In this document: in pieces, positions 1-41,852 of the stretch
Numbering within the stretch: position 1 is the stretch's first letter
Layout: the number at the start of each line of letters is the position of its first letter
Source of the DNA: Aliihoeflea sp. 40Bstr573
Lineage (GTDB): Bacteria > Pseudomonadota > Alphaproteobacteria > Rhizobiales > Rhizobiaceae
NCBI RefSeq assembly: GCF_024105655.1
Contig: NZ_JAAAMH010000024.1
Coordinates: forward strand, 1-41,852
DNA: 41,852 bases
Reading direction: 5' to 3'
The notes under the pieces: generated by a model
What the model was told of the DNA's origin: nothing
Databases searched by the model: none
What the model saw: the letters and a program-made list of their open reading frames with translations, nothing else
Program-made: the position numbers and the translations under genes

Positions 1-88
1 GCTGCTGGAGCCTATCGGCAACATCCCGCCGGCCGAAGCCGAGGAACGCTACTACGCCATGCTGGAGCAGCCAGACATGGCAGCGTAA
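1..88 (+). CDS. IS3-family transposase OrfB, C-terminal fragment
   Basis: This is the last 28 codons of a DDE integrase-type transposase, recognised by its conserved tail motif EPIGNIPPAEAE followed by an aromatic pair (YY). The catalytic DDE residues are upstream of the window, so activity cannot be judged. OrfB of IS3 elements is normally made by programmed frameshifting from OrfA and catalyses cut-out and integration of the element. The fragment is partial because the window starts here, not because the gene is visibly broken. Confidence 0.85.
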   Translation, partial: LLEPIGNIPPAEAEERYYAMLEQPDMAA

Positions 89-127
89 CTTAATTCAAAC
101 GGCCTCCGGCAAACCCGGGGCGATTCA
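1..127 (+). mobile_element. IS3-family insertion sequence, 3' end (partial)
   Basis: Bases 1-88 are open in one frame and encode the last residues of an IS3-family OrfB transposase (…LLEPIGNIPPAEAEERYYAM… ending DMAA, stop TAA at 86-88). This tail is characteristic of IS3-group integrase-type transposases. About 35 bases further on, the sequence ending in ggggcgattca at 117-127 looks like the right inverted repeat, whose reverse complement begins TGAATCGCCCCGGG. The rest of the element lies outside the window. The AraC-like frame that follows starts immediately after this end, so the element appears to be inserted in that gene. Confidence 0.85.
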
Positions 128-504
128 CCCTGTTCGACGTCGCCCCGGACCAGACGAGGCGACGCCCAGCCTTGTCCCGCAAACAGCTTAGAACAGCGCT
201 GGAATACATCGACGCCCATTGTGCGGATGTGTTGCGTCTGAGTGACCTTGCCAGACTTGTCGGAGTTTCGGACACCTATTTCAGCCACGCCTTCAAGGCG
301 GCGACAGGCGTCCCGCCGCATCGGTTCGTCATGCAGGAGCGGATCCGCAAGGCTCAGGCGCTCATGGTCACGCGGCATATCTTGCTCGTCGACGTAGCGG
401 CGCAATGCGGCTTTTCTGACCAAGCGCATTTCAACAGAGTGTTTCGGTCCGTCGCCGGGATGACCCCCGCAGCCTGGCGGCGGGACCAAGGGGCGGCCCA
501 ATGA
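128..504 (+). pseudogene. AraC-family regulator, 5'-truncated by IS insertion
   Basis: The visible protein is the C-terminal DNA-binding part of an AraC/XylS regulator. It has two helix-turn-helix units, one around LSDLARLVGVSDTYFSHAFK and the second around VDVAAQCGFSDQAHFNRVFR, followed by the usual AGMTPAAWRR end. The N-terminal sensing domain is missing. The frame stays open backwards through 128-171 (encoding LFDVAPDQTRRR…) into the IS end and meets a stop at 91-93. A TTG at 172 could start a 110-residue product, but its only purine-rich site is about 12 bases upstream, so a native start there is doubtful. AraC proteins of this sort often activate the siderophore receptor beside them, and a TonB receptor follows 158 bases downstream. 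The stub could still be expressed from an IS-borne promoter as an unregulated DNA-binding domain. Confidence 0.8.
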
Positions 505-662
505 ATGATAAATTTGCACCATTTGCCGGACCACGTGTCAGCCTGGAGACAAAATCAGGCAAACTGGTCAAGAATGTTCAATCCAATCGGCTAAAGTAGA
601 GCTAAACGGTCAACTTTGAGGGGCGCGGAACCGAAGCCGCGCGGGGTTGACTGGAGCTCGTT

Positions 663-2846
663 ATGACCGACCGTTCGCACTATCGATTGATGCTCGCCGC
701 CGGCGTGGCGACACTTGCCCTTGTGCCGGTGTTCGACGCATCGGCTCAGCAGGCGACCGAACTCGAGGAGATCGTCGTCGAGGGCCAAGGCACGGAAGAG
801 GCAGGCGGCGTCGGACCCGTCACTGGCGTCGTTGCGCGCTCGACGCGTACGGGCATGAAATCGGCGACCGAGATCGAGGCCATTCCGCAAGCGGTCTCCG
901 TCGTGGGGCGCACCGAGATCGACGACATGGGCGCGCAGAATGTCGGCGAGGCGCTGCGCTACACGCCCGGCGCGTTCACGCAGCCCTTCGGCACGGACGC
1001 CGACACGAACTGGCTGTTCCTGCGCGGTTTCCAGGCGACGCAGACCGGCGCCTACATGGATGGTCTCCAGCTCTTTGGCTACGCTTTCGGCAGCTTTTAC
1101 GTCGATACGTTCGGCCTCGAGCGGGTCGAGGTGCTCAAGGGGCCGGCCTCCGTTCTCTACGGCGGCAGCAACCCGGGCGGAATCGTCAACTACGTTTCCA
1201 AGCGGCCCGACTTCAGCCGGGAAAAATACGTCGAGAGCGGCATCAACGATGCCGGCAAGGGCTATGTGGGCTTCGACTTCTCCGACCTCGCGAACGAAAC
1301 CGTTGCCCTGCGGGTCAACGGGCGCGTGCAGGGCGGCAACGGCTACAGCGATTTCCAGGACGGGTGGCGCGGTTTCGTCGCGCCGAGCATCACCGTGCGC
1401 CCGGACGAGCTGACCAGCTTCACCGTCTTCGGCAACTACACCCACATCGACGAGACGCACAATGGCGACAGCTTCCTGCCCTACGAAGGCACGGTCGTCG
1501 ACCGCGTCGTCGGCGGCGTGAACTACGGCCGGATCGATCGCGATGCCAATTTCACCGAGCCGTCGGTCGACTTCTACGAACGCCGCCAGGGCTCGGTCGG
1601 CTATGAGCTCGAGCATACGTTCGACAATCAATGGACTGCGCGCTCCAACGCGCGCTTCGGCGTTGCCGACGTCGAGGAGCAGTTTCTCTACGCCAATGGC
1701 TACGTCGCCGGCAGCCCGACGCTTCTCGACCGGGTCAACTTCGCCCACCAGACGCGCTCGACCACCTTCCTGATCGACAACCAGATCGAGGGAACGGTCG
1801 ACACCGGCGCTGTCGAGCACCGCATCCTCGCGGGCGTGAACTACAAGTACTTCAACGTCGATCAGGTGCAGGCCTCGGCTCTGTTCGGCACGACGCCGCC
1901 GATCGACGCGTTCAATCCAGTCTACGGATCGCCGCTCACCGACCCGGTGTCCTACACGAACCAGGACCTGACCCAACGCCAGCTCGGCATCTATCTGCAG
2001 GACCAGATGCGCTTCGGCGGCGGCTGGATCGCGACGCTGAACGGCCGCTACGACAAGGGCTGGCTCGAAGCTCATGACCGGCCGACCTTCTACGCGCCGA
2101 CGCAGGACGTGACCCAGAAGCGCAGCGACGGGCAGTTTTCAGGCCGCGCAGGCCTGGCGTACGAATTCGCCAACGGTCTAACGCCCTATGTGAGCGTCGC
2201 GAGCTTCTTCAACCCGATCATCGGTACCGACGCGAACGGCGACCTGTTTTCGCCCGAGGACGGCGTCCAGTACGAAGCCGGTGTCAAATACGCGCCGACC
2301 TTCATCGATGGCCTCTTCACCCTCTCCGTCTTCGACCTGACACGCGAGAACGTGCCGTCCAATGTCACGGCTTTCACGCAGCTACAGATCGGCGAAGTGC
2401 GCTCGCGCGGCTTCGAGGCCGAGGCCAAGGTGAACGTGACCGAGCAGTTCAAGGTGACGGCCGGCCTGACCGCCTACGACATTGAGATCACCGAGGATGC
2501 GAACGCCGCGCTGATCGGCAACACCCCTTTCATCGTGCCCGAGGTGCTTGCCTCGGTCTCCGGCGACTACACGTTCCGGGAGGACGGCGCATGGTATGAC
2601 GGCGTGACGGCGGGTGCCGGCGTGCGCTATGTCGGCTCCTCGTGGGTAGATAACGAGAACTCGTTGAAAGTCCCCTCCGCAACCCTCGTCGACCTCAAGC
2701 TGGGCTACGAGAAGGACGACTGGGGCGTGTCGCTCAACGTGACCAACGTGTTCGACGAGACCTATGTGGCGAGCTGCCAGGGAATGGCGGTATGCTCCTA
2801 TGGCGAGGGACGTTCCTTCAAGCTCAAGGCTCATGCGCGCTGGTGA
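663..2846 (+). CDS. TonB-dependent ferric-siderophore receptor
   Basis: This 727-residue outer membrane receptor has an N-terminal signal peptide ending near DASA|QQ (about residue 29), a TonB-box-like EEIVVEG, then a plug domain (RSTRTGMKSATEIEAIPQAVSVV… LRGF, with the VEVLKGPASVLYG motif). A 22-strand barrel follows, ending in an aromatic-poor HARW C-terminus. This matches the FhuA/FpvA siderophore-receptor type (TIGR01783-like) in order and length. The receptor would bind a ferric siderophore and pass it to the periplasm using TonB energy. The start at 663 is preceded by TGGAG about 9 bases upstream. The ATPase gene begins 2 bases after its stop, so it heads a likely five-part uptake operon. 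The siderophore itself cannot be deduced. Confidence 0.93.
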   Translation: MTDRSHYRLMLAAGVATLALVPVFDASAQQATELEEIVVEGQGTEEAGGVGPVTGVVARSTRTGMKSATEIEAIPQAVSVVGRTEIDDMGAQNVGEALRYTPGAFTQPFGTDADTNWLFLRGFQATQTGAYMDGLQLFGYAFGSFYVDTFGLERVEVLKGPASVLYGGSNPGGIVNYVSKRPDFSREKYVESGINDAGKGYVGFDFSDLANETVALRVNGRVQGGNGYSDFQDGWRGFVAPSITVRPDELTSFTVFGNYTHIDETHNGDSFLPYEGTVVDRVVGGVNYGRIDRDANFTEPSVDFYERRQGSVGYELEHTFDNQWTARSNARFGVADVEEQFLYANGYVAGSPTLLDRVNFAHQTRSTTFLIDNQIEGTVDTGAVEHRILAGVNYKYFNVDQVQASALFGTTPPIDAFNPVYGSPLTDPVSYTNQDLTQRQLGIYLQDQMRFGGGWIATLNGRYDKGWLEAHDRPTFYAPTQDVTQKRSDGQFSGRAGLAYEFANGLTPYVSVASFFNPIIGTDANGDLFSPEDGVQYEAGVKYAPTFIDGLFTLSVFDLTRENVPSNVTAFTQLQIGEVRSRGFEAEAKVNVTEQFKVTAGLTAYDIEITEDANAALIGNTPFIVPEVLASVSGDYTFREDGAWYDGVTAGAGVRYVGSSWVDNENSLKVPSATLVDLKLGYEKDDWGVSLNVTNVFDETYVASCQGMAVCSYGEGRSFKLKAHARW

Positions 2847-2848
2847 GG

Positions 2849-3649
2849 ATGGCTGAAAGCGACATTGTGAAACAGGCAGGATTGCTGGCGCTGGAGGAGG
2901 TCACCTTCAGCGCCGGTTCTGTTTCAATCCTGCAGCCGGTTTCCCTCGATCTTCATCGCGGCCGGATGACCGGTGTGATCGGCCCGAACGGTTCGGGCAA
3001 GAGCTCGATGGTGCGCCTCGTCGCGCGCCAGCAGCAGCCGACCTCCGGCACCATCCGGCTCGACGGACGCCCTCTCGATGGTTTCGGCGACCGTGAGCTG
3101 GCGCGGCGGATTGCCTACATGCCTCAGTTCACGCCGCCTGCCGAAGGAATGACGGTGCGCGAACTCGTCGCGCTCGGGCGCTTTCCATGGCATGGCGCGC
3201 TCGGCCGATTTTCCCTTGAAGACCGCGAAAAGGTGGACATCGCGCTGGAGCGCACCGAGCTGACCCGTTTTGCCGACCGGCTGATCGACAGCCTTTCCGG
3301 CGGCGAGCGCCAGCGTGCCTGGCTGGCGATGATGCTGGCGCAGGACACGGCCTGCCTGATCCTCGACGAGCCGACTTCCGCGCTCGACATCGCTCATCAG
3401 GCCGACATGCTGGCGCTCGTGCGCGACCTGACGCGCGAACGCGACCTCGCCGCGCTCATTGTCCTGCACGATGTCAACATGGCCGCCCGCTACTGCGACG
3501 AACTCGTGGCGCTGAAAGGCGGCCGGATCGTCGCGCGCGGCGCGCCCGAATCGATCGTCGAGCCCGGGACGCTGGAAGCGCTCTACGGTCTGCGTATGGG
3601 CATCCTGCCTCACCCGGCGACGGGACAGCCGCTCAGCTACGTCGCCTGA
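2849..3649 (+). CDS. FhuC/FecE-like siderophore ABC transporter ATPase
   Basis: This 266-residue nucleotide-binding subunit has Walker A GPNGSGKS (residues 45-52), Q-loop region YMPQ near 90-93, ABC signature LSGGERQ (149-155), Walker B CLILDEP (169-175) and a switch histidine in VLHDVN. Length and order match FhuC/FecE, which hydrolyse ATP on the cytoplasmic face to drive ferric-siderophore import. The frame is open further upstream into the receptor gene, but ATG 2849 lies 2 bases after the receptor stop and gives the usual N-terminus, so I chose it. It is followed 3 bases after its stop by the binding-protein gene, which fits one operon with translational coupling. Confidence 0.93.
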   Translation: MAESDIVKQAGLLALEEVTFSAGSVSILQPVSLDLHRGRMTGVIGPNGSGKSSMVRLVARQQQPTSGTIRLDGRPLDGFGDRELARRIAYMPQFTPPAEGMTVRELVALGRFPWHGALGRFSLEDREKVDIALERTELTRFADRLIDSLSGGERQRAWLAMMLAQDTACLILDEPTSALDIAHQADMLALVRDLTRERDLAALIVLHDVNMAARYCDELVALKGGRIVARGAPESIVEPGTLEALYGLRMGILPHPATGQPLSYVA

Positions 3650-3652
3650 GCC

Positions 3653-4549
3653 ATGGCGACCGAGCGCCGACTCCCGCTGGCAATGACCCGTCGCGCCTTC
3701 ATGGCCGCAGGCGCGGCGGCGCTTGCCGCCAGGCGCGCGGACGCGGCCACCCTTCCCCGTCTTGCGATCATCGACTGGGCCCTGCTCGAGACGGCACTGG
3801 CGCTGGGCGCGGTGCCGGCTGCAGCCAGCGAACTCATCCAATACCGTTCGCTCGTCGTCGAGCCCGAACTTCCTGGCACGGTCGCCGATCTCGGCCTTCG
3901 CGGATCGCCAAGCTTCGAGATGCTGCGCCAGGTCGCACCAGACCTCATCTTGATTTCGCAGTTCTACGACTATCAGCGCCCGCAACTGGAGCGCATCGCA
4001 CCCGTGCTCAGCCTTCCGGTCTACGAGGCCGGCACTGCGCCTTACGCGCTCGTGGAAGCTTCGACGCTGAGGTTGGGCGAGGCGGTGGGCCTGAGACGCA
4101 AGGCGCGCGCCTATGTCGACGACACTGCAAACGAGATCGCGCGGCGGCGTGCAGCGCTTGCGCCGCATCGCGACCGCCCGGTCTTCGTCATCAACCTCGG
4201 CGATTCCCGCCATTTTCGTGCATTCGGCGGCGATTCCATGTTTGGGGACGTGGTCGACCGTCTCGGACTCACCAACGCCTGGACCGACACGACGAGCTAC
4301 AGCGCAGCAGCGCCGGTCGGCATTGAGGCGCTCGCCCGCAGGCCGGAAGCGGGCATCGTCATCGTCGAGCCGTCCCCGCCGGAAGTCGCGCGCGGACTGC
4401 CCCGCAATGCCATCTGGAACGCCCTTCCCGCTGTCCGGGACGGCCGCGTCGCGAGCATCGCGCCCGTCAGCCATTTCGGCGGGCTTCCTTCGGCGCGCCG
4501 CTTCGCGCGCCTCCTCGAGGCAGCCCTGTCGCACTGGCCGGCATCATGA
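3653..4549 (+). CDS. FhuD-like periplasmic ferric-siderophore-binding protein
   Basis: The 298-residue protein begins with a twin-arginine signal (TRRAFMAAGAAAL, residues about 9-21), as in many FhuD homologues, so it should be exported folded by the Tat system. The body has the helical-backbone binding protein pattern: PRLAIIDWALLETALALGAVP, DLGLRGSPSFEMLRQVAPDLILI, and a late NAWTDTTSYSAAAPVGIEAL segment. It would carry the ferric siderophore from the receptor to the permease. The stop overlaps the ATG of the permease gene in an ATGA arrangement (4546-4549), a classical sign of translational coupling. There is no lipobox, so it is probably a soluble periplasmic protein. Confidence 0.9.
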   Translation: MATERRLPLAMTRRAFMAAGAAALAARRADAATLPRLAIIDWALLETALALGAVPAAASELIQYRSLVVEPELPGTVADLGLRGSPSFEMLRQVAPDLILISQFYDYQRPQLERIAPVLSLPVYEAGTAPYALVEASTLRLGEAVGLRRKARAYVDDTANEIARRRAALAPHRDRPVFVINLGDSRHFRAFGGDSMFGDVVDRLGLTNAWTDTTSYSAAAPVGIEALARRPEAGIVIVEPSPPEVARGLPRNAIWNALPAVRDGRVASIAPVSHFGGLPSARRFARLLEAALSHWPAS

Positions 4550-6504
4550 CGTCCAGACGCGTCCTGCTGCCATGGGCCGCAATGGCCGTGCTTGCCGCTG
4601 TCCTGTTCGCATGGAAGGTCCGCGACGCCTGGCCTGTAGGCGGCGACCACCTGCAATGGGTCATCCTCCAAAATGCGGTCCTGCCCCGCGCCGCCGTTGC
4701 GATCCTGGCAGGCGCGGCGCTTGGGCTGGCCGGCCTTCTGCTCCAGCGCGTGTTGCGCAATGCGCTCGCCGAGCCCTCGACGCTCGGCATTTCGGCGGGC
4801 GCGCAGCTTGCAATGGCGCTTGCCACTCTTTTCGCCCCCGCTTTGATGATCTGGTCGGTCGGCTTCGTCGCCTTCACCGGCGGCATCGCCGCCGTCGCGA
4901 TCATTCTCGCCCTTACCTGGCGGCGCGGGCTCGAACCGGTCTCCGTCGTGTTGGCGGGTATGATGGTGGCGCTGACGGCCAATGCTGCCAGCGCCGCGCT
5001 CATCCTCGCCAATGGGGACTATCTGTTCTCGCTCTTCATCTGGGGCGGGGGCTCGCTCGTCCAGCAGAGCTGGGACCCGGCCGTCACCATCGGCTCGCGA
5101 CTGGCCATCGGCCTTGCGGCAGCGATCCTGCTCCTGCGCCCGCTCGCAATTCTCGGTCTCGACGACGCATCGGCGCGCAGCCTGGGCGTCGCGCTGCACG
5201 CCAGCCGCTTCGCCATTGTCGCGCTGGCCGTATGGATCGCGACGACCGTCGTCGCCGCGGTCGGCGTCATCGGTTTCGTGGGCCTCGCCGCGCCCGCGCT
5301 CGCGACGCTTTCCGGCGCGCGCACGCTCGGCCAGCGCGTCGTCGCCGCGCCGCTGATCGGCGCGATCCTTCTGTGGCTGACCGATGGCCTGGTGCAGTTG
5401 GTCTCGGGTGTCGGCGGGGAGCGCCTGCCAACTGGCGCCGCAACGGCACTTCTCGGCGGCCCCTTGTTACTTTGGATTCTGCCGCGCCTGCGCATGATGG
5501 AATGGCCATCCTTGAGCACGCTGATGGCGGCTTCTCGACGTGCGGCCAGACCATCCGCGATTATTGTCATTGCGCTGGTAGCCCTGTTCGGGGCAGCGCT
5601 GGCTGCCCTGTTGATCGGCAGCGGTCCCGAAGGATGGAGTGTCGCCACCGGCAGCCTTCTGGCAGACCTGTCGCAATGGCGCGCCCCGCGTATCGTCGTC
5701 GCGGCGGCGGCCGGCGCGATGCTTGCCGCTGCGGGGGTGATGGTTCAGCGTCTGACGGGGAACCCGCTGGCAAGTCCCGAGGTGCTCGGCGTGGGAACGG
5801 GAGCTGGTGCAGGGCTCACCGCGGTGCTCCTCGTCAACGCCGCCGCAAGCCTGTTCTGGCAGATCGCCGGCGCCGCAGCCGGAGCGCTCGGCGCGCTGTT
5901 GCTCATTCTCGGCGTTGCCGCGCGCGGCAAATTCGGCCCGGAGCGTCTGCTTCTGGGCGGCGTGGCGATCGGGGCCGCCGCAAGCGCCGTCATCACCGCT
6001 GTCATCGCCATGGGCACCATGACATCCTACACGCTGCTGACCTGGCTGACTGGGTCCACGGCGCAGGCCGATGCGACGCAGGCCTGGACCGCGCTGGCGC
6101 TGGCCGTGATGCTCGTCGCTCCTGCGTTCCTGGCCGTGCGCTGGCTCGAGATCCTGCCGCTCGGCGGCGAGACGGCGAAAAGTCTTGGCGTTCCGTTGAA
6201 GCGTGCCCGATTCGCCGTCGTGCTGCTCTCCGCGCTGATGACGGCCGCGGCGGCTATGTTCGTCGGCCCGCTCTCCTTCATCGGCCTCATTGCCCCGCAC
6301 CTGGCGCGCCTTGTCGGCCTCGGCCGCGCGCGCGATCACCTTCTTGGCGCAGTTTTGCTGGGCGCGGCGCTCATGGTGCTGTCGGACTGGCTCGCACGCA
6401 TGGTCGCCTTCCCCTATCAGCTTCCCGTCGGCCTCTTCGCCTCGCTGATCGGCGGTCCCTATCTCATATACCTGCTGTCAAGCGGTGCTCGCAGCCGCCA
6501 TTGA
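4546..6504 (+). CDS. FhuB-like fused siderophore permease (two FecCD domains)
   Basis: The 652-residue, very hydrophobic protein contains two tandem FecCD-type permease domains. Each carries the conserved coupling segments: LLLQRVLRNALAEPSTLGISAGA in the first and VMVQRLTGNPLASPEVLGVGTGAG in the second. The end of each half has the GFVGLAAPALA and SFIGLIAPHLARL signatures. The doubled length is that of FhuB, which forms the whole membrane channel as one chain instead of a homodimer or heterodimer. Expected topology is about 18-20 membrane segments. It works with the ATPase and binding protein encoded just upstream. A short GGGTG/CACCC inverted repeat lies just after the stop (6507-6525) but has no T-run. 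Confidence 0.93.
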   Translation: MTSRRVLLPWAAMAVLAAVLFAWKVRDAWPVGGDHLQWVILQNAVLPRAAVAILAGAALGLAGLLLQRVLRNALAEPSTLGISAGAQLAMALATLFAPALMIWSVGFVAFTGGIAAVAIILALTWRRGLEPVSVVLAGMMVALTANAASAALILANGDYLFSLFIWGGGSLVQQSWDPAVTIGSRLAIGLAAAILLLRPLAILGLDDASARSLGVALHASRFAIVALAVWIATTVVAAVGVIGFVGLAAPALATLSGARTLGQRVVAAPLIGAILLWLTDGLVQLVSGVGGERLPTGAATALLGGPLLLWILPRLRMMEWPSLSTLMAASRRAARPSAIIVIALVALFGAALAALLIGSGPEGWSVATGSLLADLSQWRAPRIVVAAAAGAMLAAAGVMVQRLTGNPLASPEVLGVGTGAGAGLTAVLLVNAAASLFWQIAGAAAGALGALLLILGVAARGKFGPERLLLGGVAIGAAASAVITAVIAMGTMTSYTLLTWLTGSTAQADATQAWTALALAVMLVAPAFLAVRWLEILPLGGETAKSLGVPLKRARFAVVLLSALMTAAAAMFVGPLSFIGLIAPHLARLVGLGRARDHLLGAVLLGAALMVLSDWLARMVAFPYQLPVGLFASLIGGPYLIYLLSSGARSRH

Positions 6505-6653
6505 CGGGGTGAAACCAAGACACCCGCTCCAGCGGCGTTTGCACCACAAGACCGATGCCTGCCAGCCCCACCGCTGCGCCGCAATAGCTTTCTGGAGCCG
6601 GCCAGACGCAGGCGAGGCACGGAGCTTTGTATTTCGGACGCCCCGTGAGTTCT

Positions 6654-7505
6654 TCACCTGAACAAGACTACGGGAATCTTGCAGGATCGAATCATTTGGG
6701 CTGTCGTCGAACCGATGATCATCGCTCGGATTCGGGAGTGGCCATACGCTCCCATCACGAGCAGGTCGATGCCATCACGTTCGACGACGTCGGAGATCGC
6801 ATCTTCCGGCTGCCCGGAGGCGATCTCGGTCGAAGCCTGATGCCCGCCGGCCGCAAGCGTCGCCCGCGCATCTTCCAGTCGTCGCAGACGATCGGCATTT
6901 TCGCTGCCCACTGTCAAAAGCCGAATGTCGAGCCCAGCGAAAAGTGGCGCTCGCGCAATGTGATCGACTGCCTTCATCACGCTGGGGCCACCATCATAGG
7001 CGATAAGCACCTTCTCGATCGGCCGGAAAGCGCGTGCTGCCACGAAGACCGGCTTGGTCGCCGCGCGGGCCAGGCGTTCGAGATTGGAACCGAGATGAAG
7101 CTTTGCGAAATCCGCAGCCTCGCCGCGCTTGCCGATGACGATGCCGTGCGCACCGGATTCGGACTCGGCGACCTCCTCCAGGACATCGCCATGGCGCAGC
7201 CGTGAGGTCACTTTCTCGATCCCGGCAGAACGAAGAATTTCTTCGGCGTCTTCGAGGATGGCACGGCCACGCTTCTGCGCCAGTTTGGATCGCTGCTCGT
7301 CGAGGCCCGACAATTCTTCCAGCAGGGCCGTACGCGCGCCGAGCGCAATTGAGCCGGACAAGTCAGCACTCGCCGTCTCGCGACGTCCGAGAACATGCAG
7401 GAGTTCGACAGGCGTACCAGTGCGGCTGGCGATCCAGGCGGCGTTGTCGCAAACACTTCTTGAATAGATCGAGCCGTCGATCAGGGCGATGAGCTTCTCG
7501 GTCAT
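6654..7505 (-). CDS. Universal stress protein, tandem UspA domains
   Basis: The 283-residue cytoplasmic protein holds two Usp folds. The first covers roughly residues 1-145 (MTEKLIALIDGS… ending with TKPVFVAAR). The second runs from about 150 (EKVLIAYDGGPSVMKAVDH) to the end. The second half has the ATP-binding motif of Usp proteins, G-x2-G-x9-G(S/T), seen as MGAYGHSRIRAMIIGSTT. The equivalent in the first half is degenerate. The start at 7505 has a strong purine-rich AGGAAAGGGG stretch just upstream. The gene lies 17 bases after the SulP transporter gene on the same strand, so the two are probably co-transcribed. The signal or process it serves is unknown. Confidence 0.88.
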   Translation of the reverse strand: MTEKLIALIDGSIYSRSVCDNAAWIASRTGTPVELLHVLGRRETASADLSGSIALGARTALLEELSGLDEQRSKLAQKRGRAILEDAEEILRSAGIEKVTSRLRHGDVLEEVAESESGAHGIVIGKRGEAADFAKLHLGSNLERLARAATKPVFVAARAFRPIEKVLIAYDGGPSVMKAVDHIARAPLFAGLDIRLLTVGSENADRLRRLEDARATLAAGGHQASTEIASGQPEDAISDVVERDGIDLLVMGAYGHSRIRAMIIGSTTAQMIRSCKIPVVLFR

Positions 7506-7522
7506 TCGTTTTTCCCCTTTCC

Positions 7523-9007
7523 TCAGTGCGCCATCAGCTTGTCGAGCGCGCCGGGCTTGTCATGGATGGCCAGGCGGTCGACGATGGTCTCGCTTGCCGC
7601 ATTCATGCCGACGATCTCGACTTCCGCGCCGTCCCGACGGAATTTCAGCACCGCCATGTCGAGCGCGGCCACGCTGGAAATATCCCAGATATGCGCACGC
7701 GAGACGTCGATGGTGACCTTCTCCAAAACCTCCCTGAAATCGAACGCGGCCATGAAATCTTCCGCCGAGACGAAGAAGAGCTGGCCCTCGACGACATAGG
7801 TCCGATGACGCCCGTCCGCGCTGAGGCTGGACGACACGCGGAAGAGCTGCGCGATCTTCCAGGCAAAGAAGATGCCCGACAGAAAGACGCCGATCAGCAC
7901 GCCATAGGCAAGGTTGTGCGTGAAGACGACGGTGACCACCGTCGCCAGCATGACGATGGAGGAGGATCGCGGGTGATCCTTCAGATTGACGATCGACGAC
8001 CAGGAAAAGGTGCCGATCGAGACCATGATCATGATCGCAACAAGCGCGGCCATCGGAATCCGGCTGACGAGGTCGCCCAGAACCAGGATCATGAAGAGGA
8101 GGAAGACGCCGGCGGCGAAGGTCGACAGCCGCCCGCGTCCGCCGGACTTCACGTTGATGATCGACTGACCGATCATCGCACAACCCGCCATTCCGCCGAT
8201 GAAGCCCGTGGCCGTATTCGCGATGCCTTGGCCGATGCACTCCTGATGACGGTCCGAAGGCGTGTCGGTCAGGTCATCGACGATCTGTGCCGTCATCAGG
8301 GATTCGAGCAGGCCGACGACGGCAACCGCCGCCGAATAGGGCAGGATGATCAAAAGTGTCTCGAGGGTCAGCGGAATGTCCGGGATCAGGAAGACCGGAA
8401 GCGTGGACGGCAACTCGCCCATATCGCCGACCGTGCGCACGTCGAAGCCGAACAGGATGGCGACCGTGGTCAGAACGATGATGCAGACCAGCGGTGATGG
8501 GACCGCCTTGGTCGCATAAGGGAAGAGGTAGATGATCGCGAGCCCGGCAGCGACCATGACATAGGTCAGGTTCGGCACGCCGACGAGTTCGGGTATCTGC
8601 GCCATGAAGATCAGGATCGCCAAGGCATTGACGAAGCCTGTCATCACCGAGCGCGAGACGAAGCGCATGACCGAGCCGAGCTTCAGGAAACCGGCGCCGA
8701 TTTGCAGCAATCCGGCGAGGACGGTCGCAGCCAGCAGATATTCGAGCCCGTGATCGCGCACAAGCGTGACCATGAGGACTGCCGTCGCTGCGGTCGCTGC
8801 CGAGATCATGCCGGGGCGGCCGCCGACGAATGCGATCATCACGGCGATCGAGAAAGACGCGTAAAGGCCGATCTTGGGATCGACACCGGCGATGATGGAG
8901 AATGCGATGGCTTCGGGAATGAGCGCGAGCGCGACGACGAGCCCGGAGAGCAGGTCTCCGCGCACATTGCCGAACCATTGCGCGCGATAGGCGGACAAGG
9001 AGGTCAT
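7523..9007 (-). CDS. SulP-family anion transporter with STAS domain
   Basis: The 494-residue membrane protein has the SulP/SLC26 layout. An N-terminal transmembrane region of about 10-14 helices begins [32 protein letters not shown], and a cytoplasmic STAS domain follows from about residue 395 ([14 protein letters not shown]… [14 protein letters not shown]). It exchanges or co-transports an inorganic anion such as sulfate or bicarbonate, and the sequence does not settle which. The shortish central part with [22 protein letters not shown] is typical of bacterial BicA/YbaR-like members. ATG 9007 gives a standard N-terminus but only a weak GGAA ribosome site. It is the first gene of a likely two-gene unit with the downstream universal stress gene. 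Confidence 0.9.
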
Positions 9008-9330
9008 GAAGTTCCAGATGATGAGAAAACCAAACCAGCGGCCCTGGATATCGAGGGTCGCACCGGGAGGACGGTATTTGATTCAGTTGTCCGGCGGATC
9101 GGCGGCCGGAAGAGCCACCCGGAATTGCACCGGGTCCTGATGGATGCCGCTTCTTAGCCCAGGCCTATGCCGCCCTGCAATGGCCTTCGGCGTCGAGTTC
9201 GCCGCGAGCGCCAGCACGATGCGGCTTCGGCAGCGTGCGTCCGGGCAGTTCCCTGCTGCCATGAGCGTCGCCGCTTTCCGTGGGAGGCTCAAACCGGGCG
9301 CGTCATGGGTCGTGACAGGACGTTTGACCT
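9008..9330. other. Intergenic stretch without a supported gene
   Basis: These 323 bases separate the end of the selenocysteine operon (9331, reading leftwards) from the start of the SulP gene. Short open frames exist on both strands, the longest fully inside it being 69 codons on the - strand at 9083-9292. None shows a recognisable domain, a good ribosome site or convincing codon use. The part next to 9007 must hold the SulP promoter, but I cannot pick a confident -35/-10 pair. No clear terminator hairpin with a T-run was seen after the 9331 gene. Confidence 0.5.
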
Positions 9331-9717
9331 TTAATGGACCAGTTCATCCACCTTCAGACGCCGGCCCTTGCGGTCGAAGAAATGACCCTCGTTCAGGACA
9401 CGCCGGTCCTCGCGCAGCCGTTCTTCAAGCGCGCGCAGTTCCTGCCGGGCGATGTCGTTGGATACCGGCCCGGCAAAAAAGGGGCTGAGCGGAAAGAAGG
9501 CTGCGCCGTTCCACGGAGCGCCCGAGCCGGCCAGCAATTCGCGAAGCTCGACCCAGTGCGTTTCGTCGCCGATGACGTTCATGAATGTGGAGCGCAGGAG
9601 AGTGATCTTCGTCCCGTCGATCACGACCAGAACGACCAGCATGGTAAAATCCCCGCGGCTTCGGTATTCGCCCGACAGCCATGCGTCGAAGCGGTTGGGG
9701 CGGTCAGAAGTCGACAA
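9331..9717 (-). CDS. Hypothetical protein, last gene of the sel operon
   Basis: I do not recognise this 128-residue protein. The start chosen is TTG 9717, which overlaps the stop of the preceding gene by 14 bases. An alternative ATG at 9642 (MLVVLVVIDG…) gives 103 residues, but the extra part (DRPNRFDAWLSGEYRSRGDF) reads as a natural continuation. Residues from about 26 (MLVVLVVIDGTKITLLRSTFM) look like a beta hairpin, the middle has FFPLSPFFAGP, and the C-terminal third is charged and helical (RQELRALEERLREDRR) ending GRRLKVDELVH. There is no signal peptide or membrane span. Its overlap with the preceding gene, itself coupled to selB, points to a job linked to selenoprotein or formate metabolism, but this is inference from position alone. 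Confidence 0.65.
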   Translation of the reverse strand: MSTSDRPNRFDAWLSGEYRSRGDFTMLVVLVVIDGTKITLLRSTFMNVIGDETHWVELRELLAGSGAPWNGAAFFPLSPFFAGPVSNDIARQELRALEERLREDRRVLNEGHFFDRKGRRLKVDELVH

Positions 9718-10174
9718 GCTGCGTCTCCGGCATGTAGTGCTCGAACAACACCCAGAAGGGCTTTGCGCGCGCGGCAAGATACCACTCTTCAAAAGCGGCG
9801 AGCTCCTGCTCGACGTCAGGCGAAGATTTCGCCTCATCCACCGCGGCAGTGCTCTCGCTGGTCGCGCGAAAAGCGGCGGCGGCCACCACGGCGTAGCGAT
9901 CCAGCACTTCGGTCCGCGCCTCGCTGTCTTCGCGCCAGCCGAGACGGTGGCGCAGCGCGGCGACAGCGGCCGCAACGGCGATTTCAAGCTGTTCGGTCTG
10001 CCCCACCGTATCGAACAGAGAGCGCATCACGTTCATTCTGCGATGGGCGAAAGCGCGTGCTTGCGCGAGCGCCGCCAGGCGCGCGTTCATCGTCCGGCGG
10101 AATTCGGATTCTTCCCCCTCGCAGGCCTTGGCCGCCTGTTCGAGGCGATTGAGGAAGGGATGGCTGGTTGTCAT
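9704..10174 (-). CDS. Hypothetical helical protein coupled to selB
   Basis: This is an unrecognised 156-residue protein, mostly alpha-helical by composition, with runs such as FLNRLEQAAKACEGEESEFRR and a Trp/Phe-rich end (EEWYLAARAKPFWVLFEHYMPETQ). It has no signal peptide, membrane segment or metal-binding motif. Its ATG at 10174 overlaps the TGA of the selB frame (ATGA). A GGAAGG ribosome site lies 4 bases upstream, in the gap between the 3' end of selC and this start. It should therefore be transcribed with selB and selC. A role in selenocysteine decoding or formate dehydrogenase assembly is possible, but only context supports it. Confidence 0.7.
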   Translation of the reverse strand: MTTSHPFLNRLEQAAKACEGEESEFRRTMNARLAALAQARAFAHRRMNVMRSLFDTVGQTEQLEIAVAAAVAALRHRLGWREDSEARTEVLDRYAVVAAAAFRATSESTAAVDEAKSSPDVEQELAAFEEWYLAARAKPFWVLFEHYMPETQLVDF

Positions 10175-12228
10175 GAAACCTTCCGGGAAGCTGGCGGAGG
10201 AGAGTGGGAGTCGAACCCACCAGGGACCGTCTCACGGCCCCACCCGGATTTGAAGTCCGGACGCCCCACCGGGGACGATTCTCTTCCTTCATCGCTCGTC
10301 TCGAGCGGTGCCGGCCCAAACAGGTCGAGCCGGTGAACATTGAGCCGGCGAAGGTCGCCGCGCCGAAGCGTGACGCCGTGCCGATCGAAAAACTCCAGAA
10401 TCTCAATAGAGACCTTGCGGCCATTTTCCAACCTGTCGCGCAGGTCGGCCGCGGTGCATTCGCCCTTTGCCCTGCTCGTCGCGACGTCTTGCAGAATCGC
10501 GACGATTTCGGAGACGACCGGTCGGGCAAAGAAGCTGTCATGCGCGATTTCGTGCACCCGCCCCATGCGGCTCGCGCGCTTCAAAAGCTGGCGCATGCCC
10601 GCCTCCGGGACCGCGAACATGGTGGCCAGATCGCGCGTGCGCGGTGGTCGAAAGCGTTGTTCGCCCGACAGGAGCGGTTCGATCTCGTTCCATAGGGCCT
10701 CGTCCGCCTCCGACAGCCGCGCGACATGGGCGGCGCGACGGACCCAGGCTCCGTCGAGCGAAATTTCGTCCTGACGCTGCAGGCTCTGCAGGACCAGCCG
10801 AAAGACGGGCGCCGGCAGACGCACTTCGCCCATCAAGCGCAGCCGCTCCAGCCCAACGCCCGGATGGTCCGGATTTTCGGCGTGATAGGCGTCGAGATCG
10901 GCGAGCAGGCGTTCGCGAAAGCGCAGCCAGCGCGCCGGTGCCATGACGACCGCACCCGTATCGGGCGGAATGCGGATCAGGTCGCCGGCAAGCTTTGCCA
11001 TCCGTTCCGCACCGATTGCCCGGTCCCGCGCGAAGCCTTCAAGGTCGAGGAAGAAGGGCGACACTTCAAGAAGTGCACGCAAGGCCGCTTGCGGTTCGCT
11101 TTTGGCCAGGGCAGCAAGCTGGGCATGGCGCTCGGGCGAGCGACGCCGACGCGCAGGCGCACGCAAGTCCAGGAATCGGCCACCGCCGATCGTGCGCCGT
11201 GCGGAGGTGTCGCGGATGACGAAGCGGTCGCCTGCCGCCGCCGCGATCGGACGGTCGAGCACGATCTGGACCAGCGCGCGGCCGCCGGGCGCAATCGGTT
11301 CGTCCTGCAACAGAACGATACGCGCCGGCACCTCGCAGGAGGCGTGGTGCAGATGGACAGGGAACCATTGGCCGATCGGCTTCGGTTCGCTGGCAAGAAC
11401 GGTGAGTTCCGCATCGATGCGCCCAGACGGCGCGTGCAGGACCGGGTCGACGACCATGTCGCCGCGCGCTATCGCATCACGCCCGATCCCGTCACCTGCG
11501 AGATTTAGCGCGCAGCGGTCGCCCGCCCGGCCGAACTCGGCCTTCTCGTTCTGAGCGTGGATCGAACGCACGCGCGCCGGCAGGCCGCGAGGGCTGATCA
11601 CGACCTGATCACCGATGGTTATCCCGCCCGAAAGCACCGTTCCCGTCACGACCGTGCCCGCCCCCTGGATCGTGAAAGCGCGGTCGACCGCGAGCCGGAA
11701 GCGGCCCTGTGCACTGCGTCGCCCTACAGCGAGCGCGGCGTCCGCAAGTTCATTTTCGAGGTCTGCAATTCCCTGCCCGGTCGCGCTCGACACGGCGAGC
11801 ACCTTCGCGCCTTCCAGCGACGTGCCGGCGAGCAGCGCCTCGATTTCGATCTCGACGGCGAGCAGCCGGTCTTCGCCGGCAAGGTCCGCCTTGGTGATCG
11901 CGACGATGCCGCGCGAGACGCCGAGCAGATCCAGGATCGCCAGGTGCTCGCGCGTCTGCGGCATCACGCCGTCGTCGGCGGCGACCACCAGAAGAGCGAA
12001 GTCGATGCCACCGGCGCCGGCAAGCATGGTGTGGATGAACCGCTCGTGGCCGGGAACGTCAATGAAGCCGATCCGCGCGCCGTTCGCCAATGTGCGATAG
12101 GCAAAACCGAGATCGATGGAGATGCCCCGCGCCTTTTCCTCCTTTAGCCGGTCGGTCTCGACGCCGGTCAGCGCACGCACGAGCGACGTCTTGCCGTGGT
12201 CGATATGGCCCGCCGTGCCGACGATCAC
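10171..12228 (-). CDS. selB: Selenocysteine-specific elongation factor SelB
   Basis: SelB is the EF-Tu-like GTPase that carries Sec-tRNA to UGA codons by binding the SECIS hairpin. The frame is 685 codons. It has G1 GHIDHGKTS (residues 7-15), the SIDLGF switch region, G3 DVPGHE (57-62) and G4 as TKAD (112-115). Beta-barrel domains II/III follow, then the C-terminal winged-helix part ending in [27 protein letters not shown] near residue 642. After about a dozen further residues the frame enters selC and continues through it to TGA at 10171-10173, so the last 40 or so residues are encoded by tRNA sequence and its flank. The start is GTG 12228, overlapping the TGA of the Sel1-repeat gene. The stop overlaps the next gene's ATG. 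Confidence 0.93.
10192..10287 (-). tRNA. selC: tRNA-Sec (anticodon UCA)
   Basis: On the - strand the 96 bases from 10287 to 10192 fold as a selenocysteine tRNA. The features are an 8-base acceptor stem starting GGAAGAGA, a D-arm with a CCCC-GGT-GGGG core, an anticodon stem CCGGA/TCCGG around loop CTTCAAA (anticodon TCA), a long variable arm (GGGGCCGT/ACGGTCCC), and a 5-bp T-stem GTGGG/CCCAC with loop TTCGACT. The discriminator is G and CCA is encoded. Stem lengths (8 bp acceptor, 5 bp T-stem, long extra arm) are diagnostic for bacterial tRNA-Sec. The fourth acceptor pair is an A·C mismatch. The whole gene lies inside the selB reading frame, which has no stop before or within it. Confidence 0.96.
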
Positions 12229-12998
12229 GCCCCACCCTCCTCGGCTAGCGGCCGCGCGGCGCGCTCCCTGGCAGCTTCGCGCTCTTCAGCGGTCAGCGCC
12301 GCCGTGGCGGCGGGCACGAAATTCTGCGCCAGCTTCGAGCCGCCATCCCGGGCGCGCAGCAGCCAGGCGAGTGCTGCGACGGGGTCGCGGGTGGTGCCGG
12401 CGCCGGTGATATGCGCCGCACCGAGCATCGCCTGCCCGTCGGCATCGCCAAGAAGCGCCGCTTTGCGCCACCACTCGGCAGCCGCCGCCGCATCGCGCTC
12501 GACGCCCAGCGCATTGTGAAGAAGGTTGCCGATGCGCGTCATCGACGCCGCCACTCCCTGCGCGGCTGCCCTGCGGGCATAGGCAAGAGCGCCCTCGTAG
12601 TCCTCATTGTCGGCGAGCATCCATGAGTACATGTCCTGCGCGGTCGCATCGCCCTGGTCGGCTGCAAGGCGATAAAGTCGCATCGCCTCCGCCTCGTCCT
12701 GCGCGACGCCCTCGCCGCGAAAGTGAAGGGTCGCCAGGTTGCGCTGACCGACCGGATCGCCCTGCGCGGCCGAAAGCTTCAGCCATTTCGCGGCAAGTTC
12801 CGGATTTTCCTCGATCCCGTAGCCGCCCGAAAAGCAGGCGGCGATGTTGTTTTGCGCCCGCGCGTTGCCCGCCCGCGCCAGCGGCTCCCAGATGGCGAGC
12901 GCGGCGGCAAAATCGCCGGCCTTGGCAGCGCGAAGCGCTTCGTCCATCGGATCGAGCCGCGGTTCTGCGGCGCGCCGGAAGCGTTCAAGCCAGCCCAT
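12225..12998 (-). CDS. Sel1-like (TPR-type) repeat protein between selA and selB
   Basis: The 257-residue protein consists mainly of Sel1-like helical repeats. Repeat signatures include [101 protein letters not shown] and [17 protein letters not shown], giving six or so units. Such proteins act as protein-binding scaffolds. The name Sel1 is unrelated to selenium. No signal peptide is seen. The start ATG 12998 lies 14 bases inside the end of selA, and the stop TGA overlaps the selB GTG, so it is translated between the two. That tight packing suggests it works with the Sec machinery, but no activity can be assigned. Confidence 0.85.
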
Positions 12999-14385
12999 CG
13001 GCCAGGCTCCGGAAATTGGCGAGGAAACTAGGCGCATCGTCCAGGCAGCGCAGATCGAGCAACAGCGCGTCATCGGATATCCGGCCGATGACCGGGACGG
13101 GAAGCGCGCGCAAGGCGGCCGCCAGTCGGTCGAGCGCCGAGCCGCTGCCGTCGACGGCACGGAATGCGAGCGCCATGGATGCGAGCGTGTCGAGCGGTAG
13201 CGCGCCCGATCCGACCTGGCTCGCACATTCGGCCAGCTCGACCGTATATGCCGCTCCGACCACGGAGCGTGCATCCGGCAGGATCGCCGCTGCCATTTGG
13301 GCGATGTCTGACTGGCTTCGCGCAAGCAGCCGCAGGGTCGGCAAGCGCTCGGCGAGCCGGTCAGGATCGCGGTAGAGTTTCAGCGTCGCCTCGAGGGCCG
13401 CGAGCCGCAGCTTGTCGACGCGCAACGCCCGCTTCATCGGGTTGCGGTTGATGGCGGCGATCAAATCCCTGCGGCCGACGATGAAGCCCGCCTGCGGTCC
13501 GCCGAGCAGCTTGTCGCCAGAGAAGGTGACAATGTCCGCCCCCTCCTCGACGGCGGCGCGCACCGTCGGCTCGCGGCGCAGGCCCCAGCGCGCGAGGTTG
13601 ACCAGCGTGCCGGAGCCGAGGTCGTTGACGAGCGGTACATTCGCCTCGCGAGCCAGCGCCGCGAGCTCGGGCGCCGCGACCTCTTTCGTAAATCCTTCAA
13701 TGCGATAGTTCGACGTGTGCACCTTCAGAATCAACGAGATGTCGCCCGCGCCGAGCGCTGCCCGGTAGTCCTTCTCGTGCGTGCGGTTCGTGGTGCCGAT
13801 CTCGACGAGCCGCGCACCGGCACGAGCCATGATATCGGGCATCCGGAACGCGCCGCCGATCTCGATCAGTTCGCCGCGCGAGACGACCGCACCGCCGCCA
13901 TGCCCTGCGAGCGTGTTGAGGACGATGAGAACGGCGGCGGCATTGTTGTTGACGAGCGTTGCATCCTCCGCGCCGGTCAGTTCGCATACCAGTTCGCGCA
14001 GGTGGTCGTCGCGCTCTCCCCGCTTGCCGGTCTCAAGGTCGAATTCGAGCGCGGCGGCATGGCGCATGGCCTGCGTCGCCGCCTCGATCGCGGCTTCCGC
14101 AAGAAGCGCCCTGCCAAGATTGGTGTGAAGTACCGTGCCGGTGAGGTTGAAGACTGGCCGCAGCGAGGATTGCGACGCGGATTCCAGTTGTGAAATCGCG
14201 AGCGCGGCAACGTCTTCCGCGTCGCGCAGCGGCCGGCCGTCGCGAGCCGCCTGCCGCTCAGCGTCGAGAACGAGGCGGATGTGCGTGGTTGCTTCTGCGC
14301 GGCCGAACCGATTGATCGCCGCCTGCCCGGCTGACGATTTCAGCACGGTGTCGACCGAAGGAATGGCGCGGAAGCTTTCGTTCAT
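12985..14385 (-). CDS. selA: L-seryl-tRNA(Sec) selenium transferase SelA
   Basis: SelA is a PLP enzyme that converts Ser-tRNA(Sec) to Sec-tRNA(Sec) with selenophosphate as donor. The 466-residue length matches the family. Visible hallmarks are the N-terminal tRNA-binding region (IPSVDTVLKS… GRAEATTHIRLVLDAER), NLTGTVLHTNLGRALL, the NNNAAAVLIVLNTLA segment, and the PLP lysine in TFSGDKLLGGPQAG (Lys292, equivalent to Lys295 of E. coli). The start ATG 14385 is 7 bases after the fdhE stop and gives the family N-terminus, whereas an upstream ATG in the same frame would overlap fdhE. It overlaps the Sel1-repeat gene by 14 bases. It acts in the cytoplasm as a large ring assembly in characterised homologues. 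Confidence 0.96.
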   Translation of the reverse strand: MNESFRAIPSVDTVLKSSAGQAAINRFGRAEATTHIRLVLDAERQAARDGRPLRDAEDVAALAISQLESASQSSLRPVFNLTGTVLHTNLGRALLAEAAIEAATQAMRHAAALEFDLETGKRGERDDHLRELVCELTGAEDATLVNNNAAAVLIVLNTLAGHGGGAVVSRGELIEIGGAFRMPDIMARAGARLVEIGTTNRTHEKDYRAALGAGDISLILKVHTSNYRIEGFTKEVAAPELAALAREANVPLVNDLGSGTLVNLARWGLRREPTVRAAVEEGADIVTFSGDKLLGGPQAGFIVGRRDLIAAINRNPMKRALRVDKLRLAALEATLKLYRDPDRLAERLPTLRLLARSQSDIAQMAAAILPDARSVVGAAYTVELAECASQVGSGALPLDTLASMALAFRAVDGSGSALDRLAAALRALPVPVIGRISDDALLLDLRCLDDAPSFLANFRSLADGLA

Positions 14386-14392
14386 CGCGGGT

Positions 14393-15310
14393 CTAGTACC
14401 CCAGCAGAAACGGGTTGAACGCACCCCGCCTGAATGGCGTCTCGCGCATCAGAAGATCGATGCCGAGGCTCCCGACATCGTCGGCGAGAGGCTCTAGTGC
14501 GGCGTCCTGCTGCTGGTTCAGAATCTTCACATAGCAGCCGCACTCGTCGCAGGTTTCGGCCTTGATCGTGCCCGGCCCGTCCTCGATCTCCTGATAGCGT
14601 ATGCCCTTGGTCGAGGAACAAATCGCGCACTTGATGCGCACGTGATGCCAGAGCGTCGCACAAAGCGCGCAGGCGCAATAGCGCGTTCCGCCTGCCTGCG
14701 GCCAGGCTACGATGACGGAAGCGACTGGTGGCCCCCCGCAGGCGGGACACGCCCCGCTGGCCACCGATTTGAGTTCGCGCTCCGGCAACGCGGAGGCCGC
14801 GCGAACGAAATGAAGCTGCAATGCCGCGGCAACATAGGCATGTTCAGCCATCGTCTCGGCGGGAACGGCATCGGCGAGCAGATTGGCCACCATCGCATCG
14901 AAGCGTAGCGGATCGGCTTTTTGCACCGAGGCGAGCGCGCTCTTTGCCGCTGCCGGCTTCTCGACAGCTTCGATCTTGCCGAACAGCCGCTCACTCAGCG
15001 AGCGGAATTCCTCGTCGGGTCGGAAGGCAGTCCGGTCGAGCGGTGGCATGGAATGATCGAGCGAACGCTTGACCGCATCTGGCTCGGCAATACGAGCCGC
15101 CGGGAGTTCCTGTGCGAGCGCCTGTTGAGCGGCGGCGATGCCGGCAAGGAAGCCAAGATAAGGGCCAATACCTTCCGGCTGGGACAACTCCGCGAAGCGC
15201 TTGGCGCGTCGTTCGAACAGACGCACCGGGTCCGGCACGCGAGCGGCTGGCGGCGTGCGAACCTCGCCGATCGCGGTAATGTCTCCCTTGACGGGAACTC
15301 GACGCGCCAT
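14393..15310 (-). CDS. fdhE: Formate dehydrogenase accessory protein FdhE
   Basis: FdhE is a cytoplasmic rubredoxin-like factor needed for maturation of respiratory formate dehydrogenases. This 305-residue copy has the family's four cysteine pairs: CPACGG, the CACALCATLWHH stretch, CAICSS and CDECGC. The end has the usual DDVGSLGIDLLM region. ATG 15310 was chosen because GGAGG stands 4 bases before it. The frame is open upstream but that part is not FdhE-like. It lies 85 bases after fdoI, across a strong hairpin, and just before selA, which links enzyme structure, maturation and Sec synthesis in one operon. Confidence 0.95.
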   Translation of the reverse strand: MARRVPVKGDITAIGEVRTPPAARVPDPVRLFERRAKRFAELSQPEGIGPYLGFLAGIAAAQQALAQELPAARIAEPDAVKRSLDHSMPPLDRTAFRPDEEFRSLSERLFGKIEAVEKPAAAKSALASVQKADPLRFDAMVANLLADAVPAETMAEHAYVAAALQLHFVRAASALPERELKSVASGACPACGGPPVASVIVAWPQAGGTRYCACALCATLWHHVRIKCAICSSTKGIRYQEIEDGPGTIKAETCDECGCYVKILNQQQDAALEPLADDVGSLGIDLLMRETPFRRGAFNPFLLGY

Positions 15311-15355
15311 GAAACCTCCACGAGCCGCACGGGCCACGCGGCATTCTAGATGACA

Positions 15356-15379
15356 GCTCGGCGCATTGTCACGCCGAGC
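15356..15379 (-). promoter_or_regulatory. 8-bp inverted repeat between fdoI and fdhE
   Basis: GCTCGGCG and CGCCGAGC form a perfect 8-bp stem around an 8-base loop in the 85-base gap between the fdoI stop and the fdhE start. On the transcribed strand no T-run follows it, so it is not a standard terminator. Its place, after the three structural fdo genes and before the accessory and sel genes, suits a processing or stabilising hairpin that sets the relative amounts of the two parts of the message. Confidence 0.5.
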
Positions 15380-15395
15380 CTGAATTCGCGTTGGG

Positions 15396-16142
15396 TCAGG
15401 CCAAGGGGCCGCGGCCGCGCGGCGCCTTGTCGTCACGCTTGCCATAGGTGGCGAGCGCACGCAGCCACTTGCGGTGATGCCGCCATGCCCAGCCGCCGGA
15501 CACGCTGCCGCGCGTCATGGCGCGCAAGGTGCCCTCGACCCAGAAGGCGGCATAGACGTGGATGATCCACACGCAGATGATCGCCACCGCCGACATCGAA
15601 TGGACCAGCATCGCCACGCGAAGCTGCGGGACGGTGAGATACTGCGAGAAGTACCGCTCCCAGACGGCCAGACCCGAGACGATCAGGAACGTGATCAGGA
15701 TCGACATCGCCCAGAAGACGAATTTCTGGCCTGCGTTGTACTTGCCGACCTCAGGCAGCTTGTCCTCGTCGCCCTTGAGCACGTCGCCGATCTGCGCGGC
15801 CCATTGCGCATCTTCCCGGCGCGGCAGGTTCAGCCGGAAGAACCGGATGAATAGGCCCGCAAAGGAAATGAACAGCACCACACCGATCCAGGGATGGATC
15901 GCCCGCGTCCACTGGCCGCCGCCGAACAGCGCGGTCAGCCAGTAGAGCGAGGGGTGGAACAGGGCCAGACCGGAGAGCGCCAGCAGGATCAGGCTGATAG
16001 CCGTGATCCAGTGATTGACCCGAGCCCACTTCGTATAGCGGTCGACGACGACCTCGCGGCCGACATGCAGCCGGTCACCGCGGTCGATGTCGGCCTTGGT
16101 CACCTGCGGAACCGGACGCCCGTGCAGCGTGCTGTCCGTCAT
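15396..16142 (-). CDS. fdoI: Formate dehydrogenase gamma subunit, cytochrome b556
   Basis: The 248-residue membrane subunit anchors the formate dehydrogenase and passes electrons through two b-type haems to quinone. It has the family's N-terminal [28 protein letters not shown], a second span at [21 protein letters not shown], a third at [19 protein letters not shown], and the last one [28 protein letters not shown] with haem-ligand histidines. Four transmembrane helices in all match FdnI/FdoI. The ATG overlaps the fdoH stop (ATGA). The charged C-terminus ([15 protein letters not shown]) is in the cytoplasm. Confidence 0.94.
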
Positions 16143-17116
16143 GACAGGGTCTCCTCGCTCGGGTCGAGCGGCGCCGCGCCCGGCGCCGCCGAAGTCAGGC
16201 GACGCGCCTCCTCGTCATCCTCGACGGTGACGCGGTTGCGACCGGATACTGCCATGTGCAGCACGCCGGCGGCCGCCGCGATGCCCATGACGGCAAGGCC
16301 GGCATATCTGGTCACGCCCTTCCATGCCTCGACCAGCGGCGAGATGCGCGGATCGTCCGGCAGCCCGGCATAGATCGACGGCTTGTCGGCGTGATGCAGC
16401 ACATACATCACATGCGTGCCGCCGACGCCCGGCGGATCGTAGAGCCCTGCATTGGCGTAACCACGAGACTTCAGGTCCTCGATGCGCTCGGCCGCATGCG
16501 CCTTCATCTCCTCCTTGGTGCCGAAGACGATCGCCTTGGTCGGGCATGCCTTGGCGCAGGCCGGTCCCTGGCCCACTGCAATCCGGTCGGAGCAGAGCGT
16601 GCACTTGTAGGCCCGGTTGTCAACCTTGGAGATGCGGGGAATGTCGAACGGACAACCCTTCACGCAATAGCCGCAGCCGATACAGTTCTCCTTCACGAAA
16701 TCGACGACGCCATTCGAATACTGCACGATCGCGCCGGGCGCCGGACATGCCTTGAGGCAGCCCGGATCGGCGCAGTGCATGCAGCCGTCCTTGCGGATCA
16801 GCCATTCGAGATTGTCCGTCTCCGGGTTCACCCACTCCGTGAACCGCATGAGGGTGAAGGTGTTCGGCGTCAAATCATGCGGATTGTCGTAGACGCCGAC
16901 ATTGATGCCTACCTCTTCGCGCAGGTCGTTCCACTCCAGGCATGCCGACTGGCAGGCCTTGCAGCCGATGCACTTCGACACGTCGATGAGCTTGGCGACC
17001 GGCTCGAGCTGGCGGGCAGGCGTCGGAACAGAGGAAGCGGACCGCCGGATGTAATCCTGCGGTCCCATCTGCATGGCGGTATCCGGCGCGACGGGCGGAT
17101 TGACGTTGATGGTCAT
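16139..17116 (-). CDS. fdoH: Formate dehydrogenase beta subunit, four [4Fe-4S] clusters
   Basis: The 325-residue electron-transfer subunit has the ferredoxin-type cysteine groups of FdnH/FdoH. They are [11 protein letters not shown] (residues 49-59), the group in [31 protein letters not shown] and [22 protein letters not shown] single transmembrane helix near the C-terminus ([22 protein letters not shown]) fixes it in the membrane beside FdoI. It receives electrons from FdoG and passes them to the haems. A strong GGGAGGAGAG ribosome site precedes ATG 17116, and it lies 13 bases after fdoG. Confidence 0.95.
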
Positions 17117-17129
17117 GGTCTCTCCTCCC

Positions 17130-20100
17130 TTATGCCGTTGCCGGGCCGCTGGACGGCTCGATATTGACCAGGAACGCCTTGAATTCCGGCGTTTCGATAT
17201 TCGCGTCGCCCACGAAGGGGGTCAGCGAATTCGGTCCCATGCCGTTCTTGGCCGCACCCGTGAAGCCCCAGTGGAGCGGGATGCCGACGATGTGGACAGG
17301 CTTGCCGTCGCAGATCAGCGGCTGGATGCGCTTGGTGACGACTGCTTTCGCCTGCACCGAGCCGCGCTTGTTCCAGACCCGGCACCAGCCGCCCTTCTCG
17401 ATGCCCCGCTCCGCCGCGAGCTCTTCCGAGATCTCGACAAAGAATTCGGGCTGGAGAACGGCGTTCACCCAGACATGCTTCGTCCAGTAGTGGAAGTGCT
17501 CGGTGAGGCGGTAGGACGTGGCCGCATAGGGGAACTCCTCCGCATCGCCGAACGACTCGCGGTCGCTTTCGAAGACGCGCGCCACCGGATTGCCCCGGAT
17601 CGCGGGCGCAACCACGTTGACCACGGGCGATTCGAACGGCTCGTAGTGAGCAGGGAACGGCCCGTCACGCATCATGCCGCGGGTAAACAGTCGCGACTGC
17701 CCTTCCGGGTTCATGATGAAGGGGCCGACCTCGCGCGGTTTTGCCGTCGGCGGAATGTCGGGCACGTCGTATCCCGTCCATTTCTCGCCGTCCCACTCGA
17801 TGAGCTTGCGATCGGGGTCCCACGCATTCCCATCCAGATCGGCCGAGGCGCGATTGTAGAGGATGCGCCGGTTGGCCGGCCAGGAGAACGCCCAGTTGAG
17901 ATAGGCGCCGGTCGCGTCGGGGTCGGAATTGTCCCGTCGCGCCATGTTGTTGCCGTTCTGGTTGAAGCAGCCCGAATAGATCCAGCAGCCGGCGGCCGTG
18001 GAGCCGTCGTCGCGCAGCGCGGCGAACCCCGGCACCTGCTGTCCCGCCTCCACCGTGACCTTCGTCGGATCGTTCGGATCGCGCAGCGTCTCGACGGCAT
18101 AGCCGTTCAATTCGCGGGCAATCTCATCCGCCTTCGGATCGGTCGGGTCGGCATACGGCCAGTGCAGGTTCAGGATCGGGTCGGGGAACTTGCCGCCCTC
18201 CTCCTGATAGAGCTGCTTCAGCTTCAGGTGAATCTGCGCCATGATCCAGGTGTCGTGCCTGGCCTGCCCCGGCAGGTTCTGCGCCGGCCAGTGCCACTGG
18301 AGCCAGCGACCGGAATTGACCAGCGCTCCTTCGTCCTCGGCAAAGCAGCTCGTGGGGAGCTGGTAGACCTCGGTCTGGATCGACGCCGAGTCCACGTCGT
18401 TGAACTCGCCGTGGTTCTCCCAGAAGCGGGCGGTTTCCGTCTCCAGCGGGTCCATGACGACCAGATATTTCAGCTTCGAGAGCGACCGCGTGATCTTGCC
18501 CCTGTCAGGGAACGAGAGCAGCGGATTGAAGCCCTGGCAGAAATAGCCGAACATCTGGCCCTGATCCATCATCTCGAAGGCGCGCAGCACGTCGTATGCG
18601 GGCAGATCGAGCTTGGGCAGATAGTCGTAGGCGAACTGGTTTTCCGGCGTCGCGGCCGAGCCCCACATGGCCTTCATGAAGGACACGAAGAACTTCGGAT
18701 AGTTCTGCCAGTAGCTGACCTGATTCGGCCGCAGCGGCTTGAAACCGCGGCTCGAAATGTAGGTCGCGTAGTCGACCTCCCTTTCGGTCGGGATGTTGAG
18801 ATAGCCCGGGATCAGGTTCGACATCAGGCCGATGTCGGTCAACCCCTGGATGTTGGAGTGCCCGCGCAGCGCATTCATGCCGCCGCCGCGCACGCCGATA
18901 TTGCCGAGGATGAGCTGCAACATCGCCATGGAGCGAATGTTCTGCGATCCCTTGGAATGCTGCGTCCAGCCGAGCGCATACATCGACGTCATCGTCTTGG
19001 TCGGCGTCGAGCATTCCGAGATCATCTCGGCGACCTTCAGGAACTTCTCCCTGGGCGTGCCGCAGATGCGCTCGACCATCTCCGGGGTATAGATGGAGAT
19101 GTGGTCTTTCAGCAGGTTCCACACGCAGCGCGGATTCTGCAACGTCTCGTCCATGACGACGTAGCCGTCATCGCCGATCTCGTAATCCCAGGTCGCACGG
19201 TCGTAGTCGCGCTTATCGGCGTCATAGCCGGTAAACAGGCCGTCCTGGTAGGTGAAGCCTTCCTTGACGATGTAGGCCGCGTTGGTAAACGCGTTGACGT
19301 AGTCCCACTGCACCTTGTCGTTGTCGATGCAATACTTGATGACGCCGAGCAGGAACGCGATGTCCGTGCCCTGGCGGATCGGCGCGTAATAGTCCGCGAC
19401 CGAGGCCGAGCGCGTGTAGCGCGGATCGACGACGATGAGTTTGGCGCCACGGTTGGCCTTCGCCTCCGTAACCCATTTGAAGCCGCACGGATGCGCTTCG
19501 GCGGCATTGCCACCCATGATGACGACCAGATCCGTGTTCCGAATGTCGGTCCACGAATTCGTCATTGCACCACGACCGAAAGTTGGGCCCAGACTGGACA
19601 CCGTGGGGCCGTGTCAGACTCTCGCTTGGTTGTCGAAAGCCACCATGCCGGCCGAACGAACGGCCTTGTAGGTCAGGAACGCGGTCTCGTTGGTCGTGGC
19701 CGACGCTGCCAAAAAGCCCGTGGTCGTCCAGCGGTTCACCGGAACGCCATCCATGTTGCGCTCGATGAAATTGGCGTCGCGATCGTCCTTCATGTGACGC
19801 GCGATGCCTTCGATCGCCTCGTCCCAGGAAATCTCCTCGAAGGCGTTCGAGCCGGGACGACGAACCTTCGGGTTCATGAGCCGGGTGTCGGACTTGATGA
19901 AGTCGAGCAGCGCCGCGCCCTTCGGGCACAGCGTGCCGCGATTGGTCGGGTGATCGACGTCGCCCTCAAGGTGGACCGCTTCGGCCGTGCCCTGCGCGAT
20001 ATCGCCCTTGGAGTAGATGATGACGCCGCACGCCACCGAGCAATAGGGGCACGTGTTGCGCGTTTCCGTGGTGCCGGCGAGCTTGTAGGGCCGCAGGCCC

Positions 20101-20210
20101 TCGACGAATGCCGCTTCCGCTTCCCCGAAGCCGAAAGCGCCAAGCGTCGTCGCCGCGACACCCGCGCCGGCCCCCTTGAGGAAGCTGCGGCGTGAGATTT
20201 CCATATTCAT
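17130..20210 (-). CDS. fdoG: Selenocysteine-containing formate dehydrogenase alpha subunit
   Basis: This is the catalytic molybdenum/tungsten bis-MGD subunit that oxidises formate to CO2. The frame is 1027 codons with an in-frame TGA at 19614-19616, read as selenocysteine at residue 199 (…FDNQARV-Sec-HGPTVSS…). Sec followed by His is the FdnG/FdoG active-site pair. The N-terminus has a Tat signal ([24 protein letters not shown]), so the mature enzyme faces the periplasm. A [4Fe-4S] site follows at Cys54, Cys57, Cys61 and Cys95. Length agrees with FdnG (about 1015). An automatic gene finder would split it into 198- and 823-residue pieces. It heads the operon with fdoH and fdoI, and the factors that decode its UGA are encoded downstream and divergently (selD). 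Confidence 0.97.
19576..19616 (-). promoter_or_regulatory. Bacterial SECIS element in fdoG
   Basis: The UGA (19616-19614) is followed at once by CACGGCCCCACGG and then a hairpin with CC-AGUCU-GG at its tip (apical bases about 19597-19588). The arrangement and bases closely follow the SECIS of E. coli fdnG/fdhF, in which SelB binds an apical stem-loop with a GU-containing loop and bulged U about 15-20 bases after the UGA. The same bases encode [12 protein letters not shown], conserved in FdoG, so sequence is held by both roles. Confidence 0.85.
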
Positions 20211-20264
20211 TCGGAACTCTCCTCCATACCCTATGCCGGAATCCCGGATTCATTCTCGGGTGAA

Positions 20265-20293
20265 ATGCTACAGTTCCGCTATAGTTGTGTCAA
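20265..20293 (-). promoter_or_regulatory. Sigma-70-type promoter for the fdo-sel operon
   Basis: On the - strand, TTGACA (20293-20288) is separated by exactly 17 bases from TAGCAT (20270-20265). The -35 box is a perfect match and the -10 box matches 4 of 6. Transcription would start near 20257, leaving a leader of about 45 bases to the fdoG ATG at 20210. A palindrome lies just upstream of the -35 box, in the position of an activator site. Confidence 0.6.
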
Positions 20294-20299
20294 AGAAGT

Positions 20300-20317
20300 A
20301 AAAACATGAGTGTTTTT
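20300..20317. promoter_or_regulatory. Perfect 7-bp palindrome, possible operator between fdoG and selD
   Basis: AAAAACATGAGTGTTTTT has AAAAACA and TGTTTTT arms around TGAG. Its centre is about 51 bases upstream of the predicted fdoG start and about 98 bases upstream of the selD ATG. It does not match the FNR box (TTGAT-N4-ATCAA). It lies between divergent genes, so a terminator role is unlikely. I infer a regulator site, and the regulator is unknown. Confidence 0.45.
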
Positions 20318-20406
20318 GTCATATTAATAACGCGAAGGCGGGGATTTACGCCTTTTCTTGAAGCGGTAAGTTTCTGCTTCGAAAGTGTGAGGCCGAGGAG
20401 GTAGAA

Positions 20407-21459
20407 ATGGACGCTGCAAGCGAGAAACCCCGTCTGACAAGTCTTGCGCATGGTGGGGGATGCGGCTGCAAGCTGGCACCCTCTGTTCTTCAAGATTTGT
20501 TGAGCGAAATGCCCAAGGCGGGTCCCTATGCCAGTCTGCTGGTCGGAACAGAGACGGCAGACGATGCGGCCGTATGGGATCTCGATGGGACGACCTCGGT
20601 CATCGCCACCACCGACTTCTTCATGCCGATGGTCGACGACCCGCATGCCTTCGGCCGCATCGCCGCCACCAACGCGATCTCCGACGTCTACGCCATGGGT
20701 GGTCGGCCGATCTTCGCGCTCGCGATTGTCGGCATGCCGATCGACAAGATGGAACCCGCGGACATCAGGCAGATCCTCGCCGGCGGCGCTTCGATCTGCG
20801 CGGAGGCGGGCATCCCGGTCGCTGGCGGACATTCCATCGACTGCCCGGAGCCCGTCTACGGCCTCGCGGTAATCGGCACCTGTCCCACGGCGCAGGTCAA
20901 GCGCAACTCGATGGCCCGCCCGGGCGACGCGCTGATCCTCACCAAGGGCATCGGCGTCGGCATCTATTCGGCTGCCATCAAGAAGGGTGCGCTCGACCGA
21001 ACGGGCCTCGACGAGATGATCGCCTCCACCACGCTCCTCAACCGGATCGGAACGGATCTCGCTCTCGACGCTGCCGTTCACTCAATGACCGACGTCACCG
21101 GTTTCGGCATCTTGGGCCACGGGCTCGAAATGGCGCGCGGCTCGGGCGTCACGATCAGGCTGGAGCTTGGCGCCCTGCCTCTGCTGGCGCAGGCCGAGGC
21201 GCTGTCCCGGGCCGGTTTCGTCACCGGTGCCTCGCATCGCAACTGGAAAAGCTATGGTGATGCGGTGTCGCTGCCGGACGGGCTGGAAGACTGGCGCCGC
21301 CACCTTCTGACCGATCCGCAGACCTCGGGCGGGCTGCTCGTCGCCGTGGAGGGGGGACGCGCCGGCGATGTGCTCGCCGACATTCGCGCCGCCGGCTATC
21401 CGCTCGCAACGATCATCGGCAAAGTCGAAGCCGGCGAGGCACGGGTGATGGTCAGTTAG
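20407..21459 (+). CDS. selD: Selenophosphate synthetase SelD
   Basis: SelD makes monoselenophosphate from selenide and ATP, the selenium donor for SelA. The 350-residue protein has the N-terminal glycine-rich catalytic loop HGGGCGCK (Cys19, Cys21, Lys22, equivalent to Cys17, Cys19 and Lys20 of E. coli SelD). Here the active residue is cysteine, not selenocysteine. The ATP-binding ADDAAVW and [12 protein letters not shown] motifs follow, then [16 protein letters not shown] and the late DPQTSGGLL signature. The AIRS fold and length are normal. The start is supported by GAGGAGG about 6 bases before ATG. The gene faces away from fdoG across 196 bases, so both could share control. The leader carries two small stem-loops (AAGGCG/CGCCTT near 20335-20354 and GAAGC/GCTTC near 20359-20380). 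Confidence 0.97.
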
Positions 21460-21513
21460 CAACGAAATCCGCGCTCGCGTGTTTTTCCGGTCACTAATGT
21501 TTGGAGGAATGGC

Positions 21514-22116
21514 ATGAAACGCTCACTGTTCTCGCTGCCGCTCGTCGGCGCCATGATGACGGCGTCGGTCGCCTATGCGCAAACGCCCCCACCCGCTGCC
21601 GCCACGCCGCCCGCCGAGCAAACCGAACCGGCAGCGCCCTCAGCCGCGCCGTCCCCGTCCACCGAACAGGACGAAGTCCAGCCCGAGCGCGGCGACTGCG
21701 CGGAACCGGCTGGCCAGTCTGCCAGCGATGGCTCGACCGACGATATGCAGGCAGCGCTTGGAACCGAAGAAGCGCCAGATGCCGATGAAGCAGAACAGGC
21801 GGATTCTACCGGCGAGGAGGCGTCCGCGGAGGAATCCGAGTCCGAGACCCAGCCCGTCGCCGGAGCGGACGCGGGCACTGCGCCTGGTGGCGCGGGCTCG
21901 ACGGGCTTCACGGGCGGCCTTGGCGGTTCGAACATCGGTACCAGCCAGTCGGAAGCGCTCGATTCATCTCCCCAGCAGCAGCATCCGCAGGTCGCTTCCG
22001 GCCTCGATCCGATCAGCGGGGAGACGGCAGTCGAAGGTCCGCAGGCGCCGGCTGAACTTGACGAGGATGCGGCCATAACCCCGACGGCCCCGAACGAGGA
22101 TGCGGCCGACTGCTGA
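21514..22116 (+). CDS. Secreted, acidic Ala/Pro/Glu-rich protein of unknown function
   Basis: The 200-residue product begins with a clear Sec signal peptide (MKRSLFSLPLVGAMMTASVAYA|Q). The rest is low in complexity: a Pro/Ala-rich stretch (about 24-60), a strongly acidic Glu/Asp/Ser-rich stretch (about 75-118), a glycine-rich segment GGAGSTGFTGGLGGSNIG (about 128-145), and an acidic tail. There are only two cysteines, one near residue 62 (GDCAEP) and one as the very last residue, so a disulfide closing a loop is possible. A GGAGG site stands 7 bases before ATG. It is probably periplasmic or surface-exposed and intrinsically disordered. I recognise no domain and assign no function. Confidence 0.75.
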   Translation: MKRSLFSLPLVGAMMTASVAYAQTPPPAAATPPAEQTEPAAPSAAPSPSTEQDEVQPERGDCAEPAGQSASDGSTDDMQAALGTEEAPDADEAEQADSTGEEASAEESESETQPVAGADAGTAPGGAGSTGFTGGLGGSNIGTSQSEALDSSPQQQHPQVASGLDPISGETAVEGPQAPAELDEDAAITPTAPNEDAADC

Positions 22117-22224
22117 CCCAGATCAATCGATCGATCAGCTTGACCGCCGCACGCCGTATTGCGATGTGAAGCGCAGGAATTCGCTCTCAGGACGTCTCGG
22201 GCGACGTTTGTCGAGAGAACACGA

Positions 22225-22473
22225 ATGCGCCATCGCAATTTTCACAAGCCGGTCCAGGTGCAGATCGGTCGCGTCGACCGCGACCAGGTCGTTACCAACA
22301 CGCGGCACGCGGCCCTGCTCCTTCTGAAGAACTGGCCGAACCGGGACAGCCCAAAGCGCCGCTCGGCGATGAAAGCTTGCCTGCAGGTCATCCGGGGCGA
22401 AAAACCGCCATCCGTTGCCCGACGGGCCTTCATCGCGGCTGCCAGAGACGTGTCCGTCCTGTTGGACGCCTGA
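22225..22473 (+). CDS. DUF982 domain protein
   Basis: The 82-residue protein fits the short DUF982 family, which is abundant in Hyphomicrobiales. Its pattern is F-x2-PV near the start (NFHKPVQVQIG), an Ala-rich LLLKNWP segment in the middle, a C-x2-VI/L-x-GE-KPP run (ACLQVIRGEKPP), and ARRAFIAAARD near the end. The function is unknown in the family. The frame is open further upstream, but ATG 22225 gives the standard DUF982 N-terminus. It stands alone between the secreted protein and the dehydrogenase, with no clear operon partner. Confidence 0.8.
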   Translation: MRHRNFHKPVQVQIGRVDRDQVVTNTRHAALLLLKNWPNRDSPKRRSAMKACLQVIRGEKPPSVARRAFIAAARDVSVLLDA

Positions 22474-22619
22474 CACGTCCGTGCGGCTTGGCGGCATGCC
22501 GCAAAATCCCGTATCGTCTCCAGCGCGCCGTCTCCGATAGATCCGTTGGCAATCGCTCAGCCGGATTGCCGGACGGCCCTCCCTGCCATAACAGTCACAT
22601 GAAAATCAGGGAGGATGGA

Positions 22620-23396
22620 ATGGATCTCGGCATCACTGGACGTCATGTGCTCGTTACAGGCGGCTCGAAGGGCATCGGGCTTGCCTGCGCGAAAGCGTTT
22701 CGCGACGAAGGCGCCCAGCTAACGATCATTTCGCGCAGTCGAGAGAATCTCGACAAGGCAGCCGCGATTCTCGGTTCGGTCGGGCTCGTCACGGCCGACC
22801 TTGCGAATGCCGAGGACGCCGCGCGGGCGGTCGAAGAAGCGGAGCAAGCTGGCGGCCCCATCGACATTCTCGTCAACTCCGCAGGCTCGGCGCGGCGCAC
22901 GCCGGCCGAAGAACTGTCGCCCGGCCATTATCGCGCCGCGATGGACGCCAAGTTCTTCAGCTACGTCAACGTCATCGATCCTGTGATCAAGCGAATGGCT
23001 GCGCGCGGCGCAGGCGCCATCGTCAACGTCATCGGGAATGGCGGCAAGGTCGCATCGCCGATCCACGTCGCCGGCGGCGCGGCCAACGCCGCGTTGATGC
23101 TGGCGACGGCTGGTCTTGCGAACGCCTATGCCACGCGCGGCATCCGGGTCGTTGCCGTCAATCCCGGGCTCACCGAAACCGAGCGCGTCGCCGAAGGACT
23201 GGAGGCCGACGCCAAGGCACAGGGGATCAGTGTTGAGGAAGCACGCCAGCGCGGCGTTTCCAGGATCGCGCTGGGCCGCTATGCGCGGCCTGAGGAAATC
23301 GCCGATGCGGTCGTCTTCCTCGCATCGGGTCGAGCAAGCTACATTTCCGGCGTGTCGATCACCATGGACGGCGTCGCGGTGCCGACGATCATCTAG
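22620..23396 (+). CDS. Short-chain dehydrogenase/reductase-like protein, atypical active site
   Basis: The 258-residue protein has the Rossmann fold of classical SDRs: cofactor motif TGGSKGIG (residues 13-20), NSAG (86-89) and the post-active-site NPG (181-183). However, the catalytic Tyr-x3-Lys is replaced by His149-x3-Gly153 in SPIHVAGGAANAAL, and the usual catalytic serine region reads VIGNGG. Normal oxidoreductase chemistry is therefore doubtful, although related SDR-like proteins with altered residues do exist. ATG 22620 was chosen for the GGAGG 6 bases upstream. An in-frame ATG at 22599 lies before that site. It overlaps the end of the convergent coiled-coil gene by 8 bases. Confidence 0.85.
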   Translation: MDLGITGRHVLVTGGSKGIGLACAKAFRDEGAQLTIISRSRENLDKAAAILGSVGLVTADLANAEDAARAVEEAEQAGGPIDILVNSAGSARRTPAEELSPGHYRAAMDAKFFSYVNVIDPVIKRMAARGAGAIVNVIGNGGKVASPIHVAGGAANAALMLATAGLANAYATRGIRVVAVNPGLTETERVAEGLEADAKAQGISVEEARQRGVSRIALGRYARPEEIADAVVFLASGRASYISGVSITMDGVAVPTII

Positions 23397-24090
23397 GCTC
23401 CAGCCGATCGACCATGCGCCGCAGCGTGTCGAGCGTATCCTGTATCGCGTCAAGGTCGGCCTGTCCGGCTCCGGTTCGCTCGCCAATCCCATCGTGGAGT
23501 CCGCGCAGCCGGGCAAGCCTCAGTTCCTCGTCGCGAATCTGGCGGCGAGCGTCGTCGAGTGCGGCGTTGCACTTGGCGATTTCCTCGGCGAGCCAGCCGG
23601 CCTTCGACAAGGCAAGCGTCAGGCGCTTCTCGGCGTCTTGGAGGTCGTTGTCGGGCTCAGAACCGGCACTGTCGATCTGCCGACGGATGTCTTCGAAAGC
23701 GTCCTCGTCAATCTCGTCGTGCGCGGCAGCTTCCTGTAGCCGATCCTCACCCGTCAGCCGCGCCATCCAGCCGCCGATGCGGTGCCTTGGCTTTCGACTG
23801 CGTTGCGGCGCGGCAGCGAGGATCGTGTCGTCGCCCTTGCCCGACAGAAGCTGCCCGAACCACCTCTTGGGCTCGACATGTTCCCCGGAAAGCTTGCGAA
23901 GGAGCGCAGGACGCATGTCGGCGGCCAATTCGCCAGGCAGGGTTTCCGCCGGCATCTCATTGTTTTCGGCCAGAGGCTCGGGTTCGATTGCAGGCTCCAC
24001 CGACAGCAGCGATGCCGGCGCGCGCTCGACCGCCCTCTCCGGGGTCGGCTCGCCACGTCGAAACCGGTCCGCAAATCGCGCCATTGCCAT
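23389..24090 (-). CDS. Hypothetical protein with C-terminal coiled coil
   Basis: I do not recognise this 233-residue protein. Its N-terminal half is Pro/Glu-rich and probably disordered (residues about 10-60), followed by a basic patch (SRKPRHRIGGWMARLTGED). From about residue 120 to the end it is a long charged helix, likely a coiled coil (EDIRRQIDSAGSEPDNDLQDAEKRL and so on, ending LDTLRRMVDRLEPR). No signal peptide or membrane span is seen. ATG 24090 starts it, facing away from the polysaccharide genes across 150 bases. Such architecture suits a structural or scaffold protein, but this is inference. Confidence 0.7.
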   Translation of the reverse strand: MAMARFADRFRRGEPTPERAVERAPASLLSVEPAIEPEPLAENNEMPAETLPGELAADMRPALLRKLSGEHVEPKRWFGQLLSGKGDDTILAAAPQRSRKPRHRIGGWMARLTGEDRLQEAAAHDEIDEDAFEDIRRQIDSAGSEPDNDLQDAEKRLTLALSKAGWLAEEIAKCNAALDDARRQIRDEELRLARLRGLHDGIGERTGAGQADLDAIQDTLDTLRRMVDRLEPR

Positions 24091-24196
24091 GTCCTGCCCG
24101 TCTCCATGCCGGCAAACCCGCAGTCTGCACCTAAGAAAACCTAAAGCTTCATGGGTAAGAAAGAGTTAACGACACGTGTTGGCCGCCCTGTCATGG

Positions 24197-24212
24197 TGAA
24201 CATCTTCTTAAG
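24197..24212 (+). promoter_or_regulatory. TTAAG element (CtrA-like) upstream of the Wzz gene
   Basis: TGAA-N7-TTAAG at 24197-24212 resembles one half-perfect CtrA box (TTAA-N7-TTAA). A further TTAAC lies at 24222-24226. Similar elements stand before the two other + strand units that begin with CapK-like genes. Confidence 0.3.
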
Positions 24213-24240
24213 GACTGTCACTTAACCTTGCGCGCACGGA

Positions 24241-26295
24241 ATGGATGGCGCATCGCGCCTTATCGACGAACGAGGCAGGATGAGCGACGTGGCACTCGGT
24301 GGCGCCGGCCAGCCGCAAGGCACTCACGACGACGGCAAGGTCACGATCTTCGACTTCGCCGCGCTGCTGCGCACGCTACGTCGCCGCATATTGTGGATTC
24401 TCGTCCCAACCATCGCGTTCCCGGTCATCGCGGCAGCGGCGTCGCTTGCCATGTCGAACTACTATTGGGCAACCGCTCAGGTTCTGGTCGATCCAGAGGG
24501 GATGCAGGTTCTCGAAGGCGAACTTTCGGCAAATGGCCGCTCCGAACAGACCGCCCTCATCTACGCACAGAACCAGGCCTATATCATGGGCTCGAACCGG
24601 GTCCTGATGGAGGTGGTCGAGCGCGAAGGGCTGGTGACAGACCCGGAATTCGGCGTTCCTCCGCCCGGTTTCATCGCGTCCTTCTTCCCTTCTTCGCCAA
24701 GCGCGGTTCCCGCCGACCGCCTGGCGCTGCGCGCGCTGGAGCGCAATTTCAACGTCTCGCTCAACGAGGCGAGCTTCGTCGTTGAAGCTTCCGTCAAGTC
24801 GGAGGACCCGCAAAAGGCCGCGCGTCTCGCCAATACCATCGCCGCAATCTATGTGGAGCAGCGCGCCGAAACGCGCGCGGAGGCCGTTGGCCGGGCAGCG
24901 GACGGCCTGTCGTCGCAGCTCGACCGGCTTCGCGAGCGTGTCGAGGATGGCGAGCGCGCCGTTCAAGCTTACAAGGTCGCCAACAACATCATCGACGCCG
25001 ATGGACGGCGTATCGGCGAACAGCGGCTGGCAGACATCACAACGGAGATCACCCGCGTCGGCGCCCGCATTGCGGAAGACGAGGCACTCGCGGCTGAAGT
25101 CGAGCGCCTGCGCGCCGATGCAGACCCGGTCAGCTCGGTCGCCGAAACGAACCTGACGCCTGCCATCGTGTCGCTGCGCGCCCGCCTCGCCGAGGCACGG
25201 GAGGAAGAGGAAACGCTCGCCTCCTCGCTTGGCGCGCGCCACCCATCCTATCAGCTCGCGCGCACCCGCGCGCAGTCCGTCAGCCGACAGCTCGATGCCG
25301 AGCTGGACCGTTTCGCCGCCTCCGTCGGCCAGCGGCTCGCCCGTTCGCGTGCCAACCTTGCCAGCCTGGAAGCACAGCTCCAAGCGGCGGGGGCAACGGT
25401 CACTGCCGAGAACCAGTCGAGCGTCGAACTGCGCCAGCTCGAGCGCACGGCCGCTAGCGATCGGCTCGTCTACGAGGCCTTTCTGCTTCGCACACGCCAG
25501 CTCTCCGAGCAGGAGCAGGCGGTCAATCCAGAAAACCCGCAGATCATCGCCGCCGCCCTCGCCCCTCTCGAAAAGGCCGGCCCGCCGCGCACGATGATGA
25601 CCGGCGGCGCGCTTGTCTTTGGCTTCCTGTTCGGTGTCGGCCTCGCCATGCTGCGCGAGCAGTTCGACCAGACAGGGACGCCCGCAACGGCTCGCCGTGG
25701 CCTTCCCGCCGGCGCTCCGCCGGTCTTCCGCCTGTCGCGCCCCGCGACCGCTGGCGACGAGATGGCGATGCTCGCGACACGGCGCGAGGCCCCTGTCTTC
25801 TTCGACCTTGCCGGCCTGATCGACCGGATGCCGGCGACCGGTTCCGTCGCGTCGGTTGCCATCACCGGCGAGAATGCCGACGACCGCGCCTTCGTCGCGC
25901 TCAACACGACAATCGCCGCGTCCAAGGGCGGGCGCAAAGTGCTTTTGGTCGACGCCGGCCAGACCAGCAATCCGCTCACCGCCGCTTTCGGCCTCGAGCG
26001 TCATCCCGGCCTCAACGACGTCCAGTCGCTGCGCAGATTCGAGCCCGAATTCGCGCTCACGGTCGATGCAGCCGGCTTCGCCTTCCTGCCGCGCGGCCTG
26101 ACCGCGATCGGCAGCGGCGAGCCGGCGCAAGATCTCGACCTCGCGCGCTGGGTCGCCGCGTCGGGCAAGGATTTCGACCTGATCGTTGTCGATATGCCAG
26201 GCACCGGGCGCATTCGCCATGACGGCGTGATCGCGGTCGGCGAGACCACCGCGGCCGGGTCCGTGCCTGTCATCGCCCGGGTCGTCAGGACCTGA
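24241..26295 (+). CDS. Wzz/GumC-like polysaccharide co-polymerase with degenerate BY-kinase domain
   Basis: The 684-residue inner membrane protein has the layout of polysaccharide co-polymerase 2a. A first membrane span lies at about residues 50-71. A long periplasmic part contains coiled coils (QLDRLRERVEDGERAVQAYKVANN and later LARSRANLASLEAQLQA). The NPENPQIIAAALAPLEKAGPP motif precedes the second span at about 451-470. A cytoplasmic P-loop-like domain follows from about 535. In that domain Walker A is lost (ITGENADDRAF in place of GxGKST), while a Walker A'-like VLLVDAGQ (about 567) and a Walker B-like DLIVVDMPG remain, and there is no tyrosine cluster at the end. It should regulate chain length and export but not phosphorylate. 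A start at 24280 (671 residues) is equally possible. The ribosome sites are weak for both. Confidence 0.88.
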   Translation: MDGASRLIDERGRMSDVALGGAGQPQGTHDDGKVTIFDFAALLRTLRRRILWILVPTIAFPVIAAAASLAMSNYYWATAQVLVDPEGMQVLEGELSANGRSEQTALIYAQNQAYIMGSNRVLMEVVEREGLVTDPEFGVPPPGFIASFFPSSPSAVPADRLALRALERNFNVSLNEASFVVEASVKSEDPQKAARLANTIAAIYVEQRAETRAEAVGRAADGLSSQLDRLRERVEDGERAVQAYKVANNIIDADGRRIGEQRLADITTEITRVGARIAEDEALAAEVERLRADADPVSSVAETNLTPAIVSLRARLAEAREEEETLASSLGARHPSYQLARTRAQSVSRQLDAELDRFAASVGQRLARSRANLASLEAQLQAAGATVTAENQSSVELRQLERTAASDRLVYEAFLLRTRQLSEQEQAVNPENPQIIAAALAPLEKAGPPRTMMTGGALVFGFLFGVGLAMLREQFDQTGTPATARRGLPAGAPPVFRLSRPATAGDEMAMLATRREAPVFFDLAGLIDRMPATGSVASVAITGENADDRAFVALNTTIAASKGGRKVLLVDAGQTSNPLTAAFGLERHPGLNDVQSLRRFEPEFALTVDAAGFAFLPRGLTAIGSGEPAQDLDLARWVAASGKDFDLIVVDMPGTGRIRHDGVIAVGETTAAGSVPVIARVVRT

Positions 26296-26300
26296 GCGCG

Positions 26301-27545
26301 ATGAGCGATGGCGCCTTTTCGGCGTCCTTCGGGCGCGAGCGCGACAGATCGCTCTGGCTGTTCCTCTTTGCGATGGCAATTGGGGCGATTTGCCTGCGCG
26401 TTCTCATCACCAATCCATTGATGAACGAGTTCGTCGAATACACGACGGAAACGGGCGCGATCTACGAGAAGATCCATTTCGGCACCTATGCGCTGCTCGG
26501 CGTCGCGGCGATCGTTCCCTTGTTCCGGCCGATCCGGCTCGAGATCTGGGAGGTCGCCCCTTTTCGCGCGTTGCTTTTCTTCGGCTTCTGGGTGCTTGCC
26601 ATTGCGGTCGGCCTCGTTGCGATCGGGCGCGGTGGGTCGGCAGGCTATCTGATCGATTCCTACGTCGCGGCTGCTGCTGCCGGCCTCGCCCTCTTCATGC
26701 TGCCGCTCCAGATGCGCCGGACCGCCGGCCACCTCATACTTGCCATCCTGATGGCCAGTGCGCTCATCGGCATCGGCGAGGTCGCGACCGGGACGCGCTT
26801 CCTTCCCTACGACGTCGGGGAACTCGATTTTCGACCGACAGGCCTGATGGGCCATCCGCTCAACCAGGGCCTGATGCTTGCCGCCGGCATCGGCTTTCTG
26901 GCCGCGAGCCGTTTCCGCTTGTCGATCAAGTTGCTCGGCGCAGCCCTCCTCCTCATCGGCGCCGCCGCCGCCGGTGCGCGCACCGCGACCATCATGGCCG
27001 CCGTCGCAATCTTCGCCTGCCTGATGCTGACCCGCTGGCAAAATGTCGACGCCGCCCGCCAGGCCTCGATGAAGCTGATGGTCCTCGCCTTTGCCGCCAT
27101 CGCCACCTTGCCGGCTATCGGCCTCCTGATCGGTGCCGGTTTCCTCGATCGGTTCGAGGGCGGGCTGATCGACGAGAGTGCAATGGCGCGGCTCGACGTC
27201 TACCGGGTGTTCGAATACGTCTCGTGGGCTGATATTCTTGCAGGCACCGATATCGCCATCATTCAGAAAATCGTCGAGACCCGGATCGACCTTCTCTACA
27301 TCGAGAGCACGCCGGTCATCCTGATCTTCCAGCTCGGCCTGCCGGGCGCACTTTTCTTCACCGGCCTCGTCGTCTATCTCTTCGCTCACCTCTTGCGGCT
27401 CAACGGCCGGGCGGCAGCTATCGGAACCGCGATCTTCTTCATCGTGGCGCTTTCCAACAACCACCTTTCTACAAAGATGGCGACGGTCACCATGGTCGTC
27501 GTCATGCTGGTCGCGTTCATGCAACGACCGGTTGTCCGGCGCTGA
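26301..27545 (+). CDS. Polysaccharide polymerase-like membrane protein (VpsF/Wzy type)
   Basis: The 414-residue protein has about 10-12 membrane spans and a large extracytoplasmic loop, as in O-antigen/exopolysaccharide polymerases. The segment DFRPTGLMGHPLNQGLMLAAGIGFLAA is the typical mark of the VpsF-like group, followed by GARTATIMAAV. Such proteins join lipid-linked repeat units in the periplasm. It starts 5 bases after the Wzz-like gene, so chain growth and length control are made together. Sequence conservation in this family is low, so the call rests on topology, this motif and the neighbours. Confidence 0.8.
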   Translation: MSDGAFSASFGRERDRSLWLFLFAMAIGAICLRVLITNPLMNEFVEYTTETGAIYEKIHFGTYALLGVAAIVPLFRPIRLEIWEVAPFRALLFFGFWVLAIAVGLVAIGRGGSAGYLIDSYVAAAAAGLALFMLPLQMRRTAGHLILAILMASALIGIGEVATGTRFLPYDVGELDFRPTGLMGHPLNQGLMLAAGIGFLAASRFRLSIKLLGAALLLIGAAAAGARTATIMAAVAIFACLMLTRWQNVDAARQASMKLMVLAFAAIATLPAIGLLIGAGFLDRFEGGLIDESAMARLDVYRVFEYVSWADILAGTDIAIIQKIVETRIDLLYIESTPVILIFQLGLPGALFFTGLVVYLFAHLLRLNGRAAAIGTAIFFIVALSNNHLSTKMATVTMVVVMLVAFMQRPVVRR

Positions 27546-27546
27546 C

Positions 27547-27562
27547 TTGAACCTTCTTTAAG
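27547..27562 (+). promoter_or_regulatory. TTAAG element (CtrA-like) upstream of the first CapK-like gene
   Basis: TTGA-N7-TTAAG ends 48 bases before the GTG start of the CapK-like gene. It matches the spacing of a CtrA box with one imperfect half. The corresponding element before the paralogue at 37138 ends 45 bases before its start. Confidence 0.3.
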
Positions 27563-27610
27563 CCGATCCCTGTATTCGGGAGGCGAGGAATCATCGAAGC
27601 GGAGAACAGC

Positions 27611-28996
27611 GTGCGCCTTCTGGACATTGCGCGCAGTGCCTATGTCGGCAGTCCAATCGGTCTGCGGCGGTCGATCGCGCCTTTGATGGCGATGGTCCCG
27701 ACCTGGCTCAAGTACGGCAGCGGCTATCGCACATGGCGCGCGGACATCGCCCGTAGCGTCCACGATCCGGCCTTTGTGGATGCCGAGCGCCGCCGCGCCC
27801 TGTCCGAACTTCTCGCCATCGCCTCCAAAAGCCCATTCTATCGCGAAATCCTCGGCCGCCATGCGCAGCTGGAACCCCAGGACATCGCGCGCCTACCGGT
27901 CGTCACGAAAGAGGACCTCACGGCTGCCGGCGCCGACGCACTTGCCGTGCCGCGCAAGACGCTCGACGCAGGCAACACCAGCGGATCGAACGGCGAAGCG
28001 CCCTTCGGCTTTTATCTCGACCGTGACCGCTCTGTGCGCGAGATCGCCTTCATCCACCATGTGTGGAGCCGTTGCGGCTTTCAGGCCGGCGAGCCGCGCG
28101 CCATGCTGCGCGACGCCTATCTCTACGGCCGCAAGGGTTTCATCCATGAATGGGAAGGAGCCCTCGGCGAGTTGCGCCTCTCCGTCTTCCCGATGACACC
28201 GCAGGACATGGACCTCTACCTCGACCTGATCGATGAGCGCTCCATCCGCTACCTGCACGGTTTTCCTTCGGCCATGGAAATGCTGGCCCGCCACGTGCTG
28301 ACGACCGGCCGCCAGCTTGGCCAACCGCTCAAGGGCGTTTTCCCGATTTCCGAACCGATCTTCGCACATCAGCGCGAGACGATCCGCGCCGCCTTCGGCG
28401 ATGCCCCCATCCTGCCGTTTTACGGCATGAGCGAAAAGGCAATCTTCGCCGGCGAAGTCCCGAGCGAGCCGGGCACCTACGAGTGCGAACCGCTCTATGG
28501 CATTGCCGAACTCGTCGACGAAACCGGCGCGCCGATCAGCGAGCCCGGCCGAGAGGGGCGGCTCGTCGGCACCTCGTTCGTCACGCGCGGCATGCCCTTC
28601 ATCCGCTACGATACGGAGGACCGCGCGACGCTCGTGCGCGCCGCCACGCGCGAAAATGGATGGCGGATGCGCATTCGCGACATCACGCCGCGGCGCAAGC
28701 CCGCCTGGCTTGTCGCTCGTGACGGACGGCGCATCGTGTCGACCGATTTCACCCCTTCCGACCCGGCCTTCTTCGACGGCGTCAAGGAATTCCAGTTCTA
28801 TCAGGACACGCCCGGAATCTGCGTGATGAAATACGTGCCGAGCGCGGCCGGGACGAGCGAGCAGGCGCAGGAGATTGTCGCCGCCCTACAGCGCAAGGCC
28901 GGCGAAGTCGTCCAGTTCCATCTGGAAAAAGTCGAAACACTCTACGCGAGCAAGAACGGCAAGCGGCCATTCATCGACCAGCACCTGAAAACCTAG
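27611..28996 (+). CDS. CapK/PaaK-like adenylate-forming enzyme, copy 1
   Basis: The 461-residue protein belongs to the phenylacetate-CoA-ligase/CapK branch of adenylate-forming enzymes. It has the nucleotide motif TSGSNGE (residues 123-129), FYGMSEKA as the aromatic-Gly-x-Ser/Thr-Glu motif, and FIRYDTEDRA as the RxD region. CapK-type proteins are common in capsule and exopolysaccharide loci and are thought to activate an acid for transfer to the polymer, but the substrate is unknown. The start is GTG 27611, with GGAG 8 bases upstream. The N-terminus MRLLDIARSAYV is nearly identical to that of the paralogue at 37138. The stop shares a CTAG tetranucleotide with that of the convergent glycosyltransferase. 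Confidence 0.85.
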   Translation: MRLLDIARSAYVGSPIGLRRSIAPLMAMVPTWLKYGSGYRTWRADIARSVHDPAFVDAERRRALSELLAIASKSPFYREILGRHAQLEPQDIARLPVVTKEDLTAAGADALAVPRKTLDAGNTSGSNGEAPFGFYLDRDRSVREIAFIHHVWSRCGFQAGEPRAMLRDAYLYGRKGFIHEWEGALGELRLSVFPMTPQDMDLYLDLIDERSIRYLHGFPSAMEMLARHVLTTGRQLGQPLKGVFPISEPIFAHQRETIRAAFGDAPILPFYGMSEKAIFAGEVPSEPGTYECEPLYGIAELVDETGAPISEPGREGRLVGTSFVTRGMPFIRYDTEDRATLVRAATRENGWRMRIRDITPRRKPAWLVARDGRRIVSTDFTPSDPAFFDGVKEFQFYQDTPGICVMKYVPSAAGTSEQAQEIVAALQRKAGEVVQFHLEKVETLYASKNGKRPFIDQHLKT

Positions 28997-30093
28997 GCGG
29001 CTCTCCGCACATCTCCCATGATCTCGCGATAGCGCTCGATCAGGCCCGGCACCACCGTCTCGGCAGTATAATTGCGCGCGATCCGCTCCGCGGTGCGGCG
29101 CGACAACTGCAACCACCCGCCGCTCGTGATGATGGCGCGCACGGCTTCGGCATAAGCCGCGCCATCCGCGTTGCGGTCAAAAATCCGCCCGCAATCGCCG
29201 ATGACGGATCGGTTGAAACCGTTGTCGGCGCAAAGCGGCACCAGCCCTTCGGCCATCGCCTCGGTCAGTGCGTTGGAATGCCCCTCCCCGTCATGACGCG
29301 TCGGGAATATGAAGAAATGCGCGCCGCGGATCGTTTCACGCACCTGCTCGGCATTCACCGCGCCCCTGAACTCGACTGGCAGGCCGGCCGCCAAGGGTTC
29401 CAACCTTTTGGCGTAGTCTGGGGACGCGCGGCCGAGGACCTCAAGCCGGACCTCGAGCCCGCCTGCCGCCAACACCCGCACCGCCTCGATCGCCGTCTCG
29501 ATGCCTTTTTCCGGCACGATGCGCGCCAGGAAGACGAGCCGGACCGGATCGGACAGTCCACGAGGGGCAAGCCCCTCAGGCCCTTTCGAAACGTAGTTCG
29601 GCAGATAGTGAACGGGGGTATTTGTGTAGCGCCGGGCGAAATCCACATATTCCAGCCCTTCTACCGTCACCAGATCGGCATGCCGCAGAAGCTTCGCCTG
29701 CATTCGGGCGCCGAGCGCACCCTCTTCCATCTCGTCCATGAAACAGCCCGCCCGGATATCCACGACCAGTTTGCGCCCGCGCGCCTTGGCGTTCATGCAG
29801 ATCACCGCCTCGGGGAGGATGAAATGGCGGCGCAGGGGCGTGATGTGGAGAATGTCGAACCGTCCCGCCTCGCCCAGGATGCGCGCCGCGGTGCCGGCGA
29901 AATTCGAGGCATAGGCCAACGCCTTGCCGGCTGGCGTCGAGCGCTCCGGGGCATAGGGATATTCGGCCACGCTCAGCCCCTGCCCGCGCAAATCGTCAAT
30001 CAGCCGGCGATTTGCCGATTCATAACCGCCACGCGCCGGCTCGCCCGGCTGGGCGATCGGGCCGCAATAGGCAATGCGTGGCAAGACGGACAT
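28993..30093 (-). CDS. GT4-type glycosyltransferase
   Basis: The 366-residue protein has the GT-B fold pattern. The N-terminal half opens RIAYCGPIAQPGEPARGGYESANRRL. The donor-binding half has VRLVFLARIVPEKGIETAIEAV and the nucleotide-sugar-binding region FPTRHDGEGHSNALTEAMAEGLVPL, with the conserved E-x7-E spacing. It would add one sugar to the lipid-linked repeat at the inner face of the membrane. ATG 30093 was chosen because AGGAG lies 6-7 bases before it. It is the only glycosyltransferase of the locus on the - strand and is divergent from the flippase gene. Donor and acceptor cannot be told. Confidence 0.88.
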   Translation of the reverse strand: MSVLPRIAYCGPIAQPGEPARGGYESANRRLIDDLRGQGLSVAEYPYAPERSTPAGKALAYASNFAGTAARILGEAGRFDILHITPLRRHFILPEAVICMNAKARGRKLVVDIRAGCFMDEMEEGALGARMQAKLLRHADLVTVEGLEYVDFARRYTNTPVHYLPNYVSKGPEGLAPRGLSDPVRLVFLARIVPEKGIETAIEAVRVLAAGGLEVRLEVLGRASPDYAKRLEPLAAGLPVEFRGAVNAEQVRETIRGAHFFIFPTRHDGEGHSNALTEAMAEGLVPLCADNGFNRSVIGDCGRIFDRNADGAAYAEAVRAIITSGGWLQLSRRTAERIARNYTAETVVPGLIERYREIMGDVRRAA

Positions 30094-30282
30094 GGCGGGC
30101 TCCTGCAAATCGCCGCGACCATAGCGGGAAACCATGTCGAGACCGCTAACGCGAGCGAAACGCCGCGCGTGGCACGATCAACCGCTTGGTAACCCAATTG
30201 GCCGAAAGGCTGGCCGCGTTCACCATTGCTTGGCCCGTCTCGCTTAGGTTGCAGCCGAAGTCGAACAGGCGCGCGCTCCCTC

Positions 30283-31716
30283 ATGCTGATCCGATCCACG
30301 ATCATCTATCTGCCGGCAATCCTCTTGCCGCGCATTTCGGCGATCCTGCTTCTGATCGTCATGACGCGGCTCGTCAGCCAGACGGAATACGGCCTGCTGG
30401 CCCTCGTCGTCGCCATCGGCGAGATGACAGATGCGGCCGTCTCCAACTGGCTGCGCATCGCGCTCCTGCGCCTTGGCGGCACCGGCACCATTGCGTCCGG
30501 TAGCCTCAAGCGCGCCGCCACCGTGCTCGGCGCCACGTCGGTGACCGCGATCCTCGTCGCGATCTTCGCGTCGTTTCTCATCGTGCCGGAACGTGCAAGC
30601 GAGTTTGCGCTCGCCGTATCCGCCTACATCGTTGCCGGCAGCGTCTCGCGCCATGCACTGTGCATTCTCCAGATGCAACAACGACGCGTCACATACACGA
30701 TGATGGAGTTCGCGCGCTCGATCTGCGTCATCGTCCTTCCCATCGCCGCGGTCCTCTTCATTGAACCGACCTTCCTCGCCGCCTCGCTCGCGACCAGCCT
30801 CGGGACCCTGCTATGCGGCTTGATCGGCCTGCGCGTCGCCTATTCCAAGGTCGAGCACGGACCTGCGCGCTTTTCCTATTCCGAACTGTTTTCGCTCGGC
30901 GTTCCGCTCATCGTCCTGGCCCTGATCAGCTTTGGGCTAGACGCCATCGAACGGCCTCTTTTGAAGCTCTTCCACGATGCGGGCGTCGTGGCCATCTACG
31001 CAGCCGCCTATGCGCTGGCACGCCAGCCCATCGACATTCTCGGCAATGCCATCAACCAGGGCGCCTTTCCCGAGATGGTGTCGATCTTCGATACGCGCGG
31101 ACCCGCGGCCGCAGGCGCCTTCATCGTTCAGCAGCTCAATCTGATCGCGATGCTGATCCTGCCCGCCGGCGCCTTCCTGATGGTCCTCGGCCCGGACATC
31201 GTCGGCCTCGTGCTTCCGGCGAGCTACCACGCCGATGCTTCCGCCATGTTCCCGGTGGTTGTCGTCTCGGTCGTGCTCTTCAACTTCAAGGTCTTCGTCT
31301 TCGACAACGTCTTCCACGCGCACAAGCGCAACTGGCTACAGTCGGCCTCGCTGCTGCCGGGCGCCGTCATCGGCATCGCGCTCAGCCTCTATCTGATCCC
31401 CACCTACGCCGCACTGGGTGCGGCATGGGGCTATCTCGCGGCCTGCGGGATCGGGCTTTTGACCAGCATCGCCATGTCGTCGAGCCTGTTGCGACTGCCT
31501 GTCGCGCTCGGTGATCTCGCGCGTGCGCTCACCGTCGCCCTCGGCGTCTTCGTCGCCACCGCCCTCGTTCGGCAATTGACCGCCGACCAATGGGTGCTCG
31601 TGCGTCTCGTTCTTGCAGGCGCTGCCGGCGGTATGGCCTTCCTGGCGCTTGTCGCGCTTCTCCACAGGCAGGAAGCGCGCACGCTGATGACCACCTTGCG
31701 GCTGAGGCGGGCGTAG
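30283..31716 (+). CDS. Wzx-like polysaccharide flippase
   Basis: The 477-residue protein has about 12-14 membrane spans and fits the polysaccharide transport (MATE/MOP) superfamily. It starts LIRSTIIYLPAILLPRISAILLLIVMTRLVSQTEYGLLALVVAI, the usual opening in which a charged Arg precedes the SxxEYGxxAL motif. The conserved central helices FSLGVPLIVLALISFGLDAIERPLL follow. It would flip the undecaprenyl-linked repeat unit to the periplasm for the polymerase. The frame is open for 19 more codons upstream, but ATG 30283 gives the standard N-terminus. The next glycosyltransferase begins 2 bases after its stop. Confidence 0.88.
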   Translation: MLIRSTIIYLPAILLPRISAILLLIVMTRLVSQTEYGLLALVVAIGEMTDAAVSNWLRIALLRLGGTGTIASGSLKRAATVLGATSVTAILVAIFASFLIVPERASEFALAVSAYIVAGSVSRHALCILQMQQRRVTYTMMEFARSICVIVLPIAAVLFIEPTFLAASLATSLGTLLCGLIGLRVAYSKVEHGPARFSYSELFSLGVPLIVLALISFGLDAIERPLLKLFHDAGVVAIYAAAYALARQPIDILGNAINQGAFPEMVSIFDTRGPAAAGAFIVQQLNLIAMLILPAGAFLMVLGPDIVGLVLPASYHADASAMFPVVVVSVVLFNFKVFVFDNVFHAHKRNWLQSASLLPGAVIGIALSLYLIPTYAALGAAWGYLAACGIGLLTSIAMSSSLLRLPVALGDLARALTVALGVFVATALVRQLTADQWVLVRLVLAGAAGGMAFLALVALLHRQEARTLMTTLRLRRA

Positions 31717-31718
31717 CG

Positions 31719-32846
31719 ATGCGGATCGGGCTTTATCTTCCCAGCCTCGAGGGAGGCGGCATCGAACGGCTTTATCTCGGCCTCGCCCGCCAATGGATCG
31801 CGCGCGGCCACCTCGTCGAGCTGGCGCTCAACGAGCGGCGCGGCGAACTTCTCGGGGACGTGCCCTCCGGCGTTCGTATCCGTGATCTCGGGGTGCGACG
31901 TCAGGCGGCCTCCCTTCCGGCCCTCATCCGCTATCTGCGTACCTCGCGGCCGAACGTGGTCATGGCCGGGCACGATCACAACAACATCATGCTGTGCGCG
32001 GCCAGCTTTGCGCGCACGGGCAAGACCCGCATCGTCGCAAGCCAGCACAACACGTTGTCGGCAAACGACACGCGCGGCGCTAAGTTCGGCCCGGTGCCCC
32101 TCCTCTACCGCGCCCTGTTCAGCCAGGCCGACGCGATCGTCGCCGTCTCGTCGGGGGTCGCCGACGATCTCGCCTTGACCTGCCACCTGCCGCGCGGACG
32201 CATCGACGTGATTCACAACGGCATCGTCCCCGCCGATCTGGCAACGCGCATGGCGGCGCCCGTGGACGACACGCTCTATCGCGAGGGCGTCGCGACGATC
32301 CTCGCCATGGGCCGCATGGTCGAACAGAAGGATTTCGCGACGCTTCTGGCAGCGTTCGCGCAGGTGCGGCAATCCCGGCCTGCACGGCTCGTCATTCTCG
32401 GCGAAGGACCGCTGCGCCCCGCACTCCAGGCGCAGGCCGATGCGCTCGGCATTGCCGGCGACGTCGCGATGCCCGGCTTTGTCGACACGCCATTTGCGCA
32501 CCTTGCCCGCGCTTCGCTCTTCGTCCTCTCCTCGCGCCATGAAGGCTTCGGCAATGTCATCGCCGAAGCGCTTGCCTGCGGGACGCCCGTCGTTGCGACC
32601 GATTGCAAGCACGGCCCGGCGGAAATCCTGGGTGGCGGTCATTTTGGAACGCTGGTTCCAGTGGGCGACCCGGCGGCCATGGCATCCGCCATCGTCAACG
32701 CGCTCGACCACGATCCGGACCACGAGGCGCTTCGCACCCGCGGCGCAGCCTTTTCCGAAGCCGCCTGCGCATCCCGCTATCTCGAACTCTTCCGGCGCAT
32801 CGTCCCGCGGGGCCTTGCCGAAACCGCTCGCAAGGAGGTCGCATGA
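31719..32846 (+). CDS. GT4-type glycosyltransferase
   Basis: The 375-residue protein begins MRIGLYLPSLEGGGIERLYLGLARQW, the acceptor-side opening of GT4 enzymes. Its second half has ATILAMGRMVEQKDFATLLAAF, GEGPLRPALQAQADALGI, and the donor-binding FVLSSRHEGFGNVIAEALACGTPVVATDCKHGPAEI with the E-x7-E motif. It is a retaining GT-B enzyme that would act on the lipid-linked intermediate. It starts 2 bases after the flippase stop and ends in an ATGA overlap with the next glycosyltransferase, so the genes are translationally coupled. The donor sugar cannot be deduced. Confidence 0.92.
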   Translation: MRIGLYLPSLEGGGIERLYLGLARQWIARGHLVELALNERRGELLGDVPSGVRIRDLGVRRQAASLPALIRYLRTSRPNVVMAGHDHNNIMLCAASFARTGKTRIVASQHNTLSANDTRGAKFGPVPLLYRALFSQADAIVAVSSGVADDLALTCHLPRGRIDVIHNGIVPADLATRMAAPVDDTLYREGVATILAMGRMVEQKDFATLLAAFAQVRQSRPARLVILGEGPLRPALQAQADALGIAGDVAMPGFVDTPFAHLARASLFVLSSRHEGFGNVIAEALACGTPVVATDCKHGPAEILGGGHFGTLVPVGDPAAMASAIVNALDHDPDHEALRTRGAAFSEAACASRYLELFRRIVPRGLAETARKEVA

Positions 32847-34147
32847 CCGCTCTACCCAGACAGGACCGATCGACGACGGCCGTCGTCCAGCCGACACCTT
32901 CTGCACGCAGCGCCGCCGAGGCGCGTGAACGCGCTGATTCAATCCTCGCCGCCAAGCCCCTGTCGGGAAAAGGCATTCTCATCATCGTCGAGAACCTGCC
33001 AGTGCCATTCGACCGGCGCGTCTGGCAGGAGGCGACCACGCTGCAGAAGGCAGGCGCCACGGTCAGTGTCATCTGCCCGACCGGCAAGGGGTTCGACGCC
33101 CCTTACGAAACCATCGATGGCATCCACGTCTATCGCCACAAGCTGCCTCTCGATGCCAACGGCGCGCTCGGCTATCTCGCCGAATATTCCGCAGCGCTCT
33201 TCTGGGAAACCCTGCTCGCCTTTCGCGTGCTTCGCCGGCACGGCTTCGACGCGATCCACGCCTGCAACCCGCCGGACCTGATCTTCATAGTGGCGGCGCT
33301 GTTCAAGCCGTTCGGCAAGAAGTTCATGTTCGACCATCACGACATCAATCCGGAACTCTACGAGGCCAAGTTCGGAAAGCGAGGCTTTTTCTGGCGGCTG
33401 ATGGTGCTTGCCGAGCGGCTGACATTCGGCCTTGCCGACGTGTCCATCGCGACCAACAACTCCTATCGCAACATCGCCATCGCACGCGGCAAGATGGCGC
33501 CCGAAGACGTCTATGTCGTGCGCTCGGGTCCAAATCTCGACAAGCTGCGGCGCGTACCCGCCAACCCTGCCTGGAAAAACGGCCGCGCGCATCTCGTCGG
33601 ATATGTCGGCGTCATGGGCCAGCAGGAGGGAATCGACCTGCTGCTCGAATCCATCTCGCACCTCGTCCATACGACAGGGCGCACCGACATCCAGTTCTGC
33701 CTCGTTGGCGGCGGGCCGGCACTGGAGGAACTCAAGGCGCAGTCGACCGCAATGGGACTGGACGAGTTCGTCACATTCACCGGCCGCGCCAGCGACGAGA
33801 CGTTGTTCGAGGTGCTGTCGACATCGGATCTTTGCGTCAATCCCGATCGGGTGAACCCGATGAACGACAAGTCGACCATGAACAAGATCCTCGAATACAT
33901 GGCGTTCGCAAAACCGATCGTGCAGTACGAAGTCGTCGAGGGCCGCTACTCGGCGCAGAGCGCATCGACCTACGCGCGACCCAACGACGCCGTTCACATG
34001 GCCGAGCAGATCGAGCTTCTTCTCGCCGATCCGGAACGGCGCGCCGAGATGGGCCGCGTGGGGCGCGCGCGCGTCGAGAACCAGTTCAGCTGGGACCATC
34101 AGGTGCCCGCGCTGATCGCTGCATACCGCAAGATCTTCAGGCTCTGA
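32843..34147 (+). CDS. GT4-type glycosyltransferase
   Basis: The 434-residue protein has a longer N-terminus (about 45 residues, Ala/Arg-rich) before GILIIVENLPVPFDRRVWQEATTL, a phrase typical of exopolysaccharide GT4 enzymes. It is followed by HACNPPDLIFIVAALFKPFGKKFMFDHHDINPELYE. The donor half has GYVGVMGQQEGIDLLLESISHL and STSDLCVNPDRVNPMNDKSTMNKILEYMAFAKPIVQYEV. The end KIFRL is also common in the group. ATG 32843 overlaps the previous stop and has AAGGAGG 6 bases before it. It probably adds a sugar to the same repeat unit, but its order among the three transferases is unknown. Confidence 0.92.
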   Translation: MTALPRQDRSTTAVVQPTPSARSAAEARERADSILAAKPLSGKGILIIVENLPVPFDRRVWQEATTLQKAGATVSVICPTGKGFDAPYETIDGIHVYRHKLPLDANGALGYLAEYSAALFWETLLAFRVLRRHGFDAIHACNPPDLIFIVAALFKPFGKKFMFDHHDINPELYEAKFGKRGFFWRLMVLAERLTFGLADVSIATNNSYRNIAIARGKMAPEDVYVVRSGPNLDKLRRVPANPAWKNGRAHLVGYVGVMGQQEGIDLLLESISHLVHTTGRTDIQFCLVGGGPALEELKAQSTAMGLDEFVTFTGRASDETLFEVLSTSDLCVNPDRVNPMNDKSTMNKILEYMAFAKPIVQYEVVEGRYSAQSASTYARPNDAVHMAEQIELLLADPERRAEMGRVGRARVENQFSWDHQVPALIAAYRKIFRL

Positions 34148-34154
34148 GGCATCG

Positions 34155-36092
34155 ATGTCGCTGAGCTGGTACGTCAATCGCCTGCGCAACATGAGCCCCG
34201 GTGAACTCGCCCACCGGGTCTTCGAGAAAAGCCGCAAGCTTTCCTCGAAGACCCGGCACGAAGGCTGGGCGCGGTTCGCTCAGGAAAGCGACGACATTCC
34301 GCGCATTCCCGGACTGAACGATGCGGTCCTGCAGGCCTCGCCCGCCGTTCGCGAAGCGCTCGACCGGTCCTGCGCGGCGCTGTTGGGCGGGCGGTTTTCC
34401 GCGCTGGGTGTCGCGTGGCCCGAGCGCGCCCTGGACGCGCTCTTTTCTGTCGACATCTGGCGGCTCGACCCCGTTTCCGGCCTTTCCTGGCAAGGTGCGG
34501 ATGCCTATTGCTTCGACATCGCCTATCGGCATGAAACGCGGCTCGGCGACGTCAAATATGTCTGGGAATTCAACCGCCTCCAGTTTCTCCAGCCACTTGC
34601 AGCCAAGCTGGCGCTCGACGACGATGCAGTTGCGCGCCGCGCCATCGAGGACGCTATCGAAAGCTGGTACCGCGCGCACCCGCCCTTTCGCGGGCTCGTC
34701 TGGAACTCGGGCATCGAGCTTGCCTTGCGTTCCATTTCGCTCCTCATCGTCTCGAGCGTCTGCGGCTCGCATCTGTCGCCGGATACGATCCGCCGCATCC
34801 GCGAGATCCTCGCCGCGCATGCCTTCTGGCTGACGCGCTTTCCCTCTCGCTTCTCGTCCGCCAACAATCACCTCATCGCCGAAGCCGCCGGCGAATATCT
34901 CATCGGCATCGCCATGCCCGACCTCGCCGGCGCCGACGCAATGGTGGCAACCGCACGGAGAACTCTCGAAGCTGAGATCGAAAACCAGATTCTCCCGGAC
35001 GGCGTGCCTGCCGAACAGTCGCCGACCTATGGCGCATTCTCGATCGAGTTCGCGCTTCTAGCCGGACTCGCCGCGCGGCAGATCGACGATCCCTTCGGCC
35101 CTGTCTTCGAGGCGCGCCTTCTCGCCTTCGCCAACTGGATCGCCGCCATCTCGTCGGACGGGACCGCACCGGCGATCTGCGACGACGACGAGGGCCGCGT
35201 CATCGCCGTGTGTGAACCCGAGCCGCGTTACCCCGCCTCCATCGCCAATGCCGCGATGGCGTTCGCCGGCGTCCCCTCGCCTGTCGCGGCGAGCGAGCCG
35301 CATCTGCGCGACGCCGTCTTCGGCGAAGCGGCAGCGAGAGAACCGCAAGTAACCACCGGCGTGACGACGTTCTCTGAAGGCGGCTACAGCGTCCTCGAGG
35401 CAAGGATCGCCGGACGCGACGTCAAGCTCGTCATGGACCACGGCCCGCTTGGCTACCTCACCATCGCCGCGCATGGTCATGCCGACGCGCTCTCCATCCT
35501 GCTTTCCGTCGACGGCGAACCGGTCCTCGTCGACCCGGGCACCTATCTTTACCATTCGGGTGGCGCGTGGCGCGACTGGTTCCGCTCGACCCGCGCGCAC
35601 AGCACGCTAACGCTCGCGGGCGCGGACCAGAGCGTCATGTCCGGCGCTTTCAACTGGTCGCACAAGGCCAACGCCCGCCTGATCGAGGCATCCGACACCG
35701 CCATCCTCGCCGAGCATAACGGCTATGTCAGACACTTTGGAGCCACCCATCGCCGGCAGGTCAGTCTTACGGATGACGGCTTGCGCATCGAGGATGATGT
35801 TTCGGGCAAACCGCAGCCCGTCGAACTCGTCTTCCAGTTCGCCCCTAGCCTCGACATCCGCGTCGACGGCGCTTCGGCGCATGTCGCCAAGGGCGAGACT
35901 TCGATCGCGATCCTCACCCTGCCCGACGTCAATTTCACCATTGCCACCGGCAAGGACGCATTCGACGGCGGCTGGGTTTCTCCCTCGTTCGGCATCAAGC
36001 GTCCTGCCCCGCGCCTGTCATGGCGCGGTCAATCGGGCAGTCCGCTCGTCACCGAGATCCGCATTCTCCAACGGCCAGGGAGCCGCGCATGA
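34155..36092 (+). CDS. Heparinase II/III-like (alginate lyase superfamily) protein
   Basis: The 645-residue protein has the two-part plan of polysaccharide lyases of this group. An alpha/alpha toroid follows an N-terminal segment (WYVNRLRNMSPGELAHRVFEKSRKL), with YVWEFNRLQFLQPLA and NNHLIAEAAGEYLIG. From about residue 395 a beta-sandwich has the metal/active-site region AAHGHADALSILLSVDGEPVLVDPGTYLY, the hallmark of heparinase II/III-type proteins. There is no signal peptide, which is odd for an extracellular lyase and suggests action on cytoplasmic intermediates or another export route. It starts 7 bases after the third + strand glycosyltransferase and its stop overlaps the next ATG. Such genes are frequent in exopolysaccharide loci, and the substrate is unknown. 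Confidence 0.88.
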   Translation: MSLSWYVNRLRNMSPGELAHRVFEKSRKLSSKTRHEGWARFAQESDDIPRIPGLNDAVLQASPAVREALDRSCAALLGGRFSALGVAWPERALDALFSVDIWRLDPVSGLSWQGADAYCFDIAYRHETRLGDVKYVWEFNRLQFLQPLAAKLALDDDAVARRAIEDAIESWYRAHPPFRGLVWNSGIELALRSISLLIVSSVCGSHLSPDTIRRIREILAAHAFWLTRFPSRFSSANNHLIAEAAGEYLIGIAMPDLAGADAMVATARRTLEAEIENQILPDGVPAEQSPTYGAFSIEFALLAGLAARQIDDPFGPVFEARLLAFANWIAAISSDGTAPAICDDDEGRVIAVCEPEPRYPASIANAAMAFAGVPSPVAASEPHLRDAVFGEAAAREPQVTTGVTTFSEGGYSVLEARIAGRDVKLVMDHGPLGYLTIAAHGHADALSILLSVDGEPVLVDPGTYLYHSGGAWRDWFRSTRAHSTLTLAGADQSVMSGAFNWSHKANARLIEASDTAILAEHNGYVRHFGATHRRQVSLTDDGLRIEDDVSGKPQPVELVFQFAPSLDIRVDGASAHVAKGETSIAILTLPDVNFTIATGKDAFDGGWVSPSFGIKRPAPRLSWRGQSGSPLVTEIRILQRPGSRA

Positions 36093-37075
36093 CCGATATT
36101 GCACCCCGAGCAGCGGCCTTCGCCCCTGCAGATATTCGTGCGCTGACGGTGGCGCCGATCGACACACCATCGGAGTGGAACTCTCTTATGACGAGCGTCC
36201 CTCTTCCCCACGTCACTCAGGCCTATGCCTATGGCGCGGGCAAGGCTGCGGCAGGCTGGCATGTGCGCCGCGTGGCCTTCAAGGACGGAAACCGCACCGT
36301 CGCTATCTGCCAGTTGCTGGAGAAGCGCTTGGCGGGGCTACGCGTTGCAACGCGCGTCAATCGAGGCCCGCTCTTTCTCCAGGAGCATCCGGGCGACGCC
36401 GACGTGGCGTCGACTTTTAACGCCCTACGCCGGGGATGGGGCCGTCTGGGACGTGGTGTCCTGCTCATCGCGCCGGCGTTGCCTGCCGGATCAGAGAGCG
36501 AAACGGTCTTGCGCAAATCAGGCTTCAGGCTGCGAAATGCAGTAACGTGGACGTCGGCCCGCGTGGACCTGACCCGCGACGAAGACGCGATCATCGCCAG
36601 CTTTGCCCCGAACTTCCGCAACAAGATCCGCAAAGGCGAACGCGCCGGTATCGACGTCGAGATTTCAACATCCGTCGACGCCGTTGAATGGCTGATGGAT
36701 CGACACAGGACCCACATGCGCGAACTCGGCCTCGATTACGCTGGCGACGCCTTTTATCGAGGTCTTGCCAATGACAGCGAACATGGACTGACCGTCCTGC
36801 GGATCATGCAGCAAGGCCAGCCCGTGGCAGGCATCGCACTGGTGCGCGCGGGCAAAATGATGGAGTACAATGTCGGCTGGTATGGTGCCGACGCGCGCCG
36901 CCTCAACGCGGGCAATGTCTTGCTCTGGGCCGCCATCCGTGAGGCGAAGCGCCACGGATGCACGACCCTTGACGTCGGCGGCCTGTCGGCGTCGGACGGA
37001 GGGTTCTCGCAATTCAAGCGCGGAATGAATGGGCCGGAATATACGCTGGCGGGCGAATGGCTTTCTTTCCTGTAA
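36089..37075 (+). CDS. FemAB-like GNAT-fold acyltransferase of the polysaccharide locus
   Basis: The 328-residue protein is a FemAB-type (double GNAT) transferase. It has FAPNFRNKIRKGERAGIDVEI, VDAVEWLMDRHRTHMRELGLD, GQPVAGIALVRAGKMMEYNVGWYGADARRLNAGNVLLWAAIREAKRHGCTTLDVGG and a closing segment GGFSQFKRGMNG, all typical of the family (BioF2-like acetyltransferase domain). FemAB proteins transfer amino acids from aminoacyl-tRNA to peptidoglycan. Homologues in exopolysaccharide loci may modify the polymer in a like way, but the acceptor is unproven here. ATG 36089 overlaps the stop of the heparinase-like gene (ATGA). The frame opens earlier inside that gene but with no sign of coding. Confidence 0.85.
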   Translation: MTDIAPRAAAFAPADIRALTVAPIDTPSEWNSLMTSVPLPHVTQAYAYGAGKAAAGWHVRRVAFKDGNRTVAICQLLEKRLAGLRVATRVNRGPLFLQEHPGDADVASTFNALRRGWGRLGRGVLLIAPALPAGSESETVLRKSGFRLRNAVTWTSARVDLTRDEDAIIASFAPNFRNKIRKGERAGIDVEISTSVDAVEWLMDRHRTHMRELGLDYAGDAFYRGLANDSEHGLTVLRIMQQGQPVAGIALVRAGKMMEYNVGWYGADARRLNAGNVLLWAAIREAKRHGCTTLDVGGLSASDGGFSQFKRGMNGPEYTLAGEWLSFL

Positions 37076-37076
37076 C

Positions 37077-37092
37077 TTAGCCGAATCTTAAG
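37077..37092 (+). promoter_or_regulatory. TTAAG element (CtrA-like) upstream of the second CapK-like gene
   Basis: TTAG-N7-TTAAG is the closest of the three elements to the TTAA-N7-TTAA box (one mismatch in the first half). It lies just after the stop of the FemAB-like gene and 45 bases before the TTG start of the CapK-like gene. Confidence 0.35.
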
Positions 37093-37137
37093 CGCGCGAT
37101 GACAGATTGGTGATCGCATTCTTCAGGGGGATTGGCC

Positions 37138-38550
37138 TTGCGCCTGCTGGACATCGCGCGCAGCGCCTACGTCAAGAGCCCGCCGGGCCTGCGCCGGTCG
37201 GTCGCGCCGTTGATTTCCATGATGCCGCTCTCGATGCGCTATGGTGCGGTCTACGAACGCTGGCGCCGCGATATCGCGCGCGCGCGGGTCGATTCCGAAT
37301 TTTCGACCGCCGCGACCACGGCCGGCTTGCGTGCGCTGGCGAGCGTCGCTGCCCAAGCCAGCCCGCTTCACCGCGCGCGTTTTGCGGCCGCCTTCGGCGC
37401 GAATTTCGATGTGCGCCAGATAGAGGTCGAAGACCTCGCCCGCCTGCCCATCTTGACCAAGCGCGACCTGCGCGTAGCGGGCGAAGCGGCGCTCACCCGC
37501 CCCGCGAAAAACCTCGTGCGCAACTGCACCAGCGGCTCCAATGGCGAGGAGCCATTCGCGTTTTTCGTCGATCGCGACCGTTCGGTGCGCGAATTCGCAT
37601 TCGTCAACGATGCCTGGGCACGCGCCGGCTATACGCGCGATCAGGCGCGCTGCGTCCTCAAGGGCTTTCGTATGAAAGGCGCAGAGGATCGCCTGTTTGA
37701 ATGGGAACCGGCGCTCAATGAATTGCGGCTCAGCGTCTTCCCGATGACCGAGGCCGACGTCGCGCTCTATGTCGACATGATCGACGCGCGCCAGATCCGC
37801 TTCCTGCACGGCTATCCGTCGGCCATCGAACTTTTCTGCCGCCAGATGCTGGCGCTGGGGCGCAGCTTCAAGACACCGATCAAGGGCGTTCTGCCAATCT
37901 CCGAACCGCTCTACGACCACCAGCGCGCCACGATCCGCAAGGCGCTCGGCGACGTCGCCTTCGCCCCCTTCTACGGCCTCAGCGAAAAGGCGCTTTTCGC
38001 CCGCGAGGTCGCCGACGACATCTACGAATTCGAACCGCTCTACGGCCTTGCCGAAATGGTCGACGACGAGGGGGCGCCGGTCACCGAACCCGGCGAGGAA
38101 GGCCGCCTCGTCGGCACCGGCTTCATCACGCACGGGACGCCGTTCATCCGCTACGAAACCGAAGACCGCGCGCGCCTCGTCGAGGCGGGCACGCGCGCCA
38201 ATGGCTGGCGCATGAAGGTCGCGGCCATCTCGCCGCGCCGCAAGCCGGGCTTCTTCATCGGCAAGACTGGCAACCGTATCGTCGCGACAAACTTTCCACC
38301 GCAGGACGTGGCGTTCTTCCGTGGCATCAGCGAATTCCAGTTCGCCCAGTCAGAGCCCGGTAAGGCGGTCATCCGCTACGTGGCTGCAAAGGATGGCGTC
38401 CCAGCCGACGCGGAACGCATCCGCTCGGCGCTCGAGGCGAAGGCGGACGGCCATTTGACCTTCACGCTGGAACGCGTCGAATGCCTCGCCTGCGGCAGCC
38501 AGGGAAAGCGCGCCTTCATCGATCAAAGCCTCGATCTGGCGGCGTACTGA
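37138..38550 (+). CDS. CapK/PaaK-like adenylate-forming enzyme, copy 2
   Basis: The 470-residue paralogue of the protein at 27611-28996 shares the same N-terminus (MRLLDIARSAYV), TSGSNGE (residues 121-127), RLSVFPMT, the HGYPSAIE region, FYGLSEKALFA, RYETEDRA and the closing KRAFIDQSL. I chose TTG 37138 because it aligns with the first residue of copy 1 and has AGGGGG about 6 bases upstream. A TTG at 37132 is too close to that site. It should activate a carboxylic acid for polymer modification. It converges with the AlgD gene across 19 bases. Having two diverged copies in one locus suggests two different substrates or steps. Confidence 0.85.
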   Translation: MRLLDIARSAYVKSPPGLRRSVAPLISMMPLSMRYGAVYERWRRDIARARVDSEFSTAATTAGLRALASVAAQASPLHRARFAAAFGANFDVRQIEVEDLARLPILTKRDLRVAGEAALTRPAKNLVRNCTSGSNGEEPFAFFVDRDRSVREFAFVNDAWARAGYTRDQARCVLKGFRMKGAEDRLFEWEPALNELRLSVFPMTEADVALYVDMIDARQIRFLHGYPSAIELFCRQMLALGRSFKTPIKGVLPISEPLYDHQRATIRKALGDVAFAPFYGLSEKALFAREVADDIYEFEPLYGLAEMVDDEGAPVTEPGEEGRLVGTGFITHGTPFIRYETEDRARLVEAGTRANGWRMKVAAISPRRKPGFFIGKTGNRIVATNFPPQDVAFFRGISEFQFAQSEPGKAVIRYVAAKDGVPADAERIRSALEAKADGHLTFTLERVECLACGSQGKRAFIDQSLDLAAY

Positions 38551-38569
38551 GAACTCCCGCTCCGTGCAC

Positions 38570-39883
38570 TTACCAGTTGATTCCGTCCACCCGTCCTGCG
38601 GCTCCGGCCACATTTGGCAATCGCGCCATGTCGAGAAGGACCTGGTCGGGACGCATCGCGGTGACGACAGGCTCGTATTCGGGTGCGCGGTTCGTGGCGA
38701 CGATGATGTCGGCATGGTCGATGATCTCGTCCAGGGACGACACCATCAGTTGGGTGACGTGCGGGATGGCGTTCATCAGATACGCCTTGTTGGCCCCGAC
38801 CAGGCGAGCCACCGACACGTTCTTGTCGAAGACGCGCACGTCGCAGCCCTTGCCGATGAGGCGCTCGATCAGTTCCAGATACGGGCTTTCGCGCAGGTCA
38901 TCGGTTCCGGCCTTGAACGAGAAGCCGAGAAAGCCGACCTTCTTCTTGCCCTCCCGCAAGACCCAGTCGAGCGCGCGCTCGACTTGCTGCTTGTTGGAGG
39001 GGATGAGCGAACGCAAGAGCGGCGCCTCGACATCGTTTTCAACCGCGAACGCGTTGATGGCGCGCACGTCCTTTGGCAGGCACGAGCCGCCGAAGGCGAA
39101 ACCGGGCAAGAGATATGCGTTGGAAATGTTGAGCTTGTCGTCGGCAAAGAAAATCTGCATCAGTTCATGGCTGTCGACGCCCGCGGCCTTGCACACATTG
39201 CCGATCTCGTTGCCGAAAGCGACCTTCAGCGCGTGCCAGGTGTTGTCCGTGTACTTCACCAGTTCTGCGACGCGCGGATCGGTGAGGATCAGCTTGCCCG
39301 GCAGTCCCCCGTAGAGCGCCTTCAGGCGGTCGCGGGTCTCGTCGTCGCTGGCGCCGATGACAGTCTTGGCCGGATTATCGAAATCGGCGACGGCAGATCC
39401 TTCGCGCATGAATTCCGGATTGGACGCAACGCCGAAGCCCTCGCCATTCTTCTTGCCCGAAGTCCTTTCGAGGGCTGGTACGGCGAGCGTTTCCAGCGTG
39501 CCGGGCAGGACCGTCGATCGCATGACGACTGAATGGAAGCCTGTTTTCTCTTTGAGCGCCGCACCGATCTGCTCGCAGACCGCCTCGACATGACCCAGGT
39601 CGAGCGATCCGTTCTGCTTGGACGGCGTGCCGACGCACAGCAGCGAAATGTCGGAATGCGCGATGGCTTCGGCGGTCGACATCGTGGCGCGCAGGCGGCC
39701 TGAGGAAACGTTGGAGGCGACAAGTTCGCCCACATCCTTCTCGATTATCGGGCTCTGGCCTGCATTGACCAGATCAACCTTCGTCTCGCTGACATCGCAG
39801 CCAATCACCTCATGACCGCGTTGCGCCAGACACGCAGCACACACAGTGCCGACGTAGCCGAGCCCGAATACCGAAATCCTCAT
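38570..39883 (-). CDS. algD: GDP-mannose 6-dehydrogenase (AlgD-like)
   Basis: The 437-residue enzyme closely follows AlgD of alginate producers. It starts MRISVFGLGYVGTVCA (NAD-binding GxGYVG at residues 7-12). VGTPSKQNGSLDLGHVE, RSTVLPGTL and NPEFMREGSAV follow. The active-site cysteine is Cys268 in FAFGGSCLPKDVRAI, the same number as in Pseudomonas AlgD. VGFLGFSFKAGTDDLRESP closes the catalytic core. It oxidises GDP-mannose to GDP-mannuronate with two NAD, so the polymer probably contains a uronic acid. A related UDP-sugar dehydrogenase is the alternative, but the match pattern favours AlgD. ATG 39883 has GGAG about 11 bases and AAGG about 2 bases upstream. An earlier ATG in the frame adds 25 residues with no family support. 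Confidence 0.88.
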   Translation of the reverse strand: MRISVFGLGYVGTVCAACLAQRGHEVIGCDVSETKVDLVNAGQSPIIEKDVGELVASNVSSGRLRATMSTAEAIAHSDISLLCVGTPSKQNGSLDLGHVEAVCEQIGAALKEKTGFHSVVMRSTVLPGTLETLAVPALERTSGKKNGEGFGVASNPEFMREGSAVADFDNPAKTVIGASDDETRDRLKALYGGLPGKLILTDPRVAELVKYTDNTWHALKVAFGNEIGNVCKAAGVDSHELMQIFFADDKLNISNAYLLPGFAFGGSCLPKDVRAINAFAVENDVEAPLLRSLIPSNKQQVERALDWVLREGKKKVGFLGFSFKAGTDDLRESPYLELIERLIGKGCDVRVFDKNVSVARLVGANKAYLMNAIPHVTQLMVSSLDEIIDHADIIVATNRAPEYEPVVTAMRPDQVLLDMARLPNVAGAAGRVDGINW

Positions 39884-40206
39884 CGCCTTGCTCCGTTCGA
39901 CCCCATGTTCCCCGGCTGCATCGATGCGCGGGGGAATTGCATGCCTGGTGACTATCATCCGGAGGTAAAGGCCGCCTTATCGCGCCGCAGCAAACTTGCC
40001 TGATCGTCTGGGCCGCGAATCTGGGCCGGGCACAGCGATGATGTCAGATTTCGAAAACCGGCGTAATGAACATTTGGGCGAACGCGCGCTGGAAGCGCGG
40101 GCCTCTCAAGGGGAAATATCAATACACCCTTCGCTGGACCAACGCCAGGCGCCTTGACTGGGGCCGCCCGAAGCGCGTTTGACGGGAGCAAGACGATGGA
40201 GGCACC
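39884..40206. other. Intergenic stretch between divergent algD and hydrolase genes
   Basis: These 323 bases lie between two genes that start outwards, so they must hold both promoters. I find no confident -35/-10 pair, no TTAA-type element like those at the other polysaccharide units, and no RNA gene. Short open frames here lack ribosome sites and recognisable protein sequence. Confidence 0.45.
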
Positions 40207-41385
40207 ATGACGATCGACCAGGTATCGCGAAACGAAGTCACGCTCGCCAATTGGCGCGAACATCCATTCAGCACGTTGAGCTTCCAGTCGGTCAGCGAAT
40301 TCGTTCCCGTCGCCCCAATGACCTCTGCCCGCGACCACGTGAGGGCTGCGGTCGGCAGCGGCGCCATCGATGGCATTGCGTTGCAGATCGACGGCCGCGC
40401 CACGACGCTTCCAGACTACCTGCGCGCCTCGTGGACCGACGCCTTCGTGGTGCTGCGAGACGGCAAGGTGATCGCCGACTGGCATGCACCCCATGCCGAC
40501 CTGAACCGGCCGCACGTCATTTTCTCGATCTCGAAATCCGTGACGGGGATGCTCGCTGGCATCGCGGTCGACGACGGGCTGCTCGACCCCCATGCGCCGA
40601 TCACCGACTACGTGCCCATGCCCGGTTCCAGCGCCTATGGAAGCGCGCGCGTGCGCGACCTTCTCGACATGACTGTGGATCTCGATTTCGACGAGGAATA
40701 CACAGACAAGGACAGCGCCTTCGATCGCTATCGCCGGGCCATGCTCTGGAATCCGGAACGGGCCGATGCGACGGCCCAGACGATGGAGCAGTTTCTTGCC
40801 ACCCTGCCCCCGCGCGGTGCCGCCGACCACGGTAAGCGCTTCTACTATGCCTCGCCTAACACCGATCTTCTCGGCCTCGTCATCGAACGCGCCGTCGGGC
40901 GGCGGTATCACGACTATCTCGCCGAGCGCCTCCTCAAGCCGATGGGAATGACCGGCGCGTCCTACGTTACCGTCGACCGCGTCGGCACGGCGCGGGCCGC
41001 AGGCGGCATCTGCATCACCGTCGAGGACCTCGCGCGCCTCGGCGATCTTGTGCGCCTTGACGGGCGCAACGCTGCTGATCAACAGATCATTCCAGCCGAA
41101 TGGATTGCTGACATGCACACCAACGGTAATCGCCAGGCCTGGGTCGATGGCAATTTCGCCGACATGTTCACGAATGGTCGCTATCGGTCCTGCTGGTATC
41201 AGGTCGGTGACGGTCGAGGGTCGTTCTGTGGCGTCGGCATCCACGGACAGTGGGTGTGGGTGGACCCTATCAGCCGAATCACCATCGCGAAGACCTCGTC
41301 GCGGCCCGATGCCAGCGAAGATTCAGGTACCGCTCGCGAGATCGCGGCGCTGGGCCAGGTCGCGCGGGCCCTGGAATCTGCCTAA
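40207..41385 (+). CDS. Beta-lactamase-fold serine hydrolase
   Basis: The 392-residue protein belongs to the class C beta-lactamase/NylB-like hydrolase family. The catalytic Ser-x-x-Lys is SISK (Ser107, Lys110), followed about 110 residues later by FYYASPNTDLLGLVIE, in which the tyrosine is the second catalytic base. A third motif lies in the GVGIHGQWVWVDP region. There is no obvious signal peptide, so it is probably cytoplasmic, which argues against antibiotic resistance and for an esterase or amidase such as 6-aminohexanoate-dimer hydrolase. GGAGG 4 bases before ATG 40207 supports the start. It has no operon partner and its link to the polysaccharide genes is only positional. Confidence 0.87.
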   Translation: MTIDQVSRNEVTLANWREHPFSTLSFQSVSEFVPVAPMTSARDHVRAAVGSGAIDGIALQIDGRATTLPDYLRASWTDAFVVLRDGKVIADWHAPHADLNRPHVIFSISKSVTGMLAGIAVDDGLLDPHAPITDYVPMPGSSAYGSARVRDLLDMTVDLDFDEEYTDKDSAFDRYRRAMLWNPERADATAQTMEQFLATLPPRGAADHGKRFYYASPNTDLLGLVIERAVGRRYHDYLAERLLKPMGMTGASYVTVDRVGTARAAGGICITVEDLARLGDLVRLDGRNAADQQIIPAEWIADMHTNGNRQAWVDGNFADMFTNGRYRSCWYQVGDGRGSFCGVGIHGQWVWVDPISRITIAKTSSRPDASEDSGTAREIAALGQVARALESA

Positions 41386-41609
41386 ATTGACGGCACATCG
41401 GTTAACACAACCTTCGCGATCAGGTCGAGTGCATACATGATGCGCATTTTTTGTTGCAGCGACGCAACGAGGTTTTGAGCCACAACATTGGACCCGTATT
41501 CAGCAATTGCGCCGACGAAATTTCACGCACAGTTTCCCCAGTGACATGGCGCAGAAGACCGGAGGGGTTGGCGAGCGCGATTTTTTCAAGACATCTTTCT
41601 GGGGGTCCA

Positions 41610-41739
41610 ATGAACCTGTTCCGTACTTCGGCAGCCGCCTTTGCAATCGCTGCCGTTTCCACCCTTCCCGCCATCGCCGCCGACGCCATCGTCTATGAAG
41701 AGCCGGTCGTTCTGCAAGAAGAAGTTGATCCAGCCCCAC
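41610..41739 (+). pseudogene. Porin-family outer membrane protein, truncated by IS insertion
   Basis: The first 43 codons encode a signal peptide and the N-terminus of the mature protein: MNLFRTSAAAFAIAAVSTLPAIAAD then AIVYEEPVVLQEEVDPAP. This is the opening of rhizobial/brucellar Omp25/Omp31-like beta-barrel proteins. The barrel itself is missing because the IS end starts at about 41740. The frame runs on through IS sequence to a stop at 41790-41792. A run GGGGG precedes the ATG by about 5 bases. The upstream 224 bases (41386-41609) hold no other gene and contain a GTTGC-N6-GCAAC inverted repeat near 41453-41468. The rest of the gene may lie beyond the IS. Confidence 0.75.
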
Positions 41740-41852
41740 TGAACGGGTCCACCTTGAGTTATGGTTTTGACCATGAAGGAGGACCACGATGAGCAACAAA
41801 CGACACAAGCCGGAAGAGATCGTCACGAAGCTTCGGCAGGTTGAAGTCCTGC
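41740..41852 (+). mobile_element. IS3-family insertion sequence, 5' end (partial)
   Basis: A left end beginning TGAACGGGTCCACCTTGAG at 41740 is followed by a short leader and the OrfA start at 41789. This is the usual 5' layout of an IS407-type IS3 element. Its terminal bases differ from the IS end at the left edge of the window (TGAATCGCCCCGGG read inwards), so the two are probably different elements. The remainder lies outside the window. Confidence 0.8.
41789..41852 (+). CDS. IS3-family transposase OrfA, N-terminal fragment
   Basis: The 21 visible codons (MSNKRHKPEEIVTKLRQVEV…) are the start of a well-known IS3/IS407-type OrfA, the helix-turn-helix protein that binds the element's ends and from which the fusion transposase is made by frameshifting. 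AAGGAGG stands about 6 bases before the ATG. The fragment stops only because the window ends. Confidence 0.88.
   Translation, partial: MSNKRHKPEEIVTKLRQVEVL

Follow-up and report, generated by a model that had tools for sequence, protein, structure and literature searches.

A tRNA-Sec gene (selC) lying inside the end of selB has been described in Rhizobiales and other Alphaproteobacteria by Mukai (2021, Int J Mol Sci 22:4605; PMC8124441), who reported the same nesting and overlap as analysed here and put forward an either/or hypothesis. In that model, maturation of the tRNA leaves a non-stop selB mRNA, and SelB and tRNA-Sec are alternatives. Only forward tails were reported, with Gly from GGA first and Pro last; some lineages had lost the overlap, and a remnant was noted in Sinorhizobium meliloti pSymA (PMC8124441). 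Azorhizobium caulinodans is among the nested carriers named there. Two reviews restate this account (PMC9312934, PMC13188914), and a further paper cites it and deals with another subject (PMC12685816). No experimental test of the nested selB-selC model was evident from publication titles, most subscription papers being out of reach. Both the arrangement and the regulatory hypothesis are already published (Mukai 2021); the present analysis adds statistics on the frame, a coding signature that stops at the tRNA and one locus nested in another frame.

The window, the whole stretch of DNA analysed here, comprises 41,852 nucleotides of contig NZ_JAAAMH010000024.1 from Aliihoeflea sp. 40Bstr573. Its selenocysteine genes and neighbouring features are as follows.

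20407..21459, plus strand: selD-like ORF, 350 aa, divergent (named by eye)
17130..20210, minus strand: formate dehydrogenase alpha subunit, 1026 aa with one in-frame UGA (named by resemblance)
19561..19619, minus strand: SECIS_3 element within the formate dehydrogenase alpha gene (Rfam RF01989, 80.6 bits)
14393..15460, minus strand: fdhE (ORF limits; Pfam FdhE domains)
12985..14424, minus strand: selA (ORF limits; Pfam SelA)
12225..12905, minus strand: Sel1-repeat protein between selA and selB (Pfam; start hand-picked, ORF open to 13325)
10171..12228, minus strand: selB ORF including the tRNA-encoded tail (ORF; TIGR00475, 442.6 bits)
10318..12228, minus strand: SelB core (Pfam SelB-wing_3 at residues 587-629; end placed by the conserved C-terminal motif in relatives)
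10288..10317, minus strand: in-frame linker of 30 nt (10 codons) from the SelB core to the tRNA
10192..10287, minus strand: selC, the tRNA-Sec gene, 96 nt, CCA encoded, anticodon TCA (ARAGORN, Rfam)
10174..10191, minus strand: post-tRNA stretch of 18 nt, the last six sense codons of selB, with a Shine-Dalgarno-like run, GGAAGG (by eye), for the next gene
10171..10174, minus strand: ATGA, overlap of the selB stop with the start of the next gene
9704..10174, minus strand: conserved protein of 156 aa, mostly helical, its start overlapping the selB stop
9331..9717, minus strand: candidate for the second downstream ORF (LRS..MNVIGD), with a guessed TTG start that overlaps the preceding stop

The selB reading frame (12228-10171, 685 aa, GTG start, TGA stop) spans all 96 bases of the tRNA-Sec gene (10287-10192), and its final TGA (10173-10171) shares the ATG (10174-10172) of the 156-aa ORF. 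ORF calls, ARAGORN and Rfam confirmed what the first-pass annotation had read from the letters, namely that selC lies wholly inside the selB frame with no stop until 10171 and an overlap with the next ATG. The tRNA scored 77.7 bits against Rfam RF01852, above the gathering threshold of 47. SelB exceeded the curated TIGR00475 cut-off of 242.25, with a match limited to residues 1-629; the tail is therefore outside the family model. This tail peptide (GRESS...SPPP) begins with a Gly from GGA and ends with a Pro from CCA. The gene had also been taken to encode the only cargo of SelB, and the window copy was the only tRNA-Sec gene that a genome-wide search with RF01852 turned up. A second RF01852 match above the cut-off (50 bits) was a tRNA-Ser by ARAGORN and was set aside.

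The TGA of the Sel1-repeat gene overlaps the GTG of selB (GTGA), and selA, the Sel1-like gene, selB/selC and the two small ORFs form a tightly packed cluster that is probably one operon. The 156-aa ORF, presumably one of Mukai's ORF1/ORF2, matched no Pfam or NCBIfam family. Its structure model was helical and confident (mean pLDDT 86); a fold search against the PDB returned 52 matches at E<=10 and none at E<=0.001, and no function was assigned. By sequence pattern, proteins of this type (about 150-170 aa) followed selC in 21 of the 37 nested loci described below. Proteins that by eye resembled the product of the candidate 9331..9717 ORF were seen directly after selC in L076, L080, L100 and L101. 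Further along the window, a sul1 RNA motif (Rfam RF03058, 77.3 bits) was located at 9085-9140, just upstream of a sulfate-permease family gene with a STAS domain (7523-9007).

Taken singly, the open frame in the window is not significant, because the tRNA-Sec itself is open in two of three frames and most shuffled spacers leave the frame open. When mononucleotide-shuffled spacers were given 0, 1 or 2 additional bases, the frame was open through the tRNA in 0.84, 0.00 and 0.82 of draws, respectively; in the actual phase, 0.66 of draws were open as far as the final stop. The early caveat that such a frame might arise by chance was sound for the window alone, which is unremarkable at 84% open. 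Judged from these sequences, only the cross-genome comparison lifts the open frame above chance.

Loci for this comparison came from three sources. The order-level source comprised 397 genomes, from which the 30 best SelB loci were taken; in the family-level source of 394 genomes, 46 had a SelB match at 1e-20 and all 46 loci were taken (30 + 16); named records contributed the best 80 of at least 586 SelB matches. A total of 155 loci entered, of which 154 were analysable (L114 is without its C-terminus) and 150 were unique after removal of 4 duplicates. A co-directional tRNA-Sec was present close downstream in 106 of the 150. In the other 44, ARAGORN placed no selC on the same strand within range, in some cases because the retrieved stretch ends early. 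Loci counted as the window's SelB type if the window, L085 or L101 was their best tblastn query, a type that includes a few records titled outside Alphaproteobacteria (e.g. L099, L107, L130).

Among the 68 loci of the window's type with selC close downstream, 37 were nested, 5 had a selB stop inside the tRNA and 26 had a stop before selC; the loci are related to each other, and such counts are not independent. Nesting was found in 19 of the 46 SelB loci of the family set. In the window's genus, SelB was present in 3 of 5 genomes and nested in all 3, numbers too small to test a rate. On a SelB tree (101 rows, built by a quick method, 22 of 98 inner branches open), the state switched between nested and not nested at least 11 times.

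The frame of selC relative to selB differed between nested and early-stop loci. Nested loci were distributed 36/0/1 over the three frames and the 26 early-stop loci 10/8/8 (Fisher 2e-7, with related loci treated as independent). The tRNA sequence does not force frame 0, since the tRNA-Sec genes of the early-stop loci were open in the three frames in 19, 22 and 22 of 26. Spacers of the 36 frame-0 nested loci ranged from 9 to 93 nt in 15 distinct lengths, every one a multiple of 3, with at least 20 length changes on the SelB tree. In simulated spacer deletions at these 36 loci, the arrangement stayed nested in 1172 of 1338 cases when one base was removed and in 785 of 1302 when two were. With a neutral probability of keeping frame of about 0.40 per change, the observed pattern has a probability of 1e-8 for 20 changes and of 5e-5 for 11, the latter a cautious figure from a rough by-eye count inside well-supported groups. 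The comparison suggests that the selB frame is actively kept where the genes are nested.

Frame-keeping is not universal, as one nested locus, L083 (tRNA at L083:2822-2917), is in another frame and has a tail of a different peptide type. Its relatives L081 and L082 are partial overlaps in two different frames, and the L081 tail is of the same type as that of L083. Comparing selB-selC junctions across relatives had been proposed at the outset. In that comparison, 36 of 37 nested loci kept the same frame. The first-pass annotation had named in advance, as evidence against its proposal, relatives with a selB stop ahead of selC in the same arrangement. Exactly such relatives make up 26 of the 68 loci, with 5 more stopping inside the tRNA, and the view that nesting is needed is not supported: across this sample the nested trait is dispensable.

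To either side of the tRNA, base composition by codon position was not alike. In nested spacers, G made up 48%, 14% and 32% of codon positions 1, 2 and 3, compared with 30%, 31% and 30% in the stretch from stop to tRNA of the 26 non-nested loci, which showed no such excess at position 1. None of 20000 random rotations reached the observed spacer G excess; when the 12 nt beside the tRNA were left out and 20 hand-picked clade representatives were used, 2 of 5000 did. The post-tRNA stretch had no codon-position G excess (P 0.48; 0.69 without its first 6 nt), and it was short of T at position 2 (whole stretch, 0 of 5000; first 6 nt removed, P 0.0004; representatives, 0.065). The absence of the G signature past the tRNA gives little sign of selection on full-tail proteins. 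This contrast between linker and post-tRNA stretch is suggestive only, because the latter is short and houses the ribosome-binding region of the next gene. No synonymous bias was detected in the linker (21/19/25 differences by codon position, 6 pairs), and its sequence appears free of constraint.

Several loci carried broken copies of the tRNA gene. Remnants of selC were seen in the selB tails of L042, L048, L053, L165, L098 and L175 and, in decayed form, in L044; tRNA-Sec likeness in these remnants ends at or past the anticodon arm. Intact selC copies were located away from the remnant at distances of 2913 nt (L183), 3212 nt (L184), 2087 nt (L175) and 5637 nt (L185, with a decayed remnant), and for one remnant genome on another contig (G461, L186). 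No intact selC was found in the L098 genome (E<=1e-9) or in the S. meliloti stretch examined. By eye, the next small ORF followed the intact selC in L183, L185 and L186. The intact tRNAs of L184, L175, L185 and L186 had a different D arm but the same anticodon arm, a pattern that might reflect an insertion into selC that brought a new 5' half with it. A Pfam search of seven insert proteins at broken selC copies found no integrase and one DDE-type domain, in S. meliloti.

In the favoured account, which in essence is the model of Mukai (2021), translation of selB continues across selC as far as the start codon of the next gene, so that a single RNA would be both selB coding sequence and tRNA precursor. 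Such a molecule could meet one of two fates. It may serve as full-length SelB mRNA, specifying a protein with a tRNA-encoded tail and coupled to the next ORF, or it may be cut by tRNA-maturing nucleases, in which case the selB stop would be lost and a non-stop selB fragment left, presumably to be rescued. If the two genes are co-transcribed, as the anatomy suggests, cutting out the tRNA must take the selB stop with it, and SelB and tRNA would be physical alternatives for each molecule. One transcript most likely yields either SelB or tRNA-Sec. To the model as a whole, a packed cluster whose shared transcript gives mutually exclusive SelB mRNA or tRNA-Sec, we attach evenly balanced confidence. 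The architecture with a single tRNA-Sec gene, its recurrence, frame-keeping in the nested loci and the coding signature up to the tRNA speak for it; the frequent absence of nesting, the missing G signature past the tRNA, the unbiased linker, the loci with no -1 overlap and L083 speak against it. Two tests, both weak, also favour it, in that neither a conserved motif nor a promoter-like site turned up close before selC: in the preceding 40 nt, the 36 nested loci had only G at 3-nt steps in common, and a promoter and terminator scan of 10100-10900 found nothing, at low power (0.1 promoter matches expected). That this either/or processing would set the SelB : tRNA-Sec ratio is the least certain part of the model. 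If the model is true, a bacterium would set the level of an elongation factor relative to that of its sole tRNA without an extra regulator.

In a tentative and rather unlikely reading, the locus would be a selected RNA switch: ribosomes and tRNA nucleases would compete for one transcript, the level of the factor would be set by production of its cargo, and most transcripts would be cut, hence no protein signature past the tRNA. A rival to the model, appreciable though less likely than it, is gene packing only. Here selB would have lost its old stop and run on to the next gene for coupling, with the tRNA in the way, the tail tolerated, and the frame kept since shifted frames would often enter the next gene. 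The GTGA and ATGA junctions of the window accord with packing, as do the linker, with its lack of visible constraint, and the -1 overlap of the selB stop with the next start in 21 of 37 nested loci. Deletion of 1 nt just before the tRNA displaced the stop downstream by more than 60 nt in 13 of the 36 frame-0 loci and into the tRNA in 2; for 2 nt the numbers were 17 and 11. Against packing, the stop stayed within 30 nt of its original position in 10 (1 nt deleted) and 3 (2 nt deleted) of the 36 loci, and the -1 overlap was absent from 16 of the 36 frame-0 nested loci, so coupling cannot be the sole reason for frame-keeping. Four nested loci that group with Hyphomicrobium (L014, L015, L094, L097) are among those that keep the frame without a -1 overlap. 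Three of the four have no ORF of at least 70 aa with a start between 40 nt upstream and 150 nt downstream of the stop; L015 has only a 111-aa GTG frame, 108 nt from the selB stop. Frame-keeping in the overlap-free loci may be partly due to shared descent.

Two other readings are far less likely. Loss of an ancestral stop, followed by inheritance of an open frame under no selection, would draw on the openness of tRNA-Sec in most frames of the non-nested loci, on the ease with which the window spacer stays open and on the nesting of L083 in another frame, but it leaves unexplained why all spacer-length changes among 36 loci are multiples of 3 and why the spacers have a coding-like periodicity; it is disfavoured on these patterns, and we hold it to be very improbable. 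The remotest prospect is that SelB uses the tRNA-encoded tail as a functional extension. The held frame, a tail peptide that is alike in 36 loci and the coding-like composition of the linker all agree with such a role, but the peptide is dictated by the tRNA, the tail is absent from 26 of 68 relatives and the linker has no synonymous bias. In the broken-tRNA remnants, moreover, all three changes in the 39 nt compared alter the amino acid (two in L165 against L172, one in L175 against L053), although three are few.

In the plasmid records L170 and L174, selA and the post-selC ORF are annotated with no selB between them, and L170 is also without the Sel1-like gene. In L173, where selB stops before selC, selB is annotated. 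Gene tables in that collection have gaps, and it is possible that selB genes overlapping a tRNA are mishandled by annotation pipelines.

To the published description, the comparison contributes evidence for frame-keeping in nested loci and shows where the protein-coding signature ends. Like the nested selBC genes of Alphaproteobacteria (Mukai 2021, PMC8124441), the window carries a whole 96-nt tRNA-Sec in selB on the same strand, with a tail running from Gly (GGA) to Pro (CCA) and a stop that overlaps the start of an ORF1 or ORF2-type gene. Both belong to an fdoGHI-selABC cluster that also contains small ORFs and a Sel1-like gene, the fdo and selD genes of the window being named by resemblance, and no architectural difference from Mukai's text was found. 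In Dyella, Luteibacter and Nitrospirae, selB enters a co-directional selC but stops within the tRNA (PMC8124441), whereas the window frame passes through; partial selB-selC overlaps were present in our sample in L029, L070, L081, L082, L099, L118 and L146. An antisense case was also seen: in L161, a Burkholderiales MAG, a tRNA-Sec on the opposite strand overlaps the end of selB by about 12 nt, which recalls the antisense overlap reported in Shewanella (PMC8124441). A tRNA wholly inside a coding frame in direct orientation, as in the window, is also known from the mitochondrial cox1 of Armadillidium vulgare, as told by Mukai (PMC8124441). There the gene is mitochondrial and the tRNA-Lys is unrelated to the protein, whereas in the window the tRNA is the protein's own cargo.
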